Shown here: piece after piece, positions 1 to 64,000 of the stretch
How positions within the stretch are numbered: the stretch's first letter is position 1
How the letters are laid out: each line of letters begins with the position of its first letter
NCBI RefSeq assembly: GCF_000336635.1
Contig: NZ_AOLY01000005.1
Coordinates: forward strand, 167,758-231,757
Reading direction: 5' to 3'
Origin: Haloarcula japonica DSM 6131
Lineage (GTDB): Archaea; Halobacteriota; Halobacteria; Halobacteriales; Haloarculaceae
DNA length: 64,000 nt
The notes under the pieces: model-generated
Database searches by the model: none
The model's input: only the letters and a program-made list of their open reading frames with translations
Told to the model about the DNA's origin: nothing
Position numbers and translations under genes: made by a program

Positions 1-891
1 AGAGTAGCGTGACCGGGCTACTTCCAGCATGTCGTCGAGGATATCGGACGCGCCGTACCCCTCGTCGACGAGTAGATCGTCGAGCGTCGACCGAGCGTCG
101 GTGAAGCGACCGTCTTCGGCCGCCTCGATCATCTGCTCGACTTGGTCGTCGGCCTCGACGGCATTGAGCGTCTCGAAGGCGGCGTCCATCGTCACCTCGC
201 CCTCGGCTTCGGCGGTGGTCTGGGCGGCCAGTACTGCCGTCCGGAGGTCCCCCTCAGCGTAGCCGGCGACGTATTCGATGCCCTCATCGTTGTGGTCGAC
301 GCCCTCCGCGGTGACGATGTCCTCAAGCACCGACGCCGTTTCCTCATGGGTTGGCTCGCGCATCACGACCGGGAAACACCGCGAGCGGATCGGCGGGATA
401 ACGGCCGAAGGCTGACGCGTCGCGATAACGAACTGCGTCGCCTCATAGTACTGTTCCATCACCCGACGCAGCGCCTGCTGGAAGTCCTCGCGCATCCCCT
501 CGGCGTTGTCCAGCAGGATGGTCTTGTAACTACCAGATACAGGCGAGTAGCTGGCGGACTCTTTGAGGACGTGATTGATGAGGTCGGCTTTCGAGGACTC
601 GCGCCGTCGCTTGCTGTCGATGAACGACGAGAATCGCGGGTCGTTGGCGACCTCCTTTTTGGTCATACCGAACACGTCGGCCATGTTGAGTTCGGTGAAG
701 TCCGCATCGGGGTTTTCGTGGACCTCGCGGGCGAACGCACGGACGGCGGCCGTCTTCCCGCTCCCTTTCGGCCCGTGGACCAGGAGGTTCATCGGCTCCT
801 CGATGGCCCCCTGCAAGTGCTCGCGGGCCTTCGGCTGGCGGATCTCCGACAACTCCGGGGCGTGTGTCTCCGTCCACAGCGGCGCGTCCAT
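1..891 (-). CDS. rfcC: Replication factor C small subunit (second, RfcC-like), 3' end cut by window
   Basis: An AAA+ clamp-loader subunit that would help load PCNA onto primed DNA. 297 residues are visible; the C-terminus lies beyond the window edge. The ATG at 891 gives an N-terminus starting MDAPLWTETHAP, the usual RFC opening. Walker A is GPKGSGKT (about residue 40). The Walker B region reads LLDNAEGM rather than the usual LLDEADxM, so the second acidic position is altered. The arginine-finger SRC motif (IRSRCFPV) is intact. RFC subunits with a degenerate Walker B that keep SRC are known as non-catalytic or specialised partners. The symbol rests on this and on haloarchaea having a second small subunit gene; the family call is secure. 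Confidence 0.85.
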   Translation of the reverse strand, partial: MDAPLWTETHAPELSEIRQPKAREHLQGAIEEPMNLLVHGPKGSGKTAAVRAFAREVHENPDADFTELNMADVFGMTKKEVANDPRFSSFIDSKRRRESSKADLINHVLKESASYSPVSGSYKTILLDNAEGMREDFQQALRRVMEQYYEATQFVIATRQPSAVIPPIRSRCFPVVMREPTHEETASVLEDIVTAEGVDHNDEGIEYVAGYAEGDLRTAVLAAQTTAEAEGEVTMDAAFETLNAVEADDQVEQMIEAAEDGRFTDARSTLDDLLVDEGYGASDILDDMLEVARSRYS

Positions 892-1054
892 CTGTTGGCA
901 CTGGGTATGCCCGGCCCCGACAAGTATCCCGCGGTCCGCGGGCTCACGCTACTTGCTGGTACCAACGGTGCAGTAGCGGCGCGTTCGGCCCACCCATCAC
1001 GACCCAAATCTAACGGCGACCGGCACACTGGTACCGGCAGTCCCCGATCCTCGC

Positions 1055-1195
1055 TTACGAGAGTAGACTGTCCTCGGCTGGCTGCCAACCGCATTCCACG
1101 CACTCGAACTCCTCGTCGGCCGTTTTGATTACCGGCTCGTCGCATTTCTTACATTCCCGGAGGGGATTGTGGGGCCGAGTGGATGGTCGAGACAT
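1055..1195 (-). CDS. Small zinc-ribbon protein (46 aa)
   Basis: A 46-residue acidic protein starting MSRPSTRPHNP, with two CxxC pairs (CKKC near residue 15 and CVEC near residue 32) that form a likely zinc ribbon. It ends EDSLLS and then TAA. Tiny one-domain zinc-ribbon proteins are abundant in haloarchaea and mostly of unknown role; nucleic-acid or protein contacts are guesses. It lies 163 nt upstream of the RFC gene on the same strand, and an AT-rich stretch just upstream (1199-1235) could hold its promoter. Two other unrelated tiny or C-terminal CxxC/CxxC proteins occur in this window. Confidence 0.7.
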   Translation of the reverse strand: MSRPSTRPHNPLRECKKCDEPVIKTADEEFECVECGWQPAEDSLLS

Positions 1196-1404
1196 ACGTT
1201 AACTAACTACACATTCTTTTCATATAACCGTTCGTTCTACGTACCTAGAATCATCGCTCCGACCAGCGAAGCTGGCGTCGCATTCCACCTGTGTGCTGGT
1301 TTCTCACGGATCCTCCTGCGCTCTGGTCGCTCGCAGCAACATGTCGACCGGAAGCGAGCGAACCAGTGGTTCGCCACCATCGGCCGGCAAACGACAGAAG
1401 GGAG

Positions 1405-1475
1405 TGCGCCGGCCGGGAATTGAACCCGGGCTATTGCCTTGGGAAGGCAATGTCCTACCACTGGACCACCGGCGC
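1405..1475 (-). tRNA. tRNA-Gly (anticodon CCC)
   Basis: The minus strand folds as a full cloverleaf. The acceptor is GCGCCGG/CCGGCGC, the D-arm GTCC..GGAC, the anticodon stem TTGCC/GGCAA with loop TTCCCAA (anticodon CCC), and the T-arm CCGGG-TTCAATT-CCCGG. The discriminator base is A. No CCA is encoded and there is no intron. Confidence 0.95.
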
Positions 1476-1681
1476 TCGTTGCACTCGCGCCGAGGTTCGC
1501 GATTCCCGCAGAATCGCTCACCACCGGCGCGCTGTGGTAGACTGCAGGTCGGTCGGACCTGCGAACCCTGTACCGAACTGTCAACAGCGACCGTACTTGA
1601 ACGTAGCGCTTCGACTGGACGCCCGTCCGAAAATATCACGCCGATGAATGGGTATTAGTTCCGTCCGGCCAACCAACAGAT
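1476..1681. other. Non-coding gap between tRNA-Gly and nadE, with a hairpin and the nadE promoter
   Basis: No credible gene. It holds a perfect 7-bp hairpin (GCAGGTC at 1544-1550, GACCTGC at 1556-1562) and an 11-nt repeat of the tRNA-Gly 5' end (1522-1532 repeats 1465-1475). A TATA-like stretch at about 1650-1658 lies some 27 nt before the nadE ATG, which would give a nearly leaderless transcript as is usual in haloarchaea. The other side of the tRNA (1196-1404) shows nothing convincing beyond the AT-rich block upstream of the zinc-ribbon gene. Confidence 0.4.
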
Positions 1682-2515
1682 ATGGCAACAGCCGACTCCG
1701 TCGTTCGGGCCGAGAACCCGTTCGACCTGACGTTCTCCGAGGCTGAACTGGACGCCAACCGGGAGCACATCACGTCGTTCATCGAGGCGCAGGTCGACGC
1801 CGCGGGTGTCGACACCGTCGTAATGGGGCTCTCGGGCGGCATCGACAGTACACTCGTCTCGCATTTGGCTGTCGAGGCACTTGGCCGCGACGCTGTCCAC
1901 GGCCTCGTGATGCCCAGCGAGGCCAACCGCGCTGACAACATGAGCGACGCCGAGCGAGTCGCCAACGACCTGCTCGGTATCGACTACGACGTCATCGAGA
2001 TCAACCCGCTGGTCGACGCGTTCCTCGACGCTTATCCCGATTCTGAGGGCGACCAGCTCGCCGTCGGCAATCTCCGGGTTCGCTGCCGTGCGGTGCTGAA
2101 CTATCTTGTCGGGAATCACGAGCAGGCGCTGGTACTGGGGACCGGGAACCGCAGCGAGGCGCTGGTCGGTTACTACACGAAATACGGCGACGGTGCGGTC
2201 GACTGCCATCCTATCGCGCCGCTGTACAAACAGCAAGTCCGGCAGTTGGCGAAACACGTCGGCGTCCCTGCTGATCTCGCGGAAAAGACTGCTAGCGCCG
2301 AGATGTGGGCCGGCCAGACTGACGCCGACGAAATGGGGATGGACTACGACACGCTCGACTCTATCCTCGCCCTGCACATCGACGGTGGTGTACCGGCAGC
2401 CGCGACAGCCGACCGGCTCGGTGTCCCGCTCGATGTCGTCGAGACTGTCCGCGAGATGTTCGAATCGAGCGCCCACAAGCGAGCCATGCCGCCAGGTCCG
2501 GACCCGCTGTACTGA
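1682..2515 (+). CDS. nadE: NH3-dependent NAD+ synthetase
   Basis: Makes NAD+ by amidating nicotinic acid adenine dinucleotide with ammonia and ATP in the cytoplasm, the last step of NAD synthesis. The 277 residues form one N-type ATP pyrophosphatase domain. The PP-loop SGGIDS is at residues 51-56, with the family signatures LGTGNRSE and YTKYGDGAVDCHPI downstream. There is no glutaminase (nitrilase) domain, so ammonia is the direct donor. Length matches the archaeal family (about 260-280). The gene ends about 20 nt before the convergent DUF3105 gene. Confidence 0.95.
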   Translation: MATADSVVRAENPFDLTFSEAELDANREHITSFIEAQVDAAGVDTVVMGLSGGIDSTLVSHLAVEALGRDAVHGLVMPSEANRADNMSDAERVANDLLGIDYDVIEINPLVDAFLDAYPDSEGDQLAVGNLRVRCRAVLNYLVGNHEQALVLGTGNRSEALVGYYTKYGDGAVDCHPIAPLYKQQVRQLAKHVGVPADLAEKTASAEMWAGQTDADEMGMDYDTLDSILALHIDGGVPAAATADRLGVPLDVVETVREMFESSAHKRAMPPGPDPLY

Positions 2516-2537
2516 GACCTGTGCTGCGCTCCAGCCG

Positions 2538-3311
2538 CTAACGGACCGGGTTCTCCGGACCCCGACCCAGATACTCCGAGAGGAACGCGTGGACCGTTTC
2601 GGCATCGTAGCTATCCATCGGTAGCTCGTGCTGCCACGCCGTCACGATGTAGGGTGCCCGCGGGTCGTCGTTGGGGTTCGGAACGGCGACGACGCTCCGC
2701 CAGGTGCCGGTGTGGGTGCTCGAAAACTCTCGCAGGCTCCCTCTGGCTTCGGGCGAGATCTCGTCGGGGTCGTAGTAGACGATGACCGCGCCGTGTTCGA
2801 GCGTGTGGACGAGTGAGCCCAGCAACGGCGTCGCCTCGTAGAACCCCGCGCTCACTGTTGTTGCGTAGTGTGTTCCGGAGAGCGGCGGGAACCGCTGGTA
2901 GTCAATCGCACTGCCTTCTTCGACATGGTTGTTCCCCCGGTCCGGGAACTGCTCCACACCGGACAGTCGGTCACTGTCGCCGGTGTCGTCCAGTGACGAC
3001 GCTTCGACCCCGGTGGCCTCAACCGCGGAGAGCGGCTGTGCGCCTGTCGTCCCGACCAGGTCCGCGTCACTTCCGCTGCCGTCACCACCGCTTAACTGAG
3101 TAACGTACACTGTGAGACCAATAGCGAACACCACGACGACGCCGATAACAATCGGCCCGACCGGGATGGCATTGCCATCCTCGTCACCGGTATGCTCCTC
3201 GACGCGCCGTCGGTCAATCGCACCCAGTTCGCCGTCGTGGGCGTCAGCGAGGTGATCGAGATAGGCGGCCTCGCCGTCGAACGATTCCGCACAGTACTCA
3301 CAGTCGACCAT
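2538..3311 (-). CDS. DUF3105 membrane-anchored protein with N-terminal zinc-finger-like motif
   Basis: 257 residues. The N-terminus (residues 4-25) has CEYC followed by HLADAH, a C2H2-like finger on the cytoplasmic side. One membrane segment follows (about 50-70), then a Gly/Ser/Asp linker and an external C-terminal domain with the DUF3105 signature LEHGAVIVYYDP. The DUF3105 function is unknown. The topology puts the domain outside the cell, with the finger as a possible intracellular contact. The gene converges on nadE, and its start lies 38 nt from the stop of the enoyl-CoA hydratase gene on the same strand. Confidence 0.8.
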   Translation of the reverse strand: MVDCEYCAESFDGEAAYLDHLADAHDGELGAIDRRRVEEHTGDEDGNAIPVGPIVIGVVVVFAIGLTVYVTQLSGGDGSGSDADLVGTTGAQPLSAVEATGVEASSLDDTGDSDRLSGVEQFPDRGNNHVEEGSAIDYQRFPPLSGTHYATTVSAGFYEATPLLGSLVHTLEHGAVIVYYDPDEISPEARGSLREFSSTHTGTWRSVVAVPNPNDDPRAPYIVTAWQHELPMDSYDAETVHAFLSEYLGRGPENPVR

Positions 3312-3349
3312 TGGCGGTCCGTAGGCGAGGGGTGGTCTTGTACCCTTTC

Positions 3350-4024
3350 CTACTCCGACTTCGCGTTGAGATCGGCAAAGACCTGCTGCTCGCGGCGCTC
3401 CTGCGTCTCTCTGTCGGCGTCGTCCCGTATCCGCACTTTCAGCGCCCGGAGCGCGTCCGTATCGACGGCGGCCAGTTCTTCAGTGACGGCCCGCGGTTCC
3501 GTGGTTATCCGCGAAACCAGCCCCATCTGTCGCGCCGTCTCAGCATCGAGCGTTCGGCCGGAGAGCGCGATGTCCAGCGCTTCGCCGGTCCCGACGATGT
3601 CAGGCAGCCGCGCCGTCCCGCCCCACGCGCCGAACAGGCCGAGTTTGACCCCTGTTTCCGCCAGCGTCGCGTCTGGCGTCGCTACACGGATATCACAGGC
3701 CAGTGCCAGTTCGACGCCGCCGCCCCGCGCCGCGCCGTCGATACCGGCAACAACGGCCCCGTCGTACGATTCCAGTGCGTGAGCGACCCGCTGGCCCAGC
3801 GCCGCGAACGCCTCGGCGCTCTCCGAACCGAGGGCCTTGACTTCGTCGAGGTCCGCGCCGGCACAGAACGCCTCGCCAGCGCCATGGAGATACAACACTG
3901 GTTCGGTCGCTGACTCGACCGCCGCTTCGAGGTCACGCAGCGCCGTGCTTGTGAGCGCATTGCGCTGGTCGGGTCGGTCGAGCGTCAGGGTCCGGATACC
4001 ATCGCCGCTCGTGGTCTGTACCAT
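3350..4024 (-). CDS. Enoyl-CoA hydratase/isomerase family protein
   Basis: A crotonase-fold enzyme of 224 residues; the likely reaction is hydration of 2-enoyl-CoA in fatty acid or amino acid breakdown. The ATG at 4024 gives MVQTTSGDGIRTLTLDRP, the standard N-terminus of the family; the frame stays open further upstream but that extension is not homologous. Visible motifs are AFCAGADLDEV (oxyanion-hole region), ARGGGVELALACDIRVA and FGAWGGTARLP. The usual second catalytic glutamate position is occupied by TARLP, so the exact chemistry could be isomerase or hydratase. It is divergent from the 4085 gene, with 60 nt between the starts. Confidence 0.88.
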   Translation of the reverse strand: MVQTTSGDGIRTLTLDRPDQRNALTSTALRDLEAAVESATEPVLYLHGAGEAFCAGADLDEVKALGSESAEAFAALGQRVAHALESYDGAVVAGIDGAARGGGVELALACDIRVATPDATLAETGVKLGLFGAWGGTARLPDIVGTGEALDIALSGRTLDAETARQMGLVSRITTEPRAVTEELAAVDTDALRALKVRIRDDADRETQERREQQVFADLNAKSE

Positions 4025-4084
4025 GCCTGCTGTGACTCTGCGGTTTCCAAAGGTCTTTGCCCTTCCCGTCGCTAGACCCTCATA

Positions 4085-4741
4085 ATGGAGGAAGTGGCGG
4101 CAGTTCGCCGAGCGGCGTTGGCGGCAGTCGACGATGTCGAGCCTGACCGGCTCCACGAGCGGATCGACGCTCGCCTGGACGACGCGTCGCTGGCGCCCGG
4201 CGTCCTGACGCTCGTCAGCGCGGGCGCAACGAGCGACCCGCCGGTCGACCTGGCTGATGGCGTCGCTGACCGAGCCGCTGGCGTCCAACTCATCTACGAG
4301 GGGCTCTCGCTCACCCGGCAACTGGCCCACGACGACCCCTGGGTCAACGGCGACCGCGACACAGCCGACCTGGATATCCTCATCGCCGATATCCTCGTCT
4401 CGCGTGGGTTCTACCTGCTCGCCAGGACCGAAGCCGCCGACGCCGCTGTCTCTGTCGTCCGCTCGTTCGGCCACGACCAGACAGTCCGTCAGACGACTGA
4501 CGACGAAAGCCTCGACACCGCGCTCGAAACGGACATTCTGGAGCTCGCCGTGGTCGCCGGCGTCACCGCCGCTGGCATCAGGCCCACCCCGACGCTCCGC
4601 GAATACGCGACCGAACTGGCCGTTGACGGCCTCCCGTCGAACGCCGACCTGCTCGGTGAGGACGTCGCCGATGCGCTCCGAGCGCGGGCAGGGGCCGAAC
4701 AGCCCACCGGCGACGGGACCGAAGCCGCCGCCGACCACTGA
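4085..4741 (+). CDS. Conserved haloarchaeal protein, polyprenyl-synthase-like (DUF7114 type)
   Basis: 218 residues, all-helical and acidic. The segment DILIADILVSRGFYLLA resembles the region of all-helical prenyl synthases that carries the first Asp-rich motif. No DDxxD metal-binding pair is seen, so catalysis is doubtful. Such proteins are conserved next to a tRNA-Thr gene in several haloarchaea, as here. The start ATG at 4085 immediately follows an AT-poor leader and no better start exists. Role unknown; a catalytically dead partner of a prenyl synthase is one possibility. Confidence 0.6.
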   Translation: MEEVAAVRRAALAAVDDVEPDRLHERIDARLDDASLAPGVLTLVSAGATSDPPVDLADGVADRAAGVQLIYEGLSLTRQLAHDDPWVNGDRDTADLDILIADILVSRGFYLLARTEAADAAVSVVRSFGHDQTVRQTTDDESLDTALETDILELAVVAGVTAAGIRPTPTLREYATELAVDGLPSNADLLGEDVADALRARAGAEQPTGDGTEAAADH

Positions 4742-4808
4742 TACTAATCGACACACCGGTCCCGAATCGAAACGACTTTAGACAATTGCCGGATACACAC
4801 TGTTGCGT

Positions 4809-4880
4809 GCCTGGGTAGCTTAGCGGTAAAGCGCGTCCTTGGTAAGGACGAGACCCCGGATTCAAATTCCGGCCTAGGCT
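4809..4880 (+). tRNA. tRNA-Thr (anticodon GGU)
   Basis: Full cloverleaf. The acceptor is GCCTGGG/CCTAGGC with one G-U pair, the anticodon stem CGTCC/GGACG with loop TTGGTAA (anticodon GGT), and the T-arm CCGGA-TTCAAAT-TCCGG. The discriminator is T. An AT-rich box (CTTTAGAC, around 4775) lies about 30 nt upstream. The last 20 nt are repeated exactly 132 bp downstream. Confidence 0.95.
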
Positions 4881-4897
4881 TCTCACGCGAACTATCT

Positions 4898-4919
4898 GCG
4901 CGGAGTTCCATCTCCGCGC
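4898..4919 (+). terminator. Hairpin downstream of tRNA-Thr
   Basis: Perfect 8-bp stem GCGCGGAG/CTCCGCGC with a 6-nt loop, 18 nt past the tRNA end. No T-tract follows, so it may be a processing or stability hairpin rather than a terminator. Confidence 0.4.
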
Positions 4920-4945
4920 GACCCCCGTGAGCGTGTGACACGGGA

Positions 4946-5012
4946 GCGGAATTTGAATCCCTGGAAGGCGAGCGAAGCGAGTCTTCCTCCGGTTCAAATT
5001 CCGGCCTAGGCT
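4946..5012 (+). repeat. Duplicated tRNA-Thr 3' end with an inverted T-arm copy (integration-site relic)
   Basis: Positions 4993-5012 repeat exactly the last 20 nt of tRNA-Thr (4861-4880). Between the two, 4948-4958 carries the same T-arm sequence in inverted orientation (CGGAATTTGAA), pairing exactly with 4993-5003. The order in tRNA orientation is direct (tRNA), inverted, direct. Target-site duplications of a tRNA 3' end are left by tyrosine-integrase elements, but no integrase gene remains here. The rest of 5013-5121 shows nothing recognisable. Confidence 0.7.
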
Positions 5013-5121
5013 CTTCTTGAAAACAACCTGCGAGTGGCGCGTCTCGTCGCGCCACGTCACGCGGCACCAACTCCGTAGCGGTATGTCCCTGCAGAACACT
5101 GTTAGCGAGACTCTCCGGCTG

Positions 5122-5562
5122 CTACCGATCCGGCTCTTCTGCAAGTGCTGTCTCGCGCAACCGTTTGCACTCCTCGCTTTCGGCGGTCAATTCGGGGACG
5201 GGCGTCGGTTTCCCGTCGTCGACGGCGACGAAGGTGGCGTAGGCGCTCGTCGTCTCCTCAGTTTCGCCCGTGTGTGGCTCCTCGCGGGCGACTTCGATGC
5301 GGACCCGGACACTCGTTCGGCCCGTGGCGTAGGCGTAAGAGTCGATAAGTGCGGTGTCGCCGATGGGGATCGGGCGCTCGAAGTCGACGCTGGACATCTG
5401 CGCGGTCACGCAGGACTCCCTGGCGGCCCGCATGGCCGACATCGCGCCGATTTCGTCCATCCATTTCATGACGATTCCGCCGTGGGCGCTCTGGTAATTG
5501 TTCGCGTGAGTCGGCTGGACGCGCTCGCGGTTGACGATGTGTGTCTCGGCGATGGTCGGCAT
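5122..5562 (-). CDS. Acyl-CoA thioesterase (hotdog fold)
   Basis: 146 residues from the ATG at 5562 (MPTIAETHIVNRE); an upstream in-frame ATG would add nine unconserved residues. Single hotdog domain: the helix region HGGIVMKWMDEIGAMSA contains the Asp/Glu and Gly-rich turn used by YciA/BFIT-type acyl-CoA thioesterases, followed by SVDFERPIPIGD and VRVRIEVAREEP strands. Expected to hydrolyse acyl-CoA to free acid and CoA as a hexamer or tetramer. Substrate length cannot be read from the sequence. It lies 124 nt downstream of the KH-domain gene on the same strand. Confidence 0.87.
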   Translation of the reverse strand: MPTIAETHIVNRERVQPTHANNYQSAHGGIVMKWMDEIGAMSAMRAARESCVTAQMSSVDFERPIPIGDTALIDSYAYATGRTSVRVRIEVAREEPHTGETEETTSAYATFVAVDDGKPTPVPELTAESEECKRLRETALAEEPDR

Positions 5563-5686
5563 ACCTCCTCGTAGAGCCTGTTCCGGCAAAACGGTGTGGT
5601 GCGCCGATGGGACCTGACAGCAACCGTCCGTGCTCGTACTGTCGCCGTGGCGCGCAGTCGCCAGTCACGCAGTCGAACTACTGGCG

Positions 5687-6235
5687 TTATCCGGTGAACT
5701 GGTGGTATTCGAGGCCTTTGTGCTTCATCTCGTTGTGTTTGCGTTCGAGGAACGAGTAGACGGAGCCGTGTGGCGCGCCGTCGAGGATCATCTCGGCGGC
5801 TTCTCGCACGGCGTCGACCTGTTCGGGGCCGCCGATGATGCCGAGTGTCGACCCGTAGATAACCACAGCCGCGCCGGAGAGTTCCTGCATGAGTTCCCGC
5901 GTCCGGCCGCCCTCGCCGATGAGACGGCCCTTCTGACGGCGGAAGTCGTTCTTGTTGCGGGAGGCGGCCTCGATGTCGATGAGTTCGAACATCATCATGT
6001 CGTCCTCGAGGAGCGCCAGCGCGTCGTCGGGCGCGAACCCGCGGCCGATGGCCTTCACGATGTCGGGGCCTTTCAGCGCCGTCACGGGGTCGCCGACGGA
6101 CTCGACTTTCACCGTGCCGTCCTCGGAGTCGATATCCAGTCGGACCTCTGCGCGCTCCTCGATCTCGCGCATGGTCTCACCGCCCTCGCCGATCAACACA
6201 CCGATACGGTCCTGCGGAATCTTCACGTGTTGCAT
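5687..6235 (-). CDS. KH-domain RNA-binding protein (archaeal Dim2/Pno1-like)
   Basis: 182 residues from the ATG at 6235. Two KH modules with GxxG loops: IGEGGETMREI (about residues 15-25) and IGEGGRTRELM (about 105-115). This is the archaeal homologue of eukaryotic Dim2/Pno1, which binds the 3' end of pre-16S/18S rRNA during small-subunit assembly. In many archaea it is next to rio1 and eif1A; here those genes lie 2.8 kb away on the same strand with two unrelated genes between. The C-terminal LERKHNEMKHKGLEYH tail is typical of the family. Confidence 0.9.
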   Translation of the reverse strand: MQHVKIPQDRIGVLIGEGGETMREIEERAEVRLDIDSEDGTVKVESVGDPVTALKGPDIVKAIGRGFAPDDALALLEDDMMMFELIDIEAASRNKNDFRRQKGRLIGEGGRTRELMQELSGAAVVIYGSTLGIIGGPEQVDAVREAAEMILDGAPHGSVYSFLERKHNEMKHKGLEYHQFTG

Positions 6236-6353
6236 AAGTATACCTCTCTGTAGGAGGGTCTGCCTGTTTAAAACTTCGGCGTCCGGCGTATCCGGTACCG
6301 TGCCACACCCGTCGGCAGGTGCGGACTGCATATTACAGTCGAGGTGTGGCCGA

Positions 6354-7493
6354 TCAGCCACCCAATACCGTGGTGAGGAACCAGATGAGGCCGAATATAC
6401 TCCCGGCCGCACCGACCAGTTTCGTGAGCATGACGTTCCAGTCGGCGGGTTCGACCTCACTGGAACGGGTTGTACTCCCGATGGCGTCCAGCTGTTCGTT
6501 GAACTTCGTGATGCCGTACGCATACCGGTACATGAGCGCCCCACCTATCGTCATGAGCGGACCCAGCAGGAGGCCGGACTGGGATTCTTCGGGCTCGCTC
6601 TCCTCGGGCCCGGGATTGTAAGTGAAGGTTTCCGGTGTACCTGTCTCATCACGCTGCGCCGCTGAGGCTGTGGACTGGACAGGCGACGCTGATGACTGTT
6701 CGCTGTCTCCCGTGTCAGCCGGCCCCGTGTCGTGGGACCCAACTGCGATTTCGTCGAGATACGCCCGGCCGTCGAGCTGGACCTGCCAGGAGGAGGTTGC
6801 AGCGCTGGTCGAAACCGCTCTGGTCACGCGCTGCCGGTGCTGTCGGTCAGTATCCCACAGCGCGACCTGTGCGGTCCCGTTCGGATACCACTGAATTTGG
6901 ACGACGAAAAACCGACCGGTGGGGGCTGTGACGCGCTCGGAGGTCATCACTGTCCCGCTCCCGTTCGTCGAGATGATGTCGACACGGTCGTTATTTTCCC
7001 GGCCGACATTCCGGATGGAGACTGACGCCGTGGTGTTTCCGTCAGGGCGCTCGACAACCCGAAACGCCCCGCCGCGACCCACGTCAACGACACCGGTCAC
7101 AGTGCCCTGACTGGTGTTGACTGTCGCCGCGGTCAGTGTCGCGGTGTCGTTGGCACGGACGCCGAGCGAACAGTCCCCGTCTGTGCCGATACGCAGGGTT
7201 TCGCCGGCGGTCCAGTTGGCTGTCGACGTGGCTCCAAGCCCATCGAGGTAGTAGTACTCCGAGTCCGTGTCCGGTGGCTCCGGGCGCTCGTCTTGCACCG
7301 AACACGCTGGCTGTGGCGTCGCTGCCTCGGTTGTGGCGGCGTGGCTGTGCGTGGCACTCCCCGAGCGTGTCTCATCGGGTGCCACATTGCTGACACCGGC
7401 GGCGGCCCCGGAGACGGCAACGAGGGCGGCTATCCCGAGCAGGAAAACGAGCGACACTGTCCGTCTGATCGTGAGTGTTGGAGGGCGTCCCAT
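6354..7493 (-). CDS. Secreted or membrane-anchored protein with LamG-like domain
   Basis: 379 residues from the ATG at 7493 (MGRPPTLTIRRTVS); the frame is open further upstream but lacks a signal. The N-terminus is a signal or anchor (about 12-33). The middle (about 70-250) is a beta-rich domain with FFVVQIQWYPNGTAQVALW and YLDEIAVG, the pattern of haloarchaeal LamG/concanavalin-like domains. A Ser/Thr/Glu linker follows, and the C-terminus has two hydrophobic segments (about 305-325 and 355-378). No catalytic residues are recognised. It interrupts the KH/rio1/eif1A group together with the next gene. Confidence 0.6.
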   Translation of the reverse strand: MGRPPTLTIRRTVSLVFLLGIAALVAVSGAAAGVSNVAPDETRSGSATHSHAATTEAATPQPACSVQDERPEPPDTDSEYYYLDGLGATSTANWTAGETLRIGTDGDCSLGVRANDTATLTAATVNTSQGTVTGVVDVGRGGAFRVVERPDGNTTASVSIRNVGRENNDRVDIISTNGSGTVMTSERVTAPTGRFFVVQIQWYPNGTAQVALWDTDRQHRQRVTRAVSTSAATSSWQVQLDGRAYLDEIAVGSHDTGPADTGDSEQSSASPVQSTASAAQRDETGTPETFTYNPGPEESEPEESQSGLLLGPLMTIGGALMYRYAYGITKFNEQLDAIGSTTRSSEVEPADWNVMLTKLVGAAGSIFGLIWFLTTVLGG

Positions 7494-7686
7494 GGGTGGA
7501 TTGCAGGGGGTATGTAGCCGTGGTGGCCTCTCGTCGTTGGGCATCACCGCCCCATCGGTTATTGGTTTTCTGCTTCTGTGAGACTCGTCCACAGGGAGTG
7601 CGCTCGGGCGGGGACCGTCATTCGTTATCGACGAGTAAGGCGGGAACCGGTCGCCGGAACCGAACGGCGCTCTCCTGATCCCGCTG

Positions 7687-8736
7687 TCAGTCTAAAAACT
7701 CGACACCGGTGACTTCGAACCGTGCCCCGCCCGTGTCGCTGTCGGTGACGAGGATGTCCCAGCCGTGTGCGCCCGCGATGGTCCGGACAATCGAGAGCCC
7801 GTAGCCACTGCCATCCTCGGCGGTGGTGAAGCCGTGGTCGAACACGTCGTCCTTGATTTCGGCTGCGATTCCCGGGCCGTCGTCTTCGACGTAGAAGCCG
7901 TCGTCAAGCGGGCCAACGCGGACGATAACGGTCCCGTCGCCGTGTTCGACGGTGTTCTGAAAGAGGTTCTCGAACAGCTCGATGAGGCGGTCGGCGTCTG
8001 CGCTCACTGCGCCGATGTCCTCGTAGTGGAGCGTGGCCCGTCTGGTGGCTCCACCGCTTCCTTCCCAGGCGGTGTCAACGACGGCCTGAACGTCCGTCGT
8101 CTCCGGGTCGGTGACGACGTTTCCCTGCCTCGCGACGCGGAGCAGGTCCTCGACGAGACGGGCCATCCTGTCGCTCGTTTCTTCGAGGGCATCGAGGTGT
8201 TCCTCGTCACCGGTTTCGCGGGCCAGCTGCACTCGCGAAGAGATGACGCTGAGCGGGCTCTGCAGGTCGTGGGCGAGGATGTCGGTAAACTCCTTGAGCC
8301 GGTCGTTTTGGCGTTCCAGCATCTTGTCGTACTGGTGTTTCTCGGTCGTGTCCTGGCTGACTGCGACAAACCCCTCAGGGTCCCCATCCCCGAGCGGCGA
8401 GAGCGAGAGAGTCGCCCAGAACACGGCCCCATCAGCTTGCCGGTGCCAGTGCTGTGTCTCGACGGGGCCGTCCGCCGCTTCCGTCAGCAGTGATTCGACG
8501 GTCGTCTCCATCTCCTCGGGGTCGGCAAACAGCATGTCGACGTGACGGCCGACTGTCGCGTCCCGGTCGTAGCTGTACAGCGACGCTGCCGGCTCGGGCC
8601 ACGTCGTGATGATGCCATCTGTATCGAGCATGAACACTGCATGCGAGGACAGTCCCTCGATGAGGCGCTCAGAGACCGAGTCACCACTGTGTGCTGTCTG
8701 CTGGTCCGAACTGCTGTCTGCCGGGTCGGTGTCCAT
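7687..8736 (-). CDS. PAS-domain sensor histidine kinase
   Basis: 349 residues from the ATG at 8736 (MDTDPADSSS); an earlier ATG at 8790 is possible. There are no membrane segments, so it is probably cytoplasmic. A PAS domain (about 25-140) holds HAVFMLDTDGIITTWP and a PAC-like end GFVAVSQDTTEKHQ. The HisKA helix has the H-box LAHDLQSPL (phospho-accepting His about 160). The HATPase domain shows the N-box ENLFQNTVEHG, G1 DDGPGI and G2 SGYGLSI. No receiver domain or response regulator gene lies next to it, so it is an orphan. The 275-nt gap upstream (8737-9011) is AT-rich and holds its likely promoter. Confidence 0.9.
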   Translation of the reverse strand: MDTDPADSSSDQQTAHSGDSVSERLIEGLSSHAVFMLDTDGIITTWPEPAASLYSYDRDATVGRHVDMLFADPEEMETTVESLLTEAADGPVETQHWHRQADGAVFWATLSLSPLGDGDPEGFVAVSQDTTEKHQYDKMLERQNDRLKEFTDILAHDLQSPLSVISSRVQLARETGDEEHLDALEETSDRMARLVEDLLRVARQGNVVTDPETTDVQAVVDTAWEGSGGATRRATLHYEDIGAVSADADRLIELFENLFQNTVEHGDGTVIVRVGPLDDGFYVEDDGPGIAAEIKDDVFDHGFTTAEDGSGYGLSIVRTIAGAHGWDILVTDSDTGGARFEVTGVEFLD

Positions 8737-9011
8737 CAGCTGCACCCACTCTGGCCATCCAAGTAGTGGCCCACAGGGAACGAGAAGCACTGTGAAAAGA
8801 CAATCATACCGAAGTATACAACATCTAATATCCTATGCACTGTGGTTTTCACACTCAAATGGGTTGTGAGAAAACGGGTGAAAGACGCGTAGTACTGTAT
8901 ATTTCTCTCCAGAAAGCATCGGCATGACTGGGACTGCTAGCAATTCACCTATAGCCAAAGCAACACATCAGCACTACTCAAAACCCGTTCGTGCGAACAG
9001 AATGACAGTGC

Positions 9012-9947
9012 TTACTCGTCGTCGCGGCGGTCGGCTGGCGTCCCCTGCGGGACGGCGTCGTCGTCGCTCCCCGGGGCGGTGTCGTCCTTGTCCTTCGGTG
9101 TCGCGTACTCCCTGACGTACGCGAGCAGGTCCTCCGGCGTGGCGTCGACGCCCTGTCTGGCGAAGAAGTTCGCGACGTTGCGGCAGTCCCGTTCCAGAAA
9201 GTCGTCGGCGTTGGGATGGTGGATTGTGACCGCCTGCCCGAGGTCGATGATGTACAGTTGGCCCTCGTGGAAGACGATATTGTACTCCGAGAGGTCGCCG
9301 TGGACGAGGCCGGCATCGTACAGCCGGCGGGTGTACTCCTTGACGACCTCGTAGGCCGTCTCGGGGTTCTCGATGTGCACCTCGCTGAGACGTTTGCTGC
9401 GACCTTCCTCGGTCCCGAGATACTCCATCACGAGGACGTTCCGCTCGACGGCGATGGGTTCCGGCGTCCGGACGCCAGCCCGCCGGGCGCGCTTGAGGTT
9501 CGAGGACTCTTTGCGGACCCACGCGGTGACGACCTTCTTCTTGTCCGAGCCGATGCCCTCGAAGCGGGGGTCGCCGTCGAGATAGCTCCGCATATCCTTG
9601 AAATCGGAGGCGTTGATGCGGTACACCTTGACGGCGACCTCTGTCTCGCCCGACAGCGCCGTGTAGACGTTGGCCTCTTTCCCGGTCGAGATCGGCCCGC
9701 CGAAGGCATCGATATGGCCGTCCTGCACAAGCTTGTACAGCGCGCCGTAGGTGGCATCGTCGAAGACGCTGGCCTCGACCTTGAACTGGTCGGCGTCCTT
9801 GATGCGTTCGCGGAACTCGCTGAACTCGCGGTCCCGCTTGCGGGCGATGCGGTCGGCTTCCGTGTCGGAGACGTCGACCTCTTCCCACTCGTCACCGGGG
9901 GAGTCAACGTCGTCCGTATCGAGCAGGCCGAACTGCCCCTCTGTCAC
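9012..9947 (-). CDS. rio1: RIO1-type serine protein kinase
   Basis: 311 residues. Atypical protein kinase/ATPase that acts in late small-subunit maturation. Motifs: P-loop STGKEANVY, the VAVKVY lysine, hinge LVMEYLG, catalytic loop VHGDLSEYN and metal-binding IIDLGQAV. The N-terminal 45 residues are acidic and the C-terminus is a poorly conserved Asp/Arg-rich tail. It starts 42 nt downstream of the eif1A stop, consistent with cotranscription; this pairing is common in archaea. Confidence 0.95.
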   Translation of the reverse strand: MTEGQFGLLDTDDVDSPGDEWEEVDVSDTEADRIARKRDREFSEFRERIKDADQFKVEASVFDDATYGALYKLVQDGHIDAFGGPISTGKEANVYTALSGETEVAVKVYRINASDFKDMRSYLDGDPRFEGIGSDKKKVVTAWVRKESSNLKRARRAGVRTPEPIAVERNVLVMEYLGTEEGRSKRLSEVHIENPETAYEVVKEYTRRLYDAGLVHGDLSEYNIVFHEGQLYIIDLGQAVTIHHPNADDFLERDCRNVANFFARQGVDATPEDLLAYVREYATPKDKDDTAPGSDDDAVPQGTPADRRDDE

Positions 9948-9989
9948 GCTTGTGCCTCCGTCGAGCGCGCGGCCAGATACATATTCAGG

Positions 9990-10277
9990 CTACTCCTGGA
10001 TGTGTCCCTCCTCGCGTAGCTGGTCGGCGTCCTGTTTCTCATAGCGCCACGTGATGTCGGCTTTCTCGTCCTGCCAGTCCCAGGGTTCGACGAGGACCAC
10101 GTCGTCCTCGCGTATCCAGATCCGCTTTTGCATCTTGCCCGGAATCCGGGCTGTACGCTCGACGCCGTCCATACAGCGTACCTTGACGCGGTTCGCGCCA
10201 AGCATGTCCATGACGACGGCGAACACCTCGTCCTCTTCCGGCATCCGCAGGTTCTTCCTGCTGTCGTTGTCGCTCAT
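9990..10277 (-). CDS. eif1A: Translation initiation factor aIF1A
   Basis: 95 residues with one S1/OB-fold domain: [46 protein letters not shown]. Binds the A site of the 30S subunit and helps scanning or start selection with aIF1. Length is typical of the haloarchaeal protein. First gene of the eif1A-rio1 unit. Its 5' flank (10278-10405) separates it from the small zinc-ribbon gene on the same strand. Confidence 0.95.
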
Positions 10278-10405
10278 AGACGGTACTTCGACGGGGAGAG
10301 GTTTAAGGTTTGGAAAAGTTGGACCGTGAACCCGGTCCGTAGCCTCCGACGCGGGTGGGACAGACGCCGGGGCCGTCTCGGAGAAAGTGTCGCAGCGGCG
10401 ACCGC

Positions 10406-10534
10406 TCAGTCAGCGCCGAGGCAGCCGACCCACGAGCAGTCGGTGCAGGTCTCGATGCCGTTCGCTGTCGTCGTCTCGCCGCGACAGCGCGGGCAGACGG
10501 ACCCGACCTCTGGCGACTGGACGGACTTACTCAT
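10406..10534 (-). CDS. Small zinc-ribbon protein (42 aa), overlaps aldehyde dehydrogenase stop
   Basis: 42 residues with CPRC (14-17) and CTDC (30-33), ending SWVGCLGAD. Its ATG lies inside the last codons of the aldehyde dehydrogenase gene, an 8-nt overlap (ATGAGTAA), so it is probably translated by coupling from that gene. Too short for most gene callers. The chemistry is unknown; a structural zinc ribbon is the only visible function. The tight overlap suggests a link to the dehydrogenase or simply a shared transcript. Confidence 0.7.
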
Positions 10535-12050
10535 CGGTGATGATGTCCGCCGACAGGCCCTGTGCCATCTCGATGTCCTTGGAGTTGTTCAGCGTCCAGG
10601 CGGTGCGCTCGGTGACGGCCTCGATGACCTCGCGGCCGCTCGGGAGGCCGTTGCCGGACTTCTTGACGCCGCCGAAGGGCAGGTGGACCTCCGCGCCGAT
10701 ACACGGGAGATTGCCGTAGGCGAGGCCGATTTCGGCCTCGTCGCGGAACTGGTTGATCTGGCGGTAGTCCTCGGAGATGATAGCGCCGGCGAGGCCGTAG
10801 TCAACGCTGTTGTGCATCTCCAGCGCTTCGTCGAAGTCACCCGAGTACTCAAGCAGCGCGACGTGGGGGCCGAACACTTCCTCGTTGATGCACCGCAGGT
10901 CCTCGTCGTAGTCGACCTCGTAGACGAACGGGCCGACCCAGTGACCCTCCTCGTGGCCGTCGGGAATCTCTTCGGCACCGAGGTCGGCGCGGTCGACGAG
11001 CACGTTCGCGCCCTCCTCACGGGCGAGGTCGTTGTAGCGCTTGAACTTCTCGACCTGGTCGTCCTCGATGAGCGGCCCCATGAAGGTGTCTTCCTCCAGT
11101 GGGTCGCCGACGGCAATGTCTTCGGCGACGTCGACGAACCGTTCCTTGAACTCGTCGTAGAGGTCCTCGTGGACGATGAGGCGCTCCGAGGAGACACAAC
11201 GCTGGCCGGTCGTCTTGAAGCTAGACATCACAGCCGAGTGAACGGCGATGTCGAGGTCGGCTTCCTCCGTGACGATGACAGCGTTCTTCCCGCCCATCTC
11301 GCAGGCGGCGATCTTGCCAGGCTCGCCGCCGACCTTGGAGGCGATCTTGTGGCCGACTTCGGCGCTCCCGGTGAAGAGGACCGTCTCGACGCGGTCGTCC
11401 TCGACGATGGCGTTGCCGGCGTCGCCGTAGCCCTGCACGAGGTTGAAGACGCCGTCTGGGATGCCCGAGTCCTCGAACATCTCGGCGATGATATGGGCAC
11501 ACCACGGGGTCTGTTCGGCGGGCTTCCAGACGACGGTGTTGCCCTCGACCAGCGTCACTGCGAGGTGCCAGAACGGGATGGCGACCGGGAAGTTCCACGG
11601 GGTGATACAGCCGACGACGCCTTTCGGCTTGCGCCGCATATAGGCGTCCTTGCTGGCAATTTCCGACGGTACCACGTCGCCGTGGGGGTGGCGGGCGTTG
11701 CCGGCGGCCCACTCGACCATATGCCAGGACTCGGTGACGTCGGCCAGCCCTTCGCTGATCTCCTTGCCACACTCCATGGTGACGATCTCGCCGAGTTCCT
11801 CGTGGCGGTCACGCAGCTCGTGGTAAATGTCCCAGAGGTACTCCGCACGGTCGATGTGCGAGAGCGAGCGCCACTCGTCGTAGGCGTCCTCTGCCGCGGC
11901 CAGCGCGCGGTCGACATCGGCTTCGGTTCCGCGGTGGAACGAGGCGAGTGCCTCGCCGGTGGCCGGGTTCTGACTTGTGAACGTTTCGTCGCCGGTGCCT
12001 GTCGTCCAGTCACCGTCGATGTAGTGTCGACGTGAGTCGTCTGTACTCAT
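10527..12050 (-). CDS. NAD(P)-dependent aldehyde dehydrogenase, probable 1-pyrroline-5-carboxylate/semialdehyde dehydrogenase
   Basis: 507 residues from the ATG at 12050 (MSTDDSRRHYIDGDW); the open frame further upstream runs through the promoter. ALDH motifs: PWNF (Asn153), FTGSAEVG, general base Glu251 in EMGGKN, nucleophile Cys285 in GQRC, EEVFGP. Context (proline dehydrogenase, racemase, shared motif) points to oxidation of the glutamate semialdehyde/P5C made by proline dehydrogenase, giving glutamate. The sequence alone allows other semialdehydes. A TATA-like AACATATT on the minus strand (12077-12084) is about 30 nt from the ATG, so the transcript is probably leaderless. Confidence 0.88.
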   Translation of the reverse strand: MSTDDSRRHYIDGDWTTGTGDETFTSQNPATGEALASFHRGTEADVDRALAAAEDAYDEWRSLSHIDRAEYLWDIYHELRDRHEELGEIVTMECGKEISEGLADVTESWHMVEWAAGNARHPHGDVVPSEIASKDAYMRRKPKGVVGCITPWNFPVAIPFWHLAVTLVEGNTVVWKPAEQTPWCAHIIAEMFEDSGIPDGVFNLVQGYGDAGNAIVEDDRVETVLFTGSAEVGHKIASKVGGEPGKIAACEMGGKNAVIVTEEADLDIAVHSAVMSSFKTTGQRCVSSERLIVHEDLYDEFKERFVDVAEDIAVGDPLEEDTFMGPLIEDDQVEKFKRYNDLAREEGANVLVDRADLGAEEIPDGHEEGHWVGPFVYEVDYDEDLRCINEEVFGPHVALLEYSGDFDEALEMHNSVDYGLAGAIISEDYRQINQFRDEAEIGLAYGNLPCIGAEVHLPFGGVKKSGNGLPSGREVIEAVTERTAWTLNNSKDIEMAQGLSADIITDE

Positions 12051-12086
12051 GGTAGGTGCTGTACGCGTCCCCCACCAATATGTTCC

Positions 12087-12098
12087 ACCGTCCATGGT
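12087..12098 (-). promoter_or_regulatory. Putative operator copy 1 (aldehyde dehydrogenase promoter)
   Basis: On the minus strand reads ACCATGGACGGT, two nt upstream of the AACATATT TATA-like box. This is the position of the upstream activating site for Bat at the bop promoter. Copies 2 and 3 share 11-12 of 12 bases. Confidence 0.55.
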
Positions 12099-12156
12099 CA
12101 GGGGGCCGCCGCTGTTTGCCGTGGTCCGGTGGCCCGTTGGAAAAACGGCCGAATCT

Positions 12157-12168
12157 ACCATGGTCGGT
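12157..12168 (+). promoter_or_regulatory. Putative operator copy 2 (regulator gene promoter)
   Basis: ACCATGGTCGGT on the plus strand, about 20 nt upstream of a TATA-like CTTTATTG (about 12189-12196) for the HTH_10 gene. Exactly 70 bp from copy 1, close to an integral number of helical turns. A separate inverted repeat (GGCCcGTT/AACGGCC) lies between at about 12131-12150. Confidence 0.5.
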
Positions 12169-12248
12169 GTTTCACTTATGAACCGCACCTTTATTGGCGT
12201 CCATACCGTGACCACTCCTAACATCCCCCTATCTGGAGGGTGCCCAAT

Positions 12249-12965
12249 ATGAGCGAAGCGCAACTAGAAGACTGCGGACTCCAACTGACTCTGAGCATCT
12301 GGCATCCTGACTGCTGGACGCTCGAAGTGACCGACAAGACAGCGGCCGGCTTGTTGGCTCACGGCGTGTACAACACCCAAAACGGTAGCGTGAAGGGCCT
12401 GTTCACGGCGTACGCCGACAGTATTAGTGACGTCGAGGATCTCATTGACGCGACTCGTGATTCGTCCCTGACCGACTCCGTACTGGAGTTGCGCGAGCGC
12501 CACGGCGCGACTGGCACAGGCTCGTCGCCGGGCAACACGACCCGGGAGCTGTTCGTCGAGTACGATCCGGACAACACCATCAGCGACAGTCTGCTCTCGC
12601 GCGGATTTATCCACAACGACCCGGTTCGGGTCCGGCACGGTCGCGAACACTGGCCGGTGTTTTTCCCGGACTCCCGCGATGAAGCCGAGTCACTCCTCGA
12701 CGAGATCCGCGAGGAGCAATCGGCCGATATCGAAGTGACCCGAATCACGTCCGCCGGCGGCGGCAACCCAGGGGAGCTTCGCCGGATGGACCGGCTCTCG
12801 GATAGTCAGCGCGAAGCCTTTGAGCTCGCCCGACAGGAGGATTACTACGCGTGGCCACGTGGTATCTCGACGCGCGAACTCGCGTCGAAGCTCGGCGTTT
12901 CGAAGACAACGCTGCTCGAACACCTCCGGAAAGCTGAGGCGAAACTGCTCGACCCGGACCAGTAG
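12249..12965 (+). CDS. Bat-type HTH_10 transcription regulator
   Basis: 238 residues. The start is the ATG at 12249, chosen because GGAGG lies 10 nt upstream; an in-frame GTG at 12240 overlaps that site. The N-terminal about 170 residues form the sensor-like domain found in haloarchaeal HTH_10 proteins. The C-terminus (LSDSQREAFELARQEDYYAWPRG, then STRELASKLGVSKTTL, then EHLRKAEAKLL) is the HTH_10 DNA-binding domain. It is divergent from the aldehyde dehydrogenase and ends one nt from the convergent proline dehydrogenase stop. Likely controls the surrounding proline genes; ligand unknown. Confidence 0.88.
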   Translation: MSEAQLEDCGLQLTLSIWHPDCWTLEVTDKTAAGLLAHGVYNTQNGSVKGLFTAYADSISDVEDLIDATRDSSLTDSVLELRERHGATGTGSSPGNTTRELFVEYDPDNTISDSLLSRGFIHNDPVRVRHGREHWPVFFPDSRDEAESLLDEIREEQSADIEVTRITSAGGGNPGELRRMDRLSDSQREAFELARQEDYYAWPRGISTRELASKLGVSKTTLLEHLRKAEAKLLDPDQ

Positions 12966-12966
12966 T

Positions 12967-13803
12967 TCAGCTCAGCACGGCCCGGACGGCGAACAGCGCG
13001 TTTTCCTTGCGCTCGCGGACGCGCCGGTAGAAGTAGGAGAACCACTTGTCGCCGTAGGGAATGTACTGCCACATCGGGACGCCCTCTGCGGCGAGGTCGC
13101 GCTGTTCGTCGTCGCGGACGCCCATCAGCATCTGCACTTCGTAGTCGGTGCCGTACTCGTCGTGGAGGTCCTTCGCGTGGTCTATCATCGCCGGGTCGTG
13201 GCTGCCGACGGCGACGCCGCCCTCGAACTCCTCGAACATCAGTTCGAGACAGTCCCGATAGGCTTCGTTGACGCGCTCTTTCTTCTTATAGGAGACCTTT
13301 TTGGGCTCGGAGTAGGCCCCCTTGACCAGTCGGACCTTCCCGGGAAGGGGCGCGAGTCGTTCGAGGTCCTCGGGCGTCCGCTTGAGGTTTGCCTGCGTAC
13401 AGACGCCGACGCCGCCCTCGTGTTCCGTGACGAGCCGCTCGTACGCATCGAGGGTGACGTCGGTCGTGGTGTAGTCCTCCATATCGACCCAGACGAAGAC
13501 GTCGCGGTCGTCACCCGCCGCGACGATTCGTTCGAGGTTTTCGACGAACACGTCGTCGCCAACGTCGAGGCCGATCTGTGAGGGCTTGACTGAGATACAG
13601 CAGTCGAGACCGCTTCTGTCGATTTCCTTTATCAGCTCGATGTACTGGCCTGCGTCCTCGTCGGCTGGCTGGCGCTCGTCGTAGTGTTCACCTAACAGAT
13701 TCAGGATGCCCTTGACACCGTCGTCGTTGAGCGACGCGACGTGGTCGAGCGCCCCCGGCGCTGTCTCCCCGGCGACGAAGTTGTTCGCTATCGGCGGAAT
13801 CAT
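12967..13803 (-). CDS. Proline dehydrogenase
   Basis: 278 residues from the ATG at 13803 (MIPPIANNFVAGE). FAD-dependent TIM-barrel enzyme oxidising L-proline to 1-pyrroline-5-carboxylate. Motifs: KGAYSEPK (the family's V(K/R)GAY), ISVKPSQIGLD, and the C-terminal YFYRRVRERKENA with the substrate-binding YxxRRxxE pair. It is monofunctional, so a separate dehydrogenase is needed for P5C; the 10527-12050 gene is the candidate. It starts 71 nt downstream of the racemase stop on the same strand, with a TATA-like GATATAG (about 13818-13824) before it. Confidence 0.92.
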   Translation of the reverse strand: MIPPIANNFVAGETAPGALDHVASLNDDGVKGILNLLGEHYDERQPADEDAGQYIELIKEIDRSGLDCCISVKPSQIGLDVGDDVFVENLERIVAAGDDRDVFVWVDMEDYTTTDVTLDAYERLVTEHEGGVGVCTQANLKRTPEDLERLAPLPGKVRLVKGAYSEPKKVSYKKKERVNEAYRDCLELMFEEFEGGVAVGSHDPAMIDHAKDLHDEYGTDYEVQMLMGVRDDEQRDLAAEGVPMWQYIPYGDKWFSYFYRRVRERKENALFAVRAVLS

Positions 13804-13853
13804 TATCGAAACTACGCCACTATATCGGCCTAAACGCACCCCCTACCAAAAAA

Positions 13854-13865
13854 ACCATCCATTGA
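13854..13865 (-). promoter_or_regulatory. Weak operator-like copy before proline dehydrogenase
   Basis: The minus strand reads TCAATGGATGGT, 9 of 12 bases matching ACCATGGACGGT. It lies about 30 nt upstream of the TATA-like box, further than at the other sites. May be chance. Confidence 0.25.
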
Positions 13866-13874
13866 GAGTTGAAA

Positions 13875-14846
13875 TCAAGCGAGAGTGAAACTGCCGAGCG
13901 TATCGTCGTCGTCCCGGTAAAACGTGTGCTCGCCCGTAATATGCGCTGTGCCAGAAACGACCGGGCTGGTCACGGTGACACCGTTGTCGACCCGTGTGTC
14001 GGTGATATACCCCTCGAACGTCGACCCCACCGGGCCAGTCACTTCGACACGCTCACCGATAGCCAGGTCGCCATCGACGTGATGGAGCGTCAACCGCGCA
14101 CACGTGCCTGTGCCACAGGGGGACCGGTCGACGGAGCCGTCGGCGAACACCACACAGCTCCGGTCGCCGTCACCGCTGGCGGTGAGTTCGACTGCTGAGA
14201 CAGTCACCGTCGAACCGGTGACTGGGTCCTTGGGTCCGGCGTGGTTGATTGCTCGTCGGAGTTTCAGTGCGGGCTCGATACACTGCGTGGCGTCCTCACG
14301 GTCGAGCGTGACGCCCAGGCTGTCAGCGTCGACGACGGCGAAGTAGTTTCCCGAATAGACGATACGAGCCTCGACCGGGACGCCGTCCTGTTCGACGGTA
14401 ACCGTCTCACAGACGTAACTGTCGACGTTTTCGAACGCAACGCGGCGGACGATTCCATCTACTATCTCGACTGTCACGTCGACCAGTCCGGCGGGAGTTT
14501 CGACGGTCAGTTTGGGCGACTCGGGAAGGTCACCCCGTTCGATGAGTGCGGTGACGACCCCGATGAGGCCGTGGCCGCACATATCAAGATAGCCGTCAGT
14601 GTCCATGAAAAACACCCCGAGGTCGGCCCGGTCGGTTGGCACCGGGACCGCCCCGAACATATCCGCGTGCCCGCGGGGCTCCTGCATGAGGAGTTTTCGG
14701 ACGCCGTCAGCCGTGGCTTTGAACCGGTCGCGTTTCTCCCGGACGGTTGCTCCAGCGAGCGTGTCGACCTCGATACCGTCGAGGACGATGCGCGTTGGTT
14801 CCCCGCCCGTGTGCGTGTCTACCGTGGTAAACTCCGTTCGTTCCAT
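13875..14846 (-). CDS. Proline racemase / 4-hydroxyproline 2-epimerase family
   Basis: 323 residues. Both catalytic cysteines of the racemase/epimerase branch are present: Cys90 in DMCGHG and Cys244 in SPCGTGTC. In the related dehydratases one Cys is replaced by Ser or Thr, so dehydratase activity is unlikely. It would invert proline or hydroxyproline at C-alpha using the two-thiol mechanism. The N-terminal THTGGEPTR is also conserved. With proline dehydrogenase next to it, roles in bringing D-proline or trans-4-hydroxy-L-proline into breakdown are both plausible. It is divergent from livJ across 140 nt, and a TATA-like ATTAATA is at 14887-14893. Confidence 0.9.
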   Translation of the reverse strand: MERTEFTTVDTHTGGEPTRIVLDGIEVDTLAGATVREKRDRFKATADGVRKLLMQEPRGHADMFGAVPVPTDRADLGVFFMDTDGYLDMCGHGLIGVVTALIERGDLPESPKLTVETPAGLVDVTVEIVDGIVRRVAFENVDSYVCETVTVEQDGVPVEARIVYSGNYFAVVDADSLGVTLDREDATQCIEPALKLRRAINHAGPKDPVTGSTVTVSAVELTASGDGDRSCVVFADGSVDRSPCGTGTCARLTLHHVDGDLAIGERVEVTGPVGSTFEGYITDTRVDNGVTVTSPVVSGTAHITGEHTFYRDDDDTLGSFTLA

Positions 14847-14930
14847 AGCCGTAGCGATACTCTATGCGGCAAACGCGTTCCAGAAGTATTAATTGACGGC
14901 TTTCCGTATGCGGTTGAGAACATGGTGCCT

Positions 14931-14942
14931 ACCATGGACGGT
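14931..14942 (+). promoter_or_regulatory. Putative operator copy 3 (livJ/racemase intergenic)
   Basis: ACCATGGACGGT on the plus strand, identical to copy 1. It lies 7 nt before a TATA-like TTATAC (14950-14955), which is 32 nt from the livJ ATG. Just upstream, CATGGT-gcct-ACCATG (14921-14936) makes a perfect 6-bp inverted repeat. The divergent racemase promoter is about 40 nt away, so one site could serve both genes. Confidence 0.55.
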
Positions 14943-14986
14943 GACAGGGTTATACAGGGACTTACGAAAAAGGATATCAGTATACC

Positions 14987-16294
14987 ATGAACGACAATGA
15001 CAACCGCTCGATTGACAGGCGAAGCGTAATCAAAGCCGCTGCGAGTGCCGGACTCGTCGGTCTCGCCGGCTGTTCCGGTGGTGCTCCCGAAGACGGTGGT
15101 GGGGGTGACGGTGGTGACGGCAGTGACGGCGGTGACGGCGAATCGACGGATTCCTCGACGGACTCCGGGTCCGAAACATACACCATCGGGATGGTTGACA
15201 GCCTCTCCGGCTCACTATCGGCCTTCGGTCAGCGGAACCAGCGCGGCAAGGAAATCGCGCTCGACGACGTCAATTCCGTCGGCGTCGGTGGCGGCGAACT
15301 GGCGATCTCACAGCAGGACGACCAAAGCACGAGTCAGGGCGGAGTCAGTGCAGCCCAGACACTCGTCAATCAGGAAGAGGTTCCGCTGCTCATCGGTACT
15401 GTCGGGAGCGGCGTCAGCACGGCTATCCACGAAAGCGTCGTCCAGAACACCGACGTCGTCCAGATCAGCCAGAACAGCACTAGCCCGAACCTGACGAACT
15501 TCCCGGACCTGCTCCGGATGCCGCCGGCCGGCAAGGCACAGGCTGAGGCTATCTCCACACTCCTCGACGAAGACGGCAACGAATCCGCCGCGCTGGCCTG
15601 GATTAACAACGATTACGGCCAGTCCGTGGGTGAGGCCTTCATTGATGCCTACGATGGGGAGATCGTCTACAACGAACCTCACGACCAGGGCCAGTCTTCG
15701 TATAGTAGCACTATCTCCTCGATGTCCGACACCGACGCTGACGCGTGGGTGTTCATCACTTACCAGCCCGAGTTCGCGACGATGTCCCAAGAAGCGTTCG
15801 ACCTGGGCGTCACTGACCAGGCCGCCTGGTACGGCGGTGACAGCGTCAAGGGCCCGAAGGTCCTCGAATCAGCACCCGAGGGCAGTCTTGACGGAATGAA
15901 AGCCGTGGTTCCGAGCGTCCCGCAGGACGCCGAGAACTACCAGGCGTTCGTCTCGGAGTTCGAAGAGCGCTTCGGCGAGGAACCCACGTCGTGGTCGGCC
16001 TACGCCTACGACGCTGTGGTCGTCAGCGCACTCGCTATCGAAGCCGCAGACGAGTTCACCGGCTCGGCGCTCATGGAGGTCGTGCGGGACGTGACGCGAC
16101 CCGAGGGTGAGGAGGCGACCACCTACGAGGCCGCCCACGAGATTCTGGCCAACGGTGGCTCGCCGTCGGACGTGGACTACACCGGCGTGAGCGGCCCAAT
16201 CGACCTCGACGAAAACGGTGACCCGGTCGGGTTGCTGCAGGTGTTTGAAGTCGTGGACCACGCGTACGAATCCGCCGGCTTCATCGAGGGCTAA
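14987..16294 (+). CDS. LIV-type ABC transporter substrate-binding lipoprotein
   Basis: 435 residues. Twin-arginine signal (RRSVIK) followed by the lipobox LAGC, so it is Tat-exported and lipid-anchored; then a Gly/Asp-rich flexible linker (about 28-60) as in many haloarchaeal binding proteins. The remainder is a periplasmic-binding type I fold (IGMVDSLSGSLSAFG, GTVGSGVSTAI, WINNDYGQSVG) of the branched-chain amino acid/amide class. The substrate is probably an amino acid; proline or hydroxyproline is inferred from its divergent neighbour and the shared operator-like motif. First of five genes in one transcript. Confidence 0.9.
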   Translation: MNDNDNRSIDRRSVIKAAASAGLVGLAGCSGGAPEDGGGGDGGDGSDGGDGESTDSSTDSGSETYTIGMVDSLSGSLSAFGQRNQRGKEIALDDVNSVGVGGGELAISQQDDQSTSQGGVSAAQTLVNQEEVPLLIGTVGSGVSTAIHESVVQNTDVVQISQNSTSPNLTNFPDLLRMPPAGKAQAEAISTLLDEDGNESAALAWINNDYGQSVGEAFIDAYDGEIVYNEPHDQGQSSYSSTISSMSDTDADAWVFITYQPEFATMSQEAFDLGVTDQAAWYGGDSVKGPKVLESAPEGSLDGMKAVVPSVPQDAENYQAFVSEFEERFGEEPTSWSAYAYDAVVVSALAIEAADEFTGSALMEVVRDVTRPEGEEATTYEAAHEILANGGSPSDVDYTGVSGPIDLDENGDPVGLLQVFEVVDHAYESAGFIEG

Positions 16295-16324
16295 CGCGGC
16301 CACAACCCTTTCCCCATCTTATCA

Positions 16325-17242
16325 ATGGCGCAGATATTACAGTACCTGGCAAACGGGCTCGTTTTCAGTAGTATCATCATCCTCGGGAGTATCGGGCTCT
16401 CGCTGGTCTACAGCATCGCTGACTTCGCGAACTTCGCACACGGCGATACGATGACGCTGGGTGCCTACGGGGCATTCGTCGCGTTCGGCGTATTCGGCGG
16501 TCTCGGTGGCACTGTTCTCGGTCTCCCAATCGGATTCTTTATCGCCTTGGTAGTCGGGATGGCGCTGGCGGCCGCCGTCGCCGTTCTGACCCACATCCTC
16601 GTGTACAAGCCCCTCGATACGGACTCGATCGGGTTGCTCATCACGAGCATCGGCGTGGCGTTCGTCTACCGCGCAGTGCTACAGGCGTCCTTCGGGACGG
16701 ACTTCCTGCAGTACGATATCAGCCGTAGCGGGCCGATTCCGGTGCTGCTTGACACACTCGACGTTGCAGTGACACAGCGAGACGTCGCGATTATCGTCAG
16801 CGCGGCGGTCCTCGTCGCCGGCCTGCATCTCCTGCTCCAGCGGACGACGCTTGGCCGGAAGATGCGCGCGACGGCTGACAACCCTGATCTCGCACGCGTG
16901 AGCGGTATCCGAACTGACCGCGTCATCCTCGTCATGTGGGTCGTCGGCAGTGCGCTGGCCGCCGCTGGCGGCGTTTTCCTCGCGCTGTACAGCCAACTTG
17001 ACCCGCGAATCGGATTCAACATCCTGCTGGTCGTGTTCGCCGCGGTCATCCTCGGCGGCATCGGTTCGGTGTACGGGGCGATGCTCGGCGGCCTTCTCAT
17101 CGGGATGCTCCACGAACTGACGCCGCTGCTTAGCGATGTCGGCCTTCCGATCAGCAACGCCTACGCGCCGGCTGTCGCGTTCGTCATCATGGTCGCGGTC
17201 CTGCTTGTCAGGCCCCGCGGCATCGCAGGTGATATGACATGA
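16325..17242 (+). CDS. LIV-type ABC permease (LivH family)
   Basis: 305 residues, about eight hydrophobic segments. Typical LivH features: IADFANFAHGDTMTLGAYGAF near the N-terminus and the coupling-helix region LGRKMRATADNPDLARVSGI. Forms the membrane channel with the next gene's product. The stop overlaps the next start by 4 nt (ATGA), consistent with coupled translation. Confidence 0.93.
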   Translation: MAQILQYLANGLVFSSIIILGSIGLSLVYSIADFANFAHGDTMTLGAYGAFVAFGVFGGLGGTVLGLPIGFFIALVVGMALAAAVAVLTHILVYKPLDTDSIGLLITSIGVAFVYRAVLQASFGTDFLQYDISRSGPIPVLLDTLDVAVTQRDVAIIVSAAVLVAGLHLLLQRTTLGRKMRATADNPDLARVSGIRTDRVILVMWVVGSALAAAGGVFLALYSQLDPRIGFNILLVVFAAVILGGIGSVYGAMLGGLLIGMLHELTPLLSDVGLPISNAYAPAVAFVIMVAVLLVRPRGIAGDMT

Positions 17243-18348
17243 GCACGCTTGATGTCGGTACGTATTCGCCACGCGAGAAGGGCGTCGTAGGACTGCTCGG
17301 CGTGCTTGGCGCGCTCCTGCTCCTGGCGGTCGTCACTGGCTTCCTCGCCCCGGCGTACCTGCTGTATCTCGTCGGGCTGTCGGCGATGTACATGCTTCTT
17401 TCGATGGGCTTGAACGTCCAGTGGGGGTACGGCGGCATGATCAACTTCAGCGTCGCGGCGTTCTTCGGCCTCGGCGCGTACGGGACCGCGTTGCTGACGG
17501 CGTCCGGGTCGCCGATCTCCGGCGGCGTCAGTCCCGTCGTTGCGCTATTTGGCGGTCTCGGCCTGGCCGCGGTGCTCGCAGTGATTATCGGGTACCCGAC
17601 GCTGAAGCTCCGCGACGACTACCTCGCAATCGCGTCGCTGGGTCTTGCAGAGGTCGTCCGTATCTTCATCCTCAACGAGTCACAGTGGACGGCGGGTAGC
17701 GCCGGCCTGACCGGTATCCCGCTGTTCTTCTCCGACTGGCCCGTGCTCGGCGACTTGACCTACCCCTACGTCTTCTACGCGGGCGGGACGCCGGTGTTCA
17801 ACATGAGCCAATCGGTCGTGACCAGTTTCCTGAACGTCGTGCTGGTCTCGGTCATCGTCGCGGCCGTCTACCTGTTCCTCCGGCGCATCCATCAGTCGCC
17901 GTGGGGTCGCGTCCTGCGGACGATCCGGACCGACGAGGACCTCGCGGAGACGCTGGGCAAGAACACGTTCGCGTTCAAGATGCAGGCGTTCGTCATCGGA
18001 AGCCTCATCATGGCGCTTGCGGGCGTGTTCTACTCCCATCTCGTGCTGTTCGTCAGCCCGCAGGACCTCCAGCCGATCACGACGTTCTACGTCTGGGTCG
18101 CCGTCATCCTCGGCGGCACCGGCAGCGACCGCGGCGCGATGCTAGGCGGGTTCACAATCGTCGCCATCCAGCAGGGGACGCGCTTCCTGACCGACACCGG
18201 CGCGCTGCCCATCGGTGCTGCCCCGCTTCGGCTCATGCTGGTCGGCTTGCTGATCATCTTTATCGTCAGGCTCCGCCCGGAGGGCATCCTCCCGCCGGAG
18301 CGCGAACTCATCTGGCCCGACTCGCTGGGCGGTGGTCGCGATGAGTGA
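17239..18348 (+). CDS. LIV-type ABC permease (LivM family)
   Basis: 369 residues, about ten hydrophobic segments. LivM features: MGLNVQWGYGGMINFSVAAF, the YPTLKLRDDYLAIASLG loop, and the coupling motif WGRVLRTIRTDEDLAETLGKN. Partner of the LivH-type permease. The stop overlaps the next start by 8 nt (ATGAGTGA). Confidence 0.93.
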   Translation: MSTLDVGTYSPREKGVVGLLGVLGALLLLAVVTGFLAPAYLLYLVGLSAMYMLLSMGLNVQWGYGGMINFSVAAFFGLGAYGTALLTASGSPISGGVSPVVALFGGLGLAAVLAVIIGYPTLKLRDDYLAIASLGLAEVVRIFILNESQWTAGSAGLTGIPLFFSDWPVLGDLTYPYVFYAGGTPVFNMSQSVVTSFLNVVLVSVIVAAVYLFLRRIHQSPWGRVLRTIRTDEDLAETLGKNTFAFKMQAFVIGSLIMALAGVFYSHLVLFVSPQDLQPITTFYVWVAVILGGTGSDRGAMLGGFTIVAIQQGTRFLTDTGALPIGAAPLRLMLVGLLIIFIVRLRPEGILPPERELIWPDSLGGGRDE

Positions 18349-19153
18349 GCAGTCGCTCGTCTCAGACGGTCCCATTCTAGGGAAGGACGATCCGGTTCTT
18401 CGGGCTGAAGGACTGGAGAAACGCTTCGGCGGCCTCGTCGCGACGGACGACGCGTCCATCGAGGTCGAACGCGGCACCATCACGGGTCTCATCGGCCCGA
18501 ACGGGGCCGGCAAGTCGACGCTGTTCAATCTCGTCTCGGGCTTTTACGAGCCCGATGCCGGCTACGTCTCGGTCAACGGCGTCGACGTGACCGGACGGAA
18601 GCCCCACCAGATCGCCGATCAGGGGATGATCCGGACGTTCCAGACGCCGCGGAAACCGGAGGGGATGACCGTTCGGGAGGCGCTGCTGGTGGGACCACAC
18701 AACCAGACTGGGGAATCGATTATCCCGCTGTTCACCTCGCCAGACACCGTCGAACAGGAGGAGCGGCGTTCGCTGGAACAGGCCCAGGAGATGCTCGAGC
18801 GGTTCGAAATCGGCGACCTGGCGACCCAGCCCGCGACGGACCTCTCTGGCGGGCAGATGAAGCTGGTCGAACTGGCCCGCGGGATGATGGCCGAACCCGA
18901 CCTGCTACTGCTGGACGAGCCCGTCGCCGGCGTCAACCCCGTGCTGGCAGACAAACTGGCCGGGTTCATCGAGGAACTCAACGAGGAGGGGATCACCTTC
19001 CTCATCATCGAACACGACATGAACTTCATCATGCGGCTCGCTGACCCGATTATCGTCCTCAATCAGGGGAGTGTCCTCGTCGAGGGACCGCCCGAGGCGG
19101 TCCGGAGCGACGAGCGCGTCATCGACGCCTACCTGGGAGGGCCGTCGGAATGA
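18341..19153 (+). CDS. LIV-type ABC ATPase (LivG family)
   Basis: 270 residues from the ATG at 18341. Walker A GPNGAGKS, LivG-specific FQTPRKPEGMTVREALLVG, signature LSGGQ in TDLSGGQMKL, Walker B LLLLDEPVAGVNP, switch His in IIEHDMNFI. Energises import together with LivF. Overlaps livM by 8 nt and livF by 4 nt. Confidence 0.95.
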   Translation: MSEQSLVSDGPILGKDDPVLRAEGLEKRFGGLVATDDASIEVERGTITGLIGPNGAGKSTLFNLVSGFYEPDAGYVSVNGVDVTGRKPHQIADQGMIRTFQTPRKPEGMTVREALLVGPHNQTGESIIPLFTSPDTVEQEERRSLEQAQEMLERFEIGDLATQPATDLSGGQMKLVELARGMMAEPDLLLLDEPVAGVNPVLADKLAGFIEELNEEGITFLIIEHDMNFIMRLADPIIVLNQGSVLVEGPPEAVRSDERVIDAYLGGPSE

Positions 19154-19872
19154 CCGACCCGATACTCACCGTCGACGGCGTCGACAGCGGCTACGGCGAA
19201 GTGCAGGTGCTCGACGACCTCTCGCTGACCCTCGGCGAGGGCGAAATCGCCTGTCTCGTCGGCCCGAACGGGGCCGGCAAGTCCACCGTTCTCAAGACGG
19301 TATTCGGCATGCTGGAGCCCTGGACCGGCTCGGTACGTCTTGGCGACCGCGAAATCGGCGGGATGGCCCCCGAAGACATCGTCCGTATCGGTGTCGGCTA
19401 CGTCCCACAGACGGAGAACGTGTTCGGCTCGCTGACTATCGACGAGAACCTCCGGATGGGCGGGGTCGCTCGCGACGACGGCCTCGACGAGGTCGTGGCC
19501 GAACTGTACGACCGGTTCCCCATCCTCGACGACAAACGCACCGCGAACGCGAAGACGCTCTCGGGCGGCCAGCGGCAGGTGCTCGCGTTCGCTCGCGCGC
19601 TCGTGATGGAGCCCGACGTGTTGCTCATCGACGAGCCGAGCGCCGGACTGGCACCGAACACCGCAAAGGAGGTGTTCGACGACGTTGAGACGGTCAACGA
19701 ACTCGGCACGTCGATCCTGATGGTCGAGCAGAACGCCCGCGAAGGGCTGGGAATCTCCGACCGCGGATTCGTCCTCGATCAGGGGACCGTCAAGTTCGAG
19801 GGCGAGGCGGACTCGCTGCTCGACGACCCCGAGGTGTCCCGGCTGTATCTCGGCGGCGAGTCGCGCCGCTGA
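19150..19872 (+). CDS. LIV-type ABC ATPase (LivF family)
   Basis: 240 residues. Walker A GPNGAGKS, LivF-typical GVGYVPQTENVFGSLTIDENL, signature LSGGQRQV, Walker B LLIDEPSAGLAP, switch region VEQNAREGL. Last gene of the transporter operon; 116 nt without a gene follow it. Confidence 0.95.
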   Translation: MTDPILTVDGVDSGYGEVQVLDDLSLTLGEGEIACLVGPNGAGKSTVLKTVFGMLEPWTGSVRLGDREIGGMAPEDIVRIGVGYVPQTENVFGSLTIDENLRMGGVARDDGLDEVVAELYDRFPILDDKRTANAKTLSGGQRQVLAFARALVMEPDVLLIDEPSAGLAPNTAKEVFDDVETVNELGTSILMVEQNAREGLGISDRGFVLDQGTVKFEGEADSLLDDPEVSRLYLGGESRR

Positions 19873-19988
19873 GTCCTCAAATCCCTGTTTTCTCACGTTC
19901 GCCACCAAGCCAGAATGACGACTCACCGGGTGTTGCACTCAAAGGGACAAGGCAACACAGAAAAGCCCCCCTCGCATATCGCCTGCCA

Positions 19989-20399
19989 ATGACGGTGACG
20001 CTTCCGACCGAGGCCGGCGACTGGGCCGCTGCGTGGCGCGACCGGATCAACGAGCGGGCCGCGTTCGCTGAGACCGCCGACGGCTTCACCGCCGCGTTCT
20101 GCTTCGAGATCCGCGCCGACGACGCCTACACCGGCGAGCCGATACAGTTCTCGGTCGTCATCGAGGACGGCGTCTGTACCGCTGCGAACACGGCCGCGGA
20201 CCCCGAGTACGACTTCGCGTTCCGTGGCCCCTACAGCCAGTGGGTCACGATGCTGCAGGGCGACCTGGACATCTCCGCCGCCGCGATGGACGGCACTTTC
20301 GACGTTGAGGGCGACACGATGCGGCTACTTCGTCGGCAGGACACCATCGCCGAGATGGTCGCGGCGGCACAGAACGTCGACACCGAGTTCGAGCACTGA
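19989..20399 (+). CDS. SCP2 sterol-transfer-domain protein
   Basis: 136 residues, single SCP2-like domain: FCFEIRADDAYTGEPIQFSVVIEDG, then YDFAFRGPYSQWVTMLQGDLDISAAAMDG, typical of the haloarchaeal SCP2 group. Such domains bind hydrophobic ligands; the ligand here is unknown. Its own AT-containing leader follows the ABC operon, so it is probably a separate unit. Confidence 0.82.
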   Translation: MTVTLPTEAGDWAAAWRDRINERAAFAETADGFTAAFCFEIRADDAYTGEPIQFSVVIEDGVCTAANTAADPEYDFAFRGPYSQWVTMLQGDLDISAAAMDGTFDVEGDTMRLLRRQDTIAEMVAAAQNVDTEFEH

Positions 20400-20437
20400 C
20401 CGACGGGCTTTTGTCCGCCCGCTTGGCCTACACGGGT

Positions 20438-20683
20438 ATGCTCGACAAACTCGGTGCGGTTGGTATCGGCGGCATCGTCGTGTTGCTCGCCGGCATCGGT
20501 CTGGTCGCGTGGAAGGCACCTATCGTCGCTGTCGGTATCGCTCTGGTCGTCGGCGGCCTCGGGCTAGTCGTCTACGGCCTCGTCACGAGCCTGCTCGGCG
20601 CGTTCGGACTCGGTGGCGGAATGGGCGGTATGGGTGGCGGCGGCATGGGCGGTGGCGGTATGGGCGGCGACGGCATGCCCTGA
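20438..20683 (+). CDS. Small two-segment membrane protein with Gly/Met-rich tail
   Basis: 81 residues from the ATG at 20438. Two hydrophobic segments (about 6-24 and 28-52), then a tail from about residue 57 made almost only of Gly and Met, with repeated GGMGG/GGGMGG units, ending GDGMP. Resembles small conserved haloarchaeal membrane proteins (DUF7470 type) plus this tail. Function unknown; the low-complexity tail may be cytoplasmic or exposed. It is 38 nt downstream of the SCP2 gene on the same strand and convergent with DUF460. Confidence 0.65.
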   Translation: MLDKLGAVGIGGIVVLLAGIGLVAWKAPIVAVGIALVVGGLGLVVYGLVTSLLGAFGLGGGMGGMGGGGMGGGGMGGDGMP

Positions 20684-20758
20684 GGCGGGGACAGCACTAC
20701 TCGCGATACCGCTTCTCGAAGAAAGTGGGCCAGTGCGGGCGGACCGCCCGCCTCTCGG

Positions 20759-22735
20759 TCAGTTCTCGCTCGTCGGCCGGTCGGCCCGGTGTTCGCTGAT
20801 GATCTGGTCGACCATCTCGGCGTTTTGCTCCTTCCGGCGGTCAGCGGCCCGCTCCTCCCAGTCCTCGATTGCCGCCTCGATCTCGCCCTCGCGGGCGACG
20901 GCCAGTTCGTCCACTTCCTGGACGGTGACCATCTCTGCCGGTGCGACGGGGATGTCGTTGTCGAACAGCACCTGATCGGCGATGTCGGAGAGGTTGCCGT
21001 TCCGGAGGACGATTTTCGGGTCGATATCCGCCAACTGCTGGGCCGTCGACCGGCCCGCGCCCGAGGCGTCACGGAACATGATGATGTCGTCCTCGACGAG
21101 GCCGAACCGCTCGTCGGCGTCGGCGATGGCGTCCCTGGTGAACTGCTCGACCACCTTGACGGGTGTCAACCCCTCCTGTTTCTCCGAGACGTCCGCGAAG
21201 TTCGAGTGGTCGAGCTTCCACAGCGCCTTGAGTCGTTCAAGCTTGTCGGCCAGCGCCTCGCGTTTCTCCTGTTCTTCCTCGACCTTCCGTTCGAGGGCCT
21301 CATTGCGTCGCTGGAGTCGCGTCACCTCGCGGTCTTTCCTCACTTCGCGCCGGCCCTCGCTGCGGGCCTTTTCGAGTTGTTTGTCCTTCTCCGAGAGCTG
21401 GTCGTCCTTGCGCTTGATCGTCTCTTTGAGGTCGTCGACGTGTGATTCGAGCCGTTCGATGCGGGCGTTCAGTCGCTTGATTTCCTTCTCGTCGTCGGTG
21501 AGTTCCCGCGGCTCGTGGGCCGTCGCTTCCTCGTCCTCGCCGTCATCGTCTTCGAGGTCCCGCAACACCGTCTCGACGCTCTCCTCGCCGGCGACGACGC
21601 GGTCGATGACCGGTCCCACGTCGTGCTGTGGCGGGACCTTGCTCGCGACGCGCTCGAACTGGTCGGCGTGGTAGTCGAAGGCGTAGAGGGCGGCGGCCAT
21701 CGCGTCCCGCTCGTGGTCGTTGTCGTAGGCCTCCTCGCGGGTCCGGTGTTTCTTCTCGTCGACCGGGAGATCGGTGTCGGGCTCCCAGCCCGCGGCGCTA
21801 AAGGAGCGCCGGAGCTTCTCGACGGTTTCGGGCATCGGCGTCACATCGGCGGCGACGACGACCGGCCGCCCGCGCTCGATGATCCACTCCGTCGTCGCCG
21901 CGGCGTCGTCGGTGCGAGAGGAATACACGTCCAGGACAGTGCCGTCCAGGGAGACGATGGCGACGGCCGTCGTCGTCCCGGGATCGACGCCGACGACGAC
22001 GTGATCGCGCCGTTTCGCGAGCGGCTTGAACTCGATGCCGTCCCGCCGCTGGCGCTCGATCTCGACGCGTGTATCGCCCGAGCGTGCTCTCGATACCGGG
22101 ATGTCTTGCGGTCGGGCCGACACCTGAAAGACGGCGTTCGAGAAGCCGCCGTACTTCTCTGTCACGTCCCGTTCGTACTCAAGACCGGCACCATCGAGTT
22201 CGGACTCGATTTCACGTGCTCGCTTCCGGACCGCGCCGTGGATGCGTCGCGTGTAGCGGTCCTCTGACCACCCGCCTTTTCCGGTCGAGCGGCCCCGCGA
22301 GACCTTCACCTCAGTCGTATCGGTGAAGGCCGACACTTCCTGACCGACGTTGGCGGCGGCCAGTCGGGCCGCGGCTTCGGCCTCCTCCATCGGGTCCTTG
22401 CCGTAGGGGACGCCGTGCCGCTTGGCGACCCGGGAGAGCGGCTCCGGCCGCTCGTCGCCGGTCACCTGCACCAGTTTCGTTTCGTCGGGGAGGGACCCGA
22501 GGACGTGGATCAGGGCGTCCTTGTCCTCAGCGAGTTCGTACATGTTGTCCGTCGCGACGATGGCCGGCTCCTCGTCCTCGATGCGCCGGCGGAGCTTCCG
22601 CCGCGAGACCACGTCTCGCTCGACTGATTCCCCGTCGAAGACCACCAGCGCGTACGACGGCGCGTCGCCGCGCACGTCGCCGCTCTGGATGTCGACACCG
22701 AAGACGACCGCGTCGAGCGCTGCCGTGCGGTTCAC
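20759..22735 (-). CDS. DUF460 protein: tandem RNase H-like (RuvC/YqgF-type) domains with coiled coil
   Basis: 658 residues if the GTG at 22735 is the start; the frame runs on upstream without homology. The N-terminal region (VFGVDIQSGDVRG) and the central region (VVVGVDPGTTTAVAIVSLDG) both look like RNase H-fold first strands with acidic residues, followed by NDHERDAMAAALYAF, where a late acidic residue would sit. A long charged coiled coil (about 415-540) and a C-terminal globular segment follow. DUF460 is a conserved archaeal family of unknown role, predicted to be a nuclease. Nothing in the neighbourhood indicates its substrate. Confidence 0.8.
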   Translation of the reverse strand: MNRTAALDAVVFGVDIQSGDVRGDAPSYALVVFDGESVERDVVSRRKLRRRIEDEEPAIVATDNMYELAEDKDALIHVLGSLPDETKLVQVTGDERPEPLSRVAKRHGVPYGKDPMEEAEAAARLAAANVGQEVSAFTDTTEVKVSRGRSTGKGGWSEDRYTRRIHGAVRKRAREIESELDGAGLEYERDVTEKYGGFSNAVFQVSARPQDIPVSRARSGDTRVEIERQRRDGIEFKPLAKRRDHVVVGVDPGTTTAVAIVSLDGTVLDVYSSRTDDAAATTEWIIERGRPVVVAADVTPMPETVEKLRRSFSAAGWEPDTDLPVDEKKHRTREEAYDNDHERDAMAAALYAFDYHADQFERVASKVPPQHDVGPVIDRVVAGEESVETVLRDLEDDDGEDEEATAHEPRELTDDEKEIKRLNARIERLESHVDDLKETIKRKDDQLSEKDKQLEKARSEGRREVRKDREVTRLQRRNEALERKVEEEQEKREALADKLERLKALWKLDHSNFADVSEKQEGLTPVKVVEQFTRDAIADADERFGLVEDDIIMFRDASGAGRSTAQQLADIDPKIVLRNGNLSDIADQVLFDNDIPVAPAEMVTVQEVDELAVAREGEIEAAIEDWEERAADRRKEQNAEMVDQIISEHRADRPTSEN

Positions 22736-23081
22736 GGGAAACGGTAGGCGACGCGCGATTATAAATCCGTTCCGGGCTAGCAGGATAGGTCTGATTTGAT
22801 TGTGCGATGGAGACTTCGAACAGCCAGAAAGCCCCCGACCCATCAACTCCCGCGTCTCGCTTCGCTCCTCGGTCGTTGCACTCCCTGCGGTGCTTGCGTC
22901 GTCGGGGTTCGTTGATGGGTCGGCCCCTTTCAGTCCCGCCCGACATAGATTGTTCAGCTGGCTTGATGGGGCGTTATGGTTCGGGATTGCCGACCCCAAA
23001 CATCTCTTATCAGGGCGGTCCGAAAGCCCACTATGACCACACCTCGCTGCGCCACGAGCGCCACTCCGGAGGCCGGTCGGC
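22736..23081. repeat. Gene-free 346-nt gap with a long imperfect inverted repeat
   Basis: No credible gene. Arms GACCCATCAAC (22837-22847) and GTTGATGGGTC (22911-22921) match over 11 bp, and similarity extends outward to GAAAG...CTTTC, giving about 21 bp imperfect arms. The 63-nt interior is made of GCTTCGCTC/GCGGTGCTTGCG-type units. Such elements look like dispersed haloarchaeal intergenic repeats, but copy number cannot be seen here. The acetyltransferase promoter must also lie in the right part (TATA-like TCTTATCA near 23005). Confidence 0.5.
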
Positions 23082-23654
23082 ATGGCGTCTGAACGGGAGA
23101 AGATGCTCGCCGGCGAGCGCTACGACGCGAGCGACCCGGAACTCGTCGCCGCCCGCGAACGTGCGAACGAACTCACTCGAGAATACAACCGAACCGACCC
23201 GACAGACACCGACACCAGACGGGCACTCATCGAGGACCTGTTCGGCTCGGTCGGCGCGGACTGTCACGTCGAACCGCCGTTCCGGTGTGACTACGGCGAC
23301 AACATCCACGTCGGCGACGGCTTCTACGCGAACTTCGACTGCGTCGTGCTGGACGTCTGCCGGGTCGACATCGGCGACGATTGCCTGCTCGGGCCAGGCG
23401 TCCACGTCTACACCGCGACGCACCCGCTCGATCCGGACGAACGACGCAGCGGCGTCGAGTACGGGAAGTCGGTGACTATCGGCGACAACGTCTGGGTCGG
23501 CGGTCAGGCGGTGATCAATCCGGGCGTCACCGTCGGCGACGACGCCGTCATTGGGTCCGGCGCGGTCGTCACCGACGACGTTCCCGCTGGCGTCGTCGTT
23601 CAGGGGAACCCCGCATCGGTCGTGCGGGAAATCGAGACTGACGGCCCCCGATAG
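23082..23654 (+). CDS. Maltose/galactoside O-acetyltransferase family (hexapeptide repeat)
   Basis: 190 residues. The N-terminal MASEREKMLAGERYDASDPEL is the Mac domain of maltose O-acetyltransferases. A left-handed beta helix follows, with GDNIHVGDGFYANFDCVVLDVCRVDIGDDCLLGPGVHVYTATHPL containing the catalytic His, and VWVGGQAVINPGVTVGDDAVIGSGAVV. Transfers acetyl from acetyl-CoA to a sugar hydroxyl; the acceptor is unknown. Start and length match the family exactly. Confidence 0.93.
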   Translation: MASEREKMLAGERYDASDPELVAARERANELTREYNRTDPTDTDTRRALIEDLFGSVGADCHVEPPFRCDYGDNIHVGDGFYANFDCVVLDVCRVDIGDDCLLGPGVHVYTATHPLDPDERRSGVEYGKSVTIGDNVWVGGQAVINPGVTVGDDAVIGSGAVVTDDVPAGVVVQGNPASVVREIETDGPR

Positions 23655-23718
23655 CAGCTGCGGCCGAACGGGCGTAACTCGTCGCGGGGTTCTTCGCGCT
23701 GTGGCACGTATTATCTCT

Positions 23719-24066
23719 ATGGACACGAAAACGGAACACAGCGTTCGGACGGTGGAAACGCGAGACGAACTCGACGACGTACTGGCGACGGCCGACCGCG
23801 TGCTGGTGATGGTCCGAACGACTGGCTGTACGATCTGCAAGTCGATGGAGCCGATACTCGACATCGCCGCGAAGGCCACCGACGCCGCGGTGGTCGTGTT
23901 CAACCCCGAAACCGACCTCGACGCTGTCGAAGCCTTCGACGTCCGGAGCGTCCCGACGTTCCTGCTGTTTGGCGACGGGGACCTTATCGACCGCCGTGCC
24001 GACGGGTTCGTCCCGGCCGAGGAACTTATCGAATTCACCGAAACCGGGCTTGAATCGCGCGTGTGA
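23719..24066 (+). CDS. Thioredoxin-like protein with CTIC motif
   Basis: 115 residues from the ATG at 23719. Thioredoxin fold: VLVMVRTTGCTICKSMEPILD with a CxxC (CTIC) instead of CGPC, cis-Pro in RSVPTFLLFGDGD. A non-canonical active-site pair changes redox potential, and specificity is unknown. Sits 64 nt downstream of the acetyltransferase on the same strand. Confidence 0.82.
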   Translation: MDTKTEHSVRTVETRDELDDVLATADRVLVMVRTTGCTICKSMEPILDIAAKATDAAVVVFNPETDLDAVEAFDVRSVPTFLLFGDGDLIDRRADGFVPAEELIEFTETGLESRV

Positions 24067-24128
24067 ACTGGGTTGCATTGTCACACTGAGGGAACACTTT
24101 TACCATTGCTTGTCGAAGCGGTCCGACG

Positions 24129-24896
24129 ATGGCCCTCCAAATCGGCTCCGCCCTCGAAGAGGCGGGGTACCGGCTGTTCAGTCGTACCGGCGCGATACTA
24201 CTCGTAGCGTATTTCGCCCTGATGGCTAGCTTTCAAGCACTGTTCAATTCAGCCATAGCGACGACCTACACCAGGATGGGATACAGCGAGATTGCCGCAG
24301 CCATGCCGCTCACATTCGACATCCCGCTTACTGTTGCTGGTGTCGGTATCGCTATCACCTCCGTGGTCTCACTGTATCTCACCGTCGTGTCCTTCCGGAC
24401 GTTTGTCGCTGGGACACGCACCAGCTTCCCCGCAGGAGCGTTCACGCGGAACGTCCCACTCGCGCTAGTGAACGTCTTTGTCGGCGGGATCGTCTACAGC
24501 CTGCTGGTGTTTATCGGGTCAATCTTGCTCATTATCCCTGGCATCTTCGCGTACGTCGCGTTCATCTTCATGATGCCGTACATCATCACCGAAGACCGGA
24601 ACTTCATCGCGGCGCTCAAGGAAAGCTACCGGCTCACCGAGGGCGACCGGCTCGCGCTGTTCGGACTGCTGTTGATTGTTGGTGCCGCCGCGGCGGTCGT
24701 CGGCGGGATCCTCGGATTCGTCGGCTCGCTGGCGCTTTCGTGGCCGACTTCACAGTTGGCGAGTGTCGTCGTCCAACCCCTAGCGTCGCTATATGGCACC
24801 GCAATTATTGCAGTCGCGTTCGAGCAACTCCGGACGGCTGACGGGCAGCCGCCGTCGGCCCCGAGCGAGGACGACACGACGCTGACGGCTCTCTGA
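24129..24896 (+). CDS. Polytopic membrane protein, conserved in haloarchaea
   Basis: 255 residues with about six hydrophobic segments, the pattern of the haloarchaeal family related to glycerophosphoryl-diester-phosphodiesterase membrane domains: IGSILLIIPGIFAYVAFIFMMPYIITEDRNFIAALKES in the middle. No catalytic residues. Ends in a Pro/Asp tail. Function unknown. Single gene with its own leader after the thioredoxin. Confidence 0.65.
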   Translation: MALQIGSALEEAGYRLFSRTGAILLVAYFALMASFQALFNSAIATTYTRMGYSEIAAAMPLTFDIPLTVAGVGIAITSVVSLYLTVVSFRTFVAGTRTSFPAGAFTRNVPLALVNVFVGGIVYSLLVFIGSILLIIPGIFAYVAFIFMMPYIITEDRNFIAALKESYRLTEGDRLALFGLLLIVGAAAAVVGGILGFVGSLALSWPTSQLASVVVQPLASLYGTAIIAVAFEQLRTADGQPPSAPSEDDTTLTAL

Positions 24897-24989
24897 CTGG
24901 ATTCGTCGGCCCCTGTCGTCCCACTCAGGACGACACCGTTCTCTGTCGCATCGTGACTGTCTTATCCGTCCAGTTGCCTACCGGGAGCA

Positions 24990-25508
24990 ATGCGACGGCA
25001 CCGGATCGGGACGAGCTTGTACGCTGGCGTGCTGTTCGTCGTTCTCGGAACGCTCGCGTGGGCGAGCGGGCAGCCGTTTATTTTCCCGAGTCTCGGTCCA
25101 TCTGCGTTCATCCTCGCGTTTCAGCGGGACGGCGACCGGACGGGGCTGGTCAGCGTCGTCGTGAGCCATCTCATCGGCGGCGTTGCGGGACTGCTCGCGT
25201 ACAGCCTGCTCGCCGGTGGCGTCTCGCTCGTCGCGGACCCGACCGCGTTCTCGATGGCCGGGCTCCGCCTCGTCGCGAGTGCGACGCTCTCGATCGTCGT
25301 GACGAGCTGGGGGATGATTGCATCCGACACAGTACACGCGCCGGCCTGTGCGACGACGCTCATCGTCTCGCTGGGGCTGCTCTCGACGCCGCTGCAGGTC
25401 GCAGTCATCGTCGTCGGTGTCGGCGTCCTCGTCGCGTTCCACGCGCTCGTGCTGTCCGTGTACCACCGAGCGACTGATCCGTCCCGGCCAGGCTCGGTCG
25501 ATGGCTGA
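24990..25508 (+). CDS. HPP family membrane protein
   Basis: 172 residues with four to five membrane segments. The signature PSLGPSAFILAF near residue 36 and the later HAPACATTLIVSLGLLSTP match the HPP family; some plant and cyanobacterial members act in nitrite uptake, but the haloarchaeal role is unproven. It lies next to a fragment of a universal stress protein. Confidence 0.82.
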   Translation: MRRHRIGTSLYAGVLFVVLGTLAWASGQPFIFPSLGPSAFILAFQRDGDRTGLVSVVVSHLIGGVAGLLAYSLLAGGVSLVADPTAFSMAGLRLVASATLSIVVTSWGMIASDTVHAPACATTLIVSLGLLSTPLQVAVIVVGVGVLVAFHALVLSVYHRATDPSRPGSVDG

Positions 25509-25536
25509 TGCGGTCACACAGCCCTCTGTACCGTGC

Positions 25537-25695
25537 TCACTCGTCCGACAACTCGACGGTTATCACCGGCACCGGCGATTCGCGGATGACCGTCTCCGCG
25601 ACGCTCCCGATGAGATAGTGGTCCAGTCCGGTCCGACCGTGGGTTCCCATCACGACGAGGCCCGCGGGAACTTCCGTGACGGCGTCGACGCGCTC
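25537..25695 (-). pseudogene. Truncated universal stress protein (C-terminal third only)
   Basis: The minus strand encodes VDAVTEVPAGLVVMGTHGRTG, then LDHYLIGSVAETVIRESPVPVITVEL, the C-terminal part of UspA including the ATP-binding GxxG-type loop (GTHGRTG). The N-terminal about 85-90 residues, with the DxSxxS/nucleotide half, are missing. Upstream the frame runs into the promoter of the convergent-side dehydrogenase and is not homologous. Length about 50 residues against 140 in intact proteins. Interpreted as a relic. Confidence 0.7.
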
Positions 25696-25700
25696 GGTAG

Positions 25701-26702
<1,002 letters not shown>

Positions 26703-26739
26703 GGGCGGACCGTCCGGGGACTCTCTCTGGCCGCGCCGC

Positions 26740-27375
26740 TCAGGTGCCTTCGACTAACCGTTCTAGCTGCTCGGGCGGCACCGCCCCGCGAGCGGCGTGG
26801 CCGTCGTAGGCGAACGTCGGGACGCCGGTGATGCCCTGTCGCTGGGCCGCGGTGAACTTCTCGCGGACCGCCGACCGGAGGGCATCGTCCGCGAGCGCCG
26901 ACCGGATCTCGTCGCCGTCGATGCCCGCGTCTTCGGCCAGGTCGACAAGCAGGTCTTCGTCACCGATGTCCGCTCCGTCTTGCCACAGCGCCTCGAAGAT
27001 AGATACGTCGAAGGTCAGCCATGTCTCGTAGCCGTAGTGCTCCTTGACGTAGTACGAGGCGATCTGGGCGGGTAGTGAGTCGATGTCGGTGGCGATGTCC
27101 AGATCCATCTCGACGTCGTATTTCGCCTGAAGCCGGCGGACGCTCTCTTTGGCCTGCTCGTAGTAGTCCTCGTCTTTGCCGTCGTCGACAGAGTGGTCGA
27201 TGGAGCCGTCGGGGTTGCGCTTCCCGCTCCGGAGGTCGAAGGGGTGCCAGTCGATCTCTAGGTCGTCCTCGCGCGTCGACTGGTACTGCCTGAGCGATTC
27301 GCGTCCGAGATAACAGAACGGGCAGACGTAGTCCGAAAAGACCGTGATCCGCTCGCTCGACTGTGTCTCACTCAT
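26740..27375 (-). CDS. DsbA-family oxidoreductase (FrnE-like)
   Basis: 211 residues from the ATG at 27375 (MSETQSSERITVFSDY). Active site YVCPFCYLG (CPFC), helical insert, and the C-terminal GITGVPTFAYDG cis-Pro loop, which together mark the FrnE/2-hydroxychromene isomerase-like DsbA branch. No signal peptide, so it is cytoplasmic. Probable thiol oxidoreductase or polyketide-type isomerase. Convergent with the dehydrogenase, 37 nt apart. Confidence 0.88.
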   Translation of the reverse strand: MSETQSSERITVFSDYVCPFCYLGRESLRQYQSTREDDLEIDWHPFDLRSGKRNPDGSIDHSVDDGKDEDYYEQAKESVRRLQAKYDVEMDLDIATDIDSLPAQIASYYVKEHYGYETWLTFDVSIFEALWQDGADIGDEDLLVDLAEDAGIDGDEIRSALADDALRSAVREKFTAAQRQGITGVPTFAYDGHAARGAVPPEQLERLVEGT

Positions 27376-27469
27376 ACGTCCGGGTATGCGTTGCTCGCGG
27401 TTAAACGCGGCCACCGTCTGTGTTAGATGCGTGCACACCCGTCTTGGAGCGTAACTGTCGAGATAGAAC

Positions 27470-27484
27470 TATATCTATATAGAT
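27470..27484 (+). promoter_or_regulatory. AT-rich palindrome, likely promoter of the small ORF/GNAT pair
   Basis: ATCTATATAGAT (27473-27484) is a perfect 12-bp palindrome, and TATATCTATATA (27470-27481) recurs at 28226-28237. Sits about 25 nt before the small ORF start at 27503, the right place for a TATA box. Confidence 0.5.
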
Positions 27485-27502
27485 GTCATAGCAACGGATT
27501 AC

Positions 27503-27634
27503 ATGACAGCCCATCCTTTCGGTACCGACGTGGACGACTCGAACGGAGACGGTCAGTGGATCGCCGGGTCTGCCGTCGAGAGCCACTTCTGTAGACGCGG
27601 TACAGCCGACACTCGGCCCGGAGGGTCGCTGTGA
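27503..27634 (+). CDS. Small ORF (43 aa) overlapping the GNAT start
   Basis: Encodes 43 residues (MTAHPFGTDVDDSNGDG...), with no known domain and one Cys. Its TGA overlaps the GTG of the next gene by 4 nt (GTGA), so coupled translation is likely; this is the main reason to think it is real. A TATA-like palindrome at the expected distance supports it. It could instead be only a leader peptide for the acetyltransferase. Confidence 0.4.
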   Translation: MTAHPFGTDVDDSNGDGQWIAGSAVESHFCRRGTADTRPGGSL

Positions 27635-28197
27635 CGGGACTGTGGCGACTAACGCGAAACCGGTACGGCCGGACCGTCTACGACGCGCTCGACCGGGCCG
27701 GCGTCACGGCGACGTGGATGTACGAGTACACCCGGTCGCTGGCGGACCCGATACCCGACCGGACCGACACCGCGGTCGCCGTCGAACGTTGTTCCCCGGG
27801 TCGTATCGCTTCCCTCGACCCGCCGGTCGAGGACCTCGTCGCGGCTGAGGATATCGTCGCCGCCCTCGCGGACGACGAACCGGTGGGCTACCTGTTCTGT
27901 TCTGTCGGGGCGACACACCACATCGCACCACTCCACCGCCGACTCTCGTTCGACGGCGCGTACCTCAGACGCGTATTCGTCGACCCGGACTATCGGAACC
28001 GCGGCGTGGCAACCGCGATGGTCGCCGCGGCGTGTCGACGCGCGGCAGACGAGAATGCGACGGAAGCGACGGCGCTGGTGGCACTCGACAACCGTCCGTC
28101 CCGGGCGTTGTTCGAGCGGCTCGGATTCCGTGCGACGCGGGCGAGGCGCTACGCCGCCGTCGGTCCGTTCTCGTGGCGGTCGGTCCGCGACCTGTGA
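27631..28197 (+). CDS. GNAT family N-acetyltransferase
   Basis: 188 residues starting with GTG. The acetyl-CoA loop YRNRGVATAMV (the R/QxxGxG/A motif) and the following VALDNRPSRALFERLGFRATRARRY are classic GNAT. The N-terminal 90 residues are less conserved and may be a substrate-binding extension. Substrate unknown. Followed by a strongly AT-rich stretch (28223-28280). Confidence 0.82.
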   Translation: MTGLWRLTRNRYGRTVYDALDRAGVTATWMYEYTRSLADPIPDRTDTAVAVERCSPGRIASLDPPVEDLVAAEDIVAALADDEPVGYLFCSVGATHHIAPLHRRLSFDGAYLRRVFVDPDYRNRGVATAMVAAACRRAADENATEATALVALDNRPSRALFERLGFRATRARRYAAVGPFSWRSVRDL

Positions 28198-28225
28198 AAC
28201 GTCTCTTGACGGCTGCGTAGCCGAA

Positions 28226-28237
28226 TATATCTATATA
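28226..28237 (+). repeat. AT-rich 12-mer repeat after GNAT gene
   Basis: TATATCTATATA, identical to 27470-27481; the two copies flank the small ORF/GNAT pair. Part of a 60-nt AT-rich stretch that also holds TTTATAC (about 28271-28277), the probable promoter of the next operon. Confidence 0.45.
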
Positions 28238-28306
28238 TTTTACTACTAAGTAAATAATTCTCAGGCAAGATTTATACTTTGAACGGGCGAGGTTCGAAAC
28301 GGGTCG

Positions 28307-29005
28307 ATGACCGAGCCATTGCGAGAGGCGATACGGGGCGTCTGGAACCGGGTGGACTTCGCCGACCGACGGGTCTCCGATACGGTCGACCGGACGGACA
28401 TCGTGGGTCGGCTCACCGGTGCCGACTACATCAGCCTCGCGGCCCTGTTCGTGGGGTGGGGGAGCGCGCTCCTGTTCTTTCGTGGGGCACCCAACTGGGG
28501 TCTCATGGTGATGTTCGTCGCGTTCTTCCTGGATAAGGTGGATGGCTGGTACGCACGGCGCACAGGTACCTCGTCCCCGTTTGGCCGGCAGATCGACTCC
28601 TTTATCGACATCTTCGCGTATCTGCTCCCTGCAGCACTGCTGTACCACGTCGCACTTGCGCCGTCACCGGTCGCGAGCCTCGTCGTTGGATTTCTGCTCT
28701 TCGCGTTCGGGGGGCTCCGACTGATCCGACACACCAACGAGGGGTTCGGCTCCGACGGCGGCGACAGCTACTATCACGGGACGACGGTCGTTCACACCAA
28801 CTTACTCGTCGTCGCGAACTACTTCCTCGCGAGCTTCGTCGGACTGTGGAACGGGTGGCTCGCTGGCGTACTCGTGGGAGCCGCCTGCCCCCTGATGGTC
28901 TCTGACTACAAGGCCTACAAGACGGACCTCAGCCACGGCCTGGCCGCCGCTGTCGCGCTGGCGGCGGGTGGACTGGCCCTCGCGATGGAACTCGGATACG
29001 TATGA
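28307..29005 (+). CDS. CDP-alcohol phosphatidyltransferase family enzyme
   Basis: 232 residues with about five to six hydrophobic segments. The complete family motif DGWYARRTGTSSPFG, then QIDSFID matches DG-x2-AR-x8-G-x3-D-x3-D. It would join a CDP-lipid to an alcohol such as serine, inositol phosphate or glycerol phosphate in the membrane. Acceptor not predictable. Overlaps the next gene by 4 nt (ATGA). TATA-like TTTATAC lies 30 nt upstream. Confidence 0.92.
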   Translation: MTEPLREAIRGVWNRVDFADRRVSDTVDRTDIVGRLTGADYISLAALFVGWGSALLFFRGAPNWGLMVMFVAFFLDKVDGWYARRTGTSSPFGRQIDSFIDIFAYLLPAALLYHVALAPSPVASLVVGFLLFAFGGLRLIRHTNEGFGSDGGDSYYHGTTVVHTNLLVVANYFLASFVGLWNGWLAGVLVGAACPLMVSDYKAYKTDLSHGLAAAVALAAGGLALAMELGYV

Positions 29006-29706
29006 CCGGTTTGTCGGGGCTGCCGGGCGACCCTGACGGCCGAACGGTCCACGTTGACACACATCTCCACACGGTCGCCTCCTACGACGGTAACATCATG
29101 CCCGAGACCCTCCTTGCAGGTGCGAAGGCGGCGGGGCTCGATGCAGTCGTGGTAACCGACCACGACACGGTCGAAGGCGCACGGCTCGTCGCCGACCTGG
29201 CCGAGGACGTGCTGGTCGTCGTCGGCTGTGAAGTCTCGACCGCCGACGGCCACTTGCTCGCGCTCGGTGTCGACGCCGCGCCGGAACCGGACAGACCGCT
29301 GGTCGAGACCGCCCGTGACATCCAAGACGGCGGCGGAGTGGCCGTCGTTCCGCACCCGTTCCAGCGGTCGCGCCACGGGGCCAGCCGGGAGGCTATCGAC
29401 GGCGTGGACGGCATCGAGGTGTACAACGCCCACGCGCTGACCAACATCCGGAACAAGCAAGCGGCGCGGTTCGCACGGACAGCGGGCTACCCGGCCTTCG
29501 GCGGGAGCGACGCCCACCGCCCCGGCGGTATCGGCCGCGCAGCGACGACAGTTGCGCTCCGACCCGGCGACCCGCTGACCACCGAGACGCTCCTCGCAGC
29601 GATGCGGGCCGGGCGAACGGCCGCGGTCGGACGCTCCCCGGCACGCTCGCGCTATCTCTCGAAAGTCGTCGAGAACGCCACGCGAAAGACGCTGACGCTG
29701 TTCTGA
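29002..29706 (+). CDS. PHP-domain phosphoesterase
   Basis: 234 residues. Metal ligands: DTHLHTVASYDG (HxH), DHDTVEGA, GCEVST, HPF and the late GSDAHRPG. PHP domains cleave phosphate esters; small stand-alone ones include PolX-like and RNase AM-like enzymes. Cytoplasmic. Middle gene of a three-gene operon with a phosphatidyltransferase and a VTT membrane protein, so a lipid-head-group phosphate is a reasonable but unproven substrate. Confidence 0.88.
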   Translation: MTGLSGLPGDPDGRTVHVDTHLHTVASYDGNIMPETLLAGAKAAGLDAVVVTDHDTVEGARLVADLAEDVLVVVGCEVSTADGHLLALGVDAAPEPDRPLVETARDIQDGGGVAVVPHPFQRSRHGASREAIDGVDGIEVYNAHALTNIRNKQAARFARTAGYPAFGGSDAHRPGGIGRAATTVALRPGDPLTTETLLAAMRAGRTAAVGRSPARSRYLSKVVENATRKTLTLF

Positions 29707-29708
29707 CC

Positions 29709-30434
29709 GTGGCACCGAACCGACCCGATGACGACCCGACGCGGTTTTTCAGGTCGAAAGCAGCGCGACGGGACGCGATTGCGCGGACGCTGGCGCTGCT
29801 CGGTCTGTTCGTCGCCTTCGCCGTTGGGATTCACGCAGTCGCGCCGCGGCTGCTCGACCCGGTGTGGCTGCGCCGCCAGCTCGCGGCCTTCGGCGCGTTC
29901 GCGCCCCACGCTTTCGTCACCTTGCAGACGCTTCAGGTGCTCCTCGCCCCGATTCCGGGCCAACTCCTCGGCGGCGTCGGGGGCTACCTCTTCGGTGTCC
30001 GGGCCGGGGCGGCCTACAGCCTGCTCGGCGTCTGTCTGGGGAGCGCGGCGGCGTTCTCGCTGGCCCGCCGCTACGGCCGGCCGTACGTCGAACGGGTCAC
30101 GCGGTCGGAAATGCTCGCCCGGTGGGACCGGTTCCTGGCCCAAAACGGCCTGATGGGGCTGTTCGTCCTCTTCCTCCTCCCGACGTTTCCCGACGACCTG
30201 CTCTGTTTCGTTGCCGGTATCTCGGACTTGCGTCTGCGGACCTTCCTCGTGCTCGTCGCTGTTGGTCGAACCCCGTCGTTCCTCGCAGCGGCGTACGCCG
30301 GCGAGCGACTGGACGGCGGCCACGTCGGCACGTTCCTCGCCGTCGTGACGGCACTCACGGCGGTCTCACTCGCCGTCTTCGTCCTGCGGGAACGTGTGGT
30401 CGCCGTGTTCGGTGATCCGGACACGGGCGAGTAA
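29709..30434 (+). CDS. TVP38/TMEM64 (VTT-domain) membrane protein
   Basis: 241 residues, GTG start 2 nt after the PHP stop. About five membrane segments with the VTT signature LLAPIPGQLLGGVGGYLFGVRAGAAYSLLG and the second re-entrant element FLLPTFPDDLLCFVAGIS. Related DedA/VTT proteins include lipid carriers or scramblases. Supports a lipid theme for the operon. Confidence 0.88.
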   Translation: MAPNRPDDDPTRFFRSKAARRDAIARTLALLGLFVAFAVGIHAVAPRLLDPVWLRRQLAAFGAFAPHAFVTLQTLQVLLAPIPGQLLGGVGGYLFGVRAGAAYSLLGVCLGSAAAFSLARRYGRPYVERVTRSEMLARWDRFLAQNGLMGLFVLFLLPTFPDDLLCFVAGISDLRLRTFLVLVAVGRTPSFLAAAYAGERLDGGHVGTFLAVVTALTAVSLAVFVLRERVVAVFGDPDTGE

Positions 30435-30542
30435 TCCGCGGTCTTTTCGGGTGTCCCGCTACCCGAGTATCTCGTCGTGGAGACGGCGCTGTCTGACGCA
30501 GTATTTATGTCTATTGAGCCGAAGGTAGCCGTCAGTACGACA

Positions 30543-31187
30543 ATGATGGCGACGACGCACGCGTTCATGACAGTCGCCGTCGCCGCGCTTGCCATGCCCG
30601 CGCTGTCGGAGTACGCGGCCCCGCCGCTCGTGCTCGCGGCCGCGTTCGTCGGCGGCCTCGCACCCGACTTCGATGTGGTCGCCAGCCACCGGAAGACACT
30701 CCATTTCCCAGTGTACTTCTCGGTCCTGGCGACGGCGCTGCTGGGTGGCGGCCTCGTCACGGGCACGACACCGCTAATACTCGCCGGCGTCGCCGTCGCC
30801 GCGGGGGCCGTCCACTCCCTCTCGGACGTGTTCGCCGGCAGCCCCGAGGCCGAACCGTGGAACCCGACGACGGACATCGCGGTGTACAACCACCTCCTCG
30901 GTCGGTGGCACCGGCCCCGGCGGTACGTCCGCTACTCCGGCGCTCCTGAGGACTTCCTGCTTGCGGCGGCCTGTGCCGCGGTCGCTGTGCTCTCGCCCGC
31001 GACGGGCGTCTGGGCCGACAGCGCCCTCGTCGCCCTGCTTTCGGCCACCGGGCTGTACACCGCCGTGCGCAAGCATCTGGCGTCGATTGCGGCGACGACT
31101 CGGTCGCTTCTCCCGGTCCGTGTCCCGAGCGTTTCCGTGACGGAATCCGAACACGGCGGCTCGACGCTCTCCGTGGAGTTCCGGTAG
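30543..31187 (+). CDS. YdjM-like/DUF457 membrane-bound metal-dependent hydrolase family
   Basis: 214 residues from the ATG at 30543 (MMATTHAFMTVA); the ATG at 30546 is equally good. About five hydrophobic segments. The N-terminal TTHAF His, GGLAPDFDVVASHRKTLHFP and HSLSDVFAG provide the His/Asp residues conserved in the family. Enzymatic activity in this family is inferred, not shown. It has its own leader after the lipid operon. Confidence 0.75.
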   Translation: MMATTHAFMTVAVAALAMPALSEYAAPPLVLAAAFVGGLAPDFDVVASHRKTLHFPVYFSVLATALLGGGLVTGTTPLILAGVAVAAGAVHSLSDVFAGSPEAEPWNPTTDIAVYNHLLGRWHRPRRYVRYSGAPEDFLLAAACAAVAVLSPATGVWADSALVALLSATGLYTAVRKHLASIAATTRSLLPVRVPSVSVTESEHGGSTLSVEFR

Positions 31188-31226
31188 TCCGGGTCCCGTG
31201 CGGGACCGTTTTGAACGCTGCCCGGC

Positions 31227-32588
31227 CTACCTGTTGCTGCCGACTCCCTCTCGGACGCTCTCGACACGCGAGATGAGGGCATCAGCGTCCGCCGCGAACA
31301 GCAGTACGCGCCCGCTGTTCCCCATACTCTCGCGGCCCACGACGGCGACGGGCGGCCCGTCGCTGGTCTCGAAGGCCCGGTCGACGCCCCACTGTGCTGT
31401 GGCGTCGGCGGAAACGGCATCTGGGCGCTCACCGGCGTCATACGAAGCGATAGTGCCGTCCAGCGATTCAAGCGCGTTCTCGACGGTATTGGTCAGTCGG
31501 CAGTCGACCGCGAACCGGATCGATGGGTCGCGTTCCCGGGCGGCCAGCAGGGCGCGAGCAACCGTCGTGGACGCGCCGAAGCGGACCCCGCGGTTCGGCC
31601 GGACGCCGTCCGTCATGCGGGCTATGCGGCCTTCGACGGCGGCGACTGCGTCTGGCCGCTCGGCGTACGGCGTCGCGCCGGCGACGGTCATCCCTCGGTC
31701 GGGGACCAGCGCCGACACGTCACCGTCGACGAGCGCAGACACGGCCCGCTCGACGGCTTCGCTCGTCGGCTGTCGAGCGGCATCGTTTCTCGTCTGGACC
31801 AGGTGCTGGACCGCGCCGGGACCTTCCCCGACGTCGACGTTGTACCGGACTGCGCTCGCAAGCAGATTGATGCCGCTCCCGACCGCCGACGACAGGTCGT
31901 CGCCGTGGGCCAACTGCGTCGCGATGGCCGAGGAGAGCGTACAGCCGGAGCCGTGGGTGGCTTCGGTGTCGATGCGGTCGTGGCGGAACGTCGTCACGCC
32001 GTCCTCGGTCACGAGCGTGTCGACGACGGTGTCACCCGGAACGTGGCCCCCCTTCACGAGCGCGCTGTCGGCCCCCATCTCGATGAGGTCACGGCCCGCC
32101 CGTTCTGCGGTCTTTGGATCGTCGACGTCGCGCCCGGTCAGGACGGCCGCCTCGTCGGCGTTCGGTGTGACGACCGTCGCTTCGGCGATGAGGCTCTCGT
32201 AGGCGTCTTCGGCCTCGGCGGCAAGTAGCCGGTCGCCAGAGGCCGCCACCATCACCGGATCGACGACGAGGTTCGGCAGGTCGGCGGCGTGGGCCACAAC
32301 CAAGTCGATGACCTCGCTCGTCGCGAGCATCCCCGTCTTGACCGCGGCCACGTCGAAGTCTTCGGTGACCGCCTCGATCTGGGCCTCGATCTGTTCAATC
32401 GGGAGCAGATGCTGGCCCTGTACGCCCGTAGTGTTTTGTGCCGTGATACTGGTTATCGCGCTGGTCCCGAAGCCATCACAGGCCTCGATGGTCTTGACGT
32501 CGGCCTGGATACCGGCCCCGCCACCGGAGTCGCTGCCGGCGACGGTCAGCACGACTGGCGGTGTCACTGGGGCGTCCGCTCGTGTCAT
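31227..32588 (-). CDS. thiDN: Bifunctional HMP/HMP-P kinase and thiamine-phosphate synthase (ThiD-ThiN fusion)
   Basis: 453 residues from the ATG at 32588 ([11 protein letters not shown]). N-terminal ThiD (about 10-260): [40 protein letters not shown] with the catalytic GSGC. C-terminal ThiN (about 280-445): [46 protein letters not shown]. Phosphorylates hydroxymethylpyrimidine twice and joins it to the thiazole phosphate. ThiN replaces ThiE in many archaea. No TPP riboswitch features are seen in the 149-nt leader; an inverted repeat lies upstream. Confidence 0.93.
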
Positions 32589-32660
32589 ATCTGATGCCTT
32601 CAGCGGCGGCCACATATCGGTGCTGGTCTCTCAGTCGGACGAAACTATGCGGCCAAATCC

Positions 32661-32679
32661 TAGTATGGTAATAATACTA
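32661..32679. promoter_or_regulatory. AT-rich inverted repeat between thiDN and the next gene
   Basis: TAGTAT (32661-32666) and ATACTA (32674-32679) form a perfect 6-bp dyad in an AT-rich stretch of the divergent gap, followed by another ATACTA. A candidate operator for thiDN or for the small gene at 32738. Confidence 0.35.
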
Positions 32680-32737
32680 CATACTACATCTGAGAAACAT
32701 TTATGTAGCGCTGTGTCGGATGTGCCCTTGTACCACA

Positions 32738-32902
32738 ATGGAACCAGCGTCGCGCGATACTACCGACTCCGACGAGCAGTACGGCAGCTTCACCACTGGC
32801 GGCGGCGACGTCGTCGTCTATGACACCGAGAACCCGACCGCGTGGCTCCAATCGAGCTATGCGGTACAGGTTGGCTGCTCCTCGGAGCGAAAGTCGGCCT
32901 GA
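32738..32902 (+). CDS. Small conserved haloarchaeal protein (54 aa, DUF7331 type)
   Basis: 54 residues from the ATG at 32738 ([16 protein letters not shown]). Conserved features recognisable from haloarchaeal small proteins: [15 protein letters not shown] followed by NPTAWLQS. No domain of known function, no membrane segment, one Cys. A TATA-like CATTTATG (about 32699) lies some 38 nt upstream. Ends 6 nt before the convergent transporter stop. Confidence 0.65.
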
Positions 32903-32907
32903 CCTTC

Positions 32908-33780
32908 TTACCCGACCGATATCATCGCGATACCGACGATAGCCAGCCCCGCAGCAGCCAGGCGTGCTCGGAACTGCGCTTCATCGAGCACAATCGCGCC
33001 CAGAATGACGGCGACGATAGCCTGCCCGTTAACGATAGGTGAAACGATACTCGCCGGGAGCAACTGGAAGGACAGTAACACGATGTGGTTCGCGTAGGCG
33101 ACGAACATCGCCGCGACGACGAACTTCGGGAGGTCCCCTCGCCACCCTGGTGGGACCTGGTAACGGAACGCGAGCGGCGTCATCAAGACGGCGATGCCGA
33201 CGGCCATCACTGGGATGTAAGTCGTCGGTTCGATAGCCAGTTCCTGCATCAGCACCCGCTTGCTTACATCGACGAGCGCGAACGCCGCAGCCGACAGTAA
33301 GGCCAGCTGTGCGGGCCGGGACTGCCGGGCCCGTTTGAGCGGGGCCAGTAACGCCGTACCCTGCCAGTTCGCGACGTAGACGGCCGCGGTCGCGACGACG
33401 ACACCACCGACCTGTAGCGGCGAGAGGTGCTGGCCCAGCAGGCCGACTTCCAGCGGCAGGACGAACACGGGAACGATTTTGCTGATTGGCGACACGTAGG
33501 AGACTTCGCCGACGCGGATCGCCCGAAAGAGGGTGAGCAGTCCAACCGCCGTCACCGCCGTCACAGCGAGTATCGACGAGAGGACGTTGATGCGGTTGCC
33601 CGCCGGGAGGAAGGGCTCGTTGCTGACGAAGACGATTGGGAGGTAGACGATGGGGACGATGCTGTATGTAAGCAACAGGAACACCGGCGATGGGTACTCG
33701 GTGAACCACCGCTTCATCACGAACAGGTACACCCCGAATATCAGGGCCGACAGGACGGCGTACGCGATTCCGACGTTCAC
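32908..33780 (-). CDS. EamA/DMT family transporter
   Basis: 290 residues from the GTG at 33780 (start NVGIAYAVLSALIFG); earlier starts would overlap the next gene out of homology. Ten hydrophobic segments in two EamA repeats of five; ends with the usual ARLAAAGLAIVGIAMISVG helix. Predicted metabolite exporter, substrate unknown. Confidence 0.87.
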   Translation of the reverse strand: MNVGIAYAVLSALIFGVYLFVMKRWFTEYPSPVFLLLTYSIVPIVYLPIVFVSNEPFLPAGNRINVLSSILAVTAVTAVGLLTLFRAIRVGEVSYVSPISKIVPVFVLPLEVGLLGQHLSPLQVGGVVVATAAVYVANWQGTALLAPLKRARQSRPAQLALLSAAAFALVDVSKRVLMQELAIEPTTYIPVMAVGIAVLMTPLAFRYQVPPGWRGDLPKFVVAAMFVAYANHIVLLSFQLLPASIVSPIVNGQAIVAVILGAIVLDEAQFRARLAAAGLAIVGIAMISVG

Positions 33781-33829
33781 GGTTGACAACGACTGGCCGA
33801 CCGCAATAACTGTTCCCTTCGGGCTCGTG

Positions 33830-36142
33830 TCAGGAACCGCGATGGCGAGCAAGCAACGCCGCAAGCAACACTGCGAGACCGGCCACGAGCGCGGTAAAGC
33901 CGTCGCCCTCGCCGGCTGTCGTCTGTGTGTCTGTGCGCATCCCCGTCGGAGTCGACGTTGATGCGGCTGTTTCCGTCGAAACGACCACGTCGACCGTCGT
34001 CGTGGTCCGTCCGTCACCCGCCGACAGCGACACTGTTCCGGGCTCGTTGAGGGTGACCGTCCGCGCGACCGTTGTCGTCGTCTGTGGCGGGAGATACAGC
34101 CGCTGCTCCGCGAATACGGCGTCGTTGCGGCGGAACTCGACTACTGTTGTCCCCGGAATCTCGTTGTCGTTGGCGACAGTGGCGGTCACGTCGACCCTGT
34201 CACCCTGCCTGACTTCTCTCGGACTCGCGGTGACGTCGGTCACGCTGGCGGCTGCCGGTTCCGTCACCACGACAGTGACGGTGTCGCCGTCGACGCTGAT
34301 CACGTATCGGCCGGGGTCGGCGAACGTGTGTGTCATCGCGACGTCAGTCCGTTCACCCGGTTCGATCTGACCCTGTTTCGTGGCGACGACGGTCTCGTTG
34401 ACCGCGAGCGACACGTTGTACGCCCCCGCCTCGCCGCCGGCGTTCTCGACGACCGCATCGACCGCGAGCGTCTCGTTGGTCGCCAGCCGGATCGGTTCGT
34501 TGCCGCCGACCGGCGCGTCCGACCGGTAGAGACTGTCTGCGCGGTAGGCGTCCGCGCGGTCGACCGGCGGGAGGCTGTAGCCGATACGGGCGGGAATCGC
34601 ACCGAACAACCGCTGGTGGGTCGCCTCGTTCCACATCGCCACCGTCGCTGTCGTTTCGGTCTCCGTCGCGGTCGTGTTCCGGACGCTTGCCCCGCCAGCG
34701 GCCTCGATCTCGGTGAGGAACTGCGATTGCGTGACCGGGTCACGATAACCGTTTAGTGCCTGGAACACGGTCTGGAGTGTCTTGTTGCGGTCAGTGGCCG
34801 AGCGGATATGGACGTCTGCCCGCCCGGCCACCAGCGCGCCCTTCCTGTAGTTCGCGTCGCTCGTCCAGCTCGACCGGTCCGTCAGCGCCACGTCGCTGTA
34901 GACGGGCCGTCCGCCCGCTGCAAGCTGTGTCCGGAACTCGTCGAACCCGATCCGGTCCTGTTCCAGCGTCAGGACGGCGGCGTAGTACGTCGCCCAGCCC
35001 TCGACCGTCCACCGCGTCTCCCGCGTCGTCTCGTAGGCCTGCCGGCTGTGGACGTACTCGTGGAGCCAAACGTTGTTGGCGGTATCGAGCGACTGCCCGG
35101 ACTGGACCCACATGTCCGCATCACCGATCTGATACCCTTCGACGCCCCAGTCGACGGCCTCGGACGGCGCGGCGACGACGAACACCTGCTCGTCACGGTC
35201 GCCAACCCGGAGCGCGTTCGACGCGTTCGCCATCGAATCGAGGACCGAAATCGGCGAAGCCGTCATCGTCGCCCGCTCCGGCACAGCCAGCGTGAACGTC
35301 TGGTTGTGCGCCGTCTCCTCGAACGTCGCCACTTCGCCGAGGTACACGATCTCCTCGCCCGCCGCGCCCGGACCTGCCGTCCGGAGTGTGCGGTTGTACC
35401 TGACTGGGTCCTGGCCGGTGTAGCGCCAGCGCGTCGGCGTCAGCGACCGCGTGAGCAGCGCCCAGTCGCCCGTATCGACGCTGAGATATCGGCCCTCGGC
35501 TCCCTCCGGACCGCTCTTCTCGATGGTCCGGTTCGGGTTGGTGCGGTAGCTGATCGTCGCCGTATCCGTCGTTTCGTCCCACTCGTACACGGACTCGTTG
35601 ATGCGCTCGAACCCGTCGGTTTCGGTCACCGTCGCCTCCGCTGGGACGTGTGTTTCGAGGTCGATGACCCGGTCCGGGACCTCGTAGGTCAGGGTCACTG
35701 CGACTTCGCCCGGCTGTTCCGGCACACGTGCGTAGGTCTGTGTCTGCTGAATCACGTCACCGTCGCTGGTCTGTGTCGTACCCGACGTGGCTGTCCCTGT
35801 CTCTACGCTGGCCGCTGCTGTGGCCGCCGTTCCGGCTGTGTCTCCGCCCTGTCCGCGCGGCTGGCGTCGATACGTGTCGGCGCTTCTCGCTCGGACTATC
35901 GAGCCATTTGACTCGCTAGTGGCTGTCGACGACTGCACCGTTCCAACTGCCTGTCCACGCTGAGCCGATGCCGTCTCGGTTTTGTCTGTGCAGTTCTCAC
36001 TGACGCCAGTCGCCGCTCCGTCGCTAGTCCCGGTCACCGCCCCATGGTCAGCGGTCGCAGCCACCGGGAGCGACGAAATTCCCCCACCAAGGAGAAGAAC
36101 CACGAGTCCGACGGCCACCACCCGCCGGGGTACAACGAACAT
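33830..36142 (-). CDS. Large surface metallopeptidase-like protein with C-terminal anchor
   Basis: 770 residues. N-terminal Sec-type signal (about 8-30), Ser/Thr-rich linker to about 130, beta-rich domain with YEVPDRVIDLETHVPAEATV, then LHEYVHSRQAYETT (HExxH, about residue 347) and the downstream WTVEGWATYYAAVL Glu, the zinc-site layout of M1/M61-type peptidases. Two CARDB-like beta domains follow (about 540-620 and 625-710). The C-terminus is a Thr-rich linker, GDGFTALVAGLAVLLAALLARHR, close to the PGF-CTERM archaeosortase tail but with GDGF in place of PGF. Processing by archaeosortase is therefore uncertain. It lies outside the cell. Substrate unknown. Confidence 0.75.
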   Translation of the reverse strand: MFVVPRRVVAVGLVVLLLGGGISSLPVAATADHGAVTGTSDGAATGVSENCTDKTETASAQRGQAVGTVQSSTATSESNGSIVRARSADTYRRQPRGQGGDTAGTAATAAASVETGTATSGTTQTSDGDVIQQTQTYARVPEQPGEVAVTLTYEVPDRVIDLETHVPAEATVTETDGFERINESVYEWDETTDTATISYRTNPNRTIEKSGPEGAEGRYLSVDTGDWALLTRSLTPTRWRYTGQDPVRYNRTLRTAGPGAAGEEIVYLGEVATFEETAHNQTFTLAVPERATMTASPISVLDSMANASNALRVGDRDEQVFVVAAPSEAVDWGVEGYQIGDADMWVQSGQSLDTANNVWLHEYVHSRQAYETTRETRWTVEGWATYYAAVLTLEQDRIGFDEFRTQLAAGGRPVYSDVALTDRSSWTSDANYRKGALVAGRADVHIRSATDRNKTLQTVFQALNGYRDPVTQSQFLTEIEAAGGASVRNTTATETETTATVAMWNEATHQRLFGAIPARIGYSLPPVDRADAYRADSLYRSDAPVGGNEPIRLATNETLAVDAVVENAGGEAGAYNVSLAVNETVVATKQGQIEPGERTDVAMTHTFADPGRYVISVDGDTVTVVVTEPAAASVTDVTASPREVRQGDRVDVTATVANDNEIPGTTVVEFRRNDAVFAEQRLYLPPQTTTTVARTVTLNEPGTVSLSAGDGRTTTTVDVVVSTETAASTSTPTGMRTDTQTTAGEGDGFTALVAGLAVLLAALLARHRGS

Positions 36143-36380
36143 TGCAAACAGTTATCGTCCGGTGGTTGAAATAGTTGACCGCCGATTGCGAGTGTTGGTA
36201 TCATGCACCAATACCTGCCTCGACCGGTCGCTCCTACGACGGCAAAAAACAGCCAGACCTGAACCACTCGTAACCGACCGCAGCGAACACTCGCGAGCAG
36301 ACCGAACTGAAAAGCTGGCGAGCAGGTCACAGCAGCGGCTTGCCACGGTGCTTTCACGAGAACCGCTGGCAGTCAGGAGT

Positions 36381-36698
<318 letters not shown>

Positions 36699-36718
36699 CT
36701 ATTAAACACTGTCGGGGA

Positions 36719-38953
36719 CTAGCGCTCGGAGACGATTCCATCGGCGATTTCGACGGCTTCGTCGGCCATCGCCTCGCTCACCTCACCGCCGTACCGGAGC
36801 CGCTCCCGTAGCGTCGCCAGTCGCCGGACCCGGTCGTCGGCCCCTATCGCGTCGAGATACGCCCGTACTGTCTCGCCGCTCTTGCGGCCCCGGTGTTCCG
36901 TCGCAAGGACATGCATGGCTCGCTGGAACGCCCGCTCGACGTCGGTCTCGGGGTCCACGCGGCGCTGGTATCGCAGCCACACTGCCCGGTAAGCTCGTTC
37001 GCTGAGGCCGGACCGGCGCGCGCCCGCTGCGATGCCGAGCAACGCGACGACGCCGAGCGTCATCTCCTCGCGCGACGGGAGCTCCGGCAGGCTCAGCTCC
37101 GCCGCCTCGTCCGTGTCCGACTCCCCTGCTGTGCCGGTGGGTGTGTCGGATTCCGTGGCCGTTGGTGTCTCCGTCGGCTCGGTCTCGGTCCCATTGGTCT
37201 CAGTCAGCGGGGCGGGCGTCGACGTGTCGGATGGCGTGTACTGCTCTACCGGGTTCCCGTCGCCGACGGTGGGCGCCGATCCGTCCGAACTCGCGTCCTC
37301 GATACGTTGCTGTCTGACTTCTTCGCGCGGCCCGGACGGCGTTGGGTCGAACTGTACCCAGCCCTGGCCGGGGAAGTACACCTCGACCCAGGCGTGGGAG
37401 TTGAGTCCGCGCACGACCCACTGGTTCTCGTCGATTCGCTGGCCGGAGGTGTACCCGACGGTCATGCGCGCCGGGATGCCTTGGGTCCGGAGCATCGTCA
37501 CCATCGTCGTCGCGAAGTAGACGCAGTACCCCTCGTCCATCTCGAAGAGGAAGGCATCCGCGACGTTGAAGTCGGGTCGGTCGACCTCGAGTGAGTAGTC
37601 CTTGCTGTCCTGCAGCCACCGTTCGACGACCAGCGCCGTCTCGTAGGGGTTCTCGGCGTTCGCAGTGAGAATCGCTGTCCGTTCCGCGACTCGGTCCGGC
37701 GTGCTGTCGGGGAGCTGGGTGTACAGCTCCACAGTCGCGTCGTCGTAGTCAGTGCCGGCCGCACGCAGCCCGTCCGGGGTTGCCACGAGCAACTCGCTCC
37801 TGACCTCGTAGCTATCACCCGACGAAAGTGTCCCATCCGGCTGAAACCCGCCCTCGCTGGAGACCGATACCGACGGCTCTCCGGAGTAGCGGACGGGCTT
37901 CCAGGCAGCCGGGACGGTCCCGATGGTCGACTCCGCCCGGAACTCCTGTCGAAGCGTCCGGGTCTCTCCCTCTGGAGAGTCGAGGCGCTGGTCGTCGTAC
38001 GGGATTGGGTTCCCCGTCCGTACCCACCCGTTGCCGGTGTAGCGGTCGTAGGAGGTGACCCGCCAGTAGCGTGGTTCCTCGCTTTCGACCGTGTACCGTA
38101 TCTCCGGTGTCAACGAAATGCTCCCGCGTACTGAAAGGGACTCCCCGGCGTCGAAGAGGCTTCCCTCGACGGTCTGTCCCTCCGACCCGTCGTCGTACGA
38201 CAGCAAACTATCCCGGGTAATCGGGACCTGCGAGAGCGCTGCTGGGAGCACGATTATCGCTGCCAACTGTTCGAGGACGGCACGCCGCCCGGCGTCGATG
38301 CCGTCACCGTCATCGTCCGCGCGCTCCGTCCCGTCACTGCCAGTCATCGCGTCGGGCCGCTTCGTCAGGTCAGTTGGCTCGTCCGCCGACAGCGTATCGA
38401 GCGTCCCGAAGCCGACCGTCGCCGCGATACCGACCACGCCCAGCAGCGTCGTCACCACGCCGGCGTCGGTCGTCAGGGCGAAAAACGCGAGCGCCGTGCC
38501 GGCCGCCACCGTTGCCGTCACGTACCAGCGGCGCAGGGCGAAATACCACGTTAGAAACACCGGTGCCGGCGCGAACGACAGCACCCACAGCCTGACCTTG
38601 GCGATCTGGAGCAGCGACCGTCCGGTCAGCAGGGCGGCGGTGTCGCCCAGCAGCTCCGTTATCGCCGGATTCGTCGAGAGGTTCAGTATGTACGCACCGA
38701 GCCCGCCGGCGAACAGTACTGCGCCGACACCGACCGCCAGTGGGGGTCTGAGCACGCGGGCCAGCAGTGTCGCGCCGACGAGCGAGAGCCCAGTAAGCGC
38801 CAGAAACAGGGTCGGGTCGCCGACTACGTCGCTGAGATAGTACATCGTTCGTAGCGGCGCACCGATGGCCAGCGCCGCCGCAAGCAACGCCAACATTCGT
38901 GACCCGCTCCACGGGACTCGACGGCGGACTCGTTCCACGACGGCAGCGCTCAT
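36719..38953 (-). CDS. Transglutaminase-like membrane protein (TgpA/DUF3488-DUF4129 type)
   Basis: 744 residues. About seven membrane segments in the first 240 residues (DUF3488-like), external transglutaminase-core domain (about 430-560) with catalytic Cys in MDEGYCVYFATTM, His in GLNSHAWVEVYFPG and Asp in VQFDPTPSG. A Thr/Glu/Pro-rich linker is followed by one more membrane segment and a DUF4129-like C-terminus. Expected to cleave or cross-link peptides at the cell surface. Last gene of moxR-DUF58-TGc, overlapping DUF58 by 4 nt. Confidence 0.9.
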   Translation of the reverse strand: MSAAVVERVRRRVPWSGSRMLALLAAALAIGAPLRTMYYLSDVVGDPTLFLALTGLSLVGATLLARVLRPPLAVGVGAVLFAGGLGAYILNLSTNPAITELLGDTAALLTGRSLLQIAKVRLWVLSFAPAPVFLTWYFALRRWYVTATVAAGTALAFFALTTDAGVVTTLLGVVGIAATVGFGTLDTLSADEPTDLTKRPDAMTGSDGTERADDDGDGIDAGRRAVLEQLAAIIVLPAALSQVPITRDSLLSYDDGSEGQTVEGSLFDAGESLSVRGSISLTPEIRYTVESEEPRYWRVTSYDRYTGNGWVRTGNPIPYDDQRLDSPEGETRTLRQEFRAESTIGTVPAAWKPVRYSGEPSVSVSSEGGFQPDGTLSSGDSYEVRSELLVATPDGLRAAGTDYDDATVELYTQLPDSTPDRVAERTAILTANAENPYETALVVERWLQDSKDYSLEVDRPDFNVADAFLFEMDEGYCVYFATTMVTMLRTQGIPARMTVGYTSGQRIDENQWVVRGLNSHAWVEVYFPGQGWVQFDPTPSGPREEVRQQRIEDASSDGSAPTVGDGNPVEQYTPSDTSTPAPLTETNGTETEPTETPTATESDTPTGTAGESDTDEAAELSLPELPSREEMTLGVVALLGIAAGARRSGLSERAYRAVWLRYQRRVDPETDVERAFQRAMHVLATEHRGRKSGETVRAYLDAIGADDRVRRLATLRERLRYGGEVSEAMADEAVEIADGIVSER

Positions 38954-39920
38954 CCGTTCACCTCCCCCGCAATGGGGTTGTCCCGACTGGCAGTCACGTC
39001 GGCGAAGGACTGGCGGCGGCCGTCGACCGATACCGTGACGCCGTCACCGCTGGCCGTGACGACCACGTCGGCGTCGTCCACACGGCCGGTCTGGCCCGCA
39101 TCGGCCCGGGCCAGCAGTTCAAGCAGTCGCGTCCGGTGGGTGTCGCCGTACCCCTGCTCGACTGCGCCGTTCGGGACGGTGAGTTCGACGGCGAGGCCGC
39201 TCTCTAGGGCGGCCATCGTGATCGTTGCCGCGGCGGCGGCCATCTCGTCGGCGTGGCCCCGTTGGGCTTCTGCGGCAACGAGCAGGGTCCGGTCACTCCG
39301 GGTGTCAGTGAACTCCTTGACCAGCAGGTCCTCGCGCTTGGCGCTGGATTTCCAGTGCACGTCCCGCAGGGAGTCGCCACTGACGTACTCCCGCAACCGG
39401 TCGAACGACTGCCGGTCTTTGCTCTCGGGTGTGAACGTCCGCGCGAACGCGTCTGTCCCGCCCAGCCGGTAGACGGGCGGATACACGAGCACGTCGGTTT
39501 CACTCTCGACAGTGTACCGCTCCGTGACGAGTCCCAGCGCGTCCGTCACAGTCACGTCGATGGGGCCGGCCCGCTGCTCGCCTCGGGCCGTGTAGGTGAC
39601 CCGGTATGTCACCGTCGCCGGCAGGGACTTCGTGACCGTTGTCTCTCCCTCTAATCCCGCGGAGAGCCGGTCGGTGACCGTTGCGATGCCGCTGCCGTCG
39701 ACGCGGAACTCCACGGACTTCGTCTCGCCGGGAAAGCCACGGCGGAGGCGACCCCGTTCGACGGTCGGCGCACCGCCCCAGCGGACCTGGACGGCGGCGG
39801 CGAACACGCCGACGAACAGCGGACCGGCGACGGCAGTGAGCCCGGGCTGGCCAAATCTGGCGCTGATGAGGAGGGCGGCAACGGCGACGGCGAGTACGGC
39901 GAAACCGCGGCGTGTCGGTC

Positions 39921-39924
<4 letters not shown>
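38950..39924 (-). CDS. DUF58 (vWA-like) protein
   Basis: 324 residues: two membrane segments at the N-terminus (about 8-50), beta-rich middle, then the DUF58 signature REYVSGDSLRDVHWKSSAKREDLLVKEF. Partner of MoxR ATPases in many prokaryotes, of poorly known function. Overlaps both neighbours by 4 nt (ATGA), so it is strongly coupled in translation. Confidence 0.92.
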
Positions 39925-40880
<956 letters not shown>

Positions 40881-41074
40881 GGTCGAAAGCTCGTGTGACG
40901 ACGCCTCGGCACGGGGACTGGTAGGATACTCTGCCCTGTCGACCAGTAAGTGTCTTGTGTGGGGTACCACATCCTCCGGGCCGTTCAGTTGTAGCCGCTT
41001 CTATGGCGTGCGCATATGTAACTCTGTGGATGGGTGAGAGCAACACACATCCGCTTTACGGCCGGTAGCGCCCT

Positions 41075-41344
41075 TCACCAGCTCTTACAGGCCCCACAGA
41101 CGAGGAGACTGTCCTGTGTCCACCGCCGTTCGACGACCTCCCCACACTCCGCACAAGCCGCGCCCTCGGGCGACCACGCGTACGTCGTCACGGCTGGGTC
41201 GACCGCGTCGGTCGAGACTCCGGTGTCGGGGACGTCGCTTTCGGTTTCTGCAGTATCGTCTCCCGCAGCCGTACCGCTCTCTCCCTCGTCCTCGCTCTCG
41301 TCGCCAGCGTCGAGAAAGTCCTCCAGCGAGGCGTCTTCAACCAT
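41075..41344 (-). CDS. Small acidic protein with C-terminal zinc ribbon (DUF7573 type)
   Basis: 89 residues from the ATG at 41344. The N-terminal half is an acidic disordered stretch (Asp/Glu/Ser); the C-terminus has CAECGEVVERRW and VCGACKSW, two CxxC pairs of a zinc ribbon. The first residues MVEDASLEDFLD form a likely amphipathic helix. Role unknown. The next gene on the same strand is the methyltransferase, 82 nt away. Confidence 0.72.
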   Translation of the reverse strand: MVEDASLEDFLDAGDESEDEGESGTAAGDDTAETESDVPDTGVSTDAVDPAVTTYAWSPEGAACAECGEVVERRWTQDSLLVCGACKSW

Positions 41345-41426
41345 ACACGTTGGTTTTGCCCGCGACCACAAAATACCCTGTCGTCGGCCGGTCCGTGGTC
41401 CGTGTTTTGATACGCCGTCCGGGCCG

Positions 41427-42110
41427 TTATTCCGTGGCGACGCCGACGGTCAGCAGCGTCCCCAGTTCGCGGTAGCGCTCGACCATCGCCTCGCGGGTCT
41501 CGAACTCGTCCGTGGGGAACGCATCCGCTGGCGGAATCTCCACCTCGCGGTCGGGGATCGTGTCCTGTGATGCCACGGCCAGGCCCGCCTCGCGGAACGC
41601 CTCGCGGTACTCCGGGCCGCTCCAGCGGGTCATCTCGATATCGATGAACTCCTGCCACTCGTGGGAGTGGACGTTCTCCTCGTAGTAGTTCACCGCGATG
41701 TGGGCGGTCCCACCCGGTCGCAGCACCCGCGCGATCTCTTCGAGTGTGTGTGGCGGATCGCCGGCGTAGTAGAAGGCCTCCATCGAGAACACGTGGTCGA
41801 TGCTGTCAGTCGCAAACGGCAGGGCGTCGAAGTCCCCACGCAGGAATCCGATGCCGTCGTCATCCGTGTACTCGCGGGCATTCCGAAGCATCTCCGGTGA
41901 CCCGTCGAGGCCGTAGCAGGGACCGGCGTCGTTGGTGTCCCGGAGCGCGCGGAGCGCGTAGCCCGAGCCCGTCCCGAGGTCGAGTACCGTGTCGCCCGGT
42001 TCGACCGGCATCCGGGCGAGGACGTGCTTGGCGGTGTGCCAGTGTCGGTCCTCCATCCCTCTGTCCTTCCCTTCGGCCGCCCACGCGTCGAATTCCTCGC
42101 GAACGCTCAT
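41427..42110 (-). CDS. Class I SAM-dependent methyltransferase
   Basis: 227 residues from the ATG at 42110. Motif I VLDLGTGSGYALR, motif II YGLDGSPEMLRNARE, motif III GDFDALPFATDSIDHVFSMEAFYYA and IARVLRPGG. UbiE/Methyltransf_11 type. Substrate unknown. Lies 82 nt from the zinc-ribbon gene and is divergent from the tryptophanase. Confidence 0.9.
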   Translation of the reverse strand: MSVREEFDAWAAEGKDRGMEDRHWHTAKHVLARMPVEPGDTVLDLGTGSGYALRALRDTNDAGPCYGLDGSPEMLRNAREYTDDDGIGFLRGDFDALPFATDSIDHVFSMEAFYYAGDPPHTLEEIARVLRPGGTAHIAVNYYEENVHSHEWQEFIDIEMTRWSGPEYREAFREAGLAVASQDTIPDREVEIPPADAFPTDEFETREAMVERYRELGTLLTVGVATE

Positions 42111-42236
42111 ACGTCCCACCAGCAGTTGTGGCCTCTAAATGCCCGCTGTTTCCGCCCGCCGGAAACACGTGCCCACCGATAGCCGCACCCGTCTGGTGAT
42201 GGACATCTCAGCCCACCACTGTACACAAAATATCAG

Positions 42237-43616
42237 ATGGATAATAAGACGGCTGGCGTACTGCGACACAGCATGCGCTCGTACAAGGCCAAATCGGTAA
42301 CGTCGATACAGCTTCCGCCCCGTGAGCGACGTGCGACCGCGCTCACCGAGGCTGGACACAACGTCTTCAACCTCGCTGCGGATGACGTCTTTATCGACTT
42401 GCTGACTGATTCGGGGACCGGGGCGATGAGTGACGACCAGTGGGCGGACGTGGTTCGAGGGGATGAAGCGTACGCAGGTTCGCGCTCGTTCAAACGCTTC
42501 CGTGAGGCGGTCGCCGACGTGATGGGATTCGACCGCGTGGTCCCAGCACATCAGGGCCGCGGCGCGGAGAACGTCCTGTTCGGAGCGCTGCTGGACGACG
42601 GCGACGTCGTTCTCAACAACACACATTTTGACACCACCCGCGCACACGTGACAAATCAGGGTGCGACCGCGGTCGACTGTCCGGCAGAGACGGACCTGAC
42701 CACTGATAGCGTCGGGACGTTCGCCGGGAACTTCTCCACAGACCGTGGGTGGGACGCCGTCGAGGAGCACGGGCAGGACGCCGTTTCGACTGTCGTCCTG
42801 ACGATCACGAACAACTCCGCCGCCGGCCAGCCGGTGTCGATGGCGAACATCCGCGAGACAGCCGCCTTCGCCGCGGAGATTGATGCAACGTTCGTCATCG
42901 ACGCCTGTCGGTTCGCCGAAAACGCACAGTTCATCAAACAGCGGGACCCCGAATACGCCGACACACCCCTCAGTGAGATTGCTCGCGAGCAGCTACGCCC
43001 CGCGGACGCAATCACGATGAGTGGGAAAAAGGACGCACTCGCAAACATCGGCGGGTTCACTGCCGTCCGCGACGCTGCCCTGTTTGAACAGTGCAAACAG
43101 CGCGCGATCCTGTACGAAGGATTCCCGACCTACGGTGGCCTCGCGGGTCGTGACCTCGAAGCGATGGCCACTGGTCTGCGGGAAGCGGTCCAGCCGCCGT
43201 ATGTCGCCGAGCGGATCGAACAGGTCGCGACTCTCGGCGCCCTCCTGCGTGAGCGCGATATCCCAATCGTCACGCCGACCGGCGGTCACGCCGTCTATAT
43301 TGATGCGGCCGCCCTGTTCCCGGACATTCCCGCCGACCAGTTCCCCGGGCAGCGACTCGTCTGCGAACTCTACCGCGAAGGCGGCGTCCGGACAGTCGAA
43401 CTCGGCTCCTTTGCCTTCCCCGAGACCGACCGTCCGGAACTCGTCCGTCTCGCCCTCCCTCGCCGGACGTACTGGCGCGAACACCTCGAACACATCGCGG
43501 AGACCGCTGCACGAGTTCGTGACCGCCGCGAGGAGTACACCGGTCTGAAAATCGTCTGGGAGCCCCCGATGGAAGAACTCAGACACTTCTCAGCGGAACT
43601 CGAACCCGTTGCGTAG
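42237..43616 (+). CDS. tnaA: Tryptophanase / tyrosine phenol-lyase family beta-eliminating lyase
   Basis: 459 residues; the in-frame ATG at 42273 (MRSYKAKSVTS) is a good alternative start. Fold-type I PLP enzyme with the tryptophanase signature FNLAADDVFIDLLTDSGTGAMSDDQWADVVRGDEAY, PAHQGRGAENVLF, and the PLP Lys in ITMSGKKDALANIGG. Splits tryptophan into indole, pyruvate and ammonia; TPL-type action on tyrosine is not excluded but the tryptophanase branch fits better. Single gene. AAAATATC just before the start is a TATA-like box. Confidence 0.88.
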   Translation: MDNKTAGVLRHSMRSYKAKSVTSIQLPPRERRATALTEAGHNVFNLAADDVFIDLLTDSGTGAMSDDQWADVVRGDEAYAGSRSFKRFREAVADVMGFDRVVPAHQGRGAENVLFGALLDDGDVVLNNTHFDTTRAHVTNQGATAVDCPAETDLTTDSVGTFAGNFSTDRGWDAVEEHGQDAVSTVVLTITNNSAAGQPVSMANIRETAAFAAEIDATFVIDACRFAENAQFIKQRDPEYADTPLSEIAREQLRPADAITMSGKKDALANIGGFTAVRDAALFEQCKQRAILYEGFPTYGGLAGRDLEAMATGLREAVQPPYVAERIEQVATLGALLRERDIPIVTPTGGHAVYIDAAALFPDIPADQFPGQRLVCELYREGGVRTVELGSFAFPETDRPELVRLALPRRTYWREHLEHIAETAARVRDRREEYTGLKIVWEPPMEELRHFSAELEPVA

Positions 43617-43713
43617 ATTTGCCTGCCCGTCGTGCTGTGCGACAGCGACCCACGAGCAACCACACGGTGGCGGGAACGCAAACGCAAAGTAGGGCCACGC
43701 TAACGTTCAGGTA

Positions 43714-43932
43714 ATGCAAGGACTGCTGTCGGAACTGCTCCAGAGCATCATCGACATGCCCGGCTGGTTCCTCGACGTGGCACTGAACGACCCGCTGGCG
43801 GCACTCATGCTCGCCGTCGGTGCTGTCATCACGACTGTCTCGGTCGTCTTCTTCGGGTATCTGTCGCTGGGGGCCGTGCTTTCGTTGTTCAGCGGCTCCG
43901 GCGGTCGAGGACCGCCCCAAGCAAATCGATAG
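43714..43932 (+). CDS. Small membrane protein (72 aa) overlapping mer tail-to-tail
   Basis: 72 residues: amphipathic start, one membrane segment (about 28-60) and a short Gly/Arg tail. The last 44 nt overlap the 3' end of the mer gene on the other strand, so the tail is constrained by it. Resembles small conserved haloarchaeal membrane proteins; no function known. Confidence 0.55.
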   Translation: MQGLLSELLQSIIDMPGWFLDVALNDPLAALMLAVGAVITTVSVVFFGYLSLGAVLSLFSGSGGRGPPQANR

Positions 43933-44866
43933 CCGTCTCGACATCCGGCCCGAGCGGCGACGCGAACACCACGCTGTCGGCGTGTTCTTCTAACGCCGCC
44001 GTGCGCTCGGCCACCGTCTCCGGCGTCCCGGCGATACAGAACGCGTCCAGCATCGCTTCGGTCACGCCCTCGAACGCGGCCGAGAACTCGCCGGCCGAAA
44101 TCGCCTGTCCGATGTCGTCGGCGGCCTCGTGGTCGATGCCGTGCCGGTCGAGCACCGGCGGCGGCGACCCCGCGGCGACGAACGCGACTGGCGGCCGGGC
44201 GGCTTCCCGCGCTTCGGCCTCGTCCTCGGCGACAGAGACGCTGGCGTAGGCTGCGAGGTCGAACTCGCCGTACTCCTCGGGCCGCTCGTCGGCCATTTCT
44301 TCTACTTGCTCGCGTGCCCACGCGAGGTCTTTTGGGTGCGCGCCGTTGTACAGCGCACCGTCAGCGTGCTTCGCCGCCATCCGGGTCATATGCGGCCCCT
44401 GTGCGCCGACGTACACCGGAATCTCGCCGACCTCGTAGTTCAGCCCGGCATCGACCGCTTCGAACGTCCCGTCGTGGTCGACTCGCTCGCCGTCCCAGAG
44501 CTTTCGCGCGGTCGTGAACGTCTCGAGTACGCGCCGCAGGGCGTCGTCGTGGTCAAAGCCGAGGTTGCTCAGCGTCGACTTATCGCCCGGCCCGATACCG
44601 AAGACGGCCCGCCCGTCGCTCAGTTCCTCAAGCGTCGCCACACGCGAAGCCAGCGTCACTGGGTGCGTCTCGTAGGGGTTGGCGATGCCGGGACCAAGCA
44701 GCACGTCGTCGGTCCGCTCGGCCATCGCTGTCAGCGCCATGAACTGGTCGCGATTGTTGTAGTGATGGCTGACGTACACGGCGTCGAGCGCGTTCGATTC
44801 TGCCTGTTTGGCAAACGAGGCGAGCTGTGCGACCGGGTGTTCCGGGGTAATTTCAATCGCGTACAT
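43889..44866 (-). CDS. mer: F420-dependent LLM-class oxidoreductase (methylene-H4MPT reductase-like)
   Basis: 325 residues. Luciferase-like TIM barrel: GPGIANPYETHPVTLASRVATLEELSDGRAVFGIGPGDKSTLSNLG, and the C-terminal CIAGTPETVAERTAALEEHADSVVFASPLG. Matches the haloarchaeal proteins annotated as Mer; in non-methanogens the physiological step is in C1 or folate metabolism. Its start overlaps cofE by 14 nt on the same strand, linking the enzyme to synthesis of its own cofactor. Confidence 0.82.
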   Translation of the reverse strand: MYAIEITPEHPVAQLASFAKQAESNALDAVYVSHHYNNRDQFMALTAMAERTDDVLLGPGIANPYETHPVTLASRVATLEELSDGRAVFGIGPGDKSTLSNLGFDHDDALRRVLETFTTARKLWDGERVDHDGTFEAVDAGLNYEVGEIPVYVGAQGPHMTRMAAKHADGALYNGAHPKDLAWAREQVEEMADERPEEYGEFDLAAYASVSVAEDEAEAREAARPPVAFVAAGSPPPVLDRHGIDHEAADDIGQAISAGEFSAAFEGVTEAMLDAFCIAGTPETVAERTAALEEHADSVVFASPLGPDVETAIDLLGAVLDRRSR

Positions 44867-45626
44867 GGGACCACTCTCTGAGTGCTTGTCTGACTACGTC
44901 TTTCTCCGGGTCGCGGAACAGTTGCTCGCTGCCCGCGTGGTCGCCGAAGTCGAAATCACGGACGACTGCGGCGGGTGTTCCGCCGTCGCCTTCGCCGGTG
45001 ACGAGGTTGGCCGCGGCGGCGAGTTCGTCGACGACAGCCTGAACGGTGGCTTCGAGTTCGCGGCCCTCGCGGTCGTGCTCGCCTCGCCAGTCCCGTGAGG
45101 CAGGGAGGCCGGCCCAGCCCAGTGCGACGCCGCGCTGGCCGAGGCGGAACGGACGGCCCGACGTGTCGGTAACGATGACGCTGACTTCGACACCCGCCCG
45201 TTCCCGGATGCCGGCTCGGATCGACTCGGCCTCCGCTGTCGGGTCTTCAGGGAGCAAAAGGAGGTCCGCGCCGGGCACGTTCGAGCGGTCGATACCCGCG
45301 TTGACGGTGATGTGCCCGAACTCCGTCACGCCGAGGATGAAGGGGGCTTCGACCAGCACCTCCTCGCATTCCTCTATAATCGCCTGTGCCATCCGCGGGT
45401 CCTTCTCCTCGCCGGCGATGTCCTCGATAGTCGCCGCGATGCGCTCGGCGCGCTCGCCTGGCTCGTACGATGACAGCGACCGGCCGCGTCTATTGGCTTT
45501 GGAAACGATGGTGCTAGCAACACAGACCACGTCGTCGTCCTGCAGGTCGGCCTGCTCGACGACCAGCTCGGCCACGTCGTCGCCAGGGCGGACCTCGGGC
45601 AGCCCCTCGACCGCGAAGACTTCCAT
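44853..45626 (-). CDS. cofE: Coenzyme F420-0:L-glutamate ligase
   Basis: 257 residues. Adds glutamates to F420-0 with GTP. Motifs: VEGLPEVRPGDDVAELV N-terminus, DDVVCVASTIVSKANRRGR, VIVTDTSGRPFRLGQRGVALGWAG. First gene of the cofE-mer pair. The 121-nt gap upstream (45627-45747) has no supported gene. Confidence 0.93.
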   Translation of the reverse strand: MEVFAVEGLPEVRPGDDVAELVVEQADLQDDDVVCVASTIVSKANRRGRSLSSYEPGERAERIAATIEDIAGEEKDPRMAQAIIEECEEVLVEAPFILGVTEFGHITVNAGIDRSNVPGADLLLLPEDPTAEAESIRAGIRERAGVEVSVIVTDTSGRPFRLGQRGVALGWAGLPASRDWRGEHDREGRELEATVQAVVDELAAAANLVTGEGDGGTPAAVVRDFDFGDHAGSEQLFRDPEKDVVRQALREWSHVRD

Positions 45627-45747
45627 ACCGCTTCTGCGGTCTCTGCCGGAAAAAGACCCGCGTTCGCTGCAAAGCCGGCCAACAGTGGCAACAGCTGCCG
45701 GTACATCTCGGGCGCGACGGTCCGGTGGCCCCGCTCACCGAGCCGCG

Positions 45748-46236
45748 CTACAGTTCATGCTGGGCCACGTCAGTCGAACCGTCTTCGACTGTCGCGGTCA
45801 TCATGGTCGGACAGTCTGCCGGCGAGGCTCCCGTGACGCTGCCGGGGTTCAGGAGGCGCACGCCCTCGTAGACGGTGTCCACAAGTTCGTGGGTGTGGCC
45901 GGCGACGCCGACGGCGCTGCTGTCGGCCTCCTCGCGGACCGCAGCGGCGACGCGGTCCGCCCAGCCCCGTGGCGATCCGGTGCCGTGTGTCACGACGAAC
46001 GTGACGCCGCCGAGTTCGACTGTCGCCCGCTCCGGCAACCCGATCTGCGGGTCGATATTGCCCGAGACGGCGGTCAGTGCCGTCGCCATGTGACGGATGT
46101 CAGCAAGCGCCCCTTTGCTGTCGAAGTCACCGGCATGAATGACGTGGTCGGCGACCTCGATGCGTTCCCGGAACGACGGCGGAATCTCGTGTTCCCGGGA
46201 GGGAATGTGTGAATCGCTGATGAGAGCGACATCCAT
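45748..46236 (-). CDS. YfcE-type metallophosphoesterase
   Basis: 162 residues. All calcineurin-like motifs: ISDSHIPS, HAGDFDSK, VSGNID, THGTGSP and GHTHELVD. Archaeal YfcE/MJ0936-like phosphodiesterase, binding two metals. Physiological substrate unknown. Ends 121 nt before cofE on the same strand. Confidence 0.9.
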   Translation of the reverse strand: MDVALISDSHIPSREHEIPPSFRERIEVADHVIHAGDFDSKGALADIRHMATALTAVSGNIDPQIGLPERATVELGGVTFVVTHGTGSPRGWADRVAAAVREEADSSAVGVAGHTHELVDTVYEGVRLLNPGSVTGASPADCPTMMTATVEDGSTDVAQHEL

Positions 46237-46310
46237 ACCGAGATATCACGTCGGTGCTCGAAAAGGGTTACTGCCACGGAAACGGGTGCCGACTGGTCGT
46301 CCCGGCGGCG

Positions 46311-46613
46311 CTACTCTGCGGCCGCAAACACGTCTCGCAGCCCGTCCAACTGTTCGACCAGTCGGTCGATGCCGTCGTTGATCGTTGCGACCCGTTCATC
46401 GATGTTGTCGACCGGGATCGCTCCCTGTGGCGTCGGCTCGATGAGTTCGTCGTCTTCCAGCATCCGTAGCGAGTACCGCACCTTGTGTTTCGGGACCCCT
46501 GTCTCCTCGGCGAGCCGAACGATACCGATCGGCCCGTTTTCGATGACGGCTTCGAGGATCGACAGGTCCCGCGCCTCCTTCTCGACCTGATCTTCTAATC
46601 GGTCCATTCCCAT
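46311..46613 (-). CDS. Small winged-helix protein
   Basis: 100 residues from the ATG at 46613; the ATG at 46607 is close. Winged-helix region ILEAVIENGPIGIVRLAEETG, then VPKHKVRYSLRMLEDDELIEPTPQG, followed by a short coiled coil (VATINDGIDRLVEQLDGLRDVF). Conserved haloarchaeal DNA-binding protein of unknown target. A dyad lies in its own promoter, suggesting autoregulation. Confidence 0.78.
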   Translation of the reverse strand: MGMDRLEDQVEKEARDLSILEAVIENGPIGIVRLAEETGVPKHKVRYSLRMLEDDELIEPTPQGAIPVDNIDERVATINDGIDRLVEQLDGLRDVFAAAE

Positions 46614-46629
46614 AGGAAATCGTATCTGT

Positions 46630-46656
46630 GCGTTTACGTCCACGACACATAAACGC
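46630..46656 (-). promoter_or_regulatory. Dyad in the promoter of the winged-helix gene
   Basis: GCGTTTA (46630-46636) and TAAACGC (46650-46656) are perfect 7-bp arms with a 13-nt spacer. TTTAT-type sequence in the right arm could be the TATA box, about 38 nt from the ATG at 46613. Confidence 0.45.
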
Positions 46657-46727
46657 CCCAGTTACGGCACTGTGGCCCGGGTTTGCGCTCCGGACTGCCT
46701 ACGATACTGCGTCCGAACCGATGGCCG

Positions 46728-47381
46728 CTACTCGTCCGAGACGGGCGTCCGGCGAAGCTCGTCGAGCTGGTCCCGGAGCTTGCTCAGCTCTGTCTCCAGT
46801 TCCTCGCGGCGGTCGATGAGCGCGCTCAGCTCCTCCGTGTTGACCGAGTAGTCGTTGTCCATCGCCACGTCCAGCGCGTCGGTCGTCGCGCCCGTGAGGT
46901 CGGACGCGACCCGCAGTACCTCGCTCGGCGTCCCGCGGGACTCGTACAGCTCCTGTTCGCCCGACAGCGGGCTGTATGTCACCATCGGCGACTCGACGCC
47001 GCGGTGGTAGCTCACCGCGTAGCTCGTGTCCGTCACCGGATTGAGGCGGTCGTCAGCCCGCTCCGTTCGGACGATGTTGAACGGCTCGGCCAGCGCGGGA
47101 AACGTGTCGGCGAGGTCCCGAAGCCGGTCCGCGGCGGTCACGTCCAGTTGTGCCTCCACGTCACCGAAGAACTGCCGCGAGTTGGTGAGGCTGAACGCCA
47201 CGGTGTAAAACACTGACTCGTCGCTGTCAGCCAGATTGCGAACCCGGTCGCGGACCTCCTCGTGGCGGCCCTCGATAGTGAGCTTCTCCAGTTCCTCAAG
47301 CAGCGCCCGGACGCCCTCCTCGCGTTCGAGGAACGCCTCGACGATCGCGCCGGGCATTTCCTCGCCATCCACGTCCTCCAT
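46728..47381 (-). CDS. Conserved haloarchaeal protein with C-terminal coiled coil
   Basis: 217 residues from the ATG at 47381 (MEDVDGEEMPGAIV). N-terminal helical region, a middle segment with TSYAVSYHRGVESPMVTYSPLSGEQELYES, and a C-terminal coiled coil (RREELETELSKLRDQLDELRR). No known domain recognised. Longer frames upstream are not homologous. Lies 114 nt from the winged-helix gene, same strand. Confidence 0.65.
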   Translation of the reverse strand: MEDVDGEEMPGAIVEAFLEREEGVRALLEELEKLTIEGRHEEVRDRVRNLADSDESVFYTVAFSLTNSRQFFGDVEAQLDVTAADRLRDLADTFPALAEPFNIVRTERADDRLNPVTDTSYAVSYHRGVESPMVTYSPLSGEQELYESRGTPSEVLRVASDLTGATTDALDVAMDNDYSVNTEELSALIDRREELETELSKLRDQLDELRRTPVSDE

Positions 47382-47707
47382 GGCCCCTCTTTTGCGGGGC
47401 CTCGTAAACAGTTTGTCGCTGACAGCCGTTACTCGCCACGCCGTACAACCAACACAAAACATATGCCATCCCGCGTGAAGTGATAGCACGTCCGACCCCG
47501 GTGGACGGACACTATGACAGGCTAAGGGGGCCACCTCCCCGGACGTCTACTGTTGTCCTGCACTTGTGATCTCAGTATGTGCCGCTTTCCCGGCTAGTAG
47601 ACGGTGTATACTGCCTGTTTGACGGCTCCTAAAGCGTGTACTGGTGGAGCTGTGGAACGATAGCAACGCGACGAAATCCGTCGCTTGTCGAATTGAATGC
47701 AGAGAAA
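47382..47707. other. Gene-free region with inverted repeats, possible RNA
   Basis: No credible gene. CGTCTACT (47544-47551) and AGTAGACG (47596-47603) pair over 8 bp around a 44-nt interior; a short GGGGG..CCCC stem lies just before (about 47526-47540), and TATA-like GTGTATACTG follows at 47604-47613. Could be a structured RNA or only a transcription end. Confidence 0.35.
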
Positions 47708-47789
47708 CGCCCGGAGCGGGATTTGAACCAACGGAAGACGGTCGCCTCTCTTGGCTCGGCGCTGCGACTTCTAGGGTTCAAATCCGCTC
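47708..47789 (-). repeat. Duplicated tRNA-Asp 3' end with an inverted T-arm copy (integration-site relic)
   Basis: 47708-47729 repeat exactly 22 nt of the tRNA-Asp 3' end (as at 47832-47853 and 47954-47975). At 47774-47789 the T-arm sequence occurs in the opposite orientation (GGGTTCAAATCCGCTC, one C short). In tRNA orientation the order is direct, inverted, direct, with 124 bp between the direct copies, as at tRNA-Thr (132 bp). No integrase gene is nearby. 47781-47800 also carries a small dyad (AAATCCG/CGGATTT). Confidence 0.7.
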
Positions 47790-47831
47790 ATTACGGATTT
47801 GCGGCTCGCGAATTTGCTCGCCGCAAAAGTA

Positions 47832-47904
47832 CGCCCGGAGCGGGATTTGAACCCGCGTCACGACCGTGACAGGGTCGTATGATGGGCCACTACACCATCC
47901 GGGC
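47832..47904 (-). tRNA. tRNA-Asp (anticodon GUC), copy 1
   Basis: Cloverleaf on the minus strand: acceptor GCCCGGA/TCCGGGC, anticodon stem CGACC/GGTCG with loop CTGTCAC (GTC), T-arm GCGGG-TTCAAAT-CCCGC, discriminator G. Sequence is identical to the copy 122 bp away. Confidence 0.95.
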
Positions 47905-47953
47905 AGCCTACGAACACCACCACACGGTGCTCGTCAGTTTGGTCGCAATAGAA

Positions 47954-48026
47954 CGCCCGGAGCGGGATTTGAACCCGCGTCACGACCGTGACAGGGTCGT
48001 ATGATGGGCCACTACACCATCCGGGC
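47954..48026 (-). tRNA. tRNA-Asp (anticodon GUC), copy 2
   Basis: Identical to the other copy across all 73 nt; the 49-nt spacer between them is not conserved with the tRNA flanks. Tandem duplication, possibly caused by an element that carried a full tRNA. Confidence 0.95.
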
Positions 48027-48217
48027 CTTCGTTGCATTTCTTCGTACCTTGGTGTCGGTATTAAGACTTTCCAAAGCGACCCGCCTCGGGATGAGTGCAC
48101 ATGACGGGACCCAAAGTTCTATGTCCGGTCTGCTTCATGTGGTTGGTAGGAGCAACCACGCCCGCAGCCGGTGAGGGTGGGCGGGTCCGATAGCCACGGC
48201 AGAGCGACTTGGTAAGT

Positions 48218-48226
48218 GTTATATGA
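48218..48226 (+). promoter_or_regulatory. TATA-like box of the RNA polymerase operon
   Basis: GTTATATGA, about 80 nt before the rpoH ATG, giving a leader of some 50 nt. A GGTAA-type BRE-like purine run precedes it. Confidence 0.45.
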
Positions 48227-48302
48227 ACCCCGACAGTATGACCCTGTAGTATCTCGTGACAGCCACCTTCTCCAGCAGCAGGCCAAACGCACACGCACAC
48301 AC

Positions 48303-48530
48303 ATGGTAGATGTAAGTCAACACGACCTCGTCCCAGACCACAGTGTCGTCGACGAGGACGACCTCGAAGCAGTACTCACTGAGTATGAAATCAAGAAAAC
48401 GGACCTTCCGAAGATCAAGCGCACCGACAAGGCGCTGCCCGATGACGCCGAAGTCGGTGACGTGGTTCGGATCGAACGTGACTCCCGGACGACCGACACC
48501 GCAGTTGTCTATCGACTGGTGGTAGAATAA
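48303..48530 (+). CDS. rpoH: DNA-directed RNA polymerase subunit H (Rpo5)
   Basis: 75 residues from the ATG at 48303 ([16 protein letters not shown]). Homologue of the C-terminal part of eukaryotic RPB5: [34 protein letters not shown]. First gene of the polymerase operon. Its TAA shares one base with the next ATG (TAATG). Confidence 0.96.
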
Positions 48531-50095
48531 TGGACACACAAGATCGCCGCGCTATCTCGCGTGAATATTTCGCCAAGGAACGGCTCGCCGAACACCACTT
48601 CCGCTCGTTCAACGCGTTCCTCGACCGGGGGATGCAGCAGGTCGTCGACGAGAAAGAGACCATCGAGACTGACATCGGTGACAAGGAAGGGCAGGAACCG
48701 GTGTGGGTCGAACTGGGCGACGTCCGCGTCGTCACCCCACGGGTCCGCGAAGCTGACGGCAGCGAGGAACTGCTGTACCCGCAGGAAGCCCGACTTCGGA
48801 ACATCACCTACTCCGCGCCGGTGTTCATGGAGATGGCCATCGTCCGCGGTGGCGAGGAAGAACCGGAGGAAGTCGTCGACCGGACCGAGACCAAGATCGG
48901 GCGGATGCCCATCATGGTCGGGTCGAACAAGTGCAACATCGCGGGCTTCAGCGACGAGGAGCTCATCGATATCGGCGAGGACCCCGCAGACCCCGGTGGC
49001 TACTTCTGTGTCAACGGCTCCGAGCGGGTGCTGATGACCAGCGAGGACCTCGCGCCGAACAAGATTCTGGCCGAGTACGATACCAAGTACGGCGACGAGG
49101 TGCAGGTCGCCAAGACGTTCTCCCAGCGCCGTGGCTACCGCGCGCTGGTGCTGTGTGAACGAACGCGGGATGGACTGCTGGAAGTCTCGTTCCCGTCCGT
49201 CTCGGGCAGTATTGACTTCGTCACGCTGGTCCGCGCGCTGGGGCTGGAGTCGGACGAGGAGATCGTCCACCGCGTCAGCGAGGACCCGGAAATCGTGAAG
49301 TTCATGCTGGAGAACTTGGAGGAGGCCGAGGTCCAGACGACCGAGGAAGCCATCGAGACGCTGGGCAAGCGTGTCGCCTCCGGGCAGGGCAAGAACTACC
49401 AACTCAAACGGGCCAACTACGTCATCGACCGCTATCTCCTCCCGCACCTGCACGAGGAAGGCGTCGAGGAAGAAGAGGTCCGCATCAACAAGGCGTTCTA
49501 CCTCTGCCGGATGGCCGAGGCGTGTTTCGAACTGGCGCTGGGCCGCCGCGAATCCGACGACAAGGACCACTACGCCAACAAGCGGCTGAAGGTCAGCGGC
49601 GACCTGATGACCGACTTGTTCCGGACGGCGCTGAACAAGCTCGCCCGGGACGTGAAATATCAGCTGGAACGGGCCAACATGCGGAACCGCCAGCTGTCCG
49701 TTTCGACTGTCGTTCGCTCGGACGTGCTGACCGAACGGCTCGAACACCCGATTGCGACGGGGAACTGGGTCGGCGGCCGCTCCGGCGTGAGCCAGCTGGT
49801 CGACCGGACCGACTTCATGGGGGTGCTCTCGCACCTCCGGCGACTGCGCTCGCCGCTCAGTCGCTCCCAGCCCCACTTCGAGGCACGGGACCTGCACGCG
49901 ACCCAGTGGGGTCGCATCTGCCCCTCTGAGACGCCGGAGGGCCCCAACTGTGGGCTGGTGAAGAACTTCGCCCAGGCGATGGAGCTGTCACAGGACGTAT
50001 CGGACCCACAGGGTCTCAAACAGGAACTCGCAGAGATGGGGGTCCAGGGCATCCCCGGTATCGAGTCGATCGAACAGCAGCCCGCGGACGATTAA
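48530..50095 (+). CDS. rpoB2: RNA polymerase subunit B'' (Rpo2N)
   Basis: 521 residues; the N-terminal part of the beta subunit, naturally split from B' in haloarchaea and many methanogens. Contains the protrusion/lobe regions ([35 protein letters not shown]) and the fork segment [25 protein letters not shown] and [23 protein letters not shown]. The next start follows after a single base. Confidence 0.97.
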
Positions 50096-50096
50096 C

Positions 50097-51923
50097 ATGA
50101 GTCAGGGACGCGAAGCCAAAGTATACGTAAACGGTAGTCTGGTCGGCACACACCCCGACCCGGAACAGCTCGCAGAACAGGTACGACAGGCGCGACGACG
50201 GGGGGACGTCTCCCAGATGGTCAACGTCTCGGTCAAGAACCGGACCGGGGAAGTCATCATCAACGCCGACGCCGGCCGTGCCCGACGCCCGCTGCTCGTT
50301 GTCGAGGACGGCGAACCGCTGATGACCGACGAGGAGGTCGAGCAGGTCAAAAACGGTGAGCTCGAATTCGAGGAGCTCGTCGAGCGCGGCCTCGTCGAGT
50401 TCATCGATGCCGAGGAAGAGGAGGACATCCTCGTCGGCGTCGACGAGGACGAACTCACCGACAACCACACGCACCTTGAAGTCGACCCGCAGCTGATGTT
50501 CGGTATCGGTGCCGGGATGATTCCCTACCCCGAACACAACGCCTCGCCCCGGATTACGATGGGGTCGGGGATGATCAAGCAGTCGCTGGGCCTGCCGTCG
50601 GCGAACTACCGCATTCGCCCGGACACGCGCCAGCACCTGCTGCACTACCCGCAGCTGTCGATGGTCAAGACCCAGACCACCGAACAGATCGGCTACGACG
50701 ACCGCCCCGCGGCACAGAACTTCGTCGTCGCCGTCATGAGCTACGAGGGGTTCAACATCGAGGACGCACTCGTCATGAACCAGGGGTCGGTCGACCGTGC
50801 GCTCGCCCGCTCGCACTTCTTCCGCACCTATGAGGGCGAGGAGCGGCGCTACCCCGGTGGTCAGGAGGACCGCTTCGAGATCCCCGACGACGAGGTCCGT
50901 GGCGCTCGCGGCGAGGAAGCGTACACGCACCTCGACGACGACGGCCTCGTCAACCCCGAGACGAAGGTCGGCGAGAACGCCGTCCTGCTGGGCAAGACGA
51001 GCCCGCCCCGGTTCCTCGAAGAACCGGACGACATGGGCGGTCTCTCACCGCAGAAGCGCCGGGAGACGAGCGTGACGATGCGCTCGGGCGAATCCGGCGT
51101 CGTGGACACGGTGACGCTGATGGAAGGCGAGGACGGCTCGAAGCTCTCGAAGGTCTCTGTGCGTGACGAGCGAATCCCCGAACTCGGGGACAAGTTCGCG
51201 TCACGGCACGGCCAGAAGGGCGTCGTCGGCCACATCGCCCCACAGGAGGACATGCCCTTCACCGAGGAGGGTGTCGTCCCGGACCTCATCATCAATCCGC
51301 ACGCACTGCCGTCGCGGATGACCGTCGGCCACATTCTGGAAATGATCGGCGGCAAAGTCGGCGCGCTCGAAGGCCGCCGCGTCGACGGCACTGCCTTCAC
51401 CGGCGAGGACGAGGAGGAACTCCGTGGCTCCCTCGAAGACCACGGCTTCGACTCCAGCGGCAAGGAGACGATGTACTCCGGTGTTACCGGTGAGAAGATC
51501 GATGCGGAGATCTTCGTCGGCGACATTTTCTACCAGAAGCTGTACCACATGGTCTCGAACAAGCTGCACGCCCGCTCGCGCGGACCGGTGCAGGTCCTCA
51601 CCCGTCAGCCGACCGAGGGGCGCGCCCGCGAAGGTGGCCTCCGTGTGGGTGAGATGGAACGGGACGTGCTCATCGGGCACGGTGCGGCGATGGCGCTCAA
51701 GGAGCGCCTGCTCGATGAGTCCGACCGCGAGTGGATCAACGTCTGTGGACAGTGTGGGATGACCGCCGTCGAGAACGTCGAGCAACGGCGCATCTACTGT
51801 CCGAACTGCGAGGAGGAGACTGACATCCACGAGGTCGAGATGTCCTACGCGTTCAAGCTCCTGCTCGACGAGATGAAAGCGCTCGGAATCGCCCCGCGGA
51901 TCGAACTGGAGGACGCAGTATGA
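50097..51923 (+). CDS. rpoB1: RNA polymerase subunit B' (Rpo2C)
   Basis: 608 residues; the C-terminal part of the beta subunit. Conserved GYNIEDA-like motif ([13 protein letters not shown]), [15 protein letters not shown] near residue 365, and the clamp zinc site CGQCGM...CPNCEEE near the C-terminus. Overlaps rpoA1 by 4 nt (ATGA). Confidence 0.97.
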
Positions 51924-54829
51924 GCTCACAACAGACACCCCAGGAAATCGGTCAGCTCAGCTTCGGGCTGATGGACCCAGAGGAGTACCGAGAGATGTCG
52001 GCCACGAAAGTGATTACGGCCGACACGTACGACGACGACGGTTTCCCCATCGACATGGGGCTGATGGACCCGCGACTCGGGGTCATCGACCCCGGACTGG
52101 AGTGCAAGACCTGCGGGAAACACAGCGGGTCGTGTAACGGCCACTTCGGCCACATCGAACTCGCAGCCCCCGTTATCCACGTCGGCTTCGCGAAGCTCAT
52201 CCGCCGACTCCTGCGCGGGACCTGCCGGGAGTGTTCCCGACTCTGTCTCGACGAGCACGAGCGCGACGAGTTTGCGGACCGACTGACACGAACCCAGGAC
52301 CTCGGTCGCGACCTCAACGACGTGACCAAGGCCGCCATCCGACAGGCCCGCAAGAAGGACCGCTGTCCGTTCTGTGGCGAGAAGCAGTACGATATCAAAC
52401 ACGAGAAGCCGACCACCTACTACGAGGTGCAGGACGTGCTGGCCTCGGACTACCCCGAGCGGATCGCCGCCGCGATGGAGGAGTCCGAGGAGCCGATTTC
52501 GCCGATTGATCTCTCCGAGGAGACCGGCATCGACAGCAGCCGCGTTCAGGAGATTCTCAGCGGCGAGTTCCGTCCCCGACAGGAGGACCGCAAGGCGCTT
52601 GAGAAGGCGCTGTCGGTCGATCTGACCGAGGAGGACATGAACAAGCTCATGCCCAGCGACATCCGGGACTGGTTCGAGGACATCCCGGACCAGGACATCG
52701 AAGTGCTGGGGATGAAGCCGGCCCGCTCCCGCCCGGAGTGGATGATTCTGACGGTGCTGCCGGTGCCACCGGTCACGGCCCGTCCCTCGATTACGCTGGA
52801 CAACGGCCAGCGCTCCGAGGACGACCTCACTCACAAACTCGTGGACATCATCCGAATCAACCAGCGGTTCATGGAGAACCGCGAGGCGGGTGCGCCACAG
52901 CTGATTATCGAGGACCTCTGGGAACTGCTACAGTACCACGTCACTACGTTCATGGACAACGAGATCTCGGGCACGCCGCCGGCGCGACACCGCTCCGGTC
53001 GGCCGCTGAAGACCCTCTCCCAGCGCCTAAAAGGCAAGGAGGGGCGCTTCCGTGGCTCACTGTCCGGGAAGCGCGTGAACTTCTCCGCTCGTACCGTTAT
53101 CTCGCCGGACCCGACGCTCTCGCTGAACGAGGTCGGTGTGCCGGACCGGGTCGCCAAGGAGATGACCCAGACGATGAACGTCACCGACCGGAACCTGGAG
53201 GAGGCGCGACGGTACGTCTCCAACGGGCCTGAAGCCCACCCTGGCGCGAACTACGTCAAGCGGCCGGACGGCCGCCGGCTGAAGGTGACCGAGAAGAACT
53301 GCGAGGAACTCGCGGAGAAAGTCGAACCGGAGTGGGAAGTGTCCCGCCACCTGGTCGACGGTGACATCATCATCTTCAACCGCCAGCCGTCGCTGCACCG
53401 GATGTCTATCATGGCCCACGAGGTCGTCGTGATGCCGTACAAGACGTTCCGGCTGAACACGACGGTCTGTCCGCCGTACAACGCTGACTTCGACGGGGAC
53501 GAGATGAACATGCACGCGCTGCAAAACGAGGAGGCCCGGGCCGAGGCCCGCGTCCTCATGCGCGTGCAGGAACAGATGCTCTCCCCGCGCTTCGGCGAGA
53601 ACATCATCGGGGCGATTCAGGACCACATCAGCGGGACTTACCTGCTGACCCACACCAATCCGAAGTTCAACGAGACGCAGGCGCTGGACCTCCTCCGGGC
53701 GACGCGCATCGACGAACTGCCCGAGGCTGACGGCGTCGACGAGAACGGCGAGGAGTACTGGACCGGCCGGTCGCTGTTCTCGGAACTGCTGCCCGAGGAC
53801 CTGAATCTGGAGTTCACGTCCTCCGCCGGCGATACTGTCGTCGTCGAGGACGGCCAGATGACCGGCGGCACCATCGACGAGGACGCCGTCGGGGCCTTCG
53901 GCGGCGAAATCGTCGATACCATCGCCAAGGATTACTCCCGGACCCGCGCCCGGATTCTCGTCAACGAGGTCTCGGCGCTTGCGATGCGGTCGATCATGCA
54001 CTTCGGGTTCTCGATCAGCATCGACGACGAGTCGATCCCGCGGGAGGCCGAAGAGCAGATCAACGACGCCATCGACAGCGCGTACGACCGCGTCGAGGAA
54101 CTCATCGAGACCTACGACCGCGGCGAACTCGAATCGCTGCCCGGTCGGACCGTCGACGAGACGCTCGAAATGAAGATCATGCAGACGCTGGGCAAGGCAC
54201 GTGACTCCGCCGGTGACATCGCCGAGGACCACTTCGGCGAGGACAACCCGGCCGTCATAATGGCCGAATCCGGTGCGCGTGGGTCGATGCTGAACCTGAC
54301 CCAGATGGCCGGCTGTGTCGGCCAGCAGGCAGTTCGTGGCGAGCGGATCAACCGCGGCTACGAGAACCGCACCCTCTCACACTTCGAGGAGAACGACCTC
54401 TCGGCGGACGCCCACGGCTTCGTCGAGGCCTCCTACCGCTCCGGGCTCGGCCCGAAGGAGTTCTTCTTCCACGCGATGGGTGGCCGCGAGGGGCTGGTCG
54501 ATACGGCTGTCCGGACCTCCAAGTCCGGGTACCTGCAGCGCCGGCTCATCAACGCCCTCTCGGAACTCGAAACGCAGTACGACGGAACTGTCCGGGACAC
54601 CTCGGACACCATCGTCCAGTTCGAGTTCGGTGAGGACGGCACGTCACCGGTCGACGTATCCTCGAATCAGGACGGCGACATCGTGGACGTCGACCAGATC
54701 GCCGACAGCGTCCTCGACGAGGAGTTCGAGAGCGAGAAGCAGAAAGAGAGCTTCCTCGGGACCCGTACCGAGCGGACCAACCTCTCGGAGCACGCGGACG
54801 ACTGGTGGATGGCCGAGGGGGACGACTAA
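51920..54829 (+). CDS. rpoA1: RNA polymerase subunit A' (Rpo1N)
   Basis: 969 residues. Zinc site [20 protein letters not shown] (about 56-75), second Cys pair CRECSRLC, and the catalytic magnesium motif [12 protein letters not shown] near residue 521. Bridge-helix region [22 protein letters not shown] is near the C-terminus. Ends 2 nt before rpoA2; no intein is present. Confidence 0.97.
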
Positions 54830-54831
54830 CA

Positions 54832-56019
54832 ATGACAGCACACGACGTATCAGCAGACATCGAAGCCGTCGTCGAGGACACTGAACTGCCGCGACGGCTG
54901 AAAGACGAAGTGTACAGCACTATCGAGGAACGCGGCGTCGGCGTCGACGACGCTGACCGCATCGCCAAGGCCGTCGAGACCCGCTACCTCGACACGCGTG
55001 TCGATCCACTGGACCCGGTCGGGACCGTCTCAGCCCAGTCCATCGGCGAACCGGGAACGCAGATGACGATGAACACGTTCCACTATGCGGGGGTCGCCGA
55101 GATCGACGTGACGCAGGGCCTGCCACGGCTCATCGAGCTGGTGGACGCTCGGAAGACGCCGGACACGCCGATGATGACGGTCCACCTCGACGAGGAGTAC
55201 GCGACGGACCGCGAGCGCGCCCACGAGGTCGTCTGGAAGATCGAGGCAACGCGCATCCTCGCGCTCGGTGATATCTCGACGAACGTCGCGGACATGCTCG
55301 TTGAGATCGACCTCAACGAGGACACGCTGCTGGAGCGGTGGCCGACGGTCAACGATACAGACGCCATCGCCGAGGAGATCGCCGAGACAATCGAATCGAA
55401 TCTCGGTGTCTCGGCCCGGCAGGCCGGCACCGTCATCGAGTTCGGCCCTGAGGAACCCAGCTACCGCGACCTGCTGCAGCTGGTCGAGGAGCTGCGAGAG
55501 ATCGTGTTCAAGGGAATCGAGGAGATCACCCGCGTCGTTATCCGAAAGGAGGAGACCGACAACGGCGAGGAGTTCGTCCTCTACACCGAAGGCTCTGACT
55601 TCGGTGAAGTACTCGACATCGAGGGCGTCGACGCCTCCCGGACGACGTGTAACAACATCCACGAAATATACCGGGAACTCGGCGTCGAAGCGGCCCGCGA
55701 GACGCTCATCAACGAGACGATGAACACGCTCGAAGAGCAGGGGCTCGACGACGTGAACGTCCGGCACCTGATGCTCGTGGCCGACATCATGACCAACGAG
55801 GGGACCATCGAGTCCATCGGCCGCCACGGCATCTCGGGGTCCAAAGACTCTGTGCTCGCCCGTGCCGCGTTCGAGGTGACGGTTAATCACCTGCTCGATG
55901 CCGCCATCCACGGCGAGGTCGACGAACTCGACGGCGTCACGGAGAACGTCATTGTCGGGAAGCCGATCAAACTCGGCACCGGCGACGTCAACCTCCGGAT
56001 GGGAACGACCCAGGACTGA
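54832..56019 (+). CDS. rpoA2: RNA polymerase subunit A'' (Rpo1C)
   Basis: 395 residues from the ATG at 54832. Trigger-loop region [22 protein letters not shown], then [18 protein letters not shown]. Completes the split largest subunit. Its stop TGA shares one base or more with the next ATG (CTGATG). Confidence 0.97.
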
Positions 56020-56444
56020 TGCGGGTCGAACTCTCGGACGAAGCACGTCGACTGGTCGCCCTCTTCGAGGACGAGGCAGCCGTCACCGTCCGGGATTGCA
56101 TCGTCGACGAGGACCACGACCAGGTGGTGTATCTGGTCAAACGCGGGCAGATGGCCGACGCTATCGGCCCGGGCGGCCAGACGGTCGAGCGCGTCGAGGA
56201 GCGCTTGGGTCGCGAGGTCAAACTCGTCGAAGCCGCAGAGACGGCTGAGGACTTCGTGGCCAACGCGCTCGCGCCGGCCGCGGTGTACAACGTTACCGTC
56301 TCGGAGAACGACGACACCGTCGCCTACGTCGAAGTGGCACAGGAGGACCGCGGGGCCGCTATCGGTCGTGAAGGGCAGAATATCGATGCCGCCCGGCAAC
56401 TGGCGAAGCGGCATTTCGAAATCGACGGCATCGAACTGACCTGA
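56019..56444 (+). CDS. nusA: NusA-like KH protein
   Basis: 141 residues, two KH domains (VKRGQMADAIGPGGQTVERVEERLG and AIGREGQNIDAARQLA). Archaeal NusA lacks the RNAP-binding N-terminus and S1 domain and is thought to bind RNA. Last gene of the polymerase operon, followed by a T-tract terminator. In haloarchaea such as Halobacterium it directly precedes rpsL; here two transducer genes separate them. Confidence 0.93.
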   Translation: MRVELSDEARRLVALFEDEAAVTVRDCIVDEDHDQVVYLVKRGQMADAIGPGGQTVERVEERLGREVKLVEAAETAEDFVANALAPAAVYNVTVSENDDTVAYVEVAQEDRGAAIGREGQNIDAARQLAKRHFEIDGIELT

Positions 56445-56445
56445 G

Positions 56446-56474
56446 CGGGGCGGTCCCCCTCGTATCGTCTTTTT
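56446..56474 (+). terminator. Terminator after the polymerase operon
   Basis: GGGG/CCCC mini-hairpin (56447-56450, 56455-56458) followed by CGTATCGTC and TTTTT (56470-56474). Archaeal termination mainly needs the T-tract. Suggests that rpsL has its own promoter. Confidence 0.5.
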
Positions 56475-56501
56475 CCAAAGCTTACTGGAAAGCGACTGTG
56501 C

Positions 56502-58889
56502 TCAGTCGTCACCCACTGAGACGTCCGACGCGTCGTGTTCGTACACGTCGGTATCGCTGTGTGTGGTTCCGCTATCGACGTCGAACGTCTGCAGGAGTTC
56601 GCTGAGGTCGCCGGCCTGGTCCGACAGGGATTCGATGCCGCCGGTGACTTCGTTGATCGTCGCGGTCTGTTCCTCAGCGGCGGCAGCAACGTTCTCGGCG
56701 CTGGAAGCAGTTTCCTCGCTGATCGTCCCGACCTCGTCGGTCATTGCCACCACTTCCTCCGTCGTCGTGGCCTGTTCGTCGGTGGCGTCGCTGATGGACT
56801 GAATCCCGTTGTTTACCTCCTCAACCCGGTCGACAATGGCCTCAAGCGATTCGATGGCGTCGTCGACGGTATCGATACCGTCAGTGACGGAGTCGCCCAT
56901 CTGTCTGATGTCGGTTACGGCATCACCGGTCGTGTCCTGCACGTCTTCGATAACCGTCGAGACTTCCTCGGTGGCTTCGGTCGTCTCCTGTGCGAGGCCT
57001 TTGATTTCGTCGGCGACGACGGCGAACCCTTCACCCGCTTCACCGGCGCGGGCGGCTTCAATGGAGGCGTTCAGCGCGAGCATATTGGTCTGCTCGGCGA
57101 TGTCGTCAATGAGGTCGACGATGTCGCCGATCTGTTCCATCTCCTCGTCGAGCGACTCGACGCGGTCGATTGTTTCGTCTGCTTGCGTCTCGATGTCGTT
57201 CATCATCTCGATGGCCACTGATGCGCGCTCACTGCCGGTTTCGCCGATCTCGGCGGCCTCGTTCGACGTGGCCGCGACCTCGTCGGCCTGCGCTGCGACC
57301 TCCTCGACTGTCGCGGAGAGGCCCGACATCTCGTCGACCGTTTCCTCGATGTTCTCGTACTGGTTCTCCGCGCCGTCGGCGATCTCTTGAACGGATTCGC
57401 TGACCTCCTCGCTGGCGCTGCGGACTTCGGTGGCGCTCGCAGTGATTTGGTCGGCGGAGCCGTCGACGTCGTCGGCGAACTCACGGATACGCATGACTGT
57501 CTGGCCGAGCTGGGCGAGCATATCGTTGAACGCGGCGGCGATATCGGCCATCGCGTCGTTGTCAGTGTCGGTGTCGAGGCGCTGGGTGAGGTCGCCGTCG
57601 GCCGCTTTCCGCATCACAGCCGAGAACTCCTCCGCCTGCTGTTCGAGCGTGCCTGCGATCTCTTCGGCCTCCGACTTGGACTCCTCTGCCTCCTGCTGGG
57701 CCTGTTCGAGGTCGCTGATGAACGATTCGAGGTTCCCGTGCATGCTCGATAGTGACGCTCCAAGCTGGCCGGGCACGTCCTCGTCGAGTGCAGGGTCGTC
57801 GAACGCCTGCCTGGAGAGCGCGTCGGCCTGTGCGGCGACGGTGTCGAGATAGGTCTTCATCTCGTAGAAGGCGTTCTGGACGTCGCCGACCTCGTCGAGG
57901 CGGTCAGACTGTTCGATATCGGTGTCGAAGTTCCCCACCGCGAGGGCTTCTGCCTGTGTCGAAAGCCGTCTGAGTGACTGCATGATGCCGCGACCGACGA
58001 GGACGCCGATGAGGGCGAACCCGGCCAGCGAGACGCCGATGATGGCGATGAAGCTCCCCTGAATGCTGTCACGGAGGGCGAAGGCAGCCGACTCGGGGGC
58101 CTGCTTGACGACGATCCACGGCGTGTCATCGACAGCCTCCGCGGCGATCAGGTACGACCCGCTCCGGGCCACGCCGCTGTCTTCCGCTGTGAGTGCGGCC
58201 AGGTTAGCGGAGACGTTGTACTGCGTGCCGATGGTCGAGGCGTCCTCGGCGAACTGGACCGTCCCGTCCTGTCGGACGATCCGCGTTTCACCGCCCTCGA
58301 TGGAGTTGCGGAACTGGGCCGTCCGCGCGGTCACGTTGTGGACCACGACGACCAGCTTGTCACTCCGGGCGACTGGGCTCGCGAAGGCGATGTACTTGCC
58401 CCCGTCATAGGTGTACACTGTCGACATATCGACCGAGTTCGATCCGGTGACCGAGAGGTTCCCGCCTTCCCACTCGAAGTCGTCTGTCCGGAGCGACGTC
58501 TCTCGCCGGTCGCTCAAGGATGATTCCCTGATCTCTAGAGTCTCTTCATTGACGTAGTGGATGGCATACACTGAGTCCGGCTGGTAGAACGCTTGCCGCT
58601 GTAACGCGCCACGAATCATCGTTGGACTCCCTTCCTGGACGTCGGACAGCGTCGAGAGGGTTCGAGCAGCGTTGCGCTGGCTCCGGACCCAGTCCGCTGT
58701 CGTGGCCGCCGTCTGGACGGTACCGGTCTGCAGTTCGTTCTCGCGCTGTTCTGTCAGTTCGTCTGCAACCGTCCGCTCCGCGGTGGCGCTAACACCTGCA
58801 ACGAGCAGGGCGATACAGAGAATAATAAGCGCCAGCTTCCGGAGATACGTTTGCCGGACGACATCTGGGAGACGTTGTTCGAGTTTCAT
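56502..58889 (-). CDS. Methyl-accepting chemotaxis transducer 1
   Basis: 795 residues from the ATG at 58889. First membrane helix about 17-38, extracellular dCache-like sensor (about 40-280), second membrane helix about 280-301, HAMP, long signalling coiled coil. The hairpin tip [20 protein letters not shown] and [17 protein letters not shown] is intact near residue 610, with Glu-rich methylation regions. Ends [19 protein letters not shown]. Relays a chemical signal to CheA/CheW. The ligand is unknown. Tandem paralogue of the next transducer and opposite to the ribosomal operon. Confidence 0.93.
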
Positions 58890-58955
58890 AGCTACTACGA
58901 CAGATCTGTTTGAATAACTCAAGCGCCGGTACTAGAAACCAACTCTCCGGTTATC

Positions 58956-58981
58956 ACGCTTGATTCCACACTGTCAAGCGT
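58956..58981. promoter_or_regulatory. Hairpin and A/T run upstream of transducer 1
   Basis: ACGCTTGA (58956-58963) and TCAAGCGT (58974-58981) form a perfect 8-bp dyad next to TTTTTT (58983-58988). TGATAAC on the minus strand (58950-58956) lies 61 nt before the ATG; the same word lies 62 nt before the other transducer's ATG (61496-61502). Confidence 0.4.
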
Positions 58982-59031
58982 ATTTTTTAATCATGAAGAA
59001 CTGCAGCGCCGGGATGTGTGGACTTCGCCAC

Positions 59032-61434
59032 TCAGTCGTCGTCCGCTGCGGTGTCCGGCGCGTCGTGTTCGTACACGTCGGTATCGCTGTGTGATTCCAC
59101 GTCGAACTGTGCCAGCAGTTCGCTGAGATCACTGGCCTGGTCGGAGAGTGATTCGATGCCGCCGGTGACCTCGTTGATCGTCGCGGTCTGTTCTTCGGCG
59201 GCGGCGGCGACGCCCTCTGCCTGGCTGGCCGACTCCTCGCTGATCGTCCCGACCTCGTCGATCATAGCGACAGTCTCCTCCGTCGAGGCGGCCTGCTCGT
59301 CGGTGGCGTCGCTGATGGACTGGATGCCGTCGTTGACCTCCTCCACACGGTCGACGATTTGTTCGAGCGATTCGATGGCGTCGTCGACGGTGTCGATGCC
59401 GTCTTCCACAGAGTCGCCCATCTGCCTGATATCGGTGACGGCCTCGCCGGTGGTGTCCTGCACATCCTCGATGACAGTCGAGACTTCCTCGGTGGCTTCG
59501 GTCGTCTCCTGTGCGAGGCCTTTGATTTCGTCGGCAACGACGGCGAACCCTTCGCCCGCTTCACCGGCGCGGGCGGCCTCGATGGAGGCGTTGAGTGCCA
59601 GCATGTTGGTCTGCTCGGCGATGTTATCGATGAGGTCGACGATATCGCCGATCTGTTCCATCTCCTCGTCGAGCGACTCGACGCGGTCGATGGTCTCGTC
59701 GGCCCGCGTTTCGATATCGTTCATCACGTCCGCGGCTTCCGCCGCGTGCTCGCTGCCGCTTTCGCCGATTTCGGCGGCCTCGTTCGACGTGGCCGAGACC
59801 TCGTCAGCCTGGGCCGCGACTTCCTCGATTGTCGCCGAGAGGCTCGACATCTCGTCAGCGGTCTCCTCGATGTTCTCGTACTGCGTTTCCGCGCCAGTCG
59901 CGATTTCCTGGACGGATTCGCTGACCTCCTCGCTGGCGTCGCGGACTTCGGTGGCGCTTGCGGTGATCTGGGCGGCGGAGCCGTCAACGTCATCGGCGAA
60001 CTCCCGGATTTGGATGACTGTCTGGCCGAGTTCGGCAAGCATGTCGTTGAAGGCAGCGGCGATTTCGGCCATCGCATCGTTGTCCGTGTCGGCGTCGAGG
60101 CGCTGGGTGAGATCGCCATCGGCCGCTTCCTGCATCACGGCCGAGAACGCTTCGGCCTGCTGTTCGAGCGAGTCGGCCAGCGCCTCGGCCTCCTGCTGTG
60201 CCGTCTCGGCGTCGCGCTTTGCGGTCTCGATGTCGTCGATGAACTGCTGGAGGTCGCCCCGCATCTCTTCCAAGGACTCGCCAAGCCGGCCGGGGACGTC
60301 CTCATCAAGCACCTCGGCGTCGAACGCCTGTCTGGAGAGCGCGTCCGCCTGCCCAGCCACGGTACCGAGGTAGCTTTGAATCTCGGTGAAGGCCGTCTGT
60401 ACCCGTCCGATCTCGTCGAGGCGGTCACTGTGTTCCCTGTGACCGTCCAGTTCGCCGCGGGCGAGGGCCTCTGCGCTCGATGCGACGGCCGTGAGCGAAT
60501 TACGGATGTCACGGCCGACGAAGGCTCCGAACGCCAGGAAACTGAGCAGTGCCAGACCGATGAGCGCGAAGACGTCCGTCTGGATCGTATCGCGCAGAGC
60601 GTAGGCGCTCTCGACCGGTGCACGCTTGACGACGACCCAGTTCATCGCCTCTATCTTGGCGTATCCCCACACTTCGCCGTTCGCCTGCAGCGTGCCGGTC
60701 GTCCTGTTGGCTCCATTGTTTATCACCTGCCGTTCGGTCTCGCCGTCGTAGCGGTCGAAGATTCGCGAGGTGTTGTCGGCGAAGATCACTTCGTTGCCGT
60801 CGTTATCGTATTCGATGACGTGGGTCTCGCCCCCGTCGATCGAGTTTTCGAAGGACTGGGACCGCTGACTAACGTCGTAGATGAGCATCGTCCGGTAATT
60901 CGTCCGCGGGACGTTGCTGATAAACGCCATATAATGTGCCCCGTTCTCTTCGAACACACGCGATTGCGAAACCGCGTCCTCACCGCTCAGCAGCAGCGAC
61001 CCGCTGCCCGTCCGCCACTTGATGTCTAGGTCGTCGAGCGTCCGGCCTTGGTACGACTCGTTCGTCGACCCTTCGATGGTCTCCGTAGACCTGTCCACGA
61101 GCGTAATCGTATGGAGCGAACCGCCGATCCGAGTTTCGGACGTCTGAAATACTCGCATAGCCTGTGTCACTGATGAACTACCTACTTGGTAGTGGTTCGA
61201 CAGGTATCGGGTGGTCCGTCGTGACTGTTCGATCCAGCCTTCCATCGTGTTCGCCTCTTGCTGGGTCGTCGTCTCCAGTTCGTTCTGTCGCTGCTCGGTC
61301 AGGTCGCCACTGATGGCGTCCACTGCCACCAGCCCCGCACTGCTCACGACGAGCGCGATGACGACGACAGCGAGGCCGAACTTCCGGAGGTAACTCTTCC
61401 GAATTGCCGCTGGAAGGATTGTGTTGAGCTTCAT
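59032..61434 (-). CDS. Methyl-accepting chemotaxis transducer 2
   Basis: 800 residues. Same layout as transducer 1: membrane helix about 18-40, extracellular sensor (about 45-285), second helix about 288-310, HAMP and signalling coil. From the HAMP region on, the two proteins are nearly identical, including the tip [16 protein letters not shown] and a matching C-terminus ([11 protein letters not shown]). The sensor domains are clearly divergent, e.g. [18 protein letters not shown] here against [12 protein letters not shown] there. Together they are a tandem duplication with diversified ligands. Confidence 0.93.
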
Positions 61435-61588
61435 GTGTCGCTTGGAGTGTCTTGCTCCCCGATTTCTTTACCGCCGCTGTAAACCCACCCCCCGCGTTAT
61501 CAAAAATAATTCTTTAACATGATTTTCGCCTGCCGTGGCACAGAACGCCACACACGACGGCGCTACTGGCTGAGTCCGAAAGAGGAGT

Positions 61589-61597
61589 CTTAAGTAC
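61589..61597 (+). promoter_or_regulatory. TATA-like box of rpsL
   Basis: CTTAAGTAC about 27-33 nt before the rpsL ATG at 61622. Places transcription start near the ATG, so rpsL is probably leaderless and is not part of the rpo transcript. Confidence 0.5.
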
Positions 61598-61621
61598 CTC
61601 CGAAAGGTACCAGTGCCTACT

Positions 61622-62050
61622 ATGGCGAACGGCAAGTACGCCGCGCGCAAGCTCAAGAAGGACCGCCAGAAACACCGGTGGTCCGACACTGACTACGCGC
61701 GTCGCGAACGCGGCCTGGGCAAGAAGTCCGACCCGCTCGAGGGTGCGCCCCAGGGACGAGGTATCGTACTGGAGAAAGTCGGAATCGAGGCCAAGCAGCC
61801 TAACTCCGCTATCCGGAAGTGTGTCCGCGTCCAGCTCATCAAGAACGGTAAGCAGGTCACCGCATTCTGTCCCGGTGACGGCGCTATCTCTTTCATTGAC
61901 GAGCACGACGAGGTCACAATCGCGGGTATCGGCGGGGCGAAGGGCCGCGCGATGGGCGACCTCTCCGGTGTCAACTACAAGGTCGAGAAAGTCAACGGCG
62001 TCTCTCTCATTGAACTCGTTCGCGGGAACGCGGAGAAACCGGTCCGATAA
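61622..62050 (+). CDS. rpsL: 30S ribosomal protein S12
   Basis: 142 residues from the ATG at 61622 ([15 protein letters not shown]). Motifs [20 protein letters not shown] and [15 protein letters not shown], decoding-centre loops. Ends 2 nt before rpsG. Confidence 0.97.
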
Positions 62051-62052
62051 CC

Positions 62053-62673
62053 ATGAGTGCAGAAGACACACCCGAGGATGACGCTGACGCGGCTGAGGAA
62101 AGCGAGTCGGAGACGGCTCGCGCGAAGCTGTTCGGCGAGTGGGAGATCACGGACATCGAGTACTCCGACCCCTCGACCGAGCGCTACATCACTGTCACGC
62201 CGATCGCCCACACGATGGGGCGTCACGCGGACAAGCAGTTCAAGAAAAGCGAGATCAGCATCGTCGAGCGGCTCATCAACCGCCTGATGCAGACCGACGA
62301 GAATACGGGCAAGAAGCAGCTCGCGACGTCCATCGTCACTGAGGCGTTCGAAATCGTTCACGAGCGCACCGACGAGAACCCGATTCAGGTACTTGTCAGT
62401 GCTGTCGAGAACAGCGCCCCACGAGAGGAGACCGTCCGCCTGAAATACGGTGGCATCTCGGTCCCGAAGGCTGTCGACGTCGCGCCACAGCGCCGCGTCG
62501 ACCAGGCCCTGAAGTTCCTCGCAGAGGGCGTCTACGGTAGCTCGTTCAAGACCACCACGAGCGCCGCCGAGGCGCTCGCACAGCAGCTCATCGGCGCTGC
62601 TAACGACGACGTCCAGGCCTACGCGGTCAACCAGAAAGAAGAGAAAGAACGCGTCGCGGCTGCCGCTCGCTAA
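62053..62673 (+). CDS. rpsG: 30S ribosomal protein S7
   Basis: 206 residues. Acidic N-terminal extension (about 35 residues) typical of haloarchaea, then the S7 core: IVERLINRLMQTDENTGKKQ, IGGISVPKAVDVAPQRRVDQALKFLAEG-type region. Initiates assembly of the 30S head. Elongation factor genes usually follow in other archaea; here a sugar dehydrogenase follows. Confidence 0.96.
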   Translation: MSAEDTPEDDADAAEESESETARAKLFGEWEITDIEYSDPSTERYITVTPIAHTMGRHADKQFKKSEISIVERLINRLMQTDENTGKKQLATSIVTEAFEIVHERTDENPIQVLVSAVENSAPREETVRLKYGGISVPKAVDVAPQRRVDQALKFLAEGVYGSSFKTTTSAAEALAQQLIGAANDDVQAYAVNQKEEKERVAAAAR

Positions 62674-62722
62674 CCCGGCTGTCTCCGACATCTTTATTCT
62701 TCTTTATCCGTCAGTGAAATCT

Positions 62723-64000
62723 ATGCGAAAACCCAGCCGTGACGCCCGTTCCCGCCGCCAGTATCTCGCCGCGTTCGCCGGTATCGGGGCCACCGGGCTA
62801 GCCGGCTGTCGCGGTGAGTCCGGGATACAGAACGAGCCCTCGGACTCGACACCGACAACCACAACGACGGCGGGTCCGGCGCGGGCGCTGGATCGCTACG
62901 ACGTCTCCCTCAGCCACGAGCGTCGCCAGTCACCCGACACCGACTGGTCGGCCCCAACCACGTCGCCGACGGACACGCCGCTTGCCACCGACCCTCTCAT
63001 TGAGGACCTGGAGATACCGTGGGACCTCTCGTTTGCCGCGGACGGAACGCTGTTTCTCACCGAACGGGTCGGTCGCGTCCTCTCGTTTACCGACGGCAGC
63101 GTCCGAACAGTCACCGAACCGGCAGAAGTCATCGATGCGGAATCGAGCGACGACGGCTGGTGGGTAACGGGTGGCGAGGGGGGCACGCTCGGCATTGCCG
63201 CACACCCGACGTACCCCGATCCGCCGGTGGTGTACGTCTACTACACGACGATGACCGACGACGAGCGAGCCAACCGGGTCGTCGCCATGGACGTGTCGGC
63301 CGAGGACCCGGCCGCTACGGAGTCCGTCCTCGTCGATAAGATTTCGGGGAGTAAGATACACAACGGCGGTCGGCTCACGTTCGGCCCCGAAAACTACCTC
63401 TGGATTACGACGGGAGACGGGGGCGACGGCGAACTGTCCGCCGACACCGACTCGCTGGGCGGGAAGGTCCTCCGCGTGACGCCCGCGGGCGATCCCGCGC
63501 CCGGAAACCCGGACCTGGGTGGGGACCCGCGGGTGTTCACCTACGGTCACCGGAACCCACAGGGGCTGGCCTGGCTCCCCGATGGGACGCTCGTCGCCTC
63601 TGAACACGGCCCGACCGGCCGGGACGAACTCAACCGCCTCGAAGCGGGGGGTTACTACGGCTGGCCCGACACTCGCGAACACGCGGAGTACCTCGATGCT
63701 GGCCCCGAGGTCAGCCGGCCGCTCGCAAACACGGGCAGCACTGGTGGGTGGGCACCCTCCGGGTCACTGTTCTACACCGGTGACGCCGTGCCGTCGCTCC
63801 GGAACCGACTGCTCACTGGCGGGCTGAAGGACCAGAAACTCCTCGTGACGACGCTGACACCCGCCGATGAGGACCTGCCACCTGGTGATGACGCCGAGGT
63901 GTACGACGCGGACTGGACCGACGACGCCTACACCGCGACGACGCACTCCCTGCTGGCCGACGAGCTCGGTCGGATTCGCCACGTCGAACAGGGGCCAGAC
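62723..64000 (+). CDS. PQQ-type glucose/sorbosone dehydrogenase, Tat lipoprotein (3' end beyond window)
   Basis: 426 residues visible from the ATG at 62723. Twin-arginine signal (SRRQYLA) and lipobox LAGC, Thr-rich linker, then a six-bladed propeller of the GSDH family: LEIPWDLSFAADGTLFLTERVGRVL, WWVTGGEGGTLGIAAHPTY, HNGGRLTFGPENYLWITTGDGG, FTYGHRNPQGLAW, GPTGRDELNRLEAGGYYGWP. Oxidises an aldose at the cell surface, probably with PQQ, though cofactor supply is not shown here. A TATA-like TTTATT (about 62693) lies 30 nt upstream. The gene is on the same strand as rpsG but probably independent. Confidence 0.85.
   Translation, partial: MRKPSRDARSRRQYLAAFAGIGATGLAGCRGESGIQNEPSDSTPTTTTTAGPARALDRYDVSLSHERRQSPDTDWSAPTTSPTDTPLATDPLIEDLEIPWDLSFAADGTLFLTERVGRVLSFTDGSVRTVTEPAEVIDAESSDDGWWVTGGEGGTLGIAAHPTYPDPPVVYVYYTTMTDDERANRVVAMDVSAEDPAATESVLVDKISGSKIHNGGRLTFGPENYLWITTGDGGDGELSADTDSLGGKVLRVTPAGDPAPGNPDLGGDPRVFTYGHRNPQGLAWLPDGTLVASEHGPTGRDELNRLEAGGYYGWPDTREHAEYLDAGPEVSRPLANTGSTGGWAPSGSLFYTGDAVPSLRNRLLTGGLKDQKLLVTTLTPADEDLPPGDDAEVYDADWTDDAYTATTHSLLADELGRIRHVEQGPD

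What the first reader, a model, noticed from the sequence alone, without database searches (positions are those of the whole stretch)
10406..19872. Self-contained proline/hydroxyproline uptake and breakdown module
Proline dehydrogenase, a two-cysteine proline racemase/hydroxyproline epimerase (Cys90, Cys244), an aldehyde dehydrogenase, a regulator and a complete five-gene LIV-type importer lie together. LIV importers are usually assigned to branched-chain amino acids; context suggests proline or hydroxyproline instead. Genes for the later hydroxyproline steps (D-amino acid oxidase, deaminase) are absent here, so D-proline or proline use may be the real role.
Basis: partly seen in the sequence, partly recalled or inferred. 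Interest (0 to 1): 0.55.

Follow-up and report, generated by a model that had tools for sequence, protein, structure and literature searches.

The report
Haloarchaeal proline-use regulon with added racemase
A salt-loving archaeon carries side by side an importer, a switch protein and enzymes that together look like a kit for taking up proline and burning it; related kits occur in many haloarchaea, and this genus has an extra enzyme in the middle that may let mirror-image (D-) proline be used too.

Summary
In detail: aldehyde dehydrogenase, HTH_10 regulator, proline dehydrogenase (ProDH), a Cys90/Cys244 proline racemase and a five-gene LIV importer lie at 10527-19872 of a Haloarcula genome. The racemase/ProDH pairing is in print: a Haloarcula japonica homologue acts on proline and hydroxyproline (PMC4364671).

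Comparative evidence supports the proline reading of the importer and shifts the emphasis. (1) Its binding protein lies within 9 kb of ProDH and/or the regulator in 74 of 97 matches among 292 haloarchaeal genomes; 46 of those genomes lack a strong racemase. (2) A 14-bp palindrome, CCKMCCATGGTCGG, marks the control regions: 38 sites (up to 1 mismatch) in 19 of 20 later-fetched loci, none inside matched genes, 1.2 expected. Here CCATGGWCGGTG occurs three times per genome, all in this cluster. (3) The racemase sits between ProDH and importer in 12 of 15 sampled genus members and looks like an insertion; elsewhere it mostly accompanies a sodium symporter.

Most likely: an L-proline regulon extended to D-proline. 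Residues and missing linked genes argue against a full hydroxyproline pathway. No substrate was tested. New variant of a known kind; moderate interest.

The parts
10527..12050 (-). aldehyde dehydrogenase, candidate P5C (glutamate semialdehyde) dehydrogenase
   Evidence: PF00171 (within a longer ORF); below the cut-off of all 23 NCBIfam models listed, best are 2,5-dioxovalerate / alpha-KGSA dehydrogenases; found beside the LIV genes in 14 of 20 fetched loci
12088..12101 (-). operator 1, CTGACCATGGACGG (two mismatches to the cross-genus consensus), 37 nt before the ALDH start
   Evidence: distance by arithmetic
12154..12167 (+). operator 2, TCTACCATGGTCGG (one mismatch), 81 nt before the regulator start
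12249..12965 (+). HTH_10 (Bat-like) transcription regulator, presumed proline regulator
   Evidence: PF04967; relatives beside ProDH, SBP or racemase in other haloarchaea
12967..13803 (-). proline dehydrogenase, monofunctional bacterial type
   Evidence: PF01619; NF045947 215.6 bits, below its cut-off of 500; only one in the genome
13875..14846 (-). proline racemase, Cys90/Cys244, ProR-type pocket residues F64/F234
14928..14941 (+). operator 3, CCTACCATGGACGG (one mismatch), 45 nt before the LIV binding-protein start and 81 nt before the racemase start
   Evidence: racemase distance by arithmetic
14987..16294 (+). LIV-type substrate-binding protein
   Evidence: PF13458; closest solved sequences include amino-acid binding proteins
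16325..17242 (+). LivH-type permease
   Evidence: PF02653
17239..18348 (+). LivM-type permease
   Evidence: PF02653
18341..19153 (+). LivG-type ATPase (alternative start 18332)
   Evidence: PF00005 and PF12399
19150..19872 (+). LivF-type ATPase
   Evidence: PF00005; NCBIfam UrtE/LivF like, below cut-offs

Best explanation
This is a proline-utilization regulon. The LIV-type ABC importer brings in proline. ProDH oxidises L-proline to P5C, and the ALDH oxidises glutamate semialdehyde to glutamate. The HTH_10 regulator controls itself, the ALDH, and the divergent importer / racemase-ProDH promoters through a 14-bp palindrome lying next to the TATA region. In Haloarcula a Cys-Cys racemase was inserted between ProDH and its operator-bearing promoter, so that D-proline can enter the same route. 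Shown here: gene content, conserved neighbourhood, conserved palindrome and its spacing, and that the slot holds a racemase in most Haloarcula sampled but not in the other LIV loci read. Inferred: insertion (by parsimony), substrates, palindrome-regulator pairing, activation rather than repression, direction D to L.
For: The LIV binding protein is near a listed ProDH and/or regulator in 74 of 97 matches, and in 46 of the 64 SBP-bearing genomes without a strong racemase. Of 20 loci fetched, nearly all chosen because of that linkage: ALDH in 14, REG 19, ProDH 18, LIV genes 20, racemase 1 (a broken one). Palindrome: three exact CCATGGWCGGTG in 4.28 Mb, all here (reversed-pattern control 1; the word was written after seeing the copies); 49 of 71 module upstreams against 9 of 328 others at up to 2 mismatches; in the later-fetched set 38 sites in 326 kb, 0 inside matched genes, 1.2 expected; 38-46 nt before the SBP start in the 10 relatives where the start could be placed and in the window. 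Haloarculaceae H-GB1-1 keeps sites without an adjacent regulator and has a 73% regulator elsewhere. Haloferax volcanii ProDH and the neighbouring ALDH are induced together on L-alanine against ammonium (PMC6801745, section 7). A Haloarcula japonica racemase acts on proline and hydroxyproline (PMC4364671, section 21).
Against: No substrate, binding or growth data. 23 of 97 SBP matches were not near a listed ProDH/REG (those lists were cut at 150 rows each), and L262, one of them, has the importer without either. ALDH was not found in 6 of 20 loci, misses the cut-offs, and another ALDH of this genome scores higher on the P5C-dehydrogenase model (364.8 against 312.7 bits, neither over the cut-off of 659.65). 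The genome has two further regulator paralogues at E up to 1e-40 that could bind the same site. PMC6801745 calls the inducing signal unclear and suggests ammonium limitation rather than proline.
Confidence: 0.75

Rival explanations
1. Hydroxyproline module: the Cys-Cys enzyme epimerises trans-4-hydroxy-L-proline, and unlinked oxidase and deaminase genes finish the route.
For: A Haloarcula japonica homologue converts hydroxyprolines in 12-h assays (PMC4364671). The genome has two DHDPS-family genes and 30 DAO-family matches, six of them strong. The ALDH's best models are alpha-ketoglutarate-semialdehyde type, which would suit hydroxyproline.
Against: None of those genes is in the cluster, and both families are found in all 14 control genomes. 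F64/A218/F234 fits ProR; for contrast a Halopenitus racemase next to a DHDPS gene has Y64/H218, though it too keeps Phe at site 5. The LIV-ProDH core occurs without the racemase.
Confidence: 0.14
2. The importer is a general or branched-chain amino-acid importer that merely sits beside and shares control with proline genes.
For: LIV fold; the binding protein's best solved matches are branched-chain/amino-acid binding proteins. A LIV-type protein of Agrobacterium, Atu2422, serves GABA as well as proline, alanine and valine (PMC5924552 passages).
Against: Conserved linkage to ProDH and the regulator; 74.4 bits against a cut-off of 477 for the branched-chain binding-protein model NF011933. I made no search for branched-chain catabolic genes nearby.
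Confidence: 0.2
3. The racemase works in the L to D direction, making D-proline (or, via 5-hydroxyproline, D-glutamate as proposed for Thermococcus litoralis).
For: The reaction is reversible and PMC4364671 discusses this possibility.
Against: The gene lies between ProDH and the operator-bearing promoter of a catabolic cluster; the seven Pfam-identified neighbouring genes of the cluster include no evident D-proline consumer.
Confidence: 0.12
4. The palindrome is not an operator but part of leader ORFs: its ATG can open short frames that overlap the next start.
For: In the window ATG-GAC-GGT opens an 18-codon frame overlapping the SBP start, and a frame in phase with ALDH.
Against: The motif is palindromic, occurs in both orientations relative to the genes, and keeps a 38-46 nt spacing to SBP in the window and 10 relatives.
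Confidence: 0.05

Closest known systems
Haloarcula japonica proline racemase/hydroxyproline epimerase HjProR (PMC4364671)
   Same: Cys-Cys haloarchaeal ProR-like enzyme of the same genus, reported as often clustered with bacterial-type ProDH
   Different: In what I read (abstract, sections 20-23, find passages) the LIV importer, regulator, palindrome and racemase-free clusters are not treated; a figure of gene clusters (Fig. 1B) could not be seen. That HjProR is the orthologue of this gene was not checked
Haloferax volcanii HVO_1191 (ProDH) and HVO_1189 (ALDH) (PMC6801745)
   Same: Neighbouring ProDH and ALDH induced together; ALDH proposed as P5C dehydrogenase
   Different: In sections 7-8 no importer link, regulator or palindrome is named for them; the motif found there (AAAGACTAART) is a different one
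Bacterial put regulons (PutA with a sodium:proline symporter; recalled)
   Same: Proline import, ProDH and P5CDH under a dedicated regulator
   Different: Separate ProDH and ALDH, an ABC importer of LIV type, an archaeal HTH_10 regulator
Atu2422/Bra importer of Agrobacterium (PMC5924552, passages)
   Same: LIV-type import that includes proline
   Different: Mainly described for GABA; sequence relation to this SBP is weak (3ip5, E 8.6e-11; that 3ip5 is Atu2422 is recalled)

Membership tests
Proline racemase superfamily (PF05544) | family profile above cut-off | tested here: met
   251.6 bits against 27
ProR / HypE, Cys-Cys type | two catalytic cysteines in MCGH and DRSPCGTG | tested here: met
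   Cys90 and Cys244
Proline racemase equivalog NF010576 | curated cut-off of 556 bits | tested here: not met
   231.8 bits
ProR pocket (sites of PMC4364671) | Phe at sites 1 and 5 | tested here: met
   F64 and F234 (sites mapped by hand through the alignment)
Hydroxyproline epimerase HypE | His at site 4 and Cys/Tyr at site 5; HypE models | tested here: not met
   A218, F234; 130-210 bits against cut-offs of 376-450
Trans-3-hydroxyproline dehydratase | Cys-Thr (or Ser-Thr) pair | tested here: not met
   Cys90 and Cys244
Proline dehydrogenase (PF01619) | profile above cut-off | tested here: met
   101.1 against 27
P5C dehydrogenase TIGR01237 | curated cut-off of 659.65 bits | tested here: not met
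   313 bits; none of 7 matches in this genome reaches it, and the cluster ALDH ranks second
P5C dehydrogenase | activity on P5C | not testable with these tools
   context only
LIV (HAAT) ABC importer | binding protein, two BPD_transp_2 permeases, two ATPases | tested here: met
Branched-chain binding protein NF011933 | curated cut-off of 477 bits | tested here: not met
   74.4 bits
HTH_10 (Bat-like) regulators | PF04967 C-terminal domain | tested here: met
   58.9 against 23.1
Regulon under one operator | binding of the regulator to the palindrome | not testable with these tools
   co-occurrence only

The most novel reading that the evidence does not exclude
Haloarchaea share a dedicated proline regulon run by an HTH_10 regulator at a CCGACCATGGTCGG-type operator, with a LIV-type ABC importer specialised for proline and an ALDH that fills the reported missing P5C-dehydrogenase step. 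Haloarcula turned it into a D-plus-L-proline scavenger by inserting a racemase between ProDH and its operator, while other haloarchaea run a parallel D-proline unit (sodium symporter, small protein, racemase) under the same operator.
Probability: 0.45. Interest if true: 0.55.

Novelty: new variant of a known kind. Interest (0 to 1): 0.45.

Why it matters
It would give haloarchaea a defined proline pathway. A ten-genome survey found ProDH in seven genomes but P5C dehydrogenase in only one (PMC3102087, passage); a conserved ALDH under the same palindrome is a direct candidate for the missing step. It would also move a widespread LIV importer from branched-chain amino acids to proline and hand the field a testable regulator-operator pair in tractable Haloferax.

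Tried and rejected
Other regulon members in this genome: 50 sites within one mismatch of CNKMCCATGGWCGG against 37 for the reversed control; three of the 50 are the cluster's own. I looked at 17 of the other 47: 12 lay inside ORFs and 5 did not. One of the five, beside a DHDPS-family gene, overlaps the start of a long divergent ORF that I did not domain-search. None convinced me; 30 were not looked at.

Motif hits at offsets of 260 or more before SNF genes lie inside the coding start (MAMVGAMVGAG) and were excluded. The consensus was set from the loci, so those counts are partly circular. L243-L262 were fetched afterwards and are held out for the motif, but 19 of the 20 were picked because ProDH or the regulator is near, two are same-genus, and some come from genomes whose racemase locus helped set the consensus. 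At least 6 of the 9 'other gene' hits are the same physical sites seen from a divergent neighbour.

Rows dropped. Of the 80 loci, the counts use 31 (L059-L091 except four without a called racemase ORF, plus L094 and L129); 4 are close Haloarcula, and the rest, mostly bacterial, were not analysed. Nine unnamed loci (L046-L054) were left out and eight of them (all but L052) out of the tree: five are identical in racemase to named ones, but L046, L048, L049 and L052 are not. L116 was dropped from the tree because its stretch had a stop.

Leader-ORF reading: see rivals. Structure prediction was not run. The adjacency count uses ProDH and regulator lists cut by the tool at 150 rows each, so it is a lower bound.

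Literature: ten searches of the held PMC library, with capped listings, showed me nothing on a haloarchaeal LIV-proline link, this regulator or this palindrome. I read passages or sections of PMC4364671, PMC6801745, PMC3102087, PMC8305020, PMC5924552 and PMC4113996 only; subscription papers are not held.

On checking, I found that the Halopenitus racemase keeps Phe at site 5, that another ALDH scores higher on the P5CDH model, and that insertion is parsimony; I therefore lowered the novel case from 0.50 to 0.45 and raised the hydroxyproline rival from 0.12 to 0.14.
Full report
Identity of the source. The genome is a Haloarcula: a scan with the racemase alignment returned four named Haloarcula species at 88-92% identity, and a haloarchaeal Rio1 kinase lies next door.

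What is there. From 10527 to 19872 lie: ALDH (-), HTH_10 regulator (+), ProDH (-), racemase (-), and binding protein, two permeases and two ATPases (+). The racemase has Cys90 and Cys244. It and ProDH are the only members of their families in the genome. The 11 same-genus loci fetched carry the same block, three with extra DNA between regulator and ProDH (its ALDH query was one base out of frame, so only ALDH presence, not identity, is used).

What was already known. PMC4364671 (abstract, sections 20-23 and find passages) expressed a racemase of Haloarcula japonica. It racemised proline and also acted on hydroxyproline in long incubations, its low specific activity could not be measured, and the haloarchaeal enzymes were noted as a distinct subfamily often clustered with bacterial-type ProDH. 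So the racemase half of the finding is not new. I did not establish that HjProR is the exact orthologue of this gene.

The importer belongs to proline without the racemase. In 292 haloarchaeal genomes the binding protein matched in 95 genomes (97 places, E up to 1e-50), ProDH in 253 and the regulator in 163 (E up to 1e-40); a racemase-family protein at E 1.2e-44 or better is in 60 by my count of the rows. Of the 97 binding-protein places, 58 have a listed ProDH within 9 kb, 68 a listed regulator, 74 at least one and 52 both; 23 have neither. Among the 64 genomes with the binding protein but outside those 60, 46 show the linkage (ProDH and regulator lists cut at 150 rows, so lower bounds). In 20 regions fetched (19 chosen for the linkage), LIV genes were found in 20, REG in 19, ProDH in 18, ALDH in 14, and racemase in one as a broken copy. 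L262, chosen from the 23, has the importer alone.

The racemase looks like an insertion. Twelve of the 15 same-genus genomes in the sample (own included) carry the full racemase between ProDH and the importer. In G106 (L244) about 700 bp are missing from it, leaving its two ends; in G185 (L243, Haloarcula salina by matching contig length) a 399-bp gap resembles the window only in its non-coding ends; G228 (L245) has none there. Since the racemase-free order occurs in other families, insertion is the simpler history, but that is inference. In a 54-row tree the LIV-linked racemases (12 Haloarcula plus the Haloarculaceae H-GB1-1 copy) form one group with 100/99 support, among other haloarchaeal racemases; some deeper forks are weak. 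In 31 other named haloarchaeal loci with a called racemase ORF (three are second racemases of Haloarcula salina and H. mannanilytica; several are close Haloferax relatives), an SNF-type symporter protein is within 8 kb in 25, REG in 19, ProDH in 12 and ALDH in 7 (my own ORF caller and clustering, so lower bounds). Two members of the symporter cluster were tested and are PF00209. In 24 of the 25 a protein of about 100 residues accompanies it; the one tested has no Pfam match.

The palindrome. Reading the two control regions showed the same word three times. CCATGGWCGGTG occurs exactly three times in the 4.28-Mb genome, all here, against one hit for the reversed pattern (the word was chosen after seeing the copies). 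A looser 14-mer with one mismatch is not specific (50 against 37 control hits). In the genus the regulator-side word is exact in 11 of 11 relatives, the ALDH-side word in 10 of 11, the importer-side CCATGGACGG in 11 of 11 but its full 12-mer in 6 of 11; flanks are conserved too, so the genus alone proves little. Across other genera the consensus is a palindrome, CCKMCCATGGTCGG, perfect as CCGACCATGGTCGG in several; the window's own sites have one, one and two mismatches to it. In the 31 loci, 49 of 71 upstream regions of module genes have it within two mismatches against 9 of 328 other upstream regions; 25 of 31 loci have at least one within three, and five of the six without one also lack a called symporter, REG and ProDH. 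In the 20 later-fetched loci there are 38 sites within one mismatch, in 19 loci, none inside a matched gene, against 1.2 expected in first-order random sequence; the exception is L262, which lacks ProDH and REG. A site lies 38-46 nt before the binding-protein start in the 10 relatives where that start could be placed and in the window, and 27-37 nt before ALDH in 10 of the 14 loci with ALDH. In the window the ALDH site is 37 nt away with CATATT just after it. That position beside the TATA region suggests an activator, like the upstream element of the bacterio-opsin promoter (recalled), but this is inference. H-GB1-1 keeps sites at ALDH and at the racemase/importer promoter without an adjacent regulator, and its genome does hold a 73% regulator elsewhere, the next match being 44%.

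Proline or hydroxyproline. By the residues of PMC4364671, the window has Phe at sites 1 and 5 (F64, F234) and no His at site 4 (A218). A Halopenitus racemase next to a DHDPS-family gene has Tyr64 and His218, but keeps Phe at site 5 and matches solved proline racemases best, so it is only a partial control. DAO and DHDPS genes exist elsewhere in the genome, but both families are in all 14 control genomes. Some racemase loci of other genera have a DAO-family gene beside them (L074, L065), so D-proline or hydroxyproline oxidation may occur there. The racemase reaches no NCBIfam equivalog cut-off.

The ALDH. It misses the cut-off of all 23 models listed, best matches being 2,5-dioxovalerate and alpha-ketoglutarate semialdehyde dehydrogenases. 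No gene of the genome reaches the P5C-dehydrogenase model, and another ALDH (contig C39) scores higher on it, 364.8 against 312.7 bits. A survey of ten haloarchaeal genomes found ProDH in seven and P5C dehydrogenase in one (PMC3102087 passage). H. volcanii ProDH and its neighbouring ALDH were induced together, and that ALDH was proposed as P5CDH (PMC6801745, section 7). Here the ALDH shares the palindrome. P5C oxidation is the simplest role, but an alpha-ketoglutarate semialdehyde role is not excluded by sequence.

Verdict. Nothing about substrates is shown.

Noticed in passing
L244:7675-8157 (genome G106): The racemase in the slot is broken by a large internal deletion, while another racemase of about 50% identity sits elsewhere in the same genome (L052).
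   Followed up: partly
L046:9295-9582 and its protein cluster (32 loci, unnamed duplicates included): A protein of about 100 residues, without a Pfam match in the one member tested, accompanies the SNF symporter beside the racemase; possibly a small symporter subunit.
   Followed up: no
L084:9031-10978: Halopenitus racemase with Tyr64/His218 (but Phe at site 5) directly behind a DHDPS-family gene: possibly a hydroxyproline epimerase unit in a haloarchaeon.
   Followed up: partly
L074:11032-12255, L075:11000-12220, L087:11426-12625, L065:11015-12166: DAO-family oxidoreductase genes directly beside the racemase in some genera (L074 and L065 confirmed by Pfam; L075 and L087 by clustering with L074).
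   Followed up: partly
   Followed up: partly
genome G000, contig C39:363498-364892: An unlinked ALDH scores higher than the cluster ALDH on the P5C-dehydrogenase model.
   Followed up: no
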